This document shows, one piece after another, positions 1-55,593 of a stretch of 55,593 nt of DNA. The DNA is from Pirellulales bacterium. GTDB taxonomy: Bacteria > Planctomycetota > Planctomycetia > Pirellulales > JADZDJ01. A model generated the notes under the pieces. The model ran no database searches. It had not been told where the DNA came from and saw only the letters and a program-made list of their open reading frames with translations. Position numbers and translations under genes: made by a program. The stretch covers positions 1 through 55,593 of the forward strand of contig JADZDJ010000283.1 of the NCBI GenBank assembly GCA_020851115.1. Direction: 5' to 3'. The first letter of the stretch is position 1, and each line of letters starts with the position of its first letter.

Positions 1-921
1 ATCGGCGAAGACAATTTTCTAACGCCGCTCTTGGGAACGACCTGTGCAACGGCCGACGTTGGCCAGTGCGATCGCTGGCCGCGCTGGTCCGTGCAGGCTG
101 AAAGTATTTTTCTATGGCGCGACAATGGCGCACGCGCACAACGACCTTCTCCGATAAACAATTTGAGCACGGGTTCCGCGCCATTCGATGTTGGCATTGG
201 TCCTCAGGTTTCACTTGCCTATCGCGTTGACGCCGCCAAGTTCTGGGAGGCAAAGTATTTCAGCGTGCTTGGCATGAGTGGATCAGCGATTGGCATGGAT
301 TTGCTCGCGCTCGATTCGCTCGATCCGATTCCGCCCAATCCCGCCGACAGCCTGTTCCAGATCAATCGACCATTTCAACTGTTGCGCATCGATACGCGAA
401 TTCAGTATGATTCGGAATTCCATGATGCGGAAATCAATTACCTGCATCGCTGGGGCGAACTATCACTATTGAGCGGCTTTCGTTTTGTGCGATTGGCGGA
501 AAGCTTTTGCGAATCGGGAGCATTTTCGAGGTTTACCCGCAACACCAACAACGATTTGTTTGGCGGACAGTTTGGGGCGCGTTGGTGCCGTTCCTACCAC
601 AACCTCGTTTCGTGGGATGTCACCGGAAAAGCTGGCGTGTTTGGAAACAGCGCCCAGCAAAGTCAGTCACGTAGAATGCCTTCAGGCGAAATTCCACCGA
701 CCTGGACGGACGCCGTTGTCGCGTTCGTGGGAGATCTCAACTTCTCCGCAAATTACCGCCTCTCGCCGGTGTGGAATATTCGCTGCGGCTACAATTTGAT
801 CTGGCTCGACGGAATTGCACTCGCTCCGGACCAGCCATTCATGTTGACGAATGGCAGGGTTGTAGCGGACGGCAATATCTTCTTGCATGGTGCCAATGTA
901 GGTTTGGAGGCCGATTGGTAG
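1..921 (+). CDS. BBP7-like outer-membrane beta-barrel protein, 5' end outside window
   Basis: The reading frame is open from the first base, so the true start lies upstream and only the last 306 residues are visible. The visible part has the alternating hydrophobic/polar strands and aromatic-rich turns of an outer-membrane barrel. Near its start an SIFLWRDN-like motif precedes a GIGPQVSLAYR strand, and the protein ends on an aromatic residue (GLEADW). This pattern matches the planctomycete BBP7 family, which is surface exposed and of unknown ligand. Family assignment rests on sequence feel without alignment. The gene ends 27 bases before the convergent flavoprotein remnant. Confidence 0.72.
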   Translation: MGEDNFLTPLLGTTCATADVGQCDRWPRWSVQAESIFLWRDNGARAQRPSPINNLSTGSAPFDVGIGPQVSLAYRVDAAKFWEAKYFSVLGMSGSAIGMDLLALDSLDPIPPNPADSLFQINRPFQLLRIDTRIQYDSEFHDAEINYLHRWGELSLLSGFRFVRLAESFCESGAFSRFTRNTNNDLFGGQFGARWCRSYHNLVSWDVTGKAGVFGNSAQQSQSRRMPSGEIPPTWTDAVVAFVGDLNFSANYRLSPVWNIRCGYNLIWLDGIALAPDQPFMLTNGRVVADGNIFLHGANVGLEADW

Positions 922-948
922 CGGTGATGTTTGGGGTGTCCAACGAGG

Positions 949-1245
949 CTATTGGCCGCTATCTGCTGGTGGCACAAACACCCCCTTGTGATTGAAATAG
1001 ACGATGCTTGCCGCCGCGCGCATCGGTTGGGTGGCCAGCAGCAGGTTGAAGAGCAGGTCGCTTTGAAAGCGGTCGAAAAGGAAGCGGAGCAGGCGCTTGG
1101 TGCGAAAGCGGGGATAGGAACCGACGAACCAGCCGCTGGGATCTTCTCGCTTGCCGCTGAGGAACTCGGCGATGGCGTGACCGGCGGCCAGACCGTGCTT
1201 CAGGGCGGTGTGAATGCCGCCGGCGGTGACAGGCGAGGCGGCACC
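949..1245 (-). pseudogene. C-terminal remnant of an FAD-dependent oxidoreductase (geranylgeranyl-reductase-like)
   Basis: In the frame ending at 949 the last ~100 codons look like a flavoprotein end. SPVTAGGIHTALKHG resembles the conserved glycine-rich stretch before the last FAD-contacting helix. It is followed by LAAGHAIAEFL, then RFLFDRF and YFNHKGVF. No Rossmann GxGxxG start or middle domain exists upstream on this strand, because those bases encode the MMPL exporter in another frame. I infer that a deletion fused the exporter's 3' end to this fragment. The join lies near 1235-1250, where both frames are readable. Whether any protein is made from the remnant is unknown; it has no start codon of its own that I can support. 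Confidence 0.6.
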
Positions 1246-3536
1246 CGATCGAACACGCGCAGCAAATTTGGCAGCATCACCGTGTCGCCCAGCACCGCGG
1301 CAATCATCGCCACCGAGGCCAGCACGCCGAAGTGGTAGAGCGGCAAGAAATCGGTCGCCAAAAAGATCATGAAACCCGCGACATGGACGGCCGTCATGAG
1401 CACCACCGGTCGGCCGAGATGCTGGAACGTTTCTCGCAGCGCGGAATCTTGGCTGTGTCCTTGTGCGCGGGTGAGCGTCTGATAGTGCAGGATGAAGTGA
1501 ATCGTGTCGTTCAGCGCGATGCCCAGCGCCACCGTGGCGACCATGGCCGTGCCGCTGTTCAGCGGCACGCCAGTCAGCCCCATCATGCCGTAGACAACCA
1601 CGATCGGAAACGCGTTGGGCAGAAAGGCAATGACCGAGAATTTCACGGAGCGGAACAGAAAGATGCAAACGACGCCCATCACCAGCGCCGAGCCGGCCAA
1701 GCCGCTGGCCAGGCCGCTGATGAGGCCGCTGGCCAGATAGACCACCGATGCCGCGGTGCCGGCGAGGTAGCATTTGAATCGGGTTTGCGGTAGCGACCGT
1801 TCGGTCAGTTCGACGAGTTGCTCGAAGCCGCCGGGCACTCGGTCGTGCGCCAGAAAGGTGAGCCGAATCGCCCCTTCGTTCAACTTGTCGCGGTTCCAAT
1901 TGGCAAAGGTCTCGTTGAACTTCGCCAGGTGCTGCAAGACGTTGCGCATTTGCAGCAAGCGCTGCGCGACGGCCAGCAACCCTTCTTGCTTCTCCAGCTT
2001 GCGCAGGTCTTCGTAGAACTTCGCCTGCCGCTGCAACAGGGCCGAGGTGGAAATGACGCGCACGACTCCCAGATCGCGCCTGGCTGCAATGGCATCCGAA
2101 AAATCTTGTGCCGCTTTCGCGTTGGCTCGATGGATTTTGTCTCCTGGATCGTTGCCTTGCGGCAACCGTCCTTTGTCGTAGGGAACGAGTACGACCTCCA
2201 GTTGATACAGCCCGAAGCGTTCGTTGCACAGATGGTTGCGCGCTTGGCTGAGGGGCATTTGGGGGCCAAAAAATGAGAAGGGATCGACGTCCACTTTGAG
2301 GCCCACAGGGCTGGTCGGCGACCAAGGAACGGACAGCAGGCCAAAGGCCAGCATCACGACCAACGAAGCGATCGTGATCGTCTTGGGATACTGGCCGATG
2401 AAATCGGACCACCAGCCGAATTCCTGGGGGAGCAGAAATCGCCCCGCGTAGGCTTTGTGAATCGGCAAGATTTGCGACAGGATAAACACCGAAAAGAACG
2501 CCAACATTGCGCCCGCAAACAGTTGATAACCCAAGTCGCGCACCGGCAGCAGTTGGTTGAATGCCAGCATCAAAAAGCCGATGGCCGTCGTGACCGCCGC
2601 CCCCAAACAGGCCACTCCGACCCAGCGCACCAAATTCTGGCGGCCTTCGACCGTGGCGGCGGCGGCGCCATGATCGACCGCGTAGGCGACAAAGTGAATC
2701 GTGGTGGCAATCGCAATGATCGAAATCAGCGGCGGCGTGGCCGTCGAGAGCACGCCGATACCCGTGCCCATCCAGCCAATCATTCCGAGCACCATAAGGA
2801 GGGCTGCGCCAGCCCCCATCGTCGCCAGCGCCAGCGCACGCCACGAGCGAAATCCAATCAGCAGCGTCACCAGGCCGACGCAAATCGACAGCGGCAGAAA
2901 TACGACGACGGCGGTGCGTGCCCGTTTTTCCAACTCGTCCATCAACAAAATGGCGCCCGCGGTATGGAAACGGGCCTCTCGAAACGCCGATTCGCGTTTC
3001 GCTTCGTCCAAAATCTGGCGCAGGTCGCGAATCACGATTCGCCGCAAGCGATCTAATTCGACCGGATCGCGCGGATACGACATCTCGCAGACGGTGAGCA
3101 AGGTGCGTCCCAGCTTGCCGTTGCGGCTGGAACTCCAAAGTGCGCCTTCGTACAGGCCGAAGCGGTCGGTGTTGGCCGGATCGATCAACTCGGTGAGCGG
3201 CACTGCTTCCACGTCTTCGGCGAGCAGCGAAGCATCGTACACGTGTTGCATTCCTTCGATGGCCGACAGTTTCTCGCGCAGCTTTTTCAGTGCCGCGGAA
3301 TCTTCGTCTCGCACCGGCCGCAGAAATTCGATGCCGATGGCGATTGAATCGCCGAAGCCGAAATGATCGTCGAGCACCTTCCAAGCGCGCTGGGTGCTCG
3401 CCGGCAGCCAGCGCTCGGGCGAGTCGTCGAACTTCAGTCGGGGCAGAAAGCACGCGGCCACCAGCAGCAGCGCGAGCATCGCGGCCTGGCAGGCCCGGGG
3501 GTGACGGTCGAGCGCAAAAAGGAATCGTTCGAGCAC
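1200..3536 (-). CDS. RND/MMPL-family exporter
   Basis: This 778-residue inner-membrane protein has the duplicated MMPL layout. One transmembrane helix lies near residues 15-32, followed by a large periplasmic segment and a cluster of five helices (about 210-370). The pattern then repeats, with a second periplasmic segment and helices at about 600-760. Charged residues inside the helices (HFVAYAVDH in the first half, ALNDTIHFILHY in the second) fit proton-driven transport. MMPL proteins export lipids, including hopanoids through HpnN, but the substrate here cannot be read. The last ~15 residues (PPRLSPPAAFTPP) are proline-rich and come from out-of-frame translation of the flavoprotein remnant, so the native C-terminus may be altered. 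It is divergent from the prenyl synthase. Confidence 0.85.
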   Translation of the reverse strand: MLERFLFALDRHPRACQAAMLALLLVAACFLPRLKFDDSPERWLPASTQRAWKVLDDHFGFGDSIAIGIEFLRPVRDEDSAALKKLREKLSAIEGMQHVYDASLLAEDVEAVPLTELIDPANTDRFGLYEGALWSSSRNGKLGRTLLTVCEMSYPRDPVELDRLRRIVIRDLRQILDEAKRESAFREARFHTAGAILLMDELEKRARTAVVVFLPLSICVGLVTLLIGFRSWRALALATMGAGAALLMVLGMIGWMGTGIGVLSTATPPLISIIAIATTIHFVAYAVDHGAAAATVEGRQNLVRWVGVACLGAAVTTAIGFLMLAFNQLLPVRDLGYQLFAGAMLAFFSVFILSQILPIHKAYAGRFLLPQEFGWWSDFIGQYPKTITIASLVVMLAFGLLSVPWSPTSPVGLKVDVDPFSFFGPQMPLSQARNHLCNERFGLYQLEVVLVPYDKGRLPQGNDPGDKIHRANAKAAQDFSDAIAARRDLGVVRVISTSALLQRQAKFYEDLRKLEKQEGLLAVAQRLLQMRNVLQHLAKFNETFANWNRDKLNEGAIRLTFLAHDRVPGGFEQLVELTERSLPQTRFKCYLAGTAASVVYLASGLISGLASGLAGSALVMGVVCIFLFRSVKFSVIAFLPNAFPIVVVYGMMGLTGVPLNSGTAMVATVALGIALNDTIHFILHYQTLTRAQGHSQDSALRETFQHLGRPVVLMTAVHVAGFMIFLATDFLPLYHFGVLASVAMIAAVLGDTVMLPNLLRVFDRVPPRLSPPAAFTPP

Positions 3537-4122
3537 GAAAGGTAAAGATCAGCTAGCGGAACATGACTGCACAAGAACGAAGCACCGTGCTTGGGAGGTG
3601 GGTCCGCCACGCATCGGGCCAAGCGTCGATTCCACGATCGTATCCAGGGAACGCATGGCATCCAACGGGGGCGGCCTCCGCGTGCGCCCGCTGGGCGCGG
3701 CCATGAGGTGCAATGGGCCAGCGGGCAGGCGAACAGAGAACGTACCAGTTTTCCATTCGCCGGGTTTCAAAGCGCGCGAATTTCCGGAATTACGGGGATC
3801 CAGGGGTCGTTTCCAGACGGCGTTGCTTTGGTATGATGGTGAGCTGATTTGGACGTCTGCCGACGAACCGGGGGCGATCGCGACCGACAAGCGGCATGGA
3901 CCGTCTGGGCGGCCGCGCCGCCTGCTGGCCCGCCGCGTTCATTTAGGATACCTTTACGGCCGTTTGGGGCGAGCCCGCCTTGATGGAACTTGCACGCACG
4001 GCTGCGGCAACGAACCGAACCTCCCGATGATTCGAGGCGATTCTTTGGCGACCGTAATTCCAGCATCGAATTCGGCAAAACTCCAACCGCCGCTGGCGGC
4101 GAAGCAGGAGGGCCGCTCTCGC
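3537..4122. other. Divergent spacer between exporter and prenyl synthase
   Basis: These 586 bases separate two divergent genes. A plus-strand frame stays open from 3598 into the synthase. Its 175 extra codons are rich in Arg and Gly, match no domain I know and precede a good ribosome site, so I read this stretch as non-coding leader or promoter DNA. Confidence 0.5.
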
Positions 4123-5256
4123 ATGGTCCCCGCTCTGCCAACAGATCGGTACGCCCAGCTTATGCAGGCGGCGGCGGCCATGTTCGCTCCCGACGAAATC
4201 GCCCGGCTTGCCCCGCGAGCACATCGAGGCCAATCGCTCGCCCAGCGCAACGGCGACGGATTGCACGGCATCGATCCGCTGGCGGCGACCGAGACGATTG
4301 CCTACGACTTCCTGGTGAAGGGAGGAAAGCATTCTCGGCCGTTCATTACGCTGGCCGTCTACGAATCGTTGGCCGGCGGCCATGAAACGAGCTTGAACGG
4401 TCACGCCGATGCGGCCGGCTATCTTGCGGCCTTGCCGCTGGGCGTGAAGCGTTGCGCGCTGTCGATCGAAACCTTTCACAAGGCCTCGTTGGTTCACGAC
4501 GACATCGAGGATGACGATGAATTTCGGTATGGCGACCAGACGCTGCATCGCAAGTTCGGCACGCCGACGGCAATCAACGTCGGCGACTATTTGATCGGGC
4601 TGGGGTACCGACTGGTGGCCCGCGAGACCAAGTCGCTTGGACCCGAGGTCGTTGGCGACATTCTGGATCGACTTTCGGAAGCTCACGTGAAGCTCAGTGA
4701 AGGGCAAGGAGCCGAATTGATTTGGCGAGATTCACTCGATAAGCAACTCACGCCGCAGGACGCAATTCGCATTTACTCGCTGAAAACGGCTCCCGCGTTT
4801 GAAGCGGCTTTGCATACGGGCCTGCGCCTTGCTGGTCCGGCCGCTCGTTACGCCGAAGCGGTCGCCAGCTTTGCGACGAACTTGGGCATCGCCTTCCAGA
4901 TCATCAACGACTTGAACGACTGGCTGGGGGACGATCACAACAAACTGTCCGCCGCGGGCGATGTGATTGGCGGCCGGCCGACCGTGCTCTGGGCGCTGGC
5001 GCTGGAAAGCTTGCCGGCGGAGCAGCGCGCGCGGCTAAAATCTCTTGCCTCCCAGCAACCGTTGACGCACGGCGCGGTCCTGGAAATCCGCCGCTTGTAC
5101 GACGAGGCCGATGTCTTTGCCAACGCGAGCGGCCTCGTCGAGAAATACCAGCATCGAGCCGCGACGGTCGCCGACTCTATCGAGCCTGAGCCGCTGCGCC
5201 AGTTGTTCCGCCACTTGATCGAGTTGGTGCTCCAGCGGCGCAAAGCTAACGGTTAA
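4123..5256 (+). CDS. Polyprenyl diphosphate synthase (trans-isoprenyl type)
   Basis: It condenses isopentenyl diphosphate units onto an allylic diphosphate to make a linear isoprenoid chain. The 377-residue protein shows GGKHSRP (residues 67-73) for diphosphate binding, the first Asp-rich motif DDIED (126-130) and the second motif NDLND (262-266), whose first Asp is Asn. The residue five before the first motif is a small Ala (121). In this family that usually allows products longer than C20; this is inference only. I chose ATG 4123 because AGGAGG lies at 4106-4111, eleven bases upstream; longer in-frame starts give an N-terminus without recognisable domain. The UbiC-like gene follows 123 bases downstream on the same strand. 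Confidence 0.88.
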   Translation: MVPALPTDRYAQLMQAAAAMFAPDEIARLAPRAHRGQSLAQRNGDGLHGIDPLAATETIAYDFLVKGGKHSRPFITLAVYESLAGGHETSLNGHADAAGYLAALPLGVKRCALSIETFHKASLVHDDIEDDDEFRYGDQTLHRKFGTPTAINVGDYLIGLGYRLVARETKSLGPEVVGDILDRLSEAHVKLSEGQGAELIWRDSLDKQLTPQDAIRIYSLKTAPAFEAALHTGLRLAGPAARYAEAVASFATNLGIAFQIINDLNDWLGDDHNKLSAAGDVIGGRPTVLWALALESLPAEQRARLKSLASQQPLTHGAVLEIRRLYDEADVFANASGLVEKYQHRAATVADSIEPEPLRQLFRHLIELVLQRRKANG

Positions 5257-5379
5257 TTTAGCTTGCCTCGTGCGGCAGAGTGTGCAAATAATGAGGTGCT
5301 TCGGCCGATCGATGATGGATTGCCGACAGCCTCGCTCGGTCGTCCCGCCTCGAGATTCGTCCCACCGGAAAGCGCTGCG

Positions 5380-5937
5380 ATGCTCCGATCGCCTTACCTC
5401 CCAGGCGCGATGGAACAACTTTCGGCGCTGATCGACTTGTTTTACGCCGAACCAGCCGATCTTGGCCGATTCGCCAAAGTGTCGGCCTCGGAAATTCCGC
5501 AGGCGCCTCGCGGCTTGCTCGACCACCGGCACCACATGACGGTGACCGTCGAAGCGCATCACCAATCGCCGGTCGATGTGCGCGTGCTGGATCGCATGAG
5601 CCAAGGGCATTACTACGCTCGAAAGATTTTGCTTGCCCGCCAGACCGATGGCCGCGTCGTGCAGTTCGGCATCATGCGCGTCAATTTGGAGTATCTAAGC
5701 CCGGCAGTCCGCCAGGAAATCGAACGCGAAGCAACGCCGCTTGGCAGAGTTCTGATCAATCACCGGGTGCTGCGAGAAATCGAGCTGACATCGCTCTGGA
5801 AGATCGAGCTTGGGCGAGATTTGTGCAAGCTTTTCGGCATGTCATCTCCCCAGGCGACCTTCGGCCGAACGGCCATCATTCACTGCAACGGCGAGCCGGG
5901 CATCGAATTGCTGGAGATTGTCGCGCCAGCGCTGTAA
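5380..5937 (+). CDS. UbiC-like chorismate lyase family protein (DUF98/ycf21 type)
   Basis: The 185-residue protein resembles the chorismate pyruvate-lyase fold. It has an LLDHRHHMTVTVEA strand near residue 45, a paired strand around VVQFGIMRVNL, the TPLGRVLI turn typical of this fold, and the closing strand GRTAIIHCNGEPGIELLEIV. UbiC makes 4-hydroxybenzoate from chorismate, and the cyanobacterial ycf21 branch does so for plastoquinone. Next to a long-chain prenyl synthase this suggests head-group supply for a prenylated aromatic. The start at 5380 is preceded by GGAAAG seven bases upstream; ATG 5410 is an alternative. The substrate is inferred, and binding-only relatives of this fold exist among UTRA domains. 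Confidence 0.68.
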   Translation: MLRSPYLPGAMEQLSALIDLFYAEPADLGRFAKVSASEIPQAPRGLLDHRHHMTVTVEAHHQSPVDVRVLDRMSQGHYYARKILLARQTDGRVVQFGIMRVNLEYLSPAVRQEIEREATPLGRVLINHRVLREIELTSLWKIELGRDLCKLFGMSSPQATFGRTAIIHCNGEPGIELLEIVAPAL

Positions 5938-6670
5938 TCCAACGACTCGACCGCTCGCGAAATCGCTGCTCTGCGAAGCAGCGGCGATTCGAGCATCCTG
6001 GACTTGCGCAAAGCGCGATGCCGCGCCAATCAACGCCTGTTGCCCCATTATTTGACTCGAAACACTTTCATTACTTCGTCCCCCAGGTGATTGATCACCT
6101 TGACTGCAATCCGGCCGCTCGCGGGTTTGTCGAATGGGCGGCTGGTGTCGCGATGGAGCGTGCTCCAGGCGTCGGCGTTGATCTCGGCCTTGAGCGTGGT
6201 TTTCAGCGACTTGTATGGGTCGCTTGCGCCCAGGAAATAGGCATGGCGGACGAAGAAGCTCTCTTCGTTGTAATCGGTGTCGAGGAACCAGCAGGCGATG
6301 CCGTCCGCCCCGTCGCTGCGGACTTCGCCCGTGTTGGGATGGAACACATCGACGCCGTTGACCTTCACCCGCAACTTGCCGTCCTTGCCGGTCAGAATCT
6401 CGATATCCGGCTCGCCGAAGATCACAAACAGGTTCCCCTTGCCGGTGTTCTTCAGGTCTTCGGCCATGTGCAGGTCGGCGTTCATGCGGGCCTTCAGCAC
6501 GGGTAGCTTGCCCAGCTTGTTGAACTCGGTGGCATGGGCCTCGTAGTTGAAGGCACAGGCAATCAGCACGTCAAAATTGGCGTCCCCCGCCTCGCGGGCC
6601 GCCTGCACCAGGTCTTGCCGCTGCACGGTGCCAAACTCCGGGCCGATGAAGATGGCGGCTCGCATTTCGT

Positions 6671-6738
6671 TCTTGTTGACAGGATGAACAGGATTCTCAG
6701 GATGCTTTGCCTGGTTCTTATCCTGTGCATTCTGTCGA
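6671..6738. repeat. Dispersed ACAGGAT-type palindromic repeat inside the methyltransferase remnant
   Basis: Iterated AACAGGAT/ACAGGATT words on the left face ATCCTGT/TTCTGTC words on the right, giving an imperfect palindrome. It is read in frame as a polar stretch around NPVHPVNK, between CAAGTY and AAIFIGPEF. It belongs to the same word family as the 7186-7413 pair. Confidence 0.65.
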
Positions 6739-7185
6739 TAGGTTCCCGCGGCGCAAACCATCTCTCCCGGCCAGGGGACGAGCGACGTGAACGTAATCCG
6801 GTCCTCTTTGTGGGCCTGCTGCACGCCGGCGGTTTTGAGGTTCTCCAGGATGATTTGTGCGAAGTCCGGCACGTGACTCCGGTCGCTTACGCTTCCGGCT
6901 CGCCGGGTGGATTTCAGCGGGTCGATCAGCTCGTCGTTTTCATCGACGCCCAAGACGCGATGCGGCGAGAGACTTTCGACGGTAAACGGCCCGGCCACGC
7001 GGACCTTCTTCTTGTCTTCATACGGCTTGTCGTAGAGATATTCGAACTCCGCCTTGGCGGCAATGCTGGCGTCGATCTCTTTCTGCCGCGCGATGCGGGC
7101 CTCCCACCAGGCAGCGTGAAGTGCCTGAGTGGCTTTTGGCCAGTGGGGATCGGCTGCGCGGGGAATCTCCCACTCCTCCCAGGGC

Positions 7186-7413
7186 TTGTTTTGGACAGGA
7201 TTCACAGGATGGGCAGGAAGGTTTTTTGAATCCGTCATTCCTTTCGATTCAATTCCGCCTTGTTGATCCTGTAAATCTTGTTCATCCAGTCCCAATTCCT
7301 TGTTTTGGACAGGATTCACAGGATGGGCAGGAAGGTTTTTTGAACCCTTCATTCCTTTCGATTCAGTTCCGCCTTGCCGATCCTGTAAATCCTGTTCATC
7401 CTGTCTCAATTCC
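7186..7413. repeat. Tandem pair of 114-bp repeats, in frame in the methyltransferase remnant
   Basis: Units 7186-7299 and 7300-7413 match at most positions, and each is exactly 38 codons. Both begin with TTGTTTTGGACAGGATTCAC and end with iterated ATCCTGT words, so each unit is itself an imperfect palindrome. In protein they give repeated DEQDLQD and HPVNPVQNK stretches, inserted between the LNE and PWEEWEIP segments of the methyltransferase. Confidence 0.85.
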
Positions 7414-7633
7414 TCGTTCAGTGCCTGTCTCAGCGGTTCTAGCCGCGTTTGCCACTTCTCCCAGATCACGTCGATTTCGGCGTTGTTGGCAATGCTTTTG
7501 AGCGTGATGTGCGGCACGCGCTCATAGACAAAGCCGTGGCGGAGATTGCCGTGCGTGGGCTGCGTGGAAGGAGCGGACTGCGTGACTTCCGCTTCCTTGT
7601 GCTGCCCGTCGGGCGAATCGGCGAGCAGATAGC

Positions 7634-7714
7634 CCATTTGCGGATCGTGTTGTGGTGGACGCCGAGGTACTCGGCCGCCTCCGCGGTGTGCAGATATTCC
7701 GATAATTTCGTCAT
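7634..7714 (-). pseudogene. N-terminal remnant of an excisionase/MerR-type HTH protein
   Basis: ATG 7714 opens 27 codons reading MTKLSEYLHTAEAAEYLGV and then NTIRKW, the start of the small helix-turn-helix proteins annotated as excisionase family. After the Trp codon at 7634-7636 the similarity stops. The sequence then matches the methyltransferase remnant in another frame, and the HTH frame runs on as unrelated residues to 7466. Such HTH genes often precede restriction-modification genes in planctomycetes, so the order fits one locus shortened by deletion. Confidence 0.65.
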
Positions 7715-8000
7715 CGGCTTGGCCTCCGACCATTGGGCGAGGAAATCGCTGGACCCTCAGGTTAACAAACCCTATACGATTTGAACACCGCGCGCCCGTG
7801 GTCGGCCCAATGTTGGCCAACGGCAAGTGGCGATGCAATTTTCGGTGGAATGGTTGCCCACCGCGCTGGTCTTCGTTTCGCGCTTGGGTCTCTTGCGTGG
7901 CTGCGCGATGCAGGGCGGCTGGATTCAGCACGCCGAGCTGGAACCGAGCACACCGAGAGCGATGCTGTTCGTGGCGTCGCCTGATGCTCGAATATCGCTT

Positions 8001-9152
8001 TTAGGAAAACGCGGCGGCCAGGGCTTGGTCGAGGTCGTCGCGCAGGTCGTCGAAGGCTTCGAGACCGATCGACAGCCGCAGCAAGCCGTCGGAGATGCCG
8101 TGGGCTTTGCGGTCGACCGCCGCATAGCTGGCGTGGGACATGGAAGCGGGTTGTTCGATCAAGGACTCCACGGCGCCAAGACTGACGGCCAGACGGAAGA
8201 GTTTTGTCGACGAGGCGAGACGCTTGGCGGCGGTAAAGTTTTCGCCGAGGTCGAAGCTAACCATCGCGCCAAAGCCGTTGTGCATTTGGCGGTTCGCGAT
8301 TTCGTGGCCAGGATGGTTGGGCAGGCCCGGATAGAGGACGCGCTGCACGCGGCCGTGGCGGCTGAGCCACTCGGCAATTTGCATGGCCGTGCGAGCGCTT
8401 TCGCGGACGCGGAGTTCGAGCGTTTTCAAGCCGCGAGAGCACAGGTACGACTCCCACGGCGCCATCACGGCGCCGGTGGCGTTTTGGATGAAGTAGAGGC
8501 GATTATAGAGTTCTGGGTCTTTGACGATCAGTGCGCCGCCAAGAACGTCGCTATGACCGCCGATGTACTTGGTGGCCGAGTGCATCGAGATGTCGGCCCC
8601 GATTTCGAGCGGCCGGGTAAAGACCGGCGTGGCAAAGGTGTTATCGACTCCGAGCAGTGCTCCTCGTTTTTTTGCAATCGCAGCGCAAGCGGCCAAATCG
8701 GTAATCGACATCAGTGGATTGCCGGGGCTTTCGACCCAAATTAGTTTCGTCCGCGGCGTGACGGCAGCTTCGACGGCGGCCAAATCGGATGTGTCGACGA
8801 GCGACACATCGACCGCCGCACGGCTGGTGAGCTGGTGCAACAAGCGATAAGTGCCGCCGTAAATGTCGCAGCCGGCGAGCACATGGTCGCCGGGGTTGAA
8901 TAGCAACATGGCGCAGTGAATGGCCGCCATGCCGGACGAAAATGCCAAGGCATGCGTCCCCGATTCAAGATTCGCGAGCGTTTTTTCGAACGCCTTTCGC
9001 GTGGGATTGCCGCTGCGCGAGTAATCGAACTCGCCCCACTGGCCGGGGCCGGGCTGGACAAACGTCGAAGACAAATAGACCGGCGGCACCACTGCGCCCG
9101 TTTGCGGATCTTGTTCTTGTCCAACGTGAATGGCGCGAGTGCGAAATTGCAT
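8001..9152 (-). CDS. Trans-sulfuration PLP enzyme (cystathionine gamma-synthase/lyase family), copy B
   Basis: The 383-residue protein is a full-length Cys/Met-metabolism PLP enzyme, a cytosolic fold-type I protein acting on cysteine, cystathionine or homoserine esters. The PLP lysine is K195 in HSATKYIGGH. YSRSGNPTR (residues 44-52) supplies the phosphate-binding Tyr/Arg from the partner subunit, and GVDNTFATP holds the Asp that contacts the PLP nitrogen. The C-terminus has SLGAVESLIEQPASMSHA, where Glu and Ser near the active site favour cystathionine-type substrates. Synthase, beta-lyase and gamma-lyase cannot be separated by eye. Start ATG 9152 opens the conserved MQFRTRAIHVG; upstream codons look non-coding. 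It follows copy A by 100 bases, probably in one operon. Confidence 0.88.
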   Translation of the reverse strand: MQFRTRAIHVGQEQDPQTGAVVPPVYLSSTFVQPGPGQWGEFDYSRSGNPTRKAFEKTLANLESGTHALAFSSGMAAIHCAMLLFNPGDHVLAGCDIYGGTYRLLHQLTSRAAVDVSLVDTSDLAAVEAAVTPRTKLIWVESPGNPLMSITDLAACAAIAKKRGALLGVDNTFATPVFTRPLEIGADISMHSATKYIGGHSDVLGGALIVKDPELYNRLYFIQNATGAVMAPWESYLCSRGLKTLELRVRESARTAMQIAEWLSRHGRVQRVLYPGLPNHPGHEIANRQMHNGFGAMVSFDLGENFTAAKRLASSTKLFRLAVSLGAVESLIEQPASMSHASYAAVDRKAHGISDGLLRLSIGLEAFDDLRDDLDQALAAAFS

Positions 9153-9252
9153 GGGAAATTGTGATGCGGAGCGATGGATCCATTCGATAGCGTGCGGCGA
9201 ACCGGACGAACCGTCGAATCGAGGATCCCCTGGCGGATCAGCTTTGCTCCAA

Positions 9253-10500
9253 CTATTGCGCAAGCGCTTGTTGGAGATCGTCGATGAGATCGTTCGTATT
9301 TTCGATCCCGCACGCCATGCGAATCATATTGTCATAAATTCCGAAACGGCGGCGATCTTCGGGGGTGCATTCGTAGTAGCTCATCACCAGCGGCTGTTCG
9401 ATCAGCGATTCGACGCCGCCGAGGCTGGGAGCAATGCGCGGGATGCGAACGCGATCGACGATGTCCGCGGTAGCCCGCCAGTCGGCGTCGCGCACTTGGA
9501 AAGTGACAAGCCCGCCAAAGCCGCGCATCGTGCGCTGGGCGACTTCGTAGTAGGGATGCGACGGCAAACCAGGGTAATAGACTCGTTCGATCCGCGGATG
9601 ATCGGCGAGAAACTCGGCGATCGCCAGTCCGTTTTCATTATGCCGCTGCATGCGCAGTTCGAAGGTTTTCAGGCCGCGTTCGAGCAGATAGATGTTGTGC
9701 GGCGAATTGATGGCACCGGTGATGCCGCGGAGCTTGCGAACGGGTTCGAGCTTTTCGGCCGTGCCCACCAGCGCACCGGCGAGCAGGTCGTTGTGCCCAC
9801 CTAGATATTTCGTGGCGGAATGGAGCACGTAATCGACGCCGGCCGCCAAGGGCCGGATGTTGTAGGGCGTGCCGAGCGTGGCGTCGATGATGGTTTCGAC
9901 ATGCTTGCGGCGGCCGAGGTCGGCGAAGCGCTCGAGATCGACGATGCTGAGATGCGGATTCGTGGGCGATTCGCTGATCAGAAATTTCGTGTTTTCCGTA
10001 ATGGCGGCTTCCATCGCGCCGTAGTCGCAGGCGCGTACCTGCCGCGTGACGACGCCGAATCGCGACAAATGTTTGCCGCAAAATTCGCGGCTGCGATGAT
10101 AGCACTCGTCGAAGAAAACTACTTCATCGCCGGCGTTCAGCTTTGCAATCAACAGGACGACCAGGGCCGACATGCCCGTCGAGAAAAGTAGCGCGGATTC
10201 GCCCCCTTCCAGGGCCGCCAGCTTGCGCTCGACGACGCGCTCGCTGGGGTTGCCGTAACGGCCATATTCTTCGCGGGTCTGCTTTTGCTCAATGTAGTCG
10301 ATGACCGATTGCGTATCGGCGAACGTATAGGTCGACGCGACGTAAATCGGGTCGGTGATCGAGTGGGCTGCCTTCTGACGGTCTTCGCCGGCATGGACCG
10401 CCAACGTTGAAGCGCCAAGCTTGGGGTTGCCTCTGGCCAGGCTCTTTTCGGCTGGTGATGTGGAGCTATTTTCGGGTTTCGTCACTTGCTTAATCGCCAT
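9253..10500 (-). CDS. Trans-sulfuration PLP enzyme (cystathionine gamma-synthase/lyase family), copy A
   Basis: The 415-residue protein is a second Cys/Met-metabolism PLP enzyme. K231 in HSATKYLGGH is the expected Schiff-base lysine, YGRYGNPSER (residues 79-88) the phosphate-binding motif, and IIDAT (204-208) holds the ring-nitrogen Asp. The N-terminus carries about 30 extra polar residues before STLAVHAGED. Its C-terminus reads SLGGVESLIEQPLVMSYYE, so the usual Ser/His after Met is replaced by Tyr, unlike copy B; this may mark a different substrate. Together the pair could perform homoserine-ester to cystathionine and cystathionine to homocysteine or cysteine steps, though which does which is inference. 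ATG 10500 was chosen because upstream codons lack family similarity; no clear ribosome site is seen. Confidence 0.87.
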   Translation of the reverse strand: MAIKQVTKPENSSTSPAEKSLARGNPKLGASTLAVHAGEDRQKAAHSITDPIYVASTYTFADTQSVIDYIEQKQTREEYGRYGNPSERVVERKLAALEGGESALLFSTGMSALVVLLIAKLNAGDEVVFFDECYHRSREFCGKHLSRFGVVTRQVRACDYGAMEAAITENTKFLISESPTNPHLSIVDLERFADLGRRKHVETIIDATLGTPYNIRPLAAGVDYVLHSATKYLGGHNDLLAGALVGTAEKLEPVRKLRGITGAINSPHNIYLLERGLKTFELRMQRHNENGLAIAEFLADHPRIERVYYPGLPSHPYYEVAQRTMRGFGGLVTFQVRDADWRATADIVDRVRIPRIAPSLGGVESLIEQPLVMSYYECTPEDRRRFGIYDNMIRMACGIENTNDLIDDLQQALAQ

Positions 10501-10642
10501 CGTGTTGTGAACCGATTGGAAATTGCCAGATTCTCCAGTAGGAGGCGAAGACCTTTCGCCGGTTGCGCTGCCAGCAGTGCGACCATCGGCGAAGGGAATC
10601 GCCACCTGTCGGCGGCTTATCGAGAATTTCGAATCCAACAAA

Positions 10643-10676
10643 AAGCCGCTGCGAGGCGCGTTCGCCCGAGCGGCTT
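10643..10676 (-). terminator. Rho-independent-type hairpin for a minus-strand transcript
   Basis: AAGCCGCT at 10643-10650 pairs with AGCGGCTT at 10669-10676, and an inner GGCG/CGCC pair extends the stem. Read on the minus strand the stem is followed by TTTTTG. No recognised minus-strand gene lies just upstream, so it would end an unannotated RNA or small gene from 10.68-11.1 kb. Confidence 0.6.
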
Positions 10677-11191
10677 CAGGATGTTAAGTTGGATCGAGTG
10701 CGGTGTTTAATAAACTTAGCCAAAACACCGGGACACGATGGCACTTTAGCAGGTCTGAAGGCTGCAAGCGGCCGCAAATCCCAGGACTTATTGTAATGCG
10801 ATCGCAATAGGCACTCAAGGGCCTGGAAAACGCCCATAGAGAGGCCGATCGTCGCCATCCGGCTATTTTGTCTGGGATTGTGCCCGGAGAAACGTACAGG
10901 GAATCAGCGGGCAAGACCTTGCCTACGGGCCGAAAGCCGAAGGTGCAATGGAAATCTCGGAGTGAGACTGTTGTCTCAGGCTGAGACTGCTGCCAGCCTG
11001 TATTGGCATTTCAAGAAATAATTCGCCCGCGCGAACATTTTCTCTAAAGATTTGCACTGTAAGTGGTTGCCGCGTCATCGAACACCGTACACCAGGATCG
11101 ATGGTTCGACTGGGCACGGTGGTTGCTAAAACAAGCCGTCATTCATCCGCAAACTCCTATCGACCCCCACACGAACTCAGGGAGGACCGTC
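10677..11191. other. Structured spacer upstream of csrA
   Basis: No convincing gene is seen. The stretch holds an 8-bp stem CGGTGTTT/AAACACCG (10701-10708 with 10723-10730), a TGAGAC/GTCTCA stem near 10963-10978 followed by a second TGAGACTG copy, and on the minus strand an open frame of about 51 codons (11078-10923) without a ribosome site. With the terminator at 10643-10676 it is a candidate for a minus-strand structured RNA; no known RNA family was recognised. Confidence 0.35.
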
Positions 11192-11458
11192 ATGTTAATT
11201 CTCAGTCGTAAAGTTGGCGAAAAAATCGTGATCGGCGACGGCATTACCGTGGTCATCAACCGCGTGGCCGGCGATCGAGTGACGATTGGCTTGGAAGCGC
11301 CTCCGGAAGTTCGCATCTTACGCGGCGAGCTGCGTCCGTTCGACAATCCGCGGCGCGAAACTCGACATGAACCCGTGGCGGCAGGAGATCGAGTCGGGCC
11401 ATCCAACGAGCGTATGGAGCGACATTTTCGGCGGAGCGCACCTGCTCATCCGCGCTAG
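11192..11458 (+). CDS. csrA: Carbon storage regulator CsrA, copy 1
   Basis: CsrA dimers bind GGA motifs in mRNA leaders and block or alter translation. The first ~50 residues follow the family: MLILSRKVGEKIVIGDGITV, a VAGDRVTIGLEAPPEV segment, and the RNA-contacting ILRGEL region with its conserved Arg. The protein is 88 residues against ~60-70 for the usual family; the basic tail after residue 50 is divergent. ATG 11192 has GGAGG at 11181-11185, six bases upstream. Because that site sits in CAGGGAGGAC, a possible CsrA target, self-repression is plausible but inferred. A second csrA lies at 14286 on the other strand, beyond the lipoprotein gene. Confidence 0.93.
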   Translation: MLILSRKVGEKIVIGDGITVVINRVAGDRVTIGLEAPPEVRILRGELRPFDNPRRETRHEPVAAGDRVGPSNERMERHFRRSAPAHPR

Positions 11459-11896
11459 TTTGGCGCTGGACAAACGGTCAGATGATCCTGCCATTTTGGC
11501 CGTCGAGCCGTCGCCACGGCTGCCATCCTGATTGCGATTTGTTCATCCGCGTTTCCCCCAACGCTTGCTGATATCACTGCTTGCAGAACCTGAACCTGAT
11601 TTCGCCCGCGTAGCTGCAATTGAGTTGCGCGGGCGACTTCGTTATGCTTCGCGGCCTTGGTTGCTAGCAAGCAGTCATTGGGTGCGCCAGGGACGGCGAA
11701 GCGAGAACGAGTTGTTTCCTGCGCGCCTTTCGGACATGGGCTGAATCGAAACCCGACCGGTAGGGCTGCGAGGGGAGAGAATCCTTTCCGAACCGAACCA
11801 GAATCGCGGTCGGGAAGCAGAATTGCCTCCGACAGGTGCAGCAGCGATCGACTTTTCGTGTGTGAGTACTTTCCTTCACGGAAGATTCTGTTGTCG
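11459..11896. other. Spacer with a GC-rich hairpin between csrA and the esterase
   Basis: CGCCCGCG (11603-11610) pairs with CGCGGGCG (11628-11635). The stem is not followed by a T-run, so it may be a weak terminator for csrA or part of the esterase leader. No gene is supported in these 438 bases. Confidence 0.4.
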
Positions 11897-13936
11897 ATGG
11901 ATCGACACCACTTATCAATATGTATTGCAGCGTCGCGGCTGCGCGGTCGATGGCCATTCGCCCGACGAATGGCCGCGGTGGGACTGTGCTGCTATGGGCT
12001 GATGTCGACGGGCTGCGCGGGGCAGAAATGGATCGTCTTGCGCGATCAACCGCACAACCCCATTGCCGAACGGTTGCTGCTTCTGTCGCGCGGCGGGCCG
12101 CGGGCATCGGAGCGGACCCGAATGTACTTGCGAAAGTATGCACTCGAAGGGCATGTGGAAAAACCTCAGGAATTAGTCGACCGCGTTCAAAAAGTGATCG
12201 AGCGCGAACCTTCCAGCGAAGGACTGGCGGCGGCGGCGGAGCTTGCCTATCTTGGCGGCGTCCGGGCGCAGATGGTTGGCAAGGCACAAGCGGCGCTCGA
12301 CCTGTATGGCACAAGCGCCGCCTATTCGCACGATTTTCTACTTGGCGCGAACCTCGACGAGAGGCCGAACACCTACGATCCGCAGTTCCGCGGCGCATGC
12401 GATCTGTACAACGCCAGCCTGGAGGCGTCTCTTCGCGTGCTCAGGCGACAGGGGAAACTGCAACCGGGTGAAAAGTTCGCCATCGAAGCCAAAGGGCATC
12501 AGTGGCACGTCACGGTCACGCCGCGCAACGTGCCATGGCCAGCCGATGAAATCGAGCGGTTCGAATTCGTTTCCGATTTCGAAATCCAGGGCTTGAAAAA
12601 CCAGTTTCACACCTATGGCCTGGGCGTGCCGCTGATCGCGGTCCGCCGCGCGCCATCGGAGTTGAAGCCTGTTGAGAAGCACTACGCCCCAGGGGTTTGC
12701 TTCCCCGTGACGGCCCTACTGCGCTGCGACCACGACAGCGCCGACGAACTCCAGGCCGATGGCAAGCGGCATCACCGGGCGGTTTTGGAGTTCTACGATC
12801 CACTGCAATCGACCAGCGCGCTGGTCGATGGGCAGAGCGTACCGCTGGAAAGCGATATCACCACGCCGCTGGCGTATGCGCTCAACCACCCCGATTTGCA
12901 ACAGCTCGATCAGCCGACGACGGGGCTGCTCTATCCCGATCGCGTGAAGAAGCTGGCGGGCATTTACATGCTTGAACCATACCAGCCGGGAAAGATTCCC
13001 GTGCTGATGGTCCACGGCTTGTGGTCGAGTCCCATCACCTGGATGGAAATGTTCAATGACTTGCGCGGCGACCCCGATCTGCGCAGCCAATACCAATTCT
13101 GGTTCTATCTCTATCCCACGGGGCAACCGTTTTGGCGCAGTGGCACGCAGTTGCGCACCGAACTGGCGAAGCTGCGCCGTGAAATTGACCCCGAACAGAA
13201 AGAGGCGGCGCTCGATCAGATGGTCCTGGTCGGGCACAGCATGGGCGGATTGATCTCGCACCTGCAAGTCGCCAACAGCCGGGAAGATTTCTGGCACTTG
13301 GTGAGCGATCGGCCGCTGCAGGAGGTCAAAGCCAACGACAAAACGCGACACGATTTGGAACACATGTTCTATTTCGAGGCCAGCCCTTCGGTCCGGCGCA
13401 TCGTCACGATTGGTACGCCGCATCGCGGCAGTCATTTTGCCAATGAAGTGACGCGCTATTTAGGACAACGCTTGATTACCTTGCCCTCCGTCATGACTTC
13501 TCGATTTGCTGAATTGCGCCGAGATAATCCAGGGTTTTTTCGCGATACCAAAGTGCTCGATACAGCCACGAGCATCGACTCGCTGGCCCCCGATTCGCCG
13601 GTGCTGCCCGTGCTGCTGGCAGCGCAGCGACCGACCTGGGTGCCATATCATAATATTGTCGGCCGATTGCCGCGCGAAGATTGGCAATCGCGACTATTCG
13701 GCGACGGCGACGGTGTCGTGCCGTACGAAAGCGCCCACTTGGAATATGCCACGAACGAAATCGAAGTCCCCGCCGAGCACAGCGCCGTTCATCGCCATCC
13801 ACAGACGATTTTGCAAGTGCGCGAAATCTTGCGACAACATCTGCACGACTTGACTACATTTCCGGATCTTCACCCCAGCAGCGAAGTCGACCGAACCGCC
13901 GAATCGAGTCGCAGCTTGCCGACCTCCATGCGTTGA
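11897..13936 (+). CDS. Lipoprotein alpha/beta hydrolase (putative esterase/lipase)
   Basis: The 679-residue protein begins with an Arg-rich N-terminus and a hydrophobic segment ending in LMSTGC, a lipobox placing the lipidated Cys at residue 40. About 300 residues of unassigned domain follow. The hydrolase domain starts near residue 370 with VLMVHGLWSSP for the oxyanion turn. It has the nucleophile elbow GHSMGG (Ser 448), GTPHRGS, and a likely Asp in FGDGDGVVPY with His in the EHSAVHRHP segment. The fold resembles triacylglycerol lipases and GPI-inositol deacylase-like enzymes acting at the membrane. Substrate is unknown. ATG 11897 is used; ATG 11969 would shorten the signal. Its last 67 bases overlap the convergent csrA copy 2. 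Confidence 0.82.
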   Translation: MDRHHLSICIAASRLRGRWPFARRMAAVGLCCYGLMSTGCAGQKWIVLRDQPHNPIAERLLLLSRGGPRASERTRMYLRKYALEGHVEKPQELVDRVQKVIEREPSSEGLAAAAELAYLGGVRAQMVGKAQAALDLYGTSAAYSHDFLLGANLDERPNTYDPQFRGACDLYNASLEASLRVLRRQGKLQPGEKFAIEAKGHQWHVTVTPRNVPWPADEIERFEFVSDFEIQGLKNQFHTYGLGVPLIAVRRAPSELKPVEKHYAPGVCFPVTALLRCDHDSADELQADGKRHHRAVLEFYDPLQSTSALVDGQSVPLESDITTPLAYALNHPDLQQLDQPTTGLLYPDRVKKLAGIYMLEPYQPGKIPVLMVHGLWSSPITWMEMFNDLRGDPDLRSQYQFWFYLYPTGQPFWRSGTQLRTELAKLRREIDPEQKEAALDQMVLVGHSMGGLISHLQVANSREDFWHLVSDRPLQEVKANDKTRHDLEHMFYFEASPSVRRIVTIGTPHRGSHFANEVTRYLGQRLITLPSVMTSRFAELRRDNPGFFRDTKVLDTATSIDSLAPDSPVLPVLLAAQRPTWVPYHNIVGRLPREDWQSRLFGDGDGVVPYESAHLEYATNEIEVPAEHSAVHRHPQTILQVREILRQHLHDLTTFPDLHPSSEVDRTAESSRSLPTSMR

Positions 13937-14286
13937 GGATCGCGAGCTGGTTCAGCCAAACTCAACGGGAGGTTCCGGCGAGCATCGAGGTGGCTGCCCA
14001 GCGGCGACGTCGGCTTCGAATTGCAAACCTTCCCTAGATGGGCTGCTTGCAGCGTTCGGCGAGTGACGCAAAACTTCAATGGCCCAGCCGATGCCTTGGT
14101 CGCAGCTTCACTTTCTTGAGCTCCATCGCTGGTCTCGCGGCTGGGTAGTTCTGATCGCAGGATGCGAATGTTCTTGGGCGCTTCGATACCGATGCGTACG
14201 GTTTGCCCCTTGACTTGCAAGACCGTCACAACGACGTCTTCGCCGATTTGAATTTGCTCGCAAGCTTTGCGTGAGAGAACGAGCAT
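13870..14286 (-). CDS. csrA: CsrA copy 2 with long C-terminal extension
   Basis: Residues 1-50 match CsrA: MLVLSRKACEQIQIGEDVVV, then VKGQTVRIGIEAPKNI and the IRILRSEL RNA-contact region. GGAG lies seven bases before ATG 14286. The frame then runs on for ~88 residues unlike any CsrA, to 138 in all. The final part overlaps the convergent esterase gene by 67 bases. The tail is low in hydrophobic residues and may be disordered, or it may reflect loss of an earlier stop. Position 9, Gly in most CsrA proteins (VGE), is Cys here. Two CsrA paralogues of different surface suggest different RNA or partner choice; this is inference. Confidence 0.87.
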   Translation of the reverse strand: MLVLSRKACEQIQIGEDVVVTVLQVKGQTVRIGIEAPKNIRILRSELPSRETSDGAQESEAATKASAGPLKFCVTRRTLQAAHLGKVCNSKPTSPLGSHLDARRNLPLSLAEPARDPQRMEVGKLRLDSAVRSTSLLG

Positions 14287-14817
14287 GAAACACTCCGTGG
14301 GTTTGCGGTTCCGAGCCTTGCCTTGGTCTTGACAAACGCTAGATGCAGGGCGTGTGCCAATTCATGAAAACCGGCTTTACACCCGTTGGAAATCGTGTTA
14401 TTGGCCTGTTTTCCAGGGGAAACCGCTCGCTGCTAGCAATTCGCGGGGGGCAGGATTCACCGCTTTACAAGGCCGGGCATCGCGGATTTACAAAACCTTG
14501 CCGCAGCATAACAATTTGGCGACGGCAGAGGGTGCGCTTGAATGGTCATGTCCGCGCAGCCCCCTGGCGGCTATTTTGCGGCGTCAAATGGAAACTGGAT
14601 TCCTCGCCGGACGACTCCACGAATGGCCTGCGTGGCCGACGATACTCCGCACGGCTGCCAACGAGCCGTATCTTGAATCCGACCTGCGTCCGTCAGGGAG
14701 TGATTGGGGCGGTCCTGCGTTTTTTCTCGCATCGCTCGGAACGGCGTCAACCTTGACATGGTAGACTTGAACTGACCTCGTGAATGGATAGTTGGTTTTC
14801 AATGCTTGGAGGACTGT
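14287..14817. other. Divergent spacer between csrA copy 2 and the phosphoesterase
   Basis: No gene is supported. TTGACA-like words occur at about 14331 and 14753, but neither has a convincing -10 partner at 16-18 bases. Confidence 0.4.
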
Positions 14818-15816
14818 ATGTCAGGAAAAAGTCTCTCGCGACGCGACTTGTTGCGCAGGGGAGCCGCGATGGTTGCCGGAACGGCACTCGCCGGTGCTTC
14901 GGCCGGTGGCGTGTTGTTGGCGGAAGGTTCTGAGGCAAACCGGTTGCCCGCGCGGAAGCAAACGCTGCGATTCGCCCATCTCACCGATGTACACGTGCAG
15001 CCCGAGCGGGCCGCGGGTGCCGGCCTTGCCGCGTGCTTACACCACGTTCAATCGCACCAAGTGAAGCCGGACGTGATCTTCAATGGTGGCGATGCGATTA
15101 TGGACTCGCTCGCCGCGTCGGTCGATCGTACGAAGCTGCAATGGAAGCTCTGGCACGATACGTTTCGCAACGAATGTTCACTGCCGGTCGAGTCGTGCAT
15201 CGGCAACCACGACGTCTGGGGTTGGGACAAAAAGTACTCCCAGGCGAGCGGCAGCGAACCGAACTTTGGCAAGAACTGGGCGGTCGAGGCGCTCGGAATC
15301 AGCCACCGCTACCGCAGTTTCGACCGTGCGGGCTGGCACTTTGTCGTGCTCGACAGCGTGCATTCCAGCGCGAAGGGGCTTTATGAAGGACGACTGGATG
15401 AGGAGCAGTTTGAATGGTTGGCCGACGATTTGGCAAAACTCGATGGGAAGTCGCCGGTTTGCGTCCTTTCGCATATTCCGATCTTCTGCGTCTGTGTGTT
15501 GGTTTACAGCCAAAAAAAGCCGAAAGAGTCGAGTTTTACCGTCTCGGGAGCCAATATTCACATCGATGCGCTGCGAATCAAAGACCTGTTCGCCAAACAT
15601 GCGAATGTGAAACTCTGCCTGAGCGGACACATTCATTTGACGGACCGAGCAGACTACAACGGCGTGACATATCTATGCAACGGCGCGGTATGCGGCGCTT
15701 GGTGGAAGGGCAAGAACCACGAGTGCGATGCTGGATATGCGCTGGTGGACTTGTTCGACGACGGTTCGTTTGAGCATCGATACGAGAACTATGGATGGCA
15801 GGCGCGGTCGGCCTAA
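14818..15816 (+). CDS. Tat-exported calcineurin-like metallophosphoesterase
   Basis: A twin-arginine signal (SRRDLLRRG, residues 7-15, then an Ala/Gly-rich helix) sends this 332-residue protein out of the cytoplasm folded. All five metallophosphoesterase blocks are visible: DVH (57-59), GGD (90-92), GNHD (129-132), SH in LSHIP, and GHIH in SGHIHLTD. They supply the two-metal centre that hydrolyses phosphomonoesters, diesters or nucleotides; the substrate cannot be told. ATG 14818 has GGAGG at 14808-14812. The gene stands alone, convergent with the flotillin operon and 165 bases from it. Confidence 0.9.
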   Translation: MSGKSLSRRDLLRRGAAMVAGTALAGASAGGVLLAEGSEANRLPARKQTLRFAHLTDVHVQPERAAGAGLAACLHHVQSHQVKPDVIFNGGDAIMDSLAASVDRTKLQWKLWHDTFRNECSLPVESCIGNHDVWGWDKKYSQASGSEPNFGKNWAVEALGISHRYRSFDRAGWHFVVLDSVHSSAKGLYEGRLDEEQFEWLADDLAKLDGKSPVCVLSHIPIFCVCVLVYSQKKPKESSFTVSGANIHIDALRIKDLFAKHANVKLCLSGHIHLTDRADYNGVTYLCNGAVCGAWWKGKNHECDAGYALVDLFDDGSFEHRYENYGWQARSA

Positions 15817-15981
15817 TCTCGATCGGCACGAAATGCGGAAAAAGGATGTCGCGCGGAGGGAAAGTGGTCCCTTGCGCATTCCCAATCCGGATGAGTTCTT
15901 CAGGTTCGTGCCGTCGCGGCATCGACAGCTCAATGACATCGCCTCGTCCGCGTCGCGCCGCGCGCGGCAGAACGACCTGCC

Positions 15982-17601
15982 TTAAATCACCGACTCACTT
16001 GCACGGGTGAGCGAGCCACCTTCACCGTTGTCGCTGCGTTTCGTGGCGGCTTCGCTTTCGCCGGTGAATTTGATCAGCGATTCCGGCAACTCGACGCCAC
16101 CAATTTCCTTCATGACTTGCATCATCGGCGGCATCGTGCGAGCCATGTTTTGCAGGAAACTGGCGGTATTCGTGGTGCCGTTGTGACTGCCGTTTTCCCA
16201 GACGACGACCTTGTCGAATTTGATATTCGAGATCGCCTTGGCGCTGGCATCGACTAGGTTGTCGAAATGTTCGAGCATGAGCAGTTGGAAGGCTTCTTTC
16301 GCGCCTCCACAGGCGTCGATGATGCGCTGTAAACCTTCCCCTTTCTTGGCGAGGATTTCGTATTGGCCGCGAGCCTCGGCTTCGAGCTTGGCGAAGATGG
16401 CAGCCGCTTCGCCCTGGGCTTCGAGGCGGAGTTTTTCGGCCTCGGCCTCGGCTTCGACGACGATGCGGGCCTTTTCGGCCTTGGCCGGCGCTTCGACCGC
16501 GGCCCGGCGTTCGGCTTCGATCTTCTCGGCCTCCGCGAGCGCGGCCTTGGCCATCGCGCGGTTCTGGATTTCGAGCACTTTCGCTTCGGCTTCGCGCTTG
16601 GCGGCTTCCCCCAGTTGATAGGCTTCAGCGCGCTTCACCGCCAGTTCGGCTTGCGACGCGGCGACGACTGCCTGCGATTGGTTTTCTCCTTCGATCGCCT
16701 TGGCGTTGGCCTGAGCGACCGTGATGCGCATCTGCCGCTCGGCGTCTTTCACTTGGGCATCTTGCTCGAACTTGGCCGCCTGCTCGCCGACGGCTTGCTC
16801 TTTGGCCAACTCGGCGATGCGCACCGCCTGCTCGCGTTCGGCTTCGCGGGTACCGATCTGTCGCAGTTTCGTCGCGCCGGCGACTTGAATCGCCTTGTCG
16901 CGTTCCATCTCGGCCACGCGACTTTCGCCCATCCGCACTTGTTCGGCGACGTCGCCGCGGGCCTGCTGGATCGCCTGGCTGGCCGCCTTTTGACCGATGG
17001 CGTCGATGTAGCCGCTTTCATCGGTGATGTCGGTGATATTGACGTTGATCAGCACCAGGCCGATCTTTCGCAACTCAGGCTCCAGCGACGATTGAATGCT
17101 CTCCATGAACCGTTCGCGGTCGCGGTTGATCTGTTCGATGCTCATCGAGGCAATCACTTGCCGCAATTGACCGAAGATGATGTCTTGAGCCTGCTTTTCG
17201 ACGTCTTGAACGTCGAGGCCAAGCAAGCGAATCGCGGCGTTTTGCATCACTTCGGGGGTGGTGCCGATCGCGACGGTGAACACGCTGGGGACGTTCACGC
17301 GGATGTTTTCCATCGAGAGCGCGCCGCGCAGCGGAATTTCGATCTGAATCGGTTCCAGGCTCAGGTAGGCATAGTCTTGCACGAGCGGGACGATGAATTT
17401 TGCTCCGCCGTGGATGCATTTGGCCGCTTCGCCTCGACCGGCCTTGCCATAAATCACTAGCACGCGGTTGCTGGGGCAGCGCTTGTAGCGCGAGGCGAAC
17501 AGGCTCATTACTCCGAACGCGAAGATGGCCAAGGCGATGCCGATCATCGCGATCCAACTTTCTAGCGGAAAATCGATGGCAAATAATGTGGTATTAAGCA
17601 T
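15982..17601 (-). CDS. Flotillin-family SPFH membrane scaffold protein
   Basis: The 539-residue protein has an N-terminal membrane helix (residues ~17-37) and an SPFH/PHB domain (about 40-215, including VLVIYGKAGRGEAAKC and DITDESGYIDAIG). A long Ala/Glu/Lys-rich coiled coil follows from ~220 to 430, and then a C-terminal segment with EAFQLLMLEHFDNLV. Flotillins oligomerise at the inner membrane and organise microdomains, often with an NfeD partner. Its ATG lies inside the end of the NfeD gene (8-base overlap), so translation is probably coupled. The long antisense frame over the coiled coil is a composition artefact. Confidence 0.93.
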   Translation of the reverse strand: MLNTTLFAIDFPLESWIAMIGIALAIFAFGVMSLFASRYKRCPSNRVLVIYGKAGRGEAAKCIHGGAKFIVPLVQDYAYLSLEPIQIEIPLRGALSMENIRVNVPSVFTVAIGTTPEVMQNAAIRLLGLDVQDVEKQAQDIIFGQLRQVIASMSIEQINRDRERFMESIQSSLEPELRKIGLVLINVNITDITDESGYIDAIGQKAASQAIQQARGDVAEQVRMGESRVAEMERDKAIQVAGATKLRQIGTREAEREQAVRIAELAKEQAVGEQAAKFEQDAQVKDAERQMRITVAQANAKAIEGENQSQAVVAASQAELAVKRAEAYQLGEAAKREAEAKVLEIQNRAMAKAALAEAEKIEAERRAAVEAPAKAEKARIVVEAEAEAEKLRLEAQGEAAAIFAKLEAEARGQYEILAKKGEGLQRIIDACGGAKEAFQLLMLEHFDNLVDASAKAISNIKFDKVVVWENGSHNGTTNTASFLQNMARTMPPMMQVMKEIGGVELPESLIKFTGESEAATKRSDNGEGGSLTRASESVI

Positions 17602-18271
17602 GGATCTTTTTCTCCACTTCGATCAGGGATTCAACCTCGACCGTGTCGGGGCCGATGACGCCAGTCACTTTAACTTTAGCTCCGCACGGCAGCCGATCTT
17701 GCGCCGTCATCGCTTGAAACTCGACAACGCGGTTTTGCAGGTTCATTTGGATTTTTCCGGCGCCTGTATGGGATGCCGGGATGGGAATGTAAACCGTGCC
17801 TGGCTGTCCTACCGAGCGACCGATTTGAATGGTTCCATCGGCATTGAACCGATGCAGACCACGGATCACGTGATAGACGCCGTACATGGCGGCCAGTCCG
17901 GCTCCCAGCGCAATGACCAGCGCACTCGAGTTCGACAGTTTCGCCGCTTGCGCCGCCTTGCCAGCCAGCCCAAAGAATGCGATTGCGGCAACCAGCGTTT
18001 GAAAGCTGATGATTTTGAAAAACCAGACAGTGCTATGCTCTGCGCTGTCGTGCATGTGGTCGCCACTGGGCGAATCGTGGCCGCCAACCTCGTGACCGGC
18101 ATCGTTTCCACCGAGGTCGTGGTGCAAGTCTCCGCTGAAATCGTGTCCGCCGACGTCGATGCCCGTATCGCCGTGGCCATGATCGCCACCGATGCCCAGC
18201 ACGGTCATGGCAAACTGCAGCAGCAGAATCGTGCCGCCGATGATCGCACAAAAGAGAAAGATGGTGTCCAT
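17594..18271 (-). CDS. NfeD/YuaF-like partner of the flotillin
   Basis: This 225-residue membrane protein opens with a hydrophobic helix (residues 3-28). A His/Asp/Gly-rich loop follows (about 29-80, with GGDHGHGD, GDLHHDLGG and GDHMHD). Two or three more helices lie at ~83-150, and an OB-like domain near 170-220 (CGAKVKVTGVIGPDTVEVE) closes the protein. NfeD proteins pair with SPFH proteins, as the 8-base overlap with the flotillin gene supports. The His-rich loop has the look of a metal-binding segment; I know of no such role for NfeD, so it is only noted. Confidence 0.85.
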   Translation of the reverse strand: MDTIFLFCAIIGGTILLLQFAMTVLGIGGDHGHGDTGIDVGGHDFSGDLHHDLGGNDAGHEVGGHDSPSGDHMHDSAEHSTVWFFKIISFQTLVAAIAFFGLAGKAAQAAKLSNSSALVIALGAGLAAMYGVYHVIRGLHRFNADGTIQIGRSVGQPGTVYIPIPASHTGAGKIQMNLQNRVVEFQAMTAQDRLPCGAKVKVTGVIGPDTVEVESLIEVEKKIHA

Positions 18272-18388
18272 GGAATCCCCCTCAATCCACGCAGACGAGC
18301 CTTTGAATAGAACTTCGCCAGCCGCTCAACTTTATTGCCCCCGCGACTAGGGAATTATCGCTTATGATCGGGCTTTTGCGCGAAGAAG

Positions 18389-19321
18389 TCAAACCTGCGA
18401 CAGGGATTGCGCGGATGGTAGGGGCGGTAGGGGCCGCAGCCTGGAGTCAGCATCTTGCGACTTGCCAGCGATGGAACGCTCGCGGTTTTTCCACTCCCGC
18501 CATACGAGTTTTGGGAAGACCCAAGCGTCTTGCAGGTAGCGTTTCGCCAGCCGCCGCGGTTCGCTTGCCAGCCGATGCAGCCATTCCAAACCGATGCGGC
18601 GCATCCAGAGGGGGGCGCGGGGCTTTTCGCCGGCCAGAAAATCAATCGTTGCGCCGACGCACAATACGACGGGCGCCGCAATGCGTTCGCGGTGCTGGTG
18701 GACCCACAATTCTTGCTTGGGCGCGCCCAGGCCCACAATGAGAACATCTGGTTTCGCTGCCGCGATGCGATCAAGAATCGCCGTGTTTTCGCACGAGTCC
18801 TGCTCAAACCCTCGCGGTGGACTATAGGTTCCTGCGATTTCGACCGCCGGCCAGCGACCGACAATTTTGCCTGCCGCACGCTCCGCGACACCGGGAGCGG
18901 CCCCGAGCAGATAAACGCGCAATCGGCCAGATTCGCGTTCGCGACAGGCGACACCCTGGGCGGCTGGATCGGCCTCGTCACGCGACCGGTGAGGATGCGA
19001 TTTCTCTCCCAGCAATGACTGGTTCACGGCGTCAAACAACGCCGGCACCAGATCGCTGCCGGGAACGCGTTCAGGAATGTTTCTTCTCAGTAGTCTGGCG
19101 GCGGCGAGGACCGGGAAACCGTCGGCCAGCACGAGGGCTGCATCGCGATACGCCATTCGCAAGCCGGCGTGCTTTTGAAACATCACAGCATGATCGACGT
19201 TCGGCGTAACAACATAGTGGCAACGGCCGTCGGGACGCCGACACCAGCTCAGCAATCGCTCGACGACTTCCGTCATGCGAAGCGAGTCGATCTTCATTCC
19301 GAAAAGAGGAGCGGTATTCAT
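18389..19321 (-). CDS. WecB/TagA/CpsF-family glycosyltransferase
   Basis: The 310-residue enzyme adds a sugar (GlcNAcA/ManNAc-type in known members) to a lipid-linked sugar at the inner face of the membrane. Typical blocks are TPNVDHAVM, the YRDAALVLADGFPVL stretch with its catalytic Asp, IPERVPGSDL, RVYLLGAAPGVAE, the VGLGAPKQELWVH motif, and CVGATIDFLAGEKPRAP. A polar insert of ~25 residues (around EKSHPHRSRDEAD) follows DAVNQSLLG and is unusual. ATG 19321 opens MNTAPLFG; no strong ribosome site. It is last of three same-strand polysaccharide genes. Confidence 0.9.
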   Translation of the reverse strand: MNTAPLFGMKIDSLRMTEVVERLLSWCRRPDGRCHYVVTPNVDHAVMFQKHAGLRMAYRDAALVLADGFPVLAAARLLRRNIPERVPGSDLVPALFDAVNQSLLGEKSHPHRSRDEADPAAQGVACRERESGRLRVYLLGAAPGVAERAAGKIVGRWPAVEIAGTYSPPRGFEQDSCENTAILDRIAAAKPDVLIVGLGAPKQELWVHQHRERIAAPVVLCVGATIDFLAGEKPRAPLWMRRIGLEWLHRLASEPRRLAKRYLQDAWVFPKLVWREWKNRERSIAGKSQDADSRLRPLPPLPSAQSLSQV

Positions 19322-19364
19322 CGTGTGTCGTGAACGGTTGGAGCGACCGAGGCTCGGAGCAGGG

Positions 19365-19481
19365 ATGACGAATGGCAAAATTCAAACGACGAATGAAGGT
19401 CCGCCGACCAATTTCCAAACGTCGAAACATATTTTCGTCAAGGGAAATTTGGTGAGCGAAGCTGCCTGCGTCATTCGTCAT
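19365..19481. repeat. Inverted-repeat element between wecB-like and GT4 genes
   Basis: ATGACGAATG at 19365-19374 faces CATTCGTCAT at 19472-19481, with further GACGAATG-type words inside. The 117-base unit carries no gene and resembles palindromic elements scattered in many planctomycete genomes. Confidence 0.6.
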
Positions 19482-19495
19482 TTTTCCTTATCGGG

Positions 19496-20704
19496 TCAGT
19501 GTGGTTCGTGTAGGTCCAGGACTTGTCGATAGACTTCAGCCACTCTCGCCGCCATCACACGGTCGGAATACTTCGCCGCATGGGTTCTGGTCGCGTTTTG
19601 CGCAAGTTGCTTCCAATGAAATTCACCCTCGATGGCGGCCGTCACCGTATTGGCCAAATCATCGACGTTGCCCGGCTCAACGAGCAATCCGTCGCGGCCG
19701 TGATGAATCACCTCCGCGATCCCTTCGACGCGGCTGCCGATCGGCGGCACACCAGAGGCCATTGCTTCGAGGACGGCCATCGGCATGCCTTCCGGCAGAA
19801 CGCTGGGGAGAACCATGAAATCGACTTCGTCCAGTTCGGCATCGATGTCGCTGCGGAAGCCGCGCCAATCGATGAGCCGCGAAATCGCCAGCTCATCGGC
19901 CAGCCACAGCATTTGCTCGCGATACTCGGACGATTCAAATCCGCCAATCACTCGCAGCAGCACCGGCATTCCACGATGATGCAGCACTGCCATTGCTTGC
20001 AGCAGCACTTCCAAACCCTTTCGTGGTCGGAACATTGCCAGCGCGCCCAGCACCCAATGGTTGCGGTGGTTCGAACGCGCGGGAATGGAATCGCGGCCAG
20101 GTACGCCGTTGGGGATCAGGTGTATGCGATTCTCCGGCACGCCCCACGTGTGAATGTATCGCGCCGCCGAATGTGAAACGGGAATCACTGCTGCGGCATT
20201 GGCCACAGAAAATCGTTCGACTTTCGCGCTCAGCCAAGTCTGCCAACCGGCTCCGACTTCGACGGCCGTGTGGCCATGCACATGATGCACCATTGGCACG
20301 TTGGCCAGCCGCGCGGCGAATCGGCCGACCAGCGCCGCCCGCGGCGTATGCGTGTGAATCAGGTCGAACTTTCCGTGGCGAATGAGTTTTATCAATTTCC
20401 AAACGGGCCGCAAATCGAGCCTGCCGCGCATTGGGAGGCGATCGAGTGGAGTATTCCGCGAATGGCGAAACTTCGGAAAGCGATTCGGTTTGACGCAGGC
20501 GAACGCCACTTCGACTCCCAATTCGGGCAGTCGCGCGGCGAGCAAGTCCTGAACCCGCTCGGCCCCGGCGTAATGCTCGCCGTTAATGACGTGCAACACC
20601 CGCAGCTTTGCCGTCGGCGGCGGCAACGAAGAATGGGAAAGGCCTGTCGTCGATCGTACCGACGATGGCGGAGCGGAAGTTTGCGCGAGCGGCTCTCGAT
20701 TCAT
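19496..20704 (-). CDS. Glycosyltransferase family 4
   Basis: This 402-residue GT-B enzyme transfers sugar from a nucleotide donor with retention of configuration, here probably onto a growing exopolysaccharide. The acceptor domain begins LRVLHVINGEHYAGAERV with the Gly-rich loop. HTHTPRAALVGR, VPMVHHVHGH and VIPVSHSAARY follow. The donor domain has LIPNGVPGRD, FRPRKGLEVLL, and the E-x7-E motif in LPSVLPEGMPMAVLEAMASG. ATG 20704 was chosen because the frame upstream is Pro/Ser-rich and unlike GT4 proteins. It lies between the sugar transferase and the WecB-like gene. Confidence 0.92.
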   Translation of the reverse strand: MNREPLAQTSAPPSSVRSTTGLSHSSLPPPTAKLRVLHVINGEHYAGAERVQDLLAARLPELGVEVAFACVKPNRFPKFRHSRNTPLDRLPMRGRLDLRPVWKLIKLIRHGKFDLIHTHTPRAALVGRFAARLANVPMVHHVHGHTAVEVGAGWQTWLSAKVERFSVANAAAVIPVSHSAARYIHTWGVPENRIHLIPNGVPGRDSIPARSNHRNHWVLGALAMFRPRKGLEVLLQAMAVLHHRGMPVLLRVIGGFESSEYREQMLWLADELAISRLIDWRGFRSDIDAELDEVDFMVLPSVLPEGMPMAVLEAMASGVPPIGSRVEGIAEVIHHGRDGLLVEPGNVDDLANTVTAAIEGEFHWKQLAQNATRTHAAKYSDRVMAARVAEVYRQVLDLHEPH

Positions 20705-20740
20705 AGGACTAGACTGTCTGCTCAACTCTACGTCAAAAAT

Positions 20741-20884
20741 GAAGGGTGAGGGTCGATAATCGTAGGACGAGGGAATGGCAGGCACGGCTGGATCTGGCGG
20801 AATCGGGATTGGGCGACCAAGAAAAGTTGAGGGAAGCGGAGGGCATTGGTTCCCTCGCACCACGTCCCTCGATTCTCGCCCCTT
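20741..20884. repeat. Imperfect inverted-repeat spacer before the GT4 gene
   Basis: AAGGGTGAGGGTCGA near 20742-20756 is an imperfect match to the reverse complement of TCGATTCTCGCCCCTT at 20869-20884, and GAGGGAA words in the middle face TTCCCTCG. It is gene-free and its right edge touches the stop codon of the sugar transferase. Confidence 0.35.
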
Positions 20885-21726
20885 TAGTACGCCCCTTCAC
20901 ACGAGATCACTTTCAGCGGAGTGCGGATCAGCAGTCCGAGATCGGTCCATAGGCCCTGGTGCTGCACGTACCAAAGATCCATTCTCACCCAATCTTCGAA
21001 TCCAATGTCGCTGCGACCGCTGATTTGCCATTTGCAGGTTAGGCCAGGCTTCACGGAAAGTCGGCGTTTTTGCCATGTCTTATACTGATCGACCTCTTTT
21101 GGCACCGGGGGGCGCGGGCCGACCAGCGACATATCGCCGAGCAGCACATTCACGAGCTGCGGCATTTCATCGATGCTGGTTTTTCGCAGAATTCGGCCCA
21201 ATTTGGTGATCCGCGGATCGCGGCGATTTTTGAAAATCGGCCCATCTTGGTCGTTCTGCACCAAGTGCTGAAGCTTGTCGGCGTCGAGCCGCATCGTTCG
21301 AAATTTCCACATTCGGAAGCGACGGCCGCACAGACCGACTCGCTCTTGCGAAAACAACGGCCGACCGCGAGTGGTCATCGATAAAGCGACCAGCGCGGCA
21401 AGCAAAATCGGCGCAAGCAGCACCAAGAGCACTGCAGCGCCCGCAACATCCAGGCATCGCTTGACGCGCTGATAGCCGATCGAGAGATTGCCGTCGGCAG
21501 CAATCAGCGGCAGGACTGAGGCGGATGGCCAATCTCCCCAGGAGGGAACGGCTGTTTTTGTGCCAAGATTGCCGCTGGCTTGCGTTCGCTCTCCCGAGTG
21601 CAGCCAATCCAGGGCATGAGTCGCATCGCCCAACAGGTTCAATGTCGCTGCGGTCCCCAGCTCATCGATCAGAAATTGAAACAAATGGCGTCGGCATCGG
21701 ATTGAGAATGATTCGGTCTTCCGCAT
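20884..21726 (-). CDS. Polyprenyl-phosphate sugar-1-phosphate transferase (bacterial sugar transferase)
   Basis: It starts repeat-unit synthesis by moving a sugar-1-phosphate onto undecaprenyl phosphate. After ~85 unassigned residues there is a membrane helix (about 90-117). The conserved catalytic part follows: [56 protein letters not shown] and [14 protein letters not shown]. The Asp/Glu of DEMPQ and the Arg-Pro of GPRPP are intact. At 280 residues it is the short, single-helix form rather than the five-helix WbaP form. It heads the three-gene operon; the 588-base spacer upstream would hold the promoter. Confidence 0.93.
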
Positions 21727-22314
21727 CGGTGCAATTGGCTTTCCAACGTCGAGGATTGAACTTCACCCGAACAAGCCAAATGGCAAAGCAAATGCCGAAG
21801 TGTCGACCCATCCTTGGCGTGACGCAAAGCCTTTGATCGCCGCGACTTACCGCCGCCGCAGATTTAGTCCGTTTCGGACGATTGTCGCGGAAAGTCAACG
21901 CTGGGGCAAAATCGCAACAAGCAGTGGCCGAAAGCGAACATGCCGCCCAAAACGCAGTCGTGTAATTGCCATCCTTTGCTCATCCATCTCGTTTCTGCCG
22001 CTTATCCGTAGATGTCGCGTTCATGGTCATGAATTGCTTGACAACCCGCCTGCCAGTCCTTTACGCTAACCCACAGCGTACCGGCGGCGAGCAACCTCCG
22101 GCGCGAATGCCCGCCTGTCGTGTCTCTGCTTGCGATGCGACTTTCCTCCCACCTACCAGACTTTGTCCGATATACGAGTTTTGTGAGCGTCCACTTGGAT
22201 TTCAGGTGGTGATCGGCAAATTTTGTCTTGCCAATTTGCCACCGATGCCCTCGAGAGCGACTTGAAGGTTGCCGATTGCGGCGCACGAGCAACGTAACCT
22301 ACGGAGGCGGCACG
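21727..22314. other. Divergent spacer upstream of the DUF1549 gene
   Basis: No gene is supported here. The only clear structure is the inverted repeat described at 22215-22240. Confidence 0.45.
22215..22240. promoter_or_regulatory. Inverted repeat, possible operator or leader hairpin
   Basis: GGCAAATT (22215-22222) and AATTTGCC (22233-22240) form a perfect 8-bp inverted repeat with a 10-base centre. Flanking ATCG and CGAT bases extend it imperfectly. It lies 75 bases before ATG 22315, a fitting place for a regulator site or a leader stem. Confidence 0.4.
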
Positions 22315-24702
22315 ATGGCGCACCGGAACGGTTTGCACAAACGTCCCTTGCTCAGGCTGATGGTCACGGTCGCCACCGCGTTCTGGTGTGCGGCCGGCGC
22401 GCACGGAGAAGAGCCGCTGCACGTCCGCATCGATGTGCTCGTGACTGGCGGCAATGCCAACTTGGCAGCGCCAGCGTGCGACGATGGCGCTTTTTTACGC
22501 CGCGTCTACCTGGATTTGGCCGGCACGATTCCCTCGGCGACCGAAGCGCGATCATTTCTGGACGACAAATCTGGCAATAAACGGACGGATTGCATCGATC
22601 GATTGCTTGCCGGGCCTTGTTTCGCCAGGCAGATGACGCAAGTATTCGACACGATGCTGATGGAGCGCCGCCCGCAGAAGCACGTTGAAATTACCAAATG
22701 GCAAGCCTATCTCTACGAAGGATTTGCGGCCGACAAGCCGCTCGATCAGCTTTTTCGCGAACTTCTATCCGCCGACGGCGCCGATCCTGCGCTGCGCGGG
22801 GCCGCGCGATTTGTGCTCGATCGTGATGCCGATCCAAACGTTCTCACTCGCGATGTAGGACGAATCGTGTTTGGCCACGATTTGCAGTGCGCCCAGTGTC
22901 ACGATCATCCTCTGATCGACGACTACTATCAACGAGACTACTACGAACTGCTCGCCTTCTTTAATCGCACCAAGCTGTTTAACGAGCAAGGCAAGACGAT
23001 GATGCTGATGGACGACCCACACGGAGAAGTGTCGTACCAATCGGTGTTTGACCCCTCGGCAAAAGGAACGGTCCATCCGCGTGTTCCGGGCGGCCAGCAG
23101 ATCGAGGAGCCAAAGCTTGAGGGAGATGCTGCGTACGCGGTCGCGCCGGCAAAAGACGTGCGCCCCGTTCCCAAGTTCAGCCGCCGCGCCCAGTTACCTG
23201 CCGAAGCCACGAAGTGCCGGCAGTTCGCCCGCAACCTTGCCAACCGCCTGTGGGCGATGTTGATGGGAAAAGGAATCGTTGAACCTGTCGATTTGCAACA
23301 TTCAGATAATCCGCCCCTTCATCCGCAACTTCTGGAACTGCTGACGGACGAGTTGATCGCACGAAAGTTTAACGCCAAATCGCTGTTGCGCGAGATTGCA
23401 CTTTCCACGACCTATCAGCGCTCGTCTGAATTGCCGGAAAATCTATCCGCGTTGACGGCCGACGCCGCCGCGCAGATCCCCGCATTGTCGCAGGAACGCG
23501 ACCGGCTGGTAAACACTGCCGCGACGTCCGCCGACGCACTGAAGAAGGTCTCCGATGCGCTCACGGCGGCTCAAGCACCCATGGGACCGCTGATGGACGA
23601 ACTCGCCAAACGCAATGCAGCGATGGCCGAAACGAAGAAAGCTGCCGACGAGGCCGTTAAGCCTGTTGCTGCTGCGCAGGCAAAGTTGAGCGATGCGCAA
23701 TTGGCCGCACAGCTTCTCGGCGAGGCGTTGGCGAAGGCCAAACAGGCGGCTGAGAAGATGCCCTCGAATAAGGATCTGGTCGCGGCCGCGGATGCCGTCA
23801 AAGCCTGCAGTGAAAAGCTTGTCGCGGAAATTTCTGCCAGCAGCGATCAACTGGCCAAACTTCAAGCTGCGGCGGCCGTGGCCGCCGAGCAGGCAACGTC
23901 CGCAAATCGAGCTGCCGACGAAGCGAACAAGCAGTTGGAGGCCGTCCGCGCGCAGATTTCCGCCCTGGAGCCCCAGCACGATGCCGCGACCACGCAGGCA
24001 GCCTACGACTCGGCACTCGTGAAAGCGACCGAAGCCCGAATTGCCGCCGCCCAGGCGCTTGCGGAACTGGCGGCGGCAAGCGATCCGGCAAAATCGGCTC
24101 AACTTCGCACGCAGCTTACCAGCCTTTGGTCGCACCAATCGCTGATGGGTTCGATTCGACCGCTTTCGCCAGAGCAGTTCGCTTGGAGCCTGATGAAGGC
24201 GATTGGCGTCGTCGATGCTGAATTGGCATCCGCGGCGGCTGAAGTCTACCGTGCATCAAGCCCTTCCGAAGTCGACTTTCCCGATGCCGTCGTTAGAACT
24301 CGACAGATCGAACGAGCTGTGGTGGCGAAACTGAAGCCGCACATCGATCGCTTCGTGCAGCTCTTTGGCGCTGAGGCGGGCCAGCCGCAACATGAGTTTT
24401 TTGCGACGGCCGATCAAGCGTTGTACTTGTCGAACGGCAACGAAGTAAAATCGTGGCTAGCGCCGAACGGAGTTGATTTGGCCGCTCGCTTGTTGAAGCT
24501 TGACGACCCAAAACAGCTTGCCGATGAACTTTACCTGTCGGTCTTCACGCGGCGTCCGATCGATTCGGAAGTTGCTTCCGTCGCCGATTACTTGAAATCT
24601 CGCGGCGTCGATAAGCCAGAGAAAAAAGCGGAGAAGACTGCGGCGATTCAGGAAATGGTCTGGAGTTTGCTCGCTTCGGTCGAGTTTCGTTTCGTTCGGT
24701 AG
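22315..24702 (+). CDS. DUF1549/DUF1553 secreted protein with CxxCH motif and coiled-coil insert
   Basis: The 795-residue protein starts with a signal peptide (cleavage probably after GAHG). The DUF1549 part includes FLRRVYLDLAGTIPSATEARSFL, and CAQCHDHP (residues 192-199) follows, a CxxCH that could bind c-type haem. DUF1553 blocks appear as FARNLANRLWAMLMGKGIVEPVD and, near the end, LSVFTRRPIDSE. About 220 Ala/Lys/Glu-rich residues (roughly 380-600) separate the two conserved parts of the second domain and look like a long coiled coil. Such genes are hallmarks of planctomycetes, with no settled function. GGAGG at 22303-22307 fixes the start. The DUF1501 gene follows after 43 bases. Confidence 0.9.
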   Translation: MAHRNGLHKRPLLRLMVTVATAFWCAAGAHGEEPLHVRIDVLVTGGNANLAAPACDDGAFLRRVYLDLAGTIPSATEARSFLDDKSGNKRTDCIDRLLAGPCFARQMTQVFDTMLMERRPQKHVEITKWQAYLYEGFAADKPLDQLFRELLSADGADPALRGAARFVLDRDADPNVLTRDVGRIVFGHDLQCAQCHDHPLIDDYYQRDYYELLAFFNRTKLFNEQGKTMMLMDDPHGEVSYQSVFDPSAKGTVHPRVPGGQQIEEPKLEGDAAYAVAPAKDVRPVPKFSRRAQLPAEATKCRQFARNLANRLWAMLMGKGIVEPVDLQHSDNPPLHPQLLELLTDELIARKFNAKSLLREIALSTTYQRSSELPENLSALTADAAAQIPALSQERDRLVNTAATSADALKKVSDALTAAQAPMGPLMDELAKRNAAMAETKKAADEAVKPVAAAQAKLSDAQLAAQLLGEALAKAKQAAEKMPSNKDLVAAADAVKACSEKLVAEISASSDQLAKLQAAAAVAAEQATSANRAADEANKQLEAVRAQISALEPQHDAATTQAAYDSALVKATEARIAAAQALAELAAASDPAKSAQLRTQLTSLWSHQSLMGSIRPLSPEQFAWSLMKAIGVVDAELASAAAEVYRASSPSEVDFPDAVVRTRQIERAVVAKLKPHIDRFVQLFGAEAGQPQHEFFATADQALYLSNGNEVKSWLAPNGVDLAARLLKLDDPKQLADELYLSVFTRRPIDSEVASVADYLKSRGVDKPEKKAEKTAAIQEMVWSLLASVEFRFVR

Positions 24703-24745
24703 ATGGGGGTAGGAAAGTATCCATGATTTCACTAGGGAGGGGTGC

Positions 24746-26032
24746 ATGATGAAAACTCGAAATGTTTGTGGATCCAGCGATCACGCGATGGCCCGGCGGC
24801 AGTTTTTGGGGGGCGTTGCCTCTGGAATGGTCGTCGGTGGCTTGGGATTGCTTACCCGGCCAGCCTTCTCGGCCCAGCTTTCCAAAGATCAAAAACGGGT
24901 GATCGTCGTGAACATGTTAGGCGGTTTGAGCCAGTTGGAAAGCTGGGATCCAAAGCCAGGAACGGCGACGGGAGGGCCATTTCGCGCGATTTCCACCTCG
25001 GTGCCCGGCATTCACATTGGCGAGTTGTTGCCGCAAACTGCGCAGCAAATGCATCATTTGGCGCTGGTGCGCGCGGTCAATACCCACGAGGACGACCACT
25101 CCAAGGGAAGTTATCTGATGGCGACCGGTCGCCGCCAAACGCCGGCAACCGATTACCCTGAACTTGGCGCGGTCTGCTCGAAGGCACTCTCGCCGGAATC
25201 GCTATCGTTGCCGGGACACATTAAGATCACTCCCGGCGGTGGCGGCGGTCGCGGAAATGATTCCGCCTATTTGGGGCCGAAATTCGCAAGCGTAAGGCTT
25301 GGCAATGGCAATCCACCGCAGAATTCCACGCGGCCAAACGATATTGCCGCCGCAGCCGATGAGGCGCGCCAAGTGTTTCGCCGTCAGGTGAACAGCCAAT
25401 TTTCGCTGCACCGGCGAACCGCAATGACCGACGCCTACACACAAACCTACGAACAGGCGCTCTCGCTGATGGAGTCGCGCGACGTTTTCGACATCGCTAA
25501 AGAACCAGAGAAAGACCGCGATCGGTATGGCCAACACGATTTCGGCCGACACTGTTTGCTCGCACGGCGACTGCTGGAGAACGGCATTCCATTTGTGCAA
25601 GTTGCCCACTCGAACTACGACACGCATAGCGAGAATTTCGATTTTCACCTTGAGCAACTTGGCGAATTCGATCAGGGCTTTGCTTGCCTGGTGGCCGACC
25701 TTGCCGAACGCGGGATGCTGGATAGCACGCTGATCGTGGTGCTCTCGGAGTTCGGCCGGTCGCCGCACATCAACCAGTATTATGGGCGCGACCACTGGTC
25801 GGCCGCCTGGTCGGTGTGCTTGGGTGGTGCCGGAATCCATCGCGGCGCTGTGTACGGCAAGACCAACGAAGACGGCACGAAGATCGTTGATGGGCAAGTT
25901 GACCACGGCAACTTGTTCCACACTTACCTGCGCGCGCTTGGGCTCGATTCGACGGCGTCGTTCGAGGTGGGAGGACGACAATTGCCGATGGCCGACCCGA
26001 TGTCGTCGCCGATCAAAGAGCTACTCACCTAA
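24746..26032 (+). CDS. DUF1501 Tat-secreted protein
   Basis: The 428-residue protein carries a twin-arginine signal, ARRQFLGG at residues 16-23, followed by a Gly-rich hydrophobic run. The mature part has the sulfatase/alkaline-phosphatase-like order of DUF1501: NMLGGLSQLESWDPKP, then HSKGSYLMATGRR, RHCLLARRLLENGIPFV, TLIVVLSEFGRSPHIN, and GRDHWSAAWSVCLGGAGI. DUF1501 genes nearly always sit behind DUF1549/DUF1553 genes in planctomycetes, and this pair shares an operon with a 43-base gap. GGGAGGGG lies before ATG 24746; the next codon is also ATG. Substrate is unknown. Confidence 0.93.
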   Translation: MMKTRNVCGSSDHAMARRQFLGGVASGMVVGGLGLLTRPAFSAQLSKDQKRVIVVNMLGGLSQLESWDPKPGTATGGPFRAISTSVPGIHIGELLPQTAQQMHHLALVRAVNTHEDDHSKGSYLMATGRRQTPATDYPELGAVCSKALSPESLSLPGHIKITPGGGGGRGNDSAYLGPKFASVRLGNGNPPQNSTRPNDIAAAADEARQVFRRQVNSQFSLHRRTAMTDAYTQTYEQALSLMESRDVFDIAKEPEKDRDRYGQHDFGRHCLLARRLLENGIPFVQVAHSNYDTHSENFDFHLEQLGEFDQGFACLVADLAERGMLDSTLIVVLSEFGRSPHINQYYGRDHWSAAWSVCLGGAGIHRGAVYGKTNEDGTKIVDGQVDHGNLFHTYLRALGLDSTASFEVGGRQLPMADPMSSPIKELLT

Positions 26033-26211
26033 AGCCGCGAGCTGTGCGAGATCGGGTGGCTCATCCTGCTGGATCCCTGACGGGAGAGGGAGTGGACGGG
26101 TGGCGCAGATGCGACTCATGCAGGGCATTGCTCCCGTTTGCCATTTTTCTTCCCCGTTCACTCCGGCAACCATTTTGCTGGAGTCAATCACTGGCCAAGG
26201 CGCACAATCCT

Positions 26212-27228
26212 ATGAGTGAATCTCCTCCAGCAGCAGCTAAAGTCGACCCTGTCGCCGCGCATATCTCAGCCGACTGGCAGTACGATAGCCCGCTGATTTC
26301 ATGCCGATTTGATCCGCAAGGTCGTTTTATCTTTTCGACGGCGGAAAACAATCGAGTGCAGCGCTGGAATTTGGCCGACGGCAAGGCGACTGCACTCGAA
26401 GGGCACGAAAGCTGGCCATGGACCATCGGTTTTTCACCCGATGGTGAGACGACGTACACTTCGGGCGCCGATGGGCGGCTGATTTTCTGGCCAACCGCGG
26501 CGGATGCGCCAAAGCCTTTGCGCGCGATCGACGCGCATCACGGCTGGGCCCGTTGCTTGGCCGTCAGCCCCGATGGCAAGCTGATTGCCACGGGCGGCAA
26601 CGACCGGCGAGTGAAACTTTGGAACGCGGCCGACGGCGCGCTCGTGCATGAACTAGTCAAGCACGAGGTGCCCGTCTACAGCGTTTTGTTTCATCCTGCT
26701 GCGAATTGCCTGCTCTCGGGCGACCTGCGCGGCAACGTTCATCAATGGGGCCTGGAAAAAGGGGAATGGCAGCGTTCGTTCGACGCCAAGAAGCTGTATA
26801 CCGAAAACAAAGGACAAAATGCGGAATACGGCGGCGTCCGCACCATGGCGATCAGCGCCGACGGAAAATCGTTCGCCTGCGGCGGCACATTCAACGCCTC
26901 CAATCCGTTTGGCGCTGTGTGCGAGCCGCTGGCACTGCGGTTTGAATGGGAGTCGCAGAAAATCGTCCAGTCGCACATCGCCAAAGACCTGAAGGGGCCT
27001 CTTTGGCGAGTCGTTTTTCACCCCGACGGATTCCTCATCGGCATCTGTGGCGGCTCTGGCGCAAAGCACATTCTGTTTTGGAAGGCCGATCAAGAAGGAG
27101 ACTTCCACCGCTTCGACGTCGTCGCACTACCACGCGACATGGACCTCGACCCGCGCGGCATGCGCCTTGCCTCTGCGCATTACGACCGGCATCTTCGCAT
27201 CACCACCCTTGCAGCGAAGGCGACATAA
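26212..27228 (+). CDS. WD40-repeat protein
   Basis: The 338-residue protein lacks a signal peptide and consists mostly of WD40 blades. The first three are clear: FIFSTAENNRVQRWNLADG, TYTSGADGRLIFWP and IATGGNDRRVKLWNAADG. Later ones are less regular (LSGDLRGNVHQWGLEKG, and FACGGTFNASN). Five to seven blades fit one propeller. WD40 genes often accompany the DUF1549/DUF1501 pair in planctomycetes, so it probably belongs to that transcript despite a 179-base gap. The start at 26212 (MSESPPAAAKV) is chosen because upstream codons look non-coding. Confidence 0.85.
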   Translation: MSESPPAAAKVDPVAAHISADWQYDSPLISCRFDPQGRFIFSTAENNRVQRWNLADGKATALEGHESWPWTIGFSPDGETTYTSGADGRLIFWPTAADAPKPLRAIDAHHGWARCLAVSPDGKLIATGGNDRRVKLWNAADGALVHELVKHEVPVYSVLFHPAANCLLSGDLRGNVHQWGLEKGEWQRSFDAKKLYTENKGQNAEYGGVRTMAISADGKSFACGGTFNASNPFGAVCEPLALRFEWESQKIVQSHIAKDLKGPLWRVVFHPDGFLIGICGGSGAKHILFWKADQEGDFHRFDVVALPRDMDLDPRGMRLASAHYDRHLRITTLAAKAT

Positions 27229-27613
27229 CGGGTAGCCGAGATTGTCCGCGACTGGGCGAACGAAAATTGGTAGGAAATCGGTGCAAGCGGCCTGAAGCCA
27301 GCGTGGAGAAGCCCTTTCGCTTCGGTGCTTGGAACACAATGGTGCTTGGAACACAATGCAAGTGTTTGAAGGTTCTCGTTGGATCGATTCCTCCCAGATT
27401 TGCGCAAGATTTTTTAGTCGGATTTGATGGCCACCCGTTCTTTGATTTTCTCGACGGCGTTTTTAAGCGGGTAGTTTGCGAAGTCGTTCTGGTCGGATTC
27501 CCTGTCGAGATTCGCACGCTTGCTTGGTTGACGGTAGAAAATTCGGCGTTAGAACCGTCGCTGCCGAGTCTCTCTGAGCGGCTGGACGGCAAGATCAATC
27601 GAGCATGTCGCGG
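27229..27613. other. Convergent spacer with a 17-bp tandem duplication
   Basis: No gene is seen between the two convergent genes. GGTGCTTGGAACACAAT occurs twice in direct tandem at 27324-27340 and 27341-27357. Confidence 0.6.
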
Positions 27614-28681
27614 CTATGGATTGTCTCGATCTTCGACGACGTTGCCCTCTTCGTCCCATTCGGTCCAGTGTCCCGTCGGCTTGCCGCGGTAATAGTAGTT
27701 GATCGCCCAGGGAAGACCGTTTTTGTGCCAATAGTCGATTTCACCATGGTACTGATCTTGATAGAAATGCCCGGCAGCGCGCACCTGACCATTGTCATAC
27801 CATTCGGTCCATGCGCCTTCGCGGCGGCCATCGGCGGCATCGGCTGCGAACTTTTTCGTGCCGTTGGGATGAAAAGTGATCTGCTTGCCGTGGGCTTTGC
27901 CGTTGCGGAAATGGCGTTCCGACTTCAAATTATGGTGATCTTCTTCGTCGTACCACTCTTTCATCACTCCTTGTAGCTGGCCGTCGATGAGTTCCATGTG
28001 CAGTTTAGGCTCGCCATCGCGATACCACTCGTCGTAGGTTCCGTTTTCCTTGTCGTTTTTGTAGGTGGTCGCAATCTCTAAATTGCCATTGGAATGCCAC
28101 CGACGATAGTCGCCGTCTTTCTTTCCCGATTTGTAGTTCACGTCGACGTGTGGCTTACCGTCGTCGTACCAGCGGCGTTCTCGGCCATCGACTTCGCCAT
28201 CGCGGTACGTTCGAGCGACTTTGGGATTGCCATTGACGTGCCACTCTTGGTAAGCGCCGTCGAGTTGATTGTCCTTGTAGTTGGCGTCCACGACGGGGTG
28301 CTGCCCAACCCAAGAGCGCGTCTTACCTTCTCGTACGCCGGCACGATAGTGAATTTCACTGGTGCGGTCGCCCGAGTCCGAATAGCGGACTTCGGGGCCT
28401 TCCTTCTTGTCGTTGTGGTAGGCGCCTTCGACTTTCACGGTGCCGCTACGATAAAACTCTCGCCAGGGACCGTCTTTTACACCGTAACGATAGGCGGTCT
28501 CCGAGGTCTTGATGCCACCAACCTGGAAAATCGTTTCCAGGCCGTGTAGCGTCCAGTGGCCACGTGTGTCTTCGGCCATCTCGCGGCGTGCTTTGATCGA
28601 GCCGTCCGCGGCTTTCTCTTCGACAACTTGCTGATCGCCTAAGGCAAAGGCCGTTGCAAAAATCAATACAGCTTTGATCAT
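27614..28681 (-). CDS. YwqK/MORN-variant repeat protein, secreted
   Basis: After a short signal-like start (MIKAVLIFATAFALG), the 355-residue protein is built almost wholly from ~22-residue repeats. Their pattern is DG-x2-x-W-H/Y-x-NG-x5-Y-x-G/D-x2-G, for instance DGAYQEWHVNGNP, DGDYRRWHSNGNL and GAWTEWYDNGQV; I count about eleven units. This is the MORN-like repeat of the YwqK family, named as antitoxins in Bacillus contact-dependent systems but widespread elsewhere. No toxin gene is adjacent, so an antitoxin role is not supported. Start ATG 28681 was chosen for the signal peptide; longer in-frame starts precede it with no ribosome site. Confidence 0.78.
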   Translation of the reverse strand: MIKAVLIFATAFALGDQQVVEEKAADGSIKARREMAEDTRGHWTLHGLETIFQVGGIKTSETAYRYGVKDGPWREFYRSGTVKVEGAYHNDKKEGPEVRYSDSGDRTSEIHYRAGVREGKTRSWVGQHPVVDANYKDNQLDGAYQEWHVNGNPKVARTYRDGEVDGRERRWYDDGKPHVDVNYKSGKKDGDYRRWHSNGNLEIATTYKNDKENGTYDEWYRDGEPKLHMELIDGQLQGVMKEWYDEEDHHNLKSERHFRNGKAHGKQITFHPNGTKKFAADAADGRREGAWTEWYDNGQVRAAGHFYQDQYHGEIDYWHKNGLPWAINYYYRGKPTGHWTEWDEEGNVVEDRDNP

Positions 28682-29011
28682 AGGGTCATTTCGACGGCAA
28701 GAGGGCGGGGAAAGGCCTAAGCTCCACCCAGTCAAGAATGATGCCTTTCCGAGTCGAACCGGTCTGGAGGCAGGGTCGCCCCAACCGCCTGGCAGGCGCG
28801 GCAGGAAGCTCGGACACATCATGGGTGACCGCGCAGAGCACACATCCAATATAACCTGAAAATTCGCCAATGCGACCGATATATTGATCTCTCGCCCACT
28901 CGCGAACTCGTTACGCGGCCTAACCCTTTCGACCAGTGCAAACGGCGAATTCGAGGCTCTCACGTGCCATTTCCATGACTGCCGCGTTGAGTGCGATAGT
29001 TGGATGGCCGA
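28682..29011. other. Spacer without recognised gene
   Basis: These 330 bases between two same-strand genes would hold the YwqK-like gene's promoter. I see no motif worth naming. Confidence 0.4.
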
Positions 29012-30667
29012 TCATTTTCCGCTGCGAAAAGCGTCGAAATATTGTTGCACGTGGTCGCGTTGTTGTCGCGGCAGCCGTTGATCGGTGAGTGGGTCGGACT
29101 GATCGTGCTTGGCGGCTTCGACCTGAGACTTGATGTCTTCCAGCACGGCCCCTTTCACATTGGGTCCATGGACCAGGCCCGTCACGACGGCCGAGCCTTT
29201 GCCGACGCTGGACCGCACGCGCGAGTCATACGTCTTGGATTCTTGCGGGCCTTCTGGGCGCGGCCCCCAGTCGCCTTCGCCGCGGCCAATCCCCTTGCTA
29301 GGCCGGCCTTTGCCGGTTTGGCTAGCCAGCAGACTGCCTTGGCATTCTTTGCACCCTTGACCATCGCAGTGCTTGCAAACCATCGCATTTTTGGCGGCTT
29401 GAATTTCGTCGAGCGCACCATCAAGCATTGCCATCTCGGCGGCTTGCCGTTCCATTTCACCAAGCTGCTTGGCAAGTTCCGCGAGGTTGGCTTGCGTTTT
29501 GGCGCCGTCGCCGTTTTTCATGCACTGAGCGCATTGGCCGAGTTGATTGGCCAATTCCTTCAGAATGTCCATCCGCGGCTTTTGGCCGGCAAACTTGTCG
29601 AGCCGATTTTGAAGTTTTTGCGCAGCCACATGATCGCTCGCCTTCTCCGCGTGTTCCTTTTGTTGCTGAAGCGCCGCTTCAATTTTCTTTTGAGCGTCGG
29701 CCATTTTCTGAAGCGCGCTTTTCATCGCGTTCATCTGGTCGGCCAATGCAATCTGCTTTTCTGGAGCGAGTTTGCTGTTGGCCAGTTGGGCTTTCAGATG
29801 TTCCAGTTCCTGAATCGCCCGCCGAAAATTACCGGTTTTCAATGCTTGAGCCAATTGCTCGGCCGGTCCGCTGGACATGTTTTTCATTTGCGCAAGCTGC
29901 TGTTTTAATCTTTCCCCTGCGGCCAATTTCTCGCGGCGATTTTCGAGTTCCTTGGCCAGGTCGTTTAGCTTCGCAAGTGCCCGATTGCGGTCGCCGTCGC
30001 GTTTCTTGAGATCGCGCGTTCCCTGTTCGAGCTTGTTGAATAGATGCTCTGCTTCCTTCAGCCTTTGTTCGGTCGCCTCCTGCTTGCGATCCGCGAATTT
30101 CTTGGCGAGAGGCTTGATCGATTCGTCGATTTGCTTCTTGACGGCGAGGGCATCGGCTTTGGCCTGGGCTTCAGCCGAACGCTGCGGATTGAAGAAGACA
30201 AATAGCGCGGCCGCCACCGCCGCCGGTACCAGCGGCAACCAACTGTGGCGACCGAGAACGACAGGGAACTTTTCGCCCACGTCGATGCGACCGACTTGTC
30301 GCAGCGTATCGCTGAGCAGCGCCCGACCAAACGGTGTTTCCAGCTCGTCGGTTGCAAGAGCCAGCGAACTGGCGACACGCGATTGCAGTCCAAAGCGACG
30401 ATCGATTTCGAACGCCGCATCGAAGTCGCGCCGGCGGATGATCCAAGTCCAAGCAGTGGCCGCGAGCAGGCCGACGCTCAGCGCGCCACTACTCCACCAC
30501 ATCGCCCACTGATTCGCATCGAGGTCTGGCAGAAACCACTTTTGTACGGCAATGGCCACCGCCGCTGTCATCAGCGTGGCGAAGAGAGTCCAAACCAGCG
30601 TGCCAAAGAACTGCTGCACGACCAATCGACGGCGAGCAATCGCGACCTGGCGACGAAGCGCATCCAT
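29012..30667 (-). CDS. Membrane-anchored coiled-coil protein with DnaJ-like cysteine cluster
   Basis: The 551-residue protein has three hydrophobic segments (about 20-46, 55-80 and 145-165), with the stretch between carrying FDAAFEIDRRFGLQSRVASSLA. A long Lys/Gln/Glu-rich coiled coil follows from ~175 to 425. A CxxC (CAQC) near 380 and the cluster CKHCDGQGCKECQG near 427-440 resemble half of a DnaJ zinc finger. The end is polar and holds a GSAVVTGLVHGPN stretch. Large TM/coiled-coil proteins of this build are common in planctomycetes and unassigned in function. ATG 30667 is preceded by GAGG at six bases. It lies just downstream of uvrA on the same strand, 236 bases away. Confidence 0.72.
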   Translation of the reverse strand: MDALRRQVAIARRRLVVQQFFGTLVWTLFATLMTAAVAIAVQKWFLPDLDANQWAMWWSSGALSVGLLAATAWTWIIRRRDFDAAFEIDRRFGLQSRVASSLALATDELETPFGRALLSDTLRQVGRIDVGEKFPVVLGRHSWLPLVPAAVAAALFVFFNPQRSAEAQAKADALAVKKQIDESIKPLAKKFADRKQEATEQRLKEAEHLFNKLEQGTRDLKKRDGDRNRALAKLNDLAKELENRREKLAAGERLKQQLAQMKNMSSGPAEQLAQALKTGNFRRAIQELEHLKAQLANSKLAPEKQIALADQMNAMKSALQKMADAQKKIEAALQQQKEHAEKASDHVAAQKLQNRLDKFAGQKPRMDILKELANQLGQCAQCMKNGDGAKTQANLAELAKQLGEMERQAAEMAMLDGALDEIQAAKNAMVCKHCDGQGCKECQGSLLASQTGKGRPSKGIGRGEGDWGPRPEGPQESKTYDSRVRSSVGKGSAVVTGLVHGPNVKGAVLEDIKSQVEAAKHDQSDPLTDQRLPRQQRDHVQQYFDAFRSGK

Positions 30668-30903
30668 GGAAGACCTCGATGATTCACGATTTCTCGGCTG
30701 TGCGGCGAACAGCGCCATTATAGCGGAATCGAGGCGGAATTGACGAGCAGTTTTACCAGTGGTCGAGGCAGGGCCGATCGCTTTTGCAATTTTTTGCAAT
30801 TCCGGCAGACTCATGCTAGATTGATGCTCCGGGCCGATGCCGTCACCGAACCCATTGCGACGCGCCTTCGCCCTGCATCGAAGCAGCTTCGTTTTGCCGC
30901 AAA

Positions 30904-33900
30904 CTAAGTTGGCGCGATCGAGCCAGACCGTTTGACAGCGGATGCATGGTGTTGCAGAAATTGAAATAAATCACCGTGGTGCAGATCGTCGTCGGATACA
31001 AATCGCAGTTTGATGACATCGGTGTCAGTTCGGTTTGAGTCAAACTCCGGTTCCTGGCCCAATTCGGCCACTCGCCCCATCGCAAACTGCCCCTTGGGGC
31101 CGCACAGCGCCAGTTCGACCGCCGCGAGTCTCTTCGTCCAAACCCGCGCCCACGGCTCTCGCTGACCCTGGATGAACACTGTCACCGATTGATTGTTGTT
31201 CCACAAGAATTGTGCGTCCGGGGCCGCCGACTGAAGCATTTCAAGCAACTCCTCGAGTACTTCCGGCGGCCAGGCAATCTTCTTACTTGGCGGAAATCCT
31301 TTGCGGATCAAATGCCATTTTCGGCCGAGCACCGTCCACGGCATCACCGACTCTGGGTCCTGCTTGACGCGCTCGGTAATCTTCTTGAAACCTGCGACGG
31401 CTTGCTCAATAAACTGCCAAAATTGCTTGTGATCGATCTCGTCGAGTGCATGAACTCGCAGTTCGATCTCCTGCCAGGGGCCGCGGAGCGTTTTCACTTT
31501 GACTCGCTTGTCTGTTCCATAGACCGGCAAGTCGTGCATTTCGTTCAAGGGCTTCATGCCGAGCTTGTTGATCAGCCCATCGCGACCGAACGTTCCTTTT
31601 GCGACACGGAATTTTAGTTTCACCAGCCACTGCTCGCCGGTGATGGCGTGCAGAAACCAGCCATCCGCTTTCTTTGTCGCACAGATTTCGACGACGCTCC
31701 GATCGTTCCAATTGGTCGGGCTGAACTCGCCCAAGTCGTGAATTCGATCGACAATCCTTTCGAGGACTCGCCCTTCCCAGCGCGCCGGTTCGCCGTTGCG
31801 GCCGACTCGGTCGACCGTGTGCCATTTCCTGCCGTCCGCCTCCCAGGGCATTTGGGCTTCCTTGCCGACCTGATTGATATCCAAGTCGCCAGCGCGCTTC
31901 GCCTCTGTCGCGGCAGGATTGTATGCCTTGCGCTCGACGTAAGGGCCGGCAGCAAGGACTGGGGCTAGAGCGATGGCCGTGTGCGATATCGAGGGTTCGG
32001 GCGCAGACTGCTCTCGATGCTTCCCGGCTTCCGCCTTCCGCCTTCCACCTTCCTTCGGCCGAACCCTGTACCCCGAACCCCAAACCCTGACCACTTCCTC
32101 CGGCGTCCCCTCCGCCACCACATACCCGCCCGCTTCCCCCGCCTCAGGCCCCAAGTCGATGATCCAATCGACCGTCTTAATGACATCAAGATTGTGCTCG
32201 ATCACGACGACCGTGTTTCCCAGATCGACGAGTCGATGCAGCACGTCGAGCAGTTTCCGAATATCGTCGAAATGCAAACCAGTGGTCGGTTCGTCGAGCA
32301 AGTACAGCGTTCGGCCGGTATCGGGCCGACCAAGCTCCGCGGCCAACTTCACACGCTGCGCCTCGCCGCCGGAGAGAGTATGCGCAGGCTGGCCAAGCCG
32401 CAGGTAATCCAGCCCCACGTCGCACAGCGTTTGCAAAATGCGGCGGATTTTCGGAATGTTTTCAAACAGCTTGAGCGCTTTGCCGCAACTCAATCCCAGG
32501 ATGTCGGCAATCGACTGGCCGTGATACGTCACGGCCAGCGTTTCTGGGTTGTATCGCTTGCCGTGACAGATATCGCACTGCACCCAAACATCGGGCAGGA
32601 AGTGCATTTCGATCTTTTTTTCGCCGTTGCCTTCGCATGCCTCGCATCGGCCGCCTGGAGCATTGAAGCTAAACCGCCGCGGCTGATACCCGCGCACCTT
32701 TGCCTCGGGTAATTGCGAAAAAAGTTGCCGGATCAATTCAAACGCGCCCGTGTACGTGGCCGGATTGCTCGTCGGCGTATTCCCCAACGGTTGCTGATCG
32801 ACTTGAATGACTTTGTTGATGAGCTCGATGCCGCGAATTTCATCGTGAATGCCGGGGATCTCCCGCGCCCGGTGCAACGTCCGGGCCAGCGATTTATAGA
32901 GAATATCTTGAATCAGTGAGCTCTTACCGCTTCCGCTGACACCGGTGACCGCGGTCAGTGTTCCGAGCGGAATTCGTGCGGAGATATTGCGGAGGTTGTT
33001 GTGGCGAGCGCCGAGGATCTGGAGGAAGGGCTCAGGGTTCAAGGTTCGAGGTTCAGAAGCCAACGAGTCTTTCGCTCGCTTGCCTTTTTTCGTCCGTTTA
33101 TTTTCCGACATCTCGCTGCCAATTTCAGCTTTCCCCTGCTGAACCCTGAACCCTGAACCCTGAATCCTCCGATGACTCGGCACGGCAATCGCGCTTTTCC
33201 CGCTCAAAAAAGGCCCCGTCACCGAGCCGCGGGCCTTCGCGACTAGCTGTGGCTTGCCGCGGGCGACAATCTCCCCTCCATATTCTCCTGCGCCGGGACC
33301 GAAATCGAGCAATTGATCGGCACTTTCGACCACTTCTCGATCGTGCTCGACGACGAGCAGGGTATTACCGAGGTCGCGCAGTTTCTGTAGCGCCGACAGC
33401 AAGCGCCGATTGTCGCGCGGGTGCAACCCGATGGTCGGCTCATCGAGCACATACAGCACGCCGCACAGGCCGCTGCCAACCTGGCTCGCCAACCGAATCC
33501 GCTGCGCCTCGCCTCCAGAAAGCGTTGGCGCGGGGCGATTCAAACTGAGATATTCAAGGCCGACATCGACTAGAAACTGCGTCCGGTTGCAAATTTCGCG
33601 CAATAGCTCGCCGGCAATTTTCTTTTCCGACCCCGTCGGTTGCCAGTTGTGAAGCTCGTTCAACAATTTCCCCAACGGCAACCGACCCAGATCGTCGATG
33701 GTCTTCCCGCGCAATCGTACTGCCGCGGCCAATTCGTTCAACCGGCTCCCGCCGCACGCCGAACATTCGACATCGTCCGTCAAATGTTCAAGCTGTCCGC
33801 GCATCGCCGGCGACAACCGCGCCGCCTCCTCCAGCGCCGGATACAACCCCTTGTACTGAAATCGAAACGTCGGCACTGCCGATTCTGTTTTCTGCTTTCC

Positions 33901-36900
33901 GCCTGCCGCATTTTCCCGACTCCGGACTCCCGACTCCTGAACTCTCACGTCAATCCAATCATCCCCTGCGCCATGCATCACGACGCGCCGTTCGCTCGAA
34001 GTAAGCTGCTCAAACGGCACATCGATGCGCACGCCAGCATGCGTCGCCAGCACCTGAAGCATTGCCGCAAAGATCGCCCCCTGCGCCGGCGGCCACAGCG
34101 CGATCGCCCCCTCGGCGAGCGACAGTTTCGGATCGCGGACCAGCACTGCGGGGTTCGCCCCAAGCTGCGTTCCCAAGCCTTCGCACTCGGCGCACCAACC
34201 GAGCGGACTATTGAACGAAAAACTGTGCGGAGTCAGCGGCTCGAAACTGCGCCCGCATTTGTCGCAGGCAAAATGTTGGCTGTGAACTTCCGTTCGCCAG
34301 CGTTTCTCTGGCACGTCATCGACCGGATACGCCACCGTCAACACGCCTTTGCCGAGCGACAGCGACGTTTCGACGCTCCCGGCAATTCGGCTGCGAGCAT
34401 CGGGCCGCACCGCAATGCGATCGACAATCACCTCAACCGCGTGCTTGCGGCGGCGATCAATCTCGGGCGGCTCATCAACGGTGAACGTCTTCCCGTCGAC
34501 GCGCATTCGCTGATAGCCGTTCGCCCGCATTTCACTCCAGAGCGTTTCATACTTTTCGCCGACTCGAATCTCCAGCGGAGCCATCAAATACAGCTTCGTG
34601 CCGTCCGGCTCGGCCATCAATTTCTCGATCACTTCATCGGCCGACTGCGTGCCAATCGGCTCATTGCACGCGGGGCAGTACGGCTTTCCGAGTCGCGCCA
34701 TTAACACGCGGAAATAGTCGTAAATCTCAGTGACCGTGCCGACCGTCGACCGCGGGGTATGCCCAAGATTTTTCTGCTCGATCGCAATCGCCGGCGAAAG
34801 TCCCTCGATATGTTCCAGCTTCGGCTTCTGCATCTGCCCGACAAACTGGCGGGCATAGGCGCTCAGGCTTTCGACATATCGCCGCTGCCCTTCCGCGTAA
34901 ATCGTATCCATCGCCAGCGAACTTTTTCCCGATCCGCTCAGCCCGCAGCACACCGTCATCTGATCGCGCGGAATGTCGACATCGACGCCTTTCAAATTGT
35001 GTTGCCACGCCCCGCGCACGCGAATCGTTTGCTCGCCGAAAATCTGGCCATTCGCGCTGCGACGATTCGACGGCTCATTCCCCTTCGATTTCAGGGACGC
35101 GGGCGAGGGGCCGTTCAAAATCGGAGCAAGTGCCATCGCGGTATGCGAAACAGTACGTTTCGACCGGTGCCCATTGCCCCCCACGTTCGAATGCACCCGT
35201 TCCTCTTCCGCCTGCTGACGGCTGAATCCTGAACGCTGAACCCCGGCAACTTCTTCTGGCGTCCCCACGGCCACCACTTCCCCGCCCGCAGCGCCTCCTT
35301 CCGGCCCAAGATCAATCATCCAATCCGCCGTCTTGATGACATCGAGATTGTGTTCGACCACCAGCACCGTGTTGCCGGCATCCACCAAATCGTGAAGCAC
35401 TTTGAGCAGCATTTGAATGTCGGCAAAGTGCAAACCGGTCGTCGGCTCGTCGAGCAAGTACAATGTCCGCCCGGTGCTCCGCTTGACCAGTTCGCGCGCG
35501 AGCTTGATCCGCTGCGCCTCGCCTCCCGACAGCGTCGGCGACGCCTGGCCAAGCTTGAGATAGTCCAACCCGACGTCGTGCAGCGTCTGCAGTTTACGGC
35601 GAATGTCGGGAATATTCTCGAAGTGCGCGAGCGCCTCCTGCACATCCATCTCCAGCACATCCGCGATATTCTTCCCTTTGAACCGTACCTGCAGCGTCTC
35701 ACGATTGAACCGATGGCCGCCGCAGACCGGGCAAGTCACCCACACATCGGCGAGAAAATCCATCTCCAGCCGATTCGAGCCGTTCCCTTCACAGGCTTCG
35801 CACCGTCCGCCGCTCACGTTAAAACTAAATCGTCCCGGCTTGTACCCGCGGGCCTTCGACTCCGGTAACCGCGTGAATAAATCGCGAATATCATCGGCGA
35901 GCTTGATATATGTCGCCGGATTTGACCGCGGCGTCCGCCCGATCGGCGACTGGTCGATCGCAATCAACTTGTCGAGATGTTCTAGCCCCTCGATCCGATC
36001 GTGAGCTCCTGGGTTTCCCACTCCCGCATTCAAATCGCGATTGAGCGCCTCCGCCAAAATGTCGTTCACCAACGAACTTTTACCCGATCCGCTGACTCCC
36101 GTAACGCAAACAAACGTACCCAGCGGAATCTCTACTGTGACATGCTTCAGATTGTTATGCCGAGCGCCAACGATGCGAAGGTATGTGGAGGCGGCAGGCA
36201 GCAGGCGGCAGGCGGAATGATCTGCGACTTTCTCGCTGGATGAAGGAGTTGATTTCGAGGATCGTCGCCGGTTTTGTTTAGTTTCTGCAAACTGCCGTGT
36301 TTCCTCCGTCTTCCGACTCTGCTCCATCTGGCTCCCGAACCCTACCCCCTGAACCCTCCTCCGCTCCGGCACCACAATCCTTCGCTCCCCGCTCAAAAAC
36401 TTTCCCGTCACACTGCGTTCGGCCTTGATAATTTTCTCGAGCGGCCCCACAGCCACGACTTCGCCGCCGCGCACGCCGGGCCCAGGACCGACGTCGATGA
36501 TCGTGTCCGCCTCGCGCATGGTGTCTTCGTCATGTTCGACGACGACGACGGTATTCCCTTTGTCGCGAAGCTGGCGCAGCGTAGCGAGCAGCTTCGAATT
36601 GTCGCGGGGATGCAGCCCGATGGACGGTTCATCGAGAATGTAAAGTACCCCTACCAGCCCACAGCCGATTTGCCCCGCAAGGCGAATTCGCTGTGATTCG
36701 CCGCCCGACAGCGTCGGCGCCGTGCGATCGAGGGACAAATAATCGAGTCCGACATTCACCAAAAATCCCAACCGGCCGCGAATTTCCTTGAGAGCCTCCT
36801 CGGCAATTTTCCTGCTCGTTTCATCGAGATGTAGTTCGCCGAAAAACTCCGCTGCATCGGCAACCGCCAACGAACATACTTCGGGGAGCGACCGGCTCGG

Positions 36901-38289
36901 TTGCTCTGCGAATTTCGAATGCATCGAGGTCAGGGTCACGCTTCGCGCCTGCGGATTGAGTCGGGCTCCTGTGCACGACGCACACGGCACGACGCGCATA
37001 AACTTTTCGAGCATCCGCCGGTGCATTTTGTTCTTGCTCTCGCGATACTTCTTCAAGAGCTGCGGCACGATTCCTTCATATTTGCCGCCATACTTCATCC
37101 CGTGTGCGCCGCTCCGCCAGGTGAACGTGATATGCTCATCGCCGGTTCCGTGCAGCCAAAGATTTTTCAGCTCCGAAGATAGATTCTTCCACGGCGTTTC
37201 GAGCATCGTTTCCGGCTCGATTTCGAGCTTTCGCTCCATCGTGTCGGCCACGCCTTTGTAGATATGTCGCCGCCACCGACCCATGTCGCGCCAAGGCCCG
37301 ACGAGTTCAATCGCCCCATGAGCAAACGACAAGTCCGCATTCGGTACGAGCTTTTCGGGATCGAAGCTATAAATTTCGCCGAGCCCATCGCATTGCTTAC
37401 ACATTCCCTGCGGGCTGTTGAAGCTGAAAAGCTGCGGACTGGGCGGCTCGAAGCTGATGCCGCAATGGGTGCAGGCGTAGTGAGCGGAGAGCGTGAAGGT
37501 GGAAGGTGGAAGGTCAGCATCGTTTGCAATGTCCTCATCCTGAACCCTGAACCCCGAACTCCGAACCCTCTCTTCCACAACGACGATTAACTCTCCTGCA
37601 CCCAGTCGTAGCGCCATCTCTACCGCTTCGGCCAATCGCGGGCGTACGCTCGGTCCTGCCGTCAGCCGATCGACCACCACTTCGATGTGATGCCGCATTT
37701 GCCGGTCGAGCTTCAGATCGTCGCTGAGCGGCACCACTTGGCCATCGACTCGCGCCCGCGCGAACCCCTGCTTCAGCAGATCCTCGAACAGATCCTTGTA
37801 TTCTCCTTTTTGCGCCCGAATCAACGGAGCGAGCACCAAGAACGGCGTCTTCTCGGGCAATTGCAAAATCCGCTCGATAATCTGCTCGCGGCTCTGCGCC
37901 GTTACCGGCCGGCGGCACTGCGGACAATGCCCTTGTCCGACGCGGGCGAACAGCACCCGCAAGTAGTCGTAAATCTCCGTGATTGTTCCGACCGTGGAGC
38001 GAGGATTTTGCCCTGATGACTTTTGCGAAATCGAAATCGACGGGCTTAGCCCAGAAATATGATCGACTTCGGGTTTCGGCATTTGCCCCAAAAACTGCCG
38101 GGCGAAGCTCGACAAACTTTCGACATATCGCCGTTGCCCTTCAGCATACAACGTATCGAACGCCAGCGAACTCTTGCCGCTGCCGCTCACGCCGGTGAGG
38201 CAGACAAGTTGATTGCGCGGCAAAACCACGTCGACGCCGCGCAGATTGTGCTCGCGCGCGCCGCGAATCACGATATCGGGAGCAGGCAT
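30904..38289 (-). CDS. uvrA: Double-length UvrA (two UvrA units in one chain) with duplicated C-terminal module
   Basis: UvrA finds DNA damage for nucleotide excision repair. This 2461-residue chain holds two whole UvrA copies, hence four ATPase sites. Walker A motifs lie near residues 33-40 and 726 (copy 1), 1115 and 1781 (copy 2). LSGGExQR signatures lie near 523, 917, 1587 and 1971. Each copy has CxxC pairs of the insertion domain (CTHCG...CKQCDG near 275; a matching pair in copy 2) and the CEACEGNG...CxxC finger near 828 and ~1880. Both copies end in a similar SHTA-ALAP tail. Residues ~2146-2461 are a module present twice, starting MPWEADGRKWH and MPWTVLGRKWH. Linkers between conserved blocks carry short iterated repeats. 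UvrA normally acts as a dimer of ~940 residues, so a single chain could act as a built-in pair; this is inference. Confidence 0.93.
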   Translation of the reverse strand: MPAPDIVIRGAREHNLRGVDVVLPRNQLVCLTGVSGSGKSSLAFDTLYAEGQRRYVESLSSFARQFLGQMPKPEVDHISGLSPSISISQKSSGQNPRSTVGTITEIYDYLRVLFARVGQGHCPQCRRPVTAQSREQIIERILQLPEKTPFLVLAPLIRAQKGEYKDLFEDLLKQGFARARVDGQVVPLSDDLKLDRQMRHHIEVVVDRLTAGPSVRPRLAEAVEMALRLGAGELIVVVEERVRSSGFRVQDEDIANDADLPPSTFTLSAHYACTHCGISFEPPSPQLFSFNSPQGMCKQCDGLGEIYSFDPEKLVPNADLSFAHGAIELVGPWRDMGRWRRHIYKGVADTMERKLEIEPETMLETPWKNLSSELKNLWLHGTGDEHITFTWRSGAHGMKYGGKYEGIVPQLLKKYRESKNKMHRRMLEKFMRVVPCASCTGARLNPQARSVTLTSMHSKFAEQPSRSLPEVCSLAVADAAEFFGELHLDETSRKIAEEALKEIRGRLGFLVNVGLDYLSLDRTAPTLSGGESQRIRLAGQIGCGLVGVLYILDEPSIGLHPRDNSKLLATLRQLRDKGNTVVVVEHDEDTMREADTIIDVGPGPGVRGGEVVAVGPLEKIIKAERSVTGKFLSGERRIVVPERRRVQGVGFGSQMEQSRKTEETRQFAETKQNRRRSSKSTPSSSEKVADHSACRLLPAASTYLRIVGARHNNLKHVTVEIPLGTFVCVTGVSGSGKSSLVNDILAEALNRDLNAGVGNPGAHDRIEGLEHLDKLIAIDQSPIGRTPRSNPATYIKLADDIRDLFTRLPESKARGYKPGRFSFNVSGGRCEACEGNGSNRLEMDFLADVWVTCPVCGGHRFNRETLQVRFKGKNIADVLEMDVQEALAHFENIPDIRRKLQTLHDVGLDYLKLGQASPTLSGGEAQRIKLARELVKRSTGRTLYLLDEPTTGLHFADIQMLLKVLHDLVDAGNTVLVVEHNLDVIKTADWMIDLGPEGGAAGGEVVAVGTPEEVAGVQRSGFSRQQAEEERVHSNVGGNGHRSKRTVSHTAMALAPILNGPSPASLKSKGNEPSNRRSANGQIFGEQTIRVRGAWQHNLKGVDVDIPRDQMTVCCGLSGSGKSSLAMDTIYAEGQRRYVESLSAYARQFVGQMQKPKLEHIEGLSPAIAIEQKNLGHTPRSTVGTVTEIYDYFRVLMARLGKPYCPACNEPIGTQSADEVIEKLMAEPDGTKLYLMAPLEIRVGEKYETLWSEMRANGYQRMRVDGKTFTVDEPPEIDRRRKHAVEVIVDRIAVRPDARSRIAGSVETSLSLGKGVLTVAYPVDDVPEKRWRTEVHSQHFACDKCGRSFEPLTPHSFSFNSPLGWCAECEGLGTQLGANPAVLVRDPKLSLAEGAIALWPPAQGAIFAAMLQVLATHAGVRIDVPFEQLTSSERRVVMHGAGDDWIDVRVQESGVRSRENAAGGKQKTESAVPTFRFQYKGLYPALEEAARLSPAMRGQLEHLTDDVECSACGGSRLNELAAAVRLRGKTIDDLGRLPLGKLLNELHNWQPTGSEKKIAGELLREICNRTQFLVDVGLEYLSLNRPAPTLSGGEAQRIRLASQVGSGLCGVLYVLDEPTIGLHPRDNRRLLSALQKLRDLGNTLLVVEHDREVVESADQLLDFGPGAGEYGGEIVARGKPQLVAKARGSVTGPFLSGKSAIAVPSHRRIQGSGFRVQQGKAEIGSEMSENKRTKKGKRAKDSLASEPRTLNPEPFLQILGARHNNLRNISARIPLGTLTAVTGVSGSGKSSLIQDILYKSLARTLHRAREIPGIHDEIRGIELINKVIQVDQQPLGNTPTSNPATYTGAFELIRQLFSQLPEAKVRGYQPRRFSFNAPGGRCEACEGNGEKKIEMHFLPDVWVQCDICHGKRYNPETLAVTYHGQSIADILGLSCGKALKLFENIPKIRRILQTLCDVGLDYLRLGQPAHTLSGGEAQRVKLAAELGRPDTGRTLYLLDEPTTGLHFDDIRKLLDVLHRLVDLGNTVVVIEHNLDVIKTVDWIIDLGPEAGEAGGYVVAEGTPEEVVRVWGSGYRVRPKEGGRRKAEAGKHREQSAPEPSISHTAIALAPVLAAGPYVERKAYNPAATEAKRAGDLDINQVGKEAQMPWEADGRKWHTVDRVGRNGEPARWEGRVLERIVDRIHDLGEFSPTNWNDRSVVEICATKKADGWFLHAITGEQWLVKLKFRVAKGTFGRDGLINKLGMKPLNEMHDLPVYGTDKRVKVKTLRGPWQEIELRVHALDEIDHKQFWQFIEQAVAGFKKITERVKQDPESVMPWTVLGRKWHLIRKGFPPSKKIAWPPEVLEELLEMLQSAAPDAQFLWNNNQSVTVFIQGQREPWARVWTKRLAAVELALCGPKGQFAMGRVAELGQEPEFDSNRTDTDVIKLRFVSDDDLHHGDLFQFLQHHASAVKRSGSIAPT
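32030..32092. repeat. Iterated CCTTCC/GAACCCT repeat in the uvrA linker before the C-terminal module
   Basis: TTCCGCC/TTCCACC words at 32030-32056 and GAACCCT-like words at 32061-32092 are read in frame after GTPEEV, giving GSGYRV and EGGRRKAE-like peptide. The stretch lies between the last ATPase block and the SHTAIALAP tail. Confidence 0.7.
33031..33168. repeat. Facing GGTTCAGG / CCTGAACC arrays in uvrA copy 2
   Basis: An array of GGTTC words (33031-33056) faces an array of GAACCCT words (33138-33168), so the pair can fold into a long stem. Both fall in the linker between the two ATPase halves of UvrA copy 2, near GSGFRVQQGK. Confidence 0.75.
33917..33946. repeat. CGACTCC-type iterated repeat in uvrA copy 2
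   Basis: CGACTCCGGACTCCCGACTC and related words give the peptide ESGVRSRE in a loop of UvrA copy 2, after WIDVRVQ. Confidence 0.6.
35221..35245. repeat. CTGAACC-type repeat at the junction of the two UvrA copies
   Basis: Three diverged CTGAA(T/C)CC words follow the GTPEEVAG end of copy 1 and give the peptide VQRSGFSRQQAEE. Confidence 0.6.
36190..36359. repeat. Two iterated repeats in the linker of UvrA copy 1
   Basis: GGCAGGC words at 36190-36217 and GAACCCT words at 36334-36359 bracket a polar linker of ~55 residues (RRVQGVGFGSQ to RLLPAAS) between the two ATPase halves of copy 1. Confidence 0.65.
37493..37570. repeat. GAAGGTG and GAACCCT repeats in the first insertion domain of UvrA
   Basis: GAAGGTG is iterated at 37493-37515 and GAACCCT/GAACCCC words at 37540-37570. 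The peptide is SSGFRVQDED, next to the first CxxC of the insertion domain. Confidence 0.65.
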
Positions 38290-39419
38290 ATCCAGGTAGT
38301 GGACTTAGTTTGCGTATTTGAGCAAGGTGCCAACGTGGGACGAATGCTGCGAAAGCGCGCGGCAAATCACGCCGCGGGAGTTGTCGCCGCCCGTTTGCCG
38401 GCGGCAGTCCATCGCGCGCCAGCGGCTTTTCTTGTCGGAATCTCGTATAGTACCACGATGGTCGCAGACTGGACACCCCTACACTTCAAAAAATGATGGA
38501 GTATGACAACCAGACAGATCGAACCGGTAAGCTGTTGAAATCGTCTGAAATCAGGTGTCGATCGGCGAGCGGCGGCAGAAGCCCAATCGACTTGGAATGG
38601 CACAAACGGTTCGGTGCGCAGCGACCGAGGTTGTGCCCAGTTCCGGGGGATTCGAAGCGCTTTTTATGTAACGAGCGGACGAAAGATTGCCAGGCGGTTG
38701 GTCGTTCGCCGATCAGTACAAATCTTGTCGAGGGCCGTATCCTACTCGATGGGCTACATTCCTGCGAGTGAAGGGATATTCAATCCCCAAGATTACTTCT
38801 TCGTCAACGATTGAACTCGGCAATGCAATTCGTTGTAAATCAATTGGCCGTCGGGTGTTTGCCTGTCGGGTCCGAATTGATGTAGCGAAGAAATCCGATC
38901 TTAGCGTCGCTGGTACCGTCGCTGTTTTGCAGGACGGCCCGAAAGGCCAGAATGAAGTGATTCACATGCTCTGAATTGCTCAGATCGGTGAGATCGATAT
39001 TCAGTGGGAAAATCGTTGTGCCTATTCCTTGAACGACAATCGGGGTGTCCTTCGAAGCCGCAATACGAAAATCATCGCTAAGATGCCGCAACACAATCTG
39101 AGTCTGCAGGATCGCTGCTTGATCTTGTCGAGCGAGTGATCGTTCGGCAAATGGAGATAGAACGATGACTTCAAGCCTTCGTCAACTTCGGGAAGCGATT
39201 TCAATTGTCGGCACAAATTCGAAACGGCACGCCTGTTTGGCAAAAGGCGTCATCGTCGATTTGAGAGGCCGCTTGCATAGGATCTGTGGAACTCCCGACG
39301 GAATATTTCGTCTGACCGCTCGCGGGCAACATGTGTGTAACAAAATCGTCGCGGGCGAGCCTACTACGGATGATGACTTCCGCGAATCATGCGCGCGAAT
39401 GGAAACTCGCCGGCCGCTG
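38290..39419. other. Gene-poor stretch upstream of uvrA
   Basis: These 1130 bases contain only short frames on both strands. The best coding candidate is the frameshifted minus-strand reading at 38840-39243. A plus-strand frame 39165-39491 has a GGAGAT eight bases ahead but no recognisable protein and overlaps the HD gene. The region should also hold the uvrA promoter, which I could not place. Confidence 0.4.
38840..39243 (-). pseudogene. Possible frameshifted hypothetical gene
   Basis: Two minus-strand readings join into one protein-like sequence if a frameshift near 39115 is allowed. KSSFYLHLPNDHSLDKIKQ (from 39243) would lead into AILQTQIVLRHLSDDFRIA and then FPLNIDLTDLSNSEHVNHFI, ending at 38840. 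I recognise no family. The alternating pattern and lack of rare residues make it more protein-like than other frames here, but it may be chance. Confidence 0.3.
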
Positions 39420-40013
39420 TTAAAAAACTGCCAAGCCAGATGGTCCGCGCGGTTCACTGTTTCCCAGCCCGAGTTGATCGGCAATGGTTGACATCGCGTC
39501 GATCACCACTTGAATGTGTTCATCCAAGTCAACGCCCAAATCGACGCTTCCACGAACGATGTTGTCGCGGTTGATGCTGGCGGCAAAGCTCTTCTGTTGC
39601 AGTTTCTTCCGTACGCTCTTGGCTTGCATCCCGCGGATCCCCTCCGGCCGTAGCCGCGCCACCGCCGTGTAAAACCCCGCTAATTCGTCGCAGGCATAAA
39701 GTGCTTTGTCCAGCAGTGAGACGCGCGGACAATCGACCACATAGTCCGCGTGAGACTTAATCGCATAGATTACCTCGTCGGAATACCCGCGTTCCGCCAA
39801 GATCGCTGAACCTCGAAGCGGATGATCGGGCGGGTTGGGCCATCGCTCATAGTCGAAATCGTGCAGTAGCCCGACGATTCCCCATTTCGCTTCGTCTTCC
39901 ACCAGCCGCCTGGCGTAGGCCCGCATGGCCGCTTCAACGGCCAGCATATGCTTGCGCAAGGACTCACTCTGCGTAAATTCACATACCAGTGCAAAAGCAT
40001 CGTCGCGGTTCAT
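39420..40013 (-). CDS. HD-domain phosphohydrolase
   Basis: The 197-residue cytosolic protein has the HD fold with metal ligands visible. H22 lies in RKHMLAVE, H51-D52 in GLLHDFDYERWPN, H64 in PPDHPLRG, and a further His in IKSHADY. D102 in LLDKALYACDELAGF may be the distal Asp. This is the small HD hydrolase form often found in bacteria with no known substrate. The C-terminal third (KKLQQKSFAASINRDNI and after) is charged and may cap the site. Start ATG 40013 opens MNRDDAFALV. The gene stands alone. Confidence 0.88.
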   Translation of the reverse strand: MNRDDAFALVCEFTQSESLRKHMLAVEAAMRAYARRLVEDEAKWGIVGLLHDFDYERWPNPPDHPLRGSAILAERGYSDEVIYAIKSHADYVVDCPRVSLLDKALYACDELAGFYTAVARLRPEGIRGMQAKSVRKKLQQKSFAASINRDNIVRGSVDLGVDLDEHIQVVIDAMSTIADQLGLGNSEPRGPSGLAVF

Positions 40014-40133
40014 GTAGATCGATTCTATTATTACCGCCAGGTCAAGGGTTTATTTCCGAGCTGCATCTATGCCGAGCATGAATCGATATCAGGTTAAAAT
40101 GGGGTATATGGAAAAATAACAAAGAATTATAAG

Positions 40134-40157
40134 GTTGACGTAATTTCGTCAACTTTT
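40134..40157 (+). terminator. Hairpin followed by T-run
   Basis: GTTGACG (40134-40140) pairs with CGTCAAC (40147-40153) and TTTT follows. It has terminator form on the plus strand, but no plus-strand gene lies upstream, so it may be a protein-binding palindrome instead. Confidence 0.4.
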
Positions 40158-40353
40158 CCTTTTCGCAAAAGTTTATGGATTAGGCAGCCGATATCTATGC
40201 TGCCGATTGTTCTGTCGGCAGTGCGCGCTATTTGCGCTCCGTTTCGTAGGCGTCACGCTCCAGCGTGATGCACATTCACGGCGGAGCCTGATGAGGACAC
40301 TGCCTGCTGGCAATCATCGGGGGGAAACTGAACTCGGCAGTGATGGCCGCTAT

Positions 40354-40374
40354 CACTCATGCGTGGCATGAGTG
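40354..40374. repeat. Perfect 9-bp palindrome CACTCATGC-GTG-GCATGAGTG
   Basis: Arms 40354-40362 and 40366-40374 are perfectly complementary with a 3-base centre. GGCCGC and GGCCGCG words flank it. It sits 71 bases before the TolC-like gene. Confidence 0.6.
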
Positions 40375-40444
40375 GCCGCGAGTCTTGGATAGACTCGGTT
40401 TCATATAGTGGCCAGAGCTGCTCCAACGGGGGATGTGAACCCAG

Positions 40445-43009
40445 ATGATTTACCGCATGTGCTTCCGCTCGCGATTTCTACTTTTGCTGGCGCTGCTGGC
40501 ACCCATGGCGCTTTCAACGGGGTGTTCTCCCGCGCAGCCGTTCTATTTCGGCGAGGACGGTGATTTATCGCATTATGTGGGAATGGCCACCAACATTGAA
40601 TTTCCCGATGCCGAAACCTGCAGCCTACAGGAAGTCGATAATCCACCGGAGCCCTTGACGGTCAGCAATCCCGACGCCTTTGAGCCTTGGGATTTGAAAC
40701 TCGAAGATGCGGTGCGGATTGCTCTGCAAAACGGCAAGGTAATGCGTTCGCTTGGCCTGCGCGTGTTCGGGCAGCAATTCAACGTTGCCCAACCACAGAT
40801 CAATGCAGCGCCCGACGTGATTCAACGACAGCCGAAAGCGATTTCGACGGTGTACGACGTGGCGATCACAGAGGCGGATCCCATCTTCGGTCCCGAAGGG
40901 GCGTTGTCGCAGTTCGATCCGCAGTTGTCCGCCAGCATGGTTTGGGACAGAAATAACCGGCCACAAAACGTGAAGATTAGCCCTACCACGTCCTTCTTCC
41001 AAAATCGCTTTCTCGATCAGAGTTTGGGAACCTTCCAAGAGGCGATTACGAAGCGAGCTGCTACGGGTGCGGAATTTGCGTTTAGAAATAACCTGATTTA
41101 CAACGACAGCAACCAGCCTTTTCGCGATGTTGCCAGCGATTGGAGCGTCAACTTTGAAGCCAGCGTTCGTCAGCCGTTGTTGCAAGGAGCAGGCAGCCAG
41201 TTCAACCGGATCGCCGGGCCGTTCGATCCGCTACGAGGAATTGGCACTTACTTGCAGTACGACGGTATTGTGATTGCTCGACTCCGGGTCGATCAGCGGC
41301 TTGCCGACTTTGAAGCCGGCGTGCGAGACTTCGTAGCCGACGTGGAGCAATCGTATTGGGAACTCTATTTTTCCTACCGTTTCTTGGAGGCAGCGAAGTC
41401 GGGGCGCGATTCCGCTCTGCAAACCTGGAAGAAAGTTCATGCGCTGTTCATTGGCGAGGCCAAAGGAGGTGAGGCGGATAAAGAAGCTCAAGCACGCGAG
41501 CAATACTTCTTCTTTCGCAGCCAAGTCGAGACCGCTCAAGCGAATCTGTTTCGTTCAGAAAATCGCTTGCGATTCCAAATGGGGCTAGCCGCCACCGACG
41601 GTCGCCTGATTCGGCCAGCCGATCCACCAACGGATGCCAGAGTGCGGTTCGACTATACCGAAATTCATGCGGAAAGCTTGGTCCGCTCGGTCGAGTTGCG
41701 TCAGCAAAAATGGTTGATCAAGCAAAAGGAAATGGAGCTACTCGCCTCGAAAAACCTGTTGCTTCCCCGCTTGGATGCAATCGGCACCTATCGCTGGCTG
41801 GGTTTGGGACACGATTTGCTGAACTATCCAGGTCAGCCTTTCACCGTCGCGGGGCCGATCTCGCCGACCGATGCCTTTTCAACCTTGGCCTCGGGCAAGT
41901 ACCAGGAATGGGAAATGGGCTTGCAAGCGAACATGCCGATCGGTTTCCGTCAGCCGTTGGCGGCGGTGCGAAACCAGCAACTGCAACTTGCCCGCGAGCG
42001 CGCGGTTCTGCAAGAGCAAGAACTGGAATTGTCGCATCAGCTAACGGACGATTTCCGGAGCGTTGATACCAATTACAACCTGACGGAAACGAACCTCAAT
42101 CGCCGCGTCGCGGCCGAGCGACAGGTGCAAGCCGTGCAGGCGGCCTACGATGCCGGTACTGTGACGCTCGACTTGCTGTTGGAAGCTCAACGCCGCCGGG
42201 CCGACGCTGAAGCGGCCTACTACCGTACGCTAGTGGATTACAACAAAGCGATCATGTTCGTCCACTTCCGCAAAGGCTCGTTGCTGGAATACAACGGCGT
42301 TTATCTGGCGGAAGGCCCCTGGCCGGCCAAGGCGTACTTCGATGCCACTCGCCGTGCACGCGCTCGCGACGCCGGCATCTATATGGATTACGGCTTCACC
42401 CGCCCGGCCGTTGTTAGCCGCGGACCATTCGAACAGTTTCAGAATACCGACGGCACGGCAGGGCACGAGCAAGGCGAGCCGACGATGGCCGCTCCGGAAG
42501 ATCTGAAAGGTCAACCGACACCGGCCATGCAGCCCAACGACGAAGAATTGCCGACGCCCCCCGTGCGAACCGGCCAAGGGTCCATCCAAGGACCGCAACT
42601 GATGGACGCGGGCCGACCGATTGGGAAGCCTCTGGTGAAGGCTTCGGCCAATCCGGTGGCCGATGAGCGAACCGTTGCCGGTACGGCAAAGAGAAATCAC
42701 GCCGGCGCTGGAACGATGAAAGTTCGAGGACTTGCGCAGCCTGCTGAATTGCAAGTAGACCCGGCGGCGAAGAATATCGCAGCGCTGCGTCCAACCGAAG
42801 CGCCAGCTCACAACGACCCCAAGGTCCAATTAACCTCTGCGGAGGAGGCCGCACCATTCGATTGGGGCGCGATGGGAAAGCTAAAGGCCCCTGACGACAT
42901 AGCGGCCAATTCGACGCCGACGGCATCAGCGGCCAGCAATACCTGGAAATCGCCCAATGCCGGGGCAGCATCCGATGGCGGGTCGGGTGGATGGAAATCG
43001 GCGAGGTAG
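40445..43009 (+). CDS. TolC-family outer-membrane lipoprotein with long C-terminal tail
   Basis: The 854-residue protein has a signal peptide ending in LSTGC, putting the lipidated Cys at residue 27. An outer-membrane-efflux domain extends from ~80 to ~620. It has two coiled-coil/beta halves, visible as LEDAVRIALQNGKVM near the start, SYWELYFSYRFLEAAK, and the second half ELELSHQLTDDFRSVDTNYNLTETN with YDAGTVTLDLLLEAQRRRADAEAAYY. TolC proteins form the exit duct of efflux or type I secretion. The last ~220 residues are a Pro/Ala/Thr-rich low-complexity tail, which TolC normally lacks. No pump gene is adjacent. ATG 40445 is used; ATG 40457 would keep the signal. Confidence 0.88.
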   Translation: MIYRMCFRSRFLLLLALLAPMALSTGCSPAQPFYFGEDGDLSHYVGMATNIEFPDAETCSLQEVDNPPEPLTVSNPDAFEPWDLKLEDAVRIALQNGKVMRSLGLRVFGQQFNVAQPQINAAPDVIQRQPKAISTVYDVAITEADPIFGPEGALSQFDPQLSASMVWDRNNRPQNVKISPTTSFFQNRFLDQSLGTFQEAITKRAATGAEFAFRNNLIYNDSNQPFRDVASDWSVNFEASVRQPLLQGAGSQFNRIAGPFDPLRGIGTYLQYDGIVIARLRVDQRLADFEAGVRDFVADVEQSYWELYFSYRFLEAAKSGRDSALQTWKKVHALFIGEAKGGEADKEAQAREQYFFFRSQVETAQANLFRSENRLRFQMGLAATDGRLIRPADPPTDARVRFDYTEIHAESLVRSVELRQQKWLIKQKEMELLASKNLLLPRLDAIGTYRWLGLGHDLLNYPGQPFTVAGPISPTDAFSTLASGKYQEWEMGLQANMPIGFRQPLAAVRNQQLQLARERAVLQEQELELSHQLTDDFRSVDTNYNLTETNLNRRVAAERQVQAVQAAYDAGTVTLDLLLEAQRRRADAEAAYYRTLVDYNKAIMFVHFRKGSLLEYNGVYLAEGPWPAKAYFDATRRARARDAGIYMDYGFTRPAVVSRGPFEQFQNTDGTAGHEQGEPTMAAPEDLKGQPTPAMQPNDEELPTPPVRTGQGSIQGPQLMDAGRPIGKPLVKASANPVADERTVAGTAKRNHAGAGTMKVRGLAQPAELQVDPAAKNIAALRPTEAPAHNDPKVQLTSAEEAAPFDWGAMGKLKAPDDIAANSTPTASAASNTWKSPNAGAASDGGSGGWKSAR

Positions 43010-43018
43010 GCTGTTGCT

Positions 43019-43129
43019 ATTTGTCGGTTGCCAGTTGTTGAGCTTGGAAATCAGAGTGTCGATGCGGTCTAATGACAAATGCCGCATGCGAAACAGCAAC
43101 TGACGACGGACACCTGACCACCGACAAAT
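43019..43129. repeat. Inverted-repeat element before scpA
   Basis: ATTTGTCGGT (43019-43028) faces ACCGACAAAT (43120-43129), and inner TTGCCAGTTG/CAACTG words add pairing. It fills the spacer and ends 6 bases before the scpA ATG, taking the place of a normal ribosome site. Confidence 0.7.
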
Positions 43130-43135
43130 CACCCA

Positions 43136-43903
43136 ATGAACTTTCGCGTCGACCTCGATGTCTTCCGCGGACCGATGGATTTGCTCCTCTTTCTAGTGCG
43201 CAAGCATGAGGTAGAGATCACGGAAATTCCCATTGCGCCGATCGCGGAGCAATTCCTTCAGTATCTTGAAGTGTTGCAGGAGTTGGACGTTGACGGCGTC
43301 GGTGATTTTCTCGACCTGGCAAGCACGCTGATCGAAATCAAGTCGCGCTCGGTGTTGCCCCATGGAGAGGAGATTGAAGAGCCGCTGGAAGATCCGCGGC
43401 AAGATTTGGTCCGCCGGTTATTGGAATATAAGCAATTCAAAGACGCCGCCAGCATGCTCGACGAGCGCGGCCGGGCCTGGCAGCAACGGTACCGGAGGCT
43501 AGGTAGCGATTTGCCCCAACGGTCGCGCGATCCGGCGGAAGAGACAATTCATGAAGTCGAGCTGTGGGACTTGGTCAGCGCCTTCGGCCGCATCTTACGC
43601 GAGCAAGCGACGAGCGGGCCATCGAACATTATTTATGACGACACGCCAATCGAAGTTTATATGCAGCGGATTCACTCGCAGTTGATGATGCACGGGCGGC
43701 TGGCGATGTCCGAGTTGTTCCGTCCGCATACGAATAAATCGACGTTGATCGGACTGTTTCTAGCGACCATGGAACTGGCGAGGCATCATGGCGTGCTGCT
43801 CGAGCAAGACAACCTGTTTGGCGAAATTTGGGTCGTGCCAGGCAAGATGACGAATGAAACGCTGGATTTAAGCAAGGTAGACAATTACCAGCACGGGCAG
43901 TAG
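43136..43903 (+). CDS. scpA: Segregation and condensation protein A
   Basis: ScpA is the kleisin that bridges SMC heads with ScpB and helps fold and segregate the chromosome. The 255-residue protein begins with the classic FRGPMDLLLFLVRKHEVEITEIPIA segment. It continues with QYLEVLQELDVDGVGDFLDLASTLIEIKSR, a variable middle with a QQRYRRLG stretch, and the C-terminal winged helix (STLIGLFLATMELARHHGVLLEQD). Length is normal. No ScpB or SMC gene is adjacent. Its start has no Shine-Dalgarno because the inverted-repeat element abuts it. Confidence 0.95.
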   Translation: MNFRVDLDVFRGPMDLLLFLVRKHEVEITEIPIAPIAEQFLQYLEVLQELDVDGVGDFLDLASTLIEIKSRSVLPHGEEIEEPLEDPRQDLVRRLLEYKQFKDAASMLDERGRAWQQRYRRLGSDLPQRSRDPAEETIHEVELWDLVSAFGRILREQATSGPSNIIYDDTPIEVYMQRIHSQLMMHGRLAMSELFRPHTNKSTLIGLFLATMELARHHGVLLEQDNLFGEIWVVPGKMTNETLDLSKVDNYQHGQ

Positions 43904-43954
43904 GTCGGGGCAGTGAAACCTGACAAGTTGCGAGCTTGCAAAATGCTTGTCCAG

Positions 43955-44809
43955 CTAGAGAGACTGCCCGGCAAAGAGGCCCTCTCGCAGCGCAGCAAAG
44001 AGGCCGGCGGCGATCAAGTCGGCGGTCGTGCCGGGGTTGCGACGGTGGCCGTCGGAGCGTAGCCAGAAGTCGAAGTCGGCCAACGCCTGCTGAAATGCTT
44101 CGTCGCCGGGATGGCCCATGGATAACACGTGAGCAGCATGGTCGGCGGCTTGTCGTGCTACTTCGAGTCCGCACTTGCGGGCAATCAAGCTGTCGGGATA
44201 TTTGCTCAACAATTGCAGGTGGACATTAACAATTGAATCGTTGAGCGACCAGCCATGGGATCTTGCCGCCAACAGCCGCGGCACGACGACGTGAAGCACT
44301 TCGTGAAAATCGTTGGTGTATTGCCGAGCCACCAAATCACGATCGGCGGCCAGTTGCATTGCCTGAACGAGAGCAGTGGAAGGTGGGCCTGAGACGTCAG
44401 CTTCTTTCACTTTGCCCAAACCGCCAGGATTGGCTTCGCGAATCGCTTGATAGACATCGGCGGCATCGGTGATCGATAGTTGCGAAAGCACTGCCGAGAT
44501 GCCATCGGCTAGTTTCGTCGTGCGCGGCACTTGAGCCAGTGGTGAAACGAGCAAAATAATGCCCAAATTGGCGTTTGTCTTGACGAGCGTTTGTGCCGCT
44601 CGAACAGCTTGGAGGGCCGTTTGGCCGAGGCTCTGCTCCGGAGCGCGATCGATCGTCGGCGCAATCGCGATGCTGGCAGCGACCAGATCGGTGTACGTCA
44701 AATCATCGAAGTCGGCACCGCGGTGAATGTTGCCGGGCTTCGGCGCGGTGGCTTCGAGGAGGCAGGCCAGCACCGTACACTGGCCGAGGGTGAGGGGCGA
44801 GGCTTTCAT
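43955..44809 (-). CDS. Triphosphoribosyl-dephospho-CoA synthase family protein (CitG/MdcB-like)
   Basis: The 284-residue protein shows the family pattern: CLLEATAPKPGNIHRGADFDDLTYTDLVAAS near the start (KPG-N-H and the D/DL stretch), TNANLGIILLVSPLA, and LRSDGHRRNPGTTADLIAAGLFAALREG at the end. CitG and MdcB make the prosthetic group of citrate lyase and malonate decarboxylase. No lyase gene is here, and many planctomycete homologues are instead found in bacteria with methanopterin-linked C1 metabolism. The role is therefore open; that link is inference. It follows the hydrolase gene on the same strand by 43 bases. Confidence 0.82.
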   Translation of the reverse strand: MKASPLTLGQCTVLACLLEATAPKPGNIHRGADFDDLTYTDLVAASIAIAPTIDRAPEQSLGQTALQAVRAAQTLVKTNANLGIILLVSPLAQVPRTTKLADGISAVLSQLSITDAADVYQAIREANPGGLGKVKEADVSGPPSTALVQAMQLAADRDLVARQYTNDFHEVLHVVVPRLLAARSHGWSLNDSIVNVHLQLLSKYPDSLIARKCGLEVARQAADHAAHVLSMGHPGDEAFQQALADFDFWLRSDGHRRNPGTTADLIAAGLFAALREGLFAGQSL

Positions 44810-44852
44810 GCGGTTGGATCATGCAGGGGAGAAAGGGAGATGCGGAGTATCG

Positions 44853-45776
44853 TTAGCTGGGTGCAGCAAGTGTATGTCCTCCCCTTCTTCGTTGCTCCAC
44901 TTCTGCCTTGGTTGCGGCTAAGAATACTCTCAGCTTTTCGATTGATTCAGACATGGCATCTTCAACAACCCAGTGGCCAGCATCGACAAACCGGTGGACT
45001 TCGGCGCGGGGAATGATTTCAAGGAAGCGATCTAAGAACCACGAGTGGAAGCACCAATCTCGCATGCCCCACAGCAACAGCCAAGGACGGTCGGCGAGTG
45101 TCGAGATGCCGTTTTCTAAGGCCAGTAGCGCCGAGTAGCTAAGATGCCGCGGTTTCATGGGGATGTCGTTGACGAAACGGTCGATGGCAACTCGATGGTT
45201 CCAGCAGTTGTACGGAGCCAGATAGCCGGCGCGTACCTCCGGAGTCAGCCATCGCTTGTTGCGAATGGCCAGGTGAAAGCCGGCGCGGAGAAATGCGTTG
45301 AGGCCGCGCAGTGCAAATGCCCCCAAGATTGGAGTGCGACAGATGCGAATTCGCAGCGGCATCGAACGGCACCGAAATGCGCCGGTATTGAACATCACAA
45401 ATCGCGCGAACCGGTCAGGGGTTCGCAAGGCGGCGCCTAGGCCGATCGCGCCACCCCAATCGTGGCCGACAAGCGTGACGTCGTGCAAATCCAACACGCA
45501 GACCAAACGGCTAAGATTTTCGATGTGCTGCGACAATTGATACGGATAATTTTGCGGCTTGTCGCTCAGGCCGCAGCCGATGTGATCGATGGCGATGACT
45601 CGATAACGGTCGCGGAACGCGGTAATTAGATTCCGCCAATAGAACGACCAAGTCGGATTACCGTGAGCCAGCAGGAGCGGTTGGCCTTGGCCTTCGTCGA
45701 CGTAGTGATAGCGATGCCCGCCCAAGCGAAGTTCGTGGGGAGAAAACGGATAAAGAGGTCGCCAGTCGGCGGGCAT
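44853..45776 (-). CDS. Alpha/beta hydrolase of the haloalkane dehalogenase/OleB type
   Basis: The 307-residue protein has the dehalogenase layout. HGNPTW (residues 38-43) supplies Asn40, and the nucleophile elbow GHDWGG makes D106 the attacking carboxylate with W107 beside it. The Asn/Trp pair is the halide-binding pair of haloalkane dehalogenases. The catalytic His lies in DAGHWVVED near residue 275. DHIGCGLSDKP after strand 4 also fits OleB, the enzyme that decarboxylates beta-lactones in olefinic hydrocarbon synthesis, which shares this active site. No OleA, OleC or OleD gene is in view, so the two are not separable here. Confidence 0.85.
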   Translation of the reverse strand: MPADWRPLYPFSPHELRLGGHRYHYVDEGQGQPLLLAHGNPTWSFYWRNLITAFRDRYRVIAIDHIGCGLSDKPQNYPYQLSQHIENLSRLVCVLDLHDVTLVGHDWGGAIGLGAALRTPDRFARFVMFNTGAFRCRSMPLRIRICRTPILGAFALRGLNAFLRAGFHLAIRNKRWLTPEVRAGYLAPYNCWNHRVAIDRFVNDIPMKPRHLSYSALLALENGISTLADRPWLLLWGMRDWCFHSWFLDRFLEIIPRAEVHRFVDAGHWVVEDAMSESIEKLRVFLAATKAEVEQRRRGGHTLAAPS

Positions 45777-46119
45777 GAGTCGGTTTACGGTTTAAGGTGC
45801 AGAGCGAAAGCGAACCATTGCATCGATGATACCAGTTGACATTGCAACGACGGTCGAAGCGGATTTGCCGGTGGATTGCAAAGCAGGTAAAAGCCGCATA
45901 AAGGCTGCGATTTCCTGTGCCGAGCGACGATCGGCCTATGGTCCTAACATTTTCGTCACGCGGCAAAAAGCCCGTCGTCGATAAACTCTCACAGTCGGTT
46001 CCATCGGCCTCCAAGGCCCCGTAAGATAGAACTGTGGCGGTATTTTGGGCCGGATCTCATGCCCGCCGCACGGATTCTGGCAGGCAGGAAAGCCTTTCCC
46101 GTAGAAGGCGCAATAACCC
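45777..46119. other. Divergent spacer between hydrolase and ppk
   Basis: The 343 bases should contain two outward promoters. I saw no clear -35/-10 pair, repeat or small gene. Confidence 0.4.
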
Positions 46120-48312
46120 GTGGACGAACAAACTTTTACTCCCGACCTATTTATCAACCGCGAGCTGAGCTGGCTGGAATTCAACGGCCGCGTACTCGAG
46201 GAGGCGGAAGATCCACAGACCCCTCTGATTGAGCGGGTGAAGTTCCTGGCGATTTTTAGCGCAAACCTTGACGAATTTTTCATGGTCCGTGTTGCTGGGT
46301 TGCGCGAACAGGCGTTCGGCGACGGGGCGCCGCAGGATTACAGCCCCGATGGATTGCGGGCGGTGCAGCAGTTGCAGCGAATTACCAAGCGGACGCAAGA
46401 ATTGGTGACCGGGCAATATCGGTGTTGGAACGAGGCGGTTCGGCCGGCGCTTGCAGGTCAAGGAATTCGGTTGCTCGGTCCCCACGAATTGAGCGACGAG
46501 CAGCGAATGGCCGTCGATCGATTTTTCCGCGAGCGAGCGATGCCCATCTTGACGCCGATGGCCGTCGATCCAGCGCATCCGAGCCCGCGTTATCACAACC
46601 GCGGATTGTATTTGGCCGCGATGTTGGAGCGCCGCCGCGGCTTGGGGCCGAAGCAGTTGTTTGCGGTCGTGCAGGTTCCGCAAGTGTTGCCGCGATTAGT
46701 TCCGCTTGGTCAAGGAGACGACGGGCAGTTTATTTTGCTCGAAGATGTCGTATCGGCAAAGTTGCCGGAATTGTTCGGCGGCTTCGAGGTGCTTTCATGG
46801 ACGACGTTCAGAATTACGCGCGACAGCGACATCGATTTGCTCGAGCAAGAATCGGACGACATGCTGCGACTGATCGAAGATCGTCTCAAGACTCGCCAAC
46901 GCGGCGAAGCGGTGCGATTGGAAGTAGCCGCCGGCGGCAGCGAAGAGTTGTCGAGAATGATTATCGACGAAGAGGCCATTCGGGATAATACGCCAGAAGG
47001 TTACAGCGAAGTTTATCGGATTCCAGGTCCGCTCGATTTGTCGGCGATCATGGAACTGGCGAAACTGCCTGGCCGCGAACCGTTGCGCGATCCGCCATTT
47101 TCGCCTCAGATGCCGCGCGGGCTGCGAAGGCGGGACGATTTGTTTGCCACGATTGCCCGACGCGATATTTTGCTGCACCATCCGTACGATTCGTTTGACG
47201 CGGTGGTTGATTTTGTCATCAAGGCGGCCAACGATCCGAAAGTACAAGCCATCAAGCAGACACTCTACCGCACCAGCGGCGACTCGCCGATCACGAGGGC
47301 GTTGATTCAAGCCGCCGACAATGGCAAGCACGTGACGGCCCTCGTGGAACTCAAGGCCCGGTTTGATGAAGCCAACAACGTTTCGTGGGCGCGGCAATTG
47401 GAACGTGCCGGTGTGCATGTCGTGTTTGGCTTTCTCGATTGGAAGACGCATTGCAAGCTGTCGCTCGTCGTGCGCCAAGAAGGCAATACGCTGCGGCGAT
47501 ACGTACACTTAGGAACGGGCAACTACAATCCAACCACGGCACTGCTTTACACCGATTTGGGCCTGTTCACGGCCGACGACGACATTGCCACCGATGCGAC
47601 GGCCTTGTTCAACCTGCTCACGGGCTATTCGCAAGGGCATCCGTGGAGGAAACTAATCATCGCACCCACCGATTTGCACCGCCGTACCTTGCAATTGATC
47701 GAAGAGCAGACGGAGCGTGCGAAGGACGGCAAGCCATCTCGAATTTTTGCCAAACTCAATGCGATCGTCGATCATCGCGTGATTGAATCGCTGTATCGGG
47801 CCAGCCAAGCGGGAGTGCCGATCGACTTGGTCGATCGTGGCGTCTGCTGTTTGCGTCCGGGAGTGCCGGGGATTTCGGAGAACATTCGCGTGCGAAGCAT
47901 CGTCGACCGGTTCCTCGAACATAGCCGCATTTACGTGTTTGGACCCGATTCGGAAGCTAAAGTTTTTCTGTCGAGCGCCGATTGGATGCCTCGAAATTTC
48001 TATCGGCGGGTTGAAGTGATGTTTCCTATCGAGCAAGCCGACCTGCGCGATCGTATTTTGCGCGAAATTGTGCCGGCGTACCTCATGGACAATGTGAAAG
48101 CCCGCGTGCTACATCCAGATGGCGCATTCATTCGCCCGCCGCGGGCCGACCATGAGCCAGCCTACCGCGTTCAAGAAAAACTGCTGTCGCTGCGAGCCGG
48201 CACGACGACCGCTTCGAGCGAAATTCGCCTGAGTGCTCCCAATCTACATGGGAATGGATCGGCGAGGATCGAAGCGGTGGTCGAGGCGAACGGCACGGAT
48301 GGGGCGAATTAG
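46120..48312 (+). CDS. ppk1: Polyphosphate kinase 1
   Basis: PPK1 makes polyphosphate from ATP through a phospho-histidine. The 730-residue protein has the N-terminal FINRELSWLEFNGRVLEEA, the helical part with IFSANLDEFFMVRVAGL, and the two phospholipase-D-like halves. The catalytic His is H463 in RYVHLGTGNYNP; a second conserved His lies in the C-terminal half. Length is normal. The start is GTG at 46120, giving MDEQTFTPDLFINREL, with a weak GAAGG-like site about ten bases ahead. No ppx gene is next to it, and the gene appears to be a single-gene unit. Confidence 0.95.
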   Translation: MDEQTFTPDLFINRELSWLEFNGRVLEEAEDPQTPLIERVKFLAIFSANLDEFFMVRVAGLREQAFGDGAPQDYSPDGLRAVQQLQRITKRTQELVTGQYRCWNEAVRPALAGQGIRLLGPHELSDEQRMAVDRFFRERAMPILTPMAVDPAHPSPRYHNRGLYLAAMLERRRGLGPKQLFAVVQVPQVLPRLVPLGQGDDGQFILLEDVVSAKLPELFGGFEVLSWTTFRITRDSDIDLLEQESDDMLRLIEDRLKTRQRGEAVRLEVAAGGSEELSRMIIDEEAIRDNTPEGYSEVYRIPGPLDLSAIMELAKLPGREPLRDPPFSPQMPRGLRRRDDLFATIARRDILLHHPYDSFDAVVDFVIKAANDPKVQAIKQTLYRTSGDSPITRALIQAADNGKHVTALVELKARFDEANNVSWARQLERAGVHVVFGFLDWKTHCKLSLVVRQEGNTLRRYVHLGTGNYNPTTALLYTDLGLFTADDDIATDATALFNLLTGYSQGHPWRKLIIAPTDLHRRTLQLIEEQTERAKDGKPSRIFAKLNAIVDHRVIESLYRASQAGVPIDLVDRGVCCLRPGVPGISENIRVRSIVDRFLEHSRIYVFGPDSEAKVFLSSADWMPRNFYRRVEVMFPIEQADLRDRILREIVPAYLMDNVKARVLHPDGAFIRPPRADHEPAYRVQEKLLSLRAGTTTASSEIRLSAPNLHGNGSARIEAVVEANGTDGAN

Positions 48313-48331
48313 AGCCTTGAACATTGCATTG

Positions 48332-49930
48332 CTAATCGGCGTTCGCCTTGTCGAGTAACTGTTGCCAGAATTCGCGAGCCTGCTCGACGGTTGTTTTTGT
48401 CGACTGAAATTCGGAGCCGCCTTGGCTCAGATTTGCGATTTCTGCTTCGCGGTTGCTGGTCCAATCCAGAAAGAATTTTACGCTCTCGCGACTAATTCGC
48501 GGCCGATAGCCGATTTCGACGAAGTAGGGGCCGGTCGTGGCAAAGCGATAGGTAGTCGTGTTATCCGCCACGGCTCGGATGACAAACCAGCCGCTTTCGT
48601 CGAATTTGAGCGGTGGAAATCTGCCGCCGGCCTGCTTGAATTCGTCGAGGTTGACCGAAATTTCAGTGCGGCCATTTTTCACGACTTCGAGATAGCGGAT
48701 TTTGTCGCGGGTCGAAAGCGTCAGCGCGATCGCCAGTTCGAGAGTCTGGCCGACGTCGGCTTTGAATGTGTGGCCGGGAAGTTGCCCTTCAACCTCGGTT
48801 CGTAAGAGAGGGCCGTTGGTGATCGTGACGCGACCGCCTCGCAGGGCGTTCCACCAGGAGTCCCAAGTGAACAGCTCGGGATGCTCAACTTCAGTCGTGA
48901 CTCCGGTGTGAACGTAGACGCGGTTGTACCCGACTGGGTTGTTGTTTGCGCCTGAGCCGCTGCCGGCGGTCGGTGGAATTCGCAGGCCGCAGTTGAGAAG
49001 GCGGTAATAGATTTCTTGCGACCAACGGCCGTTGCCGTGCGGGCCGGCGAACAGCGCCAGATCGCGCGGCCAGCCACCGGCTTCGTTTGCCACCACACTT
49101 TGGCGTTCAAGATGGCAGTTGGCGATTTGCACGGAATCGACCAAGCCCGCGGCGATCCAAATCGGCAGGTCGCGTGCGAACGGCGCGCCGGCATCGATCC
49201 ATGCTCCATGCTCGCGATGTTCCTTTTCGAGCAGCGACATCAAAGGCAAACTGCCCAATACGGCTGCTAGCTTTTTTTCAGTGGCATCCGTCGAGGCTAA
49301 TTCGGCCGGGAAGTCGAGCGGCCGATCGAGTTGAAATAGTCGCAGGGTAGATCCCGGCGTCGTCCACCGGCCCCCCATCACGCGACAGAAGAACGAATCG
49401 TCAAACTGGTTGACTAATTGCTTCGGCGGCTTTCGCATGTCCCATAGATTTTTCTTGTTGGTCCAGGTAACGAGCGGGACAACGTGCAAGTCTTCGGCTT
49501 GCATCAGCGTCTTGATTTCCAAATCGGAGCGTTCGACGTCGAGGTCGCCACTGAACCAGCCTTCTTTCGCCAGATCGCAAAACCGCGTCAGTTCGACCGT
49601 TTTGCTGTCGTCGGCAAAATTCTGAATCTCGAAGTTCCCGTTCATGACGCGATATTCGGGACCATGCTCCATGACGAAGTTGTACCTGCCGTTCGGAAGT
49701 TCGAGCGTCAACTTGTCGGCGAAAACGATGTGATCGCCCGAAACGATACCCCCTTTCACTTTGGCGGGGCGAAAGGGCTTGCCTTGGCCGTTTTGCAGAT
49801 GAATACGAGCGGCCAGCGGCTTGCCGGTTTCCTTGTCGACAGCATTGAGCACGAGGCGGCCTGAAGCGTGCGCTAACGTGGATTGATGGAGCCAGAGAAT
49901 TGCGACAATCCATGCGAGTCGACGATTCAT
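48332..49930 (-). CDS. CehA/McbA-like secreted protein with altered metal site
   Basis: The 532-residue protein has a signal peptide (MNRRLAWIVAILWLHQSTLAHA) and an N-terminal beta domain. The segment WFSGDLDVERSD (around residue 140) is where CehA/McbA-type PHP hydrolases carry a GDLHxH metal motif. Here both His are replaced, by Asp and Glu. The following MQAEDLHVVPLVTW stretch keeps the family pattern, as does NGPLLRTEVEGQLPGHTF further on. With the HxH pair lost, classical two-metal phosphotriesterase-like activity is doubtful; an acidic metal site is possible. ATG 49930 is chosen for the signal peptide. It is convergent with ppk1, 19 bases apart. Confidence 0.78.
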   Translation of the reverse strand: MNRRLAWIVAILWLHQSTLAHASGRLVLNAVDKETGKPLAARIHLQNGQGKPFRPAKVKGGIVSGDHIVFADKLTLELPNGRYNFVMEHGPEYRVMNGNFEIQNFADDSKTVELTRFCDLAKEGWFSGDLDVERSDLEIKTLMQAEDLHVVPLVTWTNKKNLWDMRKPPKQLVNQFDDSFFCRVMGGRWTTPGSTLRLFQLDRPLDFPAELASTDATEKKLAAVLGSLPLMSLLEKEHREHGAWIDAGAPFARDLPIWIAAGLVDSVQIANCHLERQSVVANEAGGWPRDLALFAGPHGNGRWSQEIYYRLLNCGLRIPPTAGSGSGANNNPVGYNRVYVHTGVTTEVEHPELFTWDSWWNALRGGRVTITNGPLLRTEVEGQLPGHTFKADVGQTLELAIALTLSTRDKIRYLEVVKNGRTEISVNLDEFKQAGGRFPPLKFDESGWFVIRAVADNTTTYRFATTGPYFVEIGYRPRISRESVKFFLDWTSNREAEIANLSQGGSEFQSTKTTVEQAREFWQQLLDKANAD

Positions 49931-50215
49931 TTCGATTTCTACAATTTGGCAGGCATTTTGAACGAACCGGCGGCAGCCGCGGTTGCTGCTCAAATCTAGC
50001 ATAGTCCGAATCTCAACCTACGATCAGAGACTCCAAAATATGGCCTGTGCGAACGGAGCGGTAGCCGGTGCGTGGATTGATTTGCCCAGGCAGAAAGCAT
50101 TATTCCGCACCAACTTCAGACTCCAATGCATTGTCCTTGCTGCCCGCTGCGGAAAGGTTCTACAATATCTTGACTGGAATATACCCGTGTGTCTCGTGGT
50201 TCCCTTGGATTTGGA

Positions 50216-51193
50216 ATGGCTGAAGATTACTACAATACTTTAGGGGTCGAGCGAAACGCGTCGCAAGCCGAAATTCAGAAGGCGTATCGTGCTTTGGCGC
50301 GAAAGTATCACCCCGATATGAACCCAGACGACAAAACCGCCAAAGCAAAATTTCAGCAGGTGCAGACGGCATACGACGTGCTGAACGATTCCGGCAAGCG
50401 CGAGCTCTATGATCGTTATGGCAGTTCGTTTGAATCGATGGGAGCAGGTGCGGGCGCTGGAACTGGACCTCGCGGCGGGCAATCGTGGTATACGCAAGGC
50501 GCGCCGGGTTTTGATGAAGTCGATTTGAATCAACTGTTTGGCGAGCGATTCGGCGAATCGGGAGGAGGTGGGTTTGCAGAGCTATTTGGAAACTTCCGCC
50601 GCGCTCAATCCGGCGGACGAAAACGAAAGGGTAGCGCAGAAGCCCAGCGGGGGGCCGATGTGCAAAGCGAAATCGATATTCCATTTCAGACGGCGATTCA
50701 AGGAGGAAAAGTCAGTGTGGGCGTGCAGCGGCCAGAGGGCAAAGTCGATCAGATCGAAGTTAAAATTCCGGCTGGCGTGAAGGACAACGCCAAAATTCGC
50801 CTGCGAGGGCAAGGAGGACCGGGAAGCGGTAAAGGATCGGCAGGCGATATTTTGCTGACCGTGCATGTTGCGGCCCATCCGTTTTTTCAACGTCGCGACA
50901 ATGACTTGATCGTTCGCGTTCCGGTGACATTGAGCGAAGCGGTCGGTGGGGCAAAGGTCGATGTACCAATGCCAAGCGGAACAATTTCGCTGCGCGTTCC
51001 GCCGCACACCAGTAGCGGCACAAAACTGCGCATTCGCGGCCACGGCGTGAAGTCCAAATCGGGTTTGCCCGGGGATTTGTATGCCGAGGTACAAATCATG
51101 CTTCCCAAAGAAATCGACGAGGGGACGGCGACGGCGATTCGCAAGCTCGACGAGCAGCATCCGATAAATCCGCGGCGCGATTTGCGATGGTAG
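50216..51193 (+). CDS. DnaJ-like co-chaperone of the CbpA type
   Basis: The 325-residue protein has a J domain at residues 1-70 ([20 protein letters not shown], with HPD in [10 protein letters not shown]). A Gly-rich linker follows with GAGAGAGTG and [12 protein letters not shown], then the two-part client-binding C-terminal domain ([41 protein letters not shown]). The four CxxCxGxG zinc repeats of DnaJ are absent, which points to CbpA. It would hand clients to DnaK and stimulate its ATPase. ATG 50216 opens the J domain; an in-frame start 27 bases upstream has no support. Confidence 0.92.
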
Positions 51194-51258
51194 CCGATTT
51201 TCCATTCCAGGGGCGCGACGGCACGACATTGGGTAACTTTAGCCGAGTAAGTCGAGTG

Positions 51259-51403
51259 AACGCCGATGAGCACGGATGCATTCCGACGAACGCTTGGTTG
51301 GGAGCAAATTTAGCGGATGCCCAGAAGGGCGAATCTTTCCAAACACGCGATCGCGATCCAATGTTCTCGTTCGAACCGGTGAAAGACGATTGTCATCGGC
51401 GTT
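51259..51403. repeat. Inverted-repeat element between the DnaJ-like gene and rnpA
   Basis: AACGCCGATGA (51259-51269) faces TCATCGGCGTT (51393-51403), an 11-bp perfect inverted repeat closing a gene-free 145-base unit. GCCGATGAGCACGGATG-like words are of the type scattered between genes in many planctomycetes. Confidence 0.65.
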
Positions 51404-51468
51404 GATCCACGTTTTCTGGCCAGAGTGATTGCGCACATTGCGTGTGTCACGGTGATTTGACTCCGCCC

Positions 51469-51858
51469 ATGAACGACCAGCGATTTACCAAGGCGATGCG
51501 GCTTAGATCGCGGACGGATTTTCGCCGAGTATACGAGCGGAAGTGCTGGGCCGGCGATTCGCTGCTGAGGATCGCAGGTCAACTGAGCGAGTTGCCACAC
51601 CCACGGATTGGGCTGTCGGTGGGTCGAGTCATGGGCAATGCCGTGAAGCGAAATCGTTGGAAACGGTTGTTGCGCGAGGCGTTTCGGCTGTCGCGACCGA
51701 AACTGCCGGCGGGGCTAGACTTGATTGTGGTTCCGCGCGAGAACGTGAAGCCGGAACTTCGGCCACTGATGGAATCGCTCGTGACTTTGTCGTGGCGAGT
51801 GACAAAGCGGTTGAAGAGAGAAGAGTCGCTGGCGCGGCGCGAACGCCACGCCGAATAG
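51469..51858 (+). CDS. rnpA: Ribonuclease P protein component
   Basis: RnpA helps the RNase P RNA bind precursor tRNA. The 129-residue protein starts MNDQRFTKAMRLRSRTDFRR, as expected for the family, and holds the signature NAVKRNRWKRLLREAFR (RNxxKRxxRE) near residue 60. The short C-terminal extension after RVTKRLKREES is basic. ATG 51469 is chosen because the codons before it do not match the family. rpmH, the usual upstream neighbour, is not found in the 275 bases before it. The PTPS gene follows 25 bases on. Confidence 0.93.
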   Translation: MNDQRFTKAMRLRSRTDFRRVYERKCWAGDSLLRIAGQLSELPHPRIGLSVGRVMGNAVKRNRWKRLLREAFRLSRPKLPAGLDLIVVPRENVKPELRPLMESLVTLSWRVTKRLKREESLARRERHAE

Positions 51859-51883
51859 GCAATCATTGTCGCAAGGTGTTGGT

Positions 51884-52375
51884 ATGTCGGCCGATTTTCG
51901 CATCCGCGTTACGAAGGATTATCTTGTCTTTAGCGCCGCGCATTTCATCACGTTCAGTGGCAACGTGTGCGAGCGGCTGCACGGTCACAATTATCGTGTC
52001 GCTGCGGAAGTGGTAGGGCCGCTGGATGAGAATCACTACGTCGTCGATTTCATCGCAGTCCGCGATGCGCTGCAAAATATCGTCAGCCGACTCGATCATT
52101 ACACGCTGCTGCCCACTCAGCATCCGCAGATTCGGGTGAATGTGGACGCTCAATCGGTGGAAGTGACATTTGAAGAACGGCGCTGGGTTTTTCCTCGTGG
52201 CGATTGCGTGCTGTTGCCGCTGCCCAATACGACCGCGGAGAAACTCGCGGAATACATTGGCCGTCGGCTCATGGATGATTTGCAAATTCGCCTTGGCAAA
52301 CGGCCCGACGAGGTTTGCGTTGAAATCGACGAGTGCCAGGGACAGATTGGCGTCTGCCGCCTGGCGGGGGAATGA
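51884..52375 (+). CDS. 6-pyruvoyl-tetrahydropterin synthase/QueD family protein
   Basis: The 163-residue protein is a pterin-binding enzyme of the T-fold. H20 in FSAAHF and H33/H35 in ERLHGHNY are the zinc ligands, and C29 in NVCERLHGH is the catalytic Cys (CxxxHGH). LDHYTLL and the VEIDECQGQIG segment with its pterin-anchoring Glu follow. Known members make 6-carboxytetrahydropterin for queuosine or tetrahydrobiopterin; which applies is not evident. An insert of ~25 residues around EVTFEERRWVFPRGD is longer than in QueD. Start ATG 51884 has AAGGTG before it. It probably shares a transcript with rnpA. Confidence 0.9.
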   Translation: MSADFRIRVTKDYLVFSAAHFITFSGNVCERLHGHNYRVAAEVVGPLDENHYVVDFIAVRDALQNIVSRLDHYTLLPTQHPQIRVNVDAQSVEVTFEERRWVFPRGDCVLLPLPNTTAEKLAEYIGRRLMDDLQIRLGKRPDEVCVEIDECQGQIGVCRLAGE

Positions 52376-52478
52376 TCTGCGAGCAATTCGCCGGCAACGT
52401 CGTCAGAATTCATTGGCCCAGGCGGTTCGAGTTGCCGGCCGTGGGAGCTTTGATCCGAGATACGCGATCGACGACCGC

Positions 52479-54761
52479 TCATTCGTCTGCAATGTTTCGC
52501 GGCTTGCTCTTGAGCCACGGCATCAGCAGCGAAGTCGCGCGGCGGAAAACGCCTTGCTCATCCGGGGCGCGAATTTCGTCGGCGATCAGATACGCGCGGA
52601 CGCTGGCAGTCAGCCGACGAGCTTGCTCAACGACGTCGGCGCGACGGCGGTCGCGGTCTTTAATCAAACCGATACATACATGCACCCGTGTCGTCGCCAC
52701 GGAGCCGGCGGGTTGGCCAGACAGATTCGTCACCGTCGTGCGTTCTTCTTTGAATTCCAACTCGACCAAAAGTGGCACGGCCCGGTCCGACTCTCGACGC
52801 CCGAAGCGAGTTCTGCTCGGATAAACAATCAATTCGACGCGGGCGTCATCGACCGCGGCCACTTCGGCTTGGTGGTCGGAAATGAAGCCGCGCAGCTTTT
52901 CCAGCGCCATTCCCAGCGGCACGCGCGTCAGCAGGTGGCGATCGACCAAAGCGCCTGGAGGGGAAGTCCGCCAGAGATCGAAGCGGCGGCGATTTTTCTC
53001 GGCACCGCCGGAGAGGCCCGATCCCAATTGCACCACTCGATTGCGGCCGCCGTCTTTGGCCATCAACAGTGCTCGATCGGCGCGGTTGAGCATCGTCTGG
53101 GCATCGTCGCCGGCTTGCAACTCCGTGACGCCGAAGCTGGCCGTGCAAAACTTTCCTCCCAGCGACGGCTGAGCAATTGTGCTGAACGCATGCCGAATTT
53201 CTTCCGCGCGCACAACCGCAGCCGGGTTGTCGCAGTCGGCGAGCAAGATCACGAACTCTTCGCCGCCGAAGCGGGCCACTAAGTCGCCGGGGTGGCATAG
53301 TGATTTCAGCAATCGCGAAAAGCTCTTGATCACCTCGTCGCCGACCAGGTGGCCAAACACGTCGTTAATATGTTTGAACTTATCCAGATCGCAAATGACC
53401 AAGCTGCACGGCAACCGCCGTTCGAGATGGACGCTGACGAACAGCGCGAGAACGCGATCAAATTCCGCGCGGTTTGCCAATTGCGTCAGCGGATCGTGCT
53501 TGACTTTTTCGCATAATTCCTGGCATCGTTCTTCGAGCGAGGCCTGCCCTGAAGCATCGTGTAAGAGCAGAGACAATCCCAGGACCGTACCTTTGGAATC
53601 CGAAATGGGAATCGCGTGGGCATCGACGGGCAGCTCTTTGTCGTTGCGGCCGCGGATTGTCACGCGGCGGAGCGATTGGCCGCCTTCGCGCAGCGGCGCA
53701 AGGAACAGGCATTGTTCGTCTCCCAGAGGTTTGCCATCGACGTCTCGAAGATTCAAGAGCGACAGCGAAAATGGGCTTTGAAGAATGCTTTGCTCGCTGA
53801 TGCCGGTGAGCCGCTCCGCGCCACGATTCCAATATGTCACACGTCCCTCAGCGTCGAGAAAAATGACGCCGTCGTACATGTTGTCCAGCAATTCGCGTTG
53901 AAAGTGATGATGGACATCGACCTTGGCCTCGGTACTAATCGTGTGCATCAGCCAAGGGGAATTCGCGGAAGTCCCTTCGAGTTGTTCGAGCCATCTCCGG
54001 CCGACCAGGCAATTCGTCGTTTGTTGGTCACGGGCGAAGAGTTCGGCGAAACGCAGCACCAACTCGGGATCGAATTGCCGTCCCGCGAGATCCCACAGTT
54101 CGTGCAAGGCTCGCTCGTGCGACATCGCCGGCCGATAGACCTGGGCTGTCGTCATGGAATCGAACGCATCGACGATCGCGAGCATTCTCGCTCCTGCTGG
54201 CAGTTGACTCCCCTTGCAGTCGCGGCGCAGCCGAGTGCCGTCGAACCAGGTTGGCGCGTGTTCGACGATTTCGATCACTTCCGGCACATTGCAGCAGGTT
54301 TCTAGGATGCTCTTGCCAATTTGCCAATGGCGATCGACCATCGCCTGCTCATCGCGAGTCAGGGGCGATGGTTTGAGCAAAATGCGGTCGGGTACGCCGA
54401 TTTTGCCGACATCGTGCAGCAAGGCAGCAACTTCGAGGGCATCGCGCGCCGCGGAGGATAACTGCATTGCCGTGGCCCAAGCCGAACATCGAATGGCCAC
54501 TCGCACGCAATGGGCGGCCGTCGCGGGGTGCTTGGCCCTGAGCGACATGAAGAGTCCACTGGCCGTGCCTAGGCGGACTTGGGCTAGTTCATTCTCATAG
54601 TCTGCCTCTGGTGTAAGCGGCCGAGGCAAGTCGTCGGCACGGCTTGGATGCAAGTGATTCAGAAGCGATTTCAACTCATGAAACTTCTTGTCGAACGGAG
54701 CATCGGCATCGCTGACGGGATGAGGCTGCGAGCGGGTAGTGGGAGCGTCCATCTCGTTCAT
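52479..54761 (-). CDS. HD-GYP-like / PAS / GGDEF signalling protein
   Basis: The 760-residue soluble protein begins with an HD domain (about 60-250): H84, H116-D117 and K120 in LLHDVGKIGVPD. The GYP element is replaced by a DGTRLRRDCKGSQLP stretch and HHE by EHAP, so c-di-GMP hydrolysis is doubtful. A PAS domain (about 285-400; YDGVIFLDAEGRVTYWNRGAERLTG) and a GGDEF domain follow (about 425-580). GGEEF in ARFGGEEFVILL and the CDLDKFKHIND metal motif are intact, so cyclase activity is likely. The product-inhibition RxxD reads HPGD, so feedback may be absent. The last ~180 residues have no assigned family. It is convergent with the PTPS gene. Confidence 0.9.
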   Translation of the reverse strand: MNEMDAPTTRSQPHPVSDADAPFDKKFHELKSLLNHLHPSRADDLPRPLTPEADYENELAQVRLGTASGLFMSLRAKHPATAAHCVRVAIRCSAWATAMQLSSAARDALEVAALLHDVGKIGVPDRILLKPSPLTRDEQAMVDRHWQIGKSILETCCNVPEVIEIVEHAPTWFDGTRLRRDCKGSQLPAGARMLAIVDAFDSMTTAQVYRPAMSHERALHELWDLAGRQFDPELVLRFAELFARDQQTTNCLVGRRWLEQLEGTSANSPWLMHTISTEAKVDVHHHFQRELLDNMYDGVIFLDAEGRVTYWNRGAERLTGISEQSILQSPFSLSLLNLRDVDGKPLGDEQCLFLAPLREGGQSLRRVTIRGRNDKELPVDAHAIPISDSKGTVLGLSLLLHDASGQASLEERCQELCEKVKHDPLTQLANRAEFDRVLALFVSVHLERRLPCSLVICDLDKFKHINDVFGHLVGDEVIKSFSRLLKSLCHPGDLVARFGGEEFVILLADCDNPAAVVRAEEIRHAFSTIAQPSLGGKFCTASFGVTELQAGDDAQTMLNRADRALLMAKDGGRNRVVQLGSGLSGGAEKNRRRFDLWRTSPPGALVDRHLLTRVPLGMALEKLRGFISDHQAEVAAVDDARVELIVYPSRTRFGRRESDRAVPLLVELEFKEERTTVTNLSGQPAGSVATTRVHVCIGLIKDRDRRRADVVEQARRLTASVRAYLIADEIRAPDEQGVFRRATSLLMPWLKSKPRNIADE

Positions 54762-55148
54762 GGAGTAGCTACCTTACGAAGATAATGATGGCCATGCGTG
54801 GAAACTCACCAGAAGAGATTCCGTTCTAGGTGGGTTTCCACCGCTCATAGGAGCATTAGCGGGGTAACAAGGTCGGTTTCTAAAAGCCTAGTCCATCACT
54901 GGCAACTTGGAGTCGATTTCCCTGTCGAACAGCGCAGCCCGATCAGGGGGGGACCGCTGAAATGTCGATGGTCTGTAGCGATTTGCACCATTGCGATGAA
55001 GCCTTGGGGGATTCTTGCAGCACGGCAATCCTTGGGATAATGTGGGGCGGACGCAGGTTCCGCGAGCCGAGTGGAATCGGGCGTCGCGCGAGGATTTCGC
55101 ATCGAGACTCCGCTCGGCTCGCGGAGCTTACAAAAGGGTAATTTTTCA
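54762..55148. other. Divergent spacer with a long hairpin
   Basis: The gene-free spacer contains, at its right end, the inverted repeat at 55058-55126. Nothing else is recognised. Confidence 0.5.
55058..55126. repeat. TCCGCGAGCCGAG-type inverted repeat
   Basis: TTCCGCGAGCCGAGTGGAA (55058-55076) faces TCCGCTCGGCTCGCGGAG (55109-55126), pairing at all but one position over ~17 bases around a 32-base centre. It ends 22 bases before ATG 55149 and could fold in that gene's leader. The CTCCGCGAGCCGAGCGGA core recurs in planctomycete genomes as I recall them. Confidence 0.7.
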
Positions 55149-55593
55149 ATGCGACTCATTTCCTATGTCGAGGCTGGAGGGGCACAGGTTGCAGCGGTGA
55201 ACCATCGCGGCGATTGGGTGGATTTGCACGCGGCCGATCGAGATTTGCCGGCCTCGATGCCGGATCTGCTTGCTCTCGGACCGGACGGCTTGCGCCGAGC
55301 GGCGACGGCGGCTCGGCTCGGTCAACCGATGGATCGGACGGGGAAGAAATTGCTCGCCCCGGTGCCGCGGCCGGAGAAGATCTTTTGTATTGGCTTGAAT
55401 TATGCCGACCATGCTCGCGAAACAGGGAAAGAGCCGCCGCCTGAGCCGGTGGTTTTCTGCAAGTTTGCGACCGCCGTGCGTGCCGACGGCGATTCCATCG
55501 TGCTGCCGCGGCTGTCGAATCGAGTCGATTATGATGCTGAACTTGTGGCGATCATCGGCGTTGGCGGGCGGCATATACCCCAAGCCAAGGCGC
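55149..55593 (+). CDS. Fumarylacetoacetate hydrolase family protein, 3' end outside window
   Basis: The first 148 codons are present. MRLISYVEAGGAQVAAV opens the short beta domain typical of FAH proteins. LLAPVPRPEKIFCIGLNYADHARE then carries the conserved GLNYxxH catalytic start, and PVVFCKFATAVRADGDSIVLP and VDYDAELVAIIG (metal-binding Glu in YDAEL) follow. Members hydrolyse C-C bonds or decarboxylate/hydrate keto acids in aromatic breakdown. The metal centre is only partly visible because the window ends. AAGGGT lies about ten bases before ATG 55149. Confidence 0.9.
   Translation, partial: MRLISYVEAGGAQVAAVNHRGDWVDLHAADRDLPASMPDLLALGPDGLRRAATAARLGQPMDRTGKKLLAPVPRPEKIFCIGLNYADHARETGKEPPPEPVVFCKFATAVRADGDSIVLPRLSNRVDYDAELVAIIGVGGRHIPQAKA

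Follow-up and report, generated by a model that had tools for sequence, protein, structure and literature searches.

In-frame hairpin inserts in a planctomycete methylase-like gene: probable copies of a mobile palindrome linked to GxxExxY genes

Introduction

Rickettsia palindromic elements (RPEs) are described, in the available passages of the source, as palindromic repeats of 100–150 bp, some of which lie in open reading frames (ORFs) with the frame intact (PMC3767692). In the excerpts of a second source, RPE and WPE sequences are known from Rickettsia and Wolbachia, and the RPEs of R. conorii end in CGTC; the same excerpts present REP/REPIN sequences as short dispersed palindromes that are mostly intergenic, with some located within genes (PMC3733652). 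The consulted part of a Coxiella study places the S23 ORF of the 23S rRNA intervening sequence (IVS) in a stem loop, with tandem heptamers ahead of the ORF (PMC4990558). PARCELs, in the portion of text available, are stretches of coding DNA with dyad symmetry and a patchy distribution, which are thought to have spread horizontally and form tandem 25-residue protein repeats in ORFs (PMC2996958).

The window analyzed here, which is the whole 55,593-nt stretch of a contig from a Pirellulales bacterium, carries hairpin inserts of a family referred to below by its word ACAGGAT. On balance, we read these inserts as three copies of a non-autonomous mobile palindrome, whose family is linked to GxxExxY genes and has apparently not been described before. 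Compared with RPEs, the window elements are likewise palindromic, lie in an ORF and keep its frame, as does a second example (locus L091). Unlike RPEs, they have arms composed of nonamer arrays, they are spread over several phyla and archaea, and their arms are shared with GxxExxY genes, a feature absent from the excerpts of the RPE literature examined. RPEs are also many-copy sequences, whereas the window's genome holds copies in one gene; other genomes hold many copies. RPEs are a good analogy for the behavior of the inserts, with kinship judged from RPE descriptions instead of RPE sequences.

The elements resemble REP/REPIN sequences and their RAYT partners in being short dispersed palindromes, but the arms have a short period and the linked gene codes for a PD-(D/E)XK protein, not for a Y1 transposase. 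As in the 23S rRNA IVS, the loci of TIGR02436 genes possess paired arms, mostly with period 7 where the period is clear. The ACAGGAT family differs from the IVS in its 8–9-nt periods, its link to GxxExxY genes and its location both between genes and in protein genes. PARCELs share the dyad symmetry in coding DNA and the patchy presence, whereas ACAGGAT elements mostly lie outside long ORFs. Some genes of the GxxExxY family (TIGR04256/PF13366) lie within ACAGGAT arms, whereas the family descriptions concern the protein alone. An ACAGGAT/GxxExxY palindrome family is not described in the titles, abstracts and passages covered, a scope outside which most subscription papers and the bioRxiv preprints fall.

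Results

Architecture of the inserts and their host gene

Repeat finding, folding and unit alignment delimit two 114-bp units of 38 codons each on the minus strand, located at 7185–7298 (unit 1) and 7299–7412 (unit 2). The two units are direct copies that are identical at 106/114 positions and differ at 8/114. As an earlier note on this DNA had claimed, they form a tandem that adds 76 codons; the minus-strand ORF at 6048–7931 (627 aa) stays open with no stop, and the insert sits between LNEEL and PWEEWEIP, in agreement with the placement between LNE and PWEEWEIP given in that note. On the plus strand, both units fold better than 200/200 shuffles each (z −3.7 and −4.5), and the minus strand of unit 1 folds less clearly (z −2.4; 1/200 shuffles equally good). 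The earlier note had called the whole unit palindromic. This description holds for approximately the outer 30 nt on each side, but not for the middle ~38 nt, which is non-palindromic.

A nonamer hairpin element lies within each unit. The element of unit 2 (7308–7405; gACAGGATTCACAGGAT ... ATCCTGTAAATCCTGTTCATCCTGTc) is the best preserved, and its outer 30 nt pair at 21/30 positions, a value that no other 98-nt span of the window exceeds (mean 7.7). In the element of unit 1 (7194–7291; gACAGGATTCACAGGAT ... ATCCTGTAAATCTTGTTCATCCAGTc), the right arm is decayed and 18/30 outer positions are paired. The arms are tandem nonamers, which read ACAGGATNN in one arm and ATCCTGTNN in the opposite arm. 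When 2 mismatches at most are allowed, CAGGATNNACAGGAT has 11 matches in the window compared with 0.75 expected (0/100 shuffles reach 11); all 11 lie inside the ORF at 6048–7931 and recur at 9-nt spacing on each strand, in the manner of inverted arms with an 8–9-nt period. A third, shorter nonamer hairpin with the same word, which the earlier note had overlooked, is located in the same ORF at 6678–6736 and is read as the peptide RQNAQDKNQAKHPENPVHPVNK. The inserts of the window are only 59–98 nt long and, unlike the 23S rRNA IVS, lie in a protein ORF. The element proper is the ~98-bp nonamer-array hairpin and not the whole 114-bp block, and the duplication that produced the 114-bp tandem took in flanking codons. 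The peptide reading of the window element is RQDEQDLQD ... HPVNPVQNK.

The host ORF, listed with a GTG start, is 5´-truncated and covers the C-terminal portion of a DNA methylase-like protein of ~960 aa. It has no Pfam or NCBIfam match, and its homologues occur in 22/146 genomes of the window's order, the window's own genome counted. Homology to the long homologues starts at aa 101 (about 7631), which leaves the first 100 residues unmatched. The closest homologues (L020, L021, L022 and L023) are 64–82% identical over the matched stretches; the open frames of L020 and L021 are 961 and 984 aa long. In L020, an N6_N4_Mtase domain precedes the part held in common with the window ORF. The methyltransferase label of the earlier note therefore fits L020, but the window ORF itself matches only the region downstream of this domain. 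The host gene is probably a 5´-truncated methylase relic, because the N6_N4_Mtase part is gone and the first 100 residues are unmatched; we therefore claim no function for the added peptides, and the added codons are probably neutral. The host gene may also have come from elsewhere together with the elements. On the minus strand in another frame, positions 7616–7714 read as the beginning of a helix-turn-helix protein of small size (HTH_17, 26.1 bits, just below the Pfam cut-off of 27), which overlaps the non-homologous N-terminal stretch of the methylase ORF. A different periodic hairpin, with the word CGCAGATT, is present in frame in a spacer of another methylase homologue (L026, ~1329–1395).

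Alignment with methyltransferases that lack inserts had been proposed in the earlier note, together with the consideration that the segment, if native, could be found in distant homologues. L020, L021, L022 and L023 all lack the segment at the insert site: the 76 codons are absent between the LN... and WEEWEIP blocks, so the inserted status of the segment withstood this comparison. The third hairpin is likewise missing from these four closest homologues, which have 7–12 residues at its site compared with 25 in the window (counted by eye).

A second in-frame case is found in Saprospiraceae. At L091, an element lies in frame inside a gene of the FdhF/YdeP family of oxidoreductases (852 codons). 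Approximately 30 residues at this site are missing from the homologues L301, L302, L304 and L305, and a fifth aligned homologue, L300, has ~12 unrelated residues there. The element is read as RQDLQD ... NPVHPVENK, in the same reading frames as the window element. On the evidence of these alignments, insertion relative to homologues is seen in two unrelated genes.

These observations bear on whether the 76 codons, instead of being inserted, are native to the methylase or a repeat that grew locally. Nonamer arrays can grow by slippage, and the two units do form a tandem duplication. However, slippage leaves the inverted second arm unexplained, the third copy at 6678–6736 lies at another site, four homologues are without the hairpin, and the hairpin recurs in other, unrelated genes and in other phyla, which together make this origin extremely improbable.

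Distribution of the hairpin

In the window's genome (5.2 Mb in 304 contigs), 8/8 matches to ACAGGATNNACAGGAT with up to 1 mismatch fall in the host gene, and the reversed control gave 1. The genome-wide search for the unit that the earlier note had suggested thus recovers every match, the third copy included, in one gene and none elsewhere, and the hairpin is not a genome-wide family in this genome because no match lies outside the host gene. The confinement of every copy to a single gene, the 304-contig state of the genome and the error-prone nature of tandem repeats might point to an artefact of assembly or binning. This is very unlikely, since the units differ at 8/114 sites, the third copy stands apart from them and no stop breaks the frame in any of the three.

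Among 57 genomes, comprising the window's own and its relatives, the exact motif is present in 6, two of which hold it 14 and 11 times (reversed control, 1 in total). The three-unit motif was found in 5/294 genomes sampled across the phylum, again with the window's own counted. Beyond the phylum, a two-armed pattern matches at least 119 stretches in public genome contigs, and the features below were scored on 80 listed loci among them. These 80 loci include Planctomycetes, Acidobacteria, Chloroflexi, Proteobacteria, Bacteroidota, Verrucomicrobia, Nitrospinota, Calditrichia and others, as well as the archaea Methanoperedens, ANME-2 and a euryarchaeote. The pattern itself fixes the element core; beyond the core, a G precedes 60/80 listed elements and a C follows 60/80, with both in 55. 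IMG/VR contains 6 stretches with two-armed ACAGGAT hairpins. In 25 genomes chosen from the pattern matches, the two-unit motif occurs 7–363 times per genome, compared with 1 for the reversed control over all of them; Thiobaca is the richest, with 363 matches. In a Methanoperedens genome, 16/20 chosen regions with differing flanks have TCGTATCC where the loop meets the arm, as expected of dispersal. When the ORFs of the 80 listed loci were clustered to look for a gene that repeatedly accompanies the short elements, nothing but generic families came up (ABC proteins, dehydrogenases and response regulators, named by eye).

An open frame of more than 150 codons contains 15/80 listed elements, which by itself proves little. 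The other 65/80 lie outside such frames, some listed copies are within 40 nt of an ORF end, and the flanks are T-rich on the left in 47/80 and A-rich on the right in 43/80. These features would suit immobile hairpins that are kept for a function, as bidirectional terminators, mRNA ends or protein-binding sites, with the copies in genes as rare accidents. We regard this as improbable, given the patchy presence of the motif (6/57 genomes; 5/294 for three units), the near-identical copies dispersed in one genome and the in-frame insertions in two unrelated genes.

The element ends also differ from those of the described palindromes. CGTC occurs within 12 nt of the ends in 2/80 listed elements, where 12 are expected by chance, and GTAG in 5/80, where 5.6 are expected. 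The analogy with Rickettsia drawn in the earlier note accordingly survives as far as the behavior of an in-frame palindrome is concerned, but does not extend to the nonamer arms, the range over phyla and archaea, or the CGTC ends, which are not above chance.

Association with GxxExxY genes

The GxxExxY family corresponds to TIGR04256 and PF13366 (PDDEXK_3) of the PD-(D/E)XK superfamily, and both proteins scanned match PF13366. A GxxExxY gene was found in 53/77 genomes, namely 22/25 motif-rich genomes and 31/52 others. As a strict requirement for the motif, the gene was rejected: 3/25 motif-rich genomes, Thiobaca included, are without a match. Presence of the gene in the relatives does not track the motif either, with GxxExxY in 26/46 genomes of the window's order without the motif and in 5/6 with it, a comparison that covers 52 of the 57 motif-searched genomes. 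Plasmids gave 8 GxxExxY records, and one query of phages and IMG/VR gave no match.

Inverted repeats of short words border GxxExxY genes on both sides. In the first 30 loci, taken as returned, the best 24-nt arms are paired at ≥20/24 positions in 24/30, compared with 17/300 mismatched upstream-downstream pairings and 0/28 distal windows of the same loci. A further 40 loci were hand-picked (39 from motif-rich genomes and 1 from the window's own), so the 56/70 loci with strongly paired arms of any word in the enlarged set are not an unbiased rate. Among lags 5–12, the best lag is 8, 9 or 10 for 53/56 paired loci; many of these arms are periodic only in a loose sense, because no more than 8/56 arm pairs reach ≥0.6 identity at the best period in a stricter lag test. 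Two rigid criteria, the recurrence of identical 7-mers at a 9-nt spacing in both arms and a regular expression for the protein motif GxxExxY, each gave 0/30 loci and were replaced by alignment-based scans.

The window's own word was read in the GxxExxY arms at 8/70 loci, all of which belong to the 53 loci from motif-rich genomes: L192, L195, L234, L246, L247, L252 (arms 19/24), L255 and L264. These carriers come from Bacteroidota, Calditrichia, Acidobacteria, Proteobacteria and Planctomycetes. By a script count, the motif lies within 260 nt of 9/70 GxxExxY genes, of which 6 (L195, L234, L246, L247, L252 and L264) have it on both sides; in near-equal windows, it lies within 260 nt of 0/30 four-helix-bundle genes and 1/29 Y1_Tnp genes. 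The GxxExxY gene of L195 occupies the loop of a single palindrome, and those of L192 and L247 lie between arm clusters. At L173, the gene is flanked by two near-identical direct copies of an entire hairpin of the CACAGAG class. The one GxxExxY gene found in the window's genome (L233, G000:C244:3700-6300) is broken by two stops and adjoins an arm of the CACAGAG class.

Arm word and protein were found to covary. Over 56 elements, GxxExxY identity correlates with arm-word similarity between different genomes (rho 0.49; 0/500 permutations as high). The correlation persists across phyla (1311 pairs; rho 0.47), where 0/1000 free and 0/1000 within-phylum permutations are as high and the largest within-phylum permutation rho is 0.32; in these tests, the window's relatives are classed as Planctomycetes with Pirellulaceae and Gemmata, an assumed label. 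On the GxxExxY protein tree, in which many forks are unresolved, the eight carriers, chosen by arm reading, require 4 changes compared with 7.7 for shuffled labels (0/500 as low). A rough identity test of ACAGGAT carriers gave 47/2000, with a regular-expression choice that included L238, which has another word, and missed L252. For the ACGAAT, CGAAG and CAAAG word classes, protein similarity does not clearly exceed that of random sets. Given the covariation and the clustering of carriers, the GxxExxY protein and the word tend to travel together across phyla, if not in every word class.

The protein has features that would suit a nuclease. Of the D ... ExK residues typical of the superfamily, D62 is kept in 70/70 GxxExxY proteins, E72 in 68/70 and K74 in 69/70. 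The structure model (pLDDT 93) has nucleases as its nearest folds. SSO0001 scores best (Z 8.8), Hjc resolvase reaches Z 6.9 and restriction enzymes, like Hjc, lie at Z ~6–7; these scores are graded as middling, and Z below ~8 is weak. Foldseek returned no PDB match for the model at E≤0.001, and the PDB holds no sequence relative of GxxExxY, so the predicted fold match to nucleases is supportive only.

Hairpins are natural substrates of Y1-type enzymes, and the palindromes could be REP/REPIN-like or Rickettsia-type sequences moved by a Y1 (RAYT/IS200) transposase, with the GxxExxY association as a by-product. Y1_Tnp genes are present in 28/28 genomes searched, including Thiobaca, which has no GxxExxY match, and Y1_Tnp remains a candidate mover for this reason. 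In Thiobaca trueperi (L317, ~1318–2015), moreover, the loop of an ACAGGAT hairpin contains a gene for an IS200-like transposase; because of this arrangement, GxxExxY genes could likewise insert into pre-existing palindromes instead of owning them. The flanks of Y1_Tnp genes tell against a Y1 mover. Paired arms (≥20/24) occur in 13/29 loci, but with other words and no short period, and their lag identity is 0.38 compared with 0.37 for shuffled arms, whereas GxxExxY arms reach 0.50 compared with 0.40. That 13/29 Y1_Tnp genes score also indicates that the arm scan detects other palindromes. The same palindrome around the Y1_Tnp gene, as in REP/RAYT systems, is seen as the motif in the flanks of 1/29 loci, compared with 9/70 for GxxExxY genes; these numbers are small, and 39/70 of the GxxExxY loci were picked from motif-rich genomes. 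The Y1_Tnp set comprised 30 loci, of which L326 (contig end) was excluded from the arm and motif counts and L339 also from the lag test. The counts of GTAG and CGTC near the ends given above likewise speak against a Y1 mover, which we consider unlikely. Six Y1_Tnp genes (L319, L320, L323, L324, L328 and L333) have 24/24 inverted repeats of other words, in line with the REP-like expectation.

Four-helix-bundle genes

The four-helix-bundle genes of TIGR02436, which we take to be the S23 family, form a parallel class with the same architecture as the GxxExxY loci. At these loci (L203–L232), arms pair at ≥20/24 in 25/30, compared with 4/300 mismatched pairs and 0/29 distal windows. The period is 7 in 15/18 clearly periodic arms, and lag identity is 0.67 compared with 0.43 for shuffled arms.

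The window also contains a period-7 palindrome at 33027–33168 (word GGTTCAG; arms 82% complementary), which lies in frame in the minus-strand ORF at 30904–38289. This ORF encodes a 2461-aa double UvrA-like protein, in which the palindrome precedes an ABC_tran match at aa 1766–2003 and similar SGFRVQ/SGYRVR peptides occur elsewhere. A genome search for the period-7 word as GGTTCNNGGTTCNNGGTTC gave 34 matches, with a single array accounting for 10 (reversed control, 0). Six TIGR02436 matches are present in the window's genome, several of which are partial or contain stops (listed contigs C242, C25, C74 and C302).

Discussion

The reading that we favor, of three copies of a mobile palindrome, suggests the following course of events. 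The element would be a ~60–100-bp hairpin, whose arms consist of two to three tandem ACAGGATNN words, often with G before and C after. Such hairpins would have entered the DNA methylase-like gene in frame at two spacer positions, and two of the three copies would stem from a local tandem duplication that arose after insertion. On each strand of the nonamer array, one frame never has a stop, and the other two have one only for some variable bases (hand-derived). In-frame tolerance was presumably helped by the 9-nt period, because each unit amounts to three codons and insertions in spacers survive.

Movement by the GxxExxY nuclease is an inference from sequence comparison. The protein may cut DNA at or beside such palindromes and thereby drive their copying, through either a homing-like repair pathway or the processing of hairpins once they are extruded. 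The short elements may be gene-less derivatives that are mobilized in trans. The motif-rich genomes with no GxxExxY match, the weak co-occurrence of gene and motif in the window's order, the failure of any gene family to recur next to the short elements and the loose period of many arms count against this mechanism. More broadly, and tentatively, the elements could belong to a class of cross-domain mobile DNA in which GxxExxY proteins recognize and propagate hairpins of tandem 8–9-nt words, each lineage with its own word, and gene-less copies moved in trans add peptides in frame; a parallel class would combine 7-nt words with four-helix-bundle proteins and include the rRNA IVS as one known case. 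We hold this wider picture to be possible but somewhat doubtful.

Mobile palindromes that enter genes in frame are already a known kind, to which the present elements would add a candidate link to a nuclease family. In the excerpts of literature examined, in-frame palindrome insertion is chiefly a matter of Rickettsia and Wolbachia; here, it is seen outside these genera, in two genes that are unrelated to each other. Because the element occurs in bacteria and archaea and a candidate enzyme covaries with the DNA word, the movement of palindromes becomes directly testable. GxxExxY and four-helix-bundle proteins are widespread small families that, to our knowledge, have no known function. If the proposal is true, it would give both a role and would account for HPVNPV, QDLQD and similar peptides in proteins as read-through of an element.
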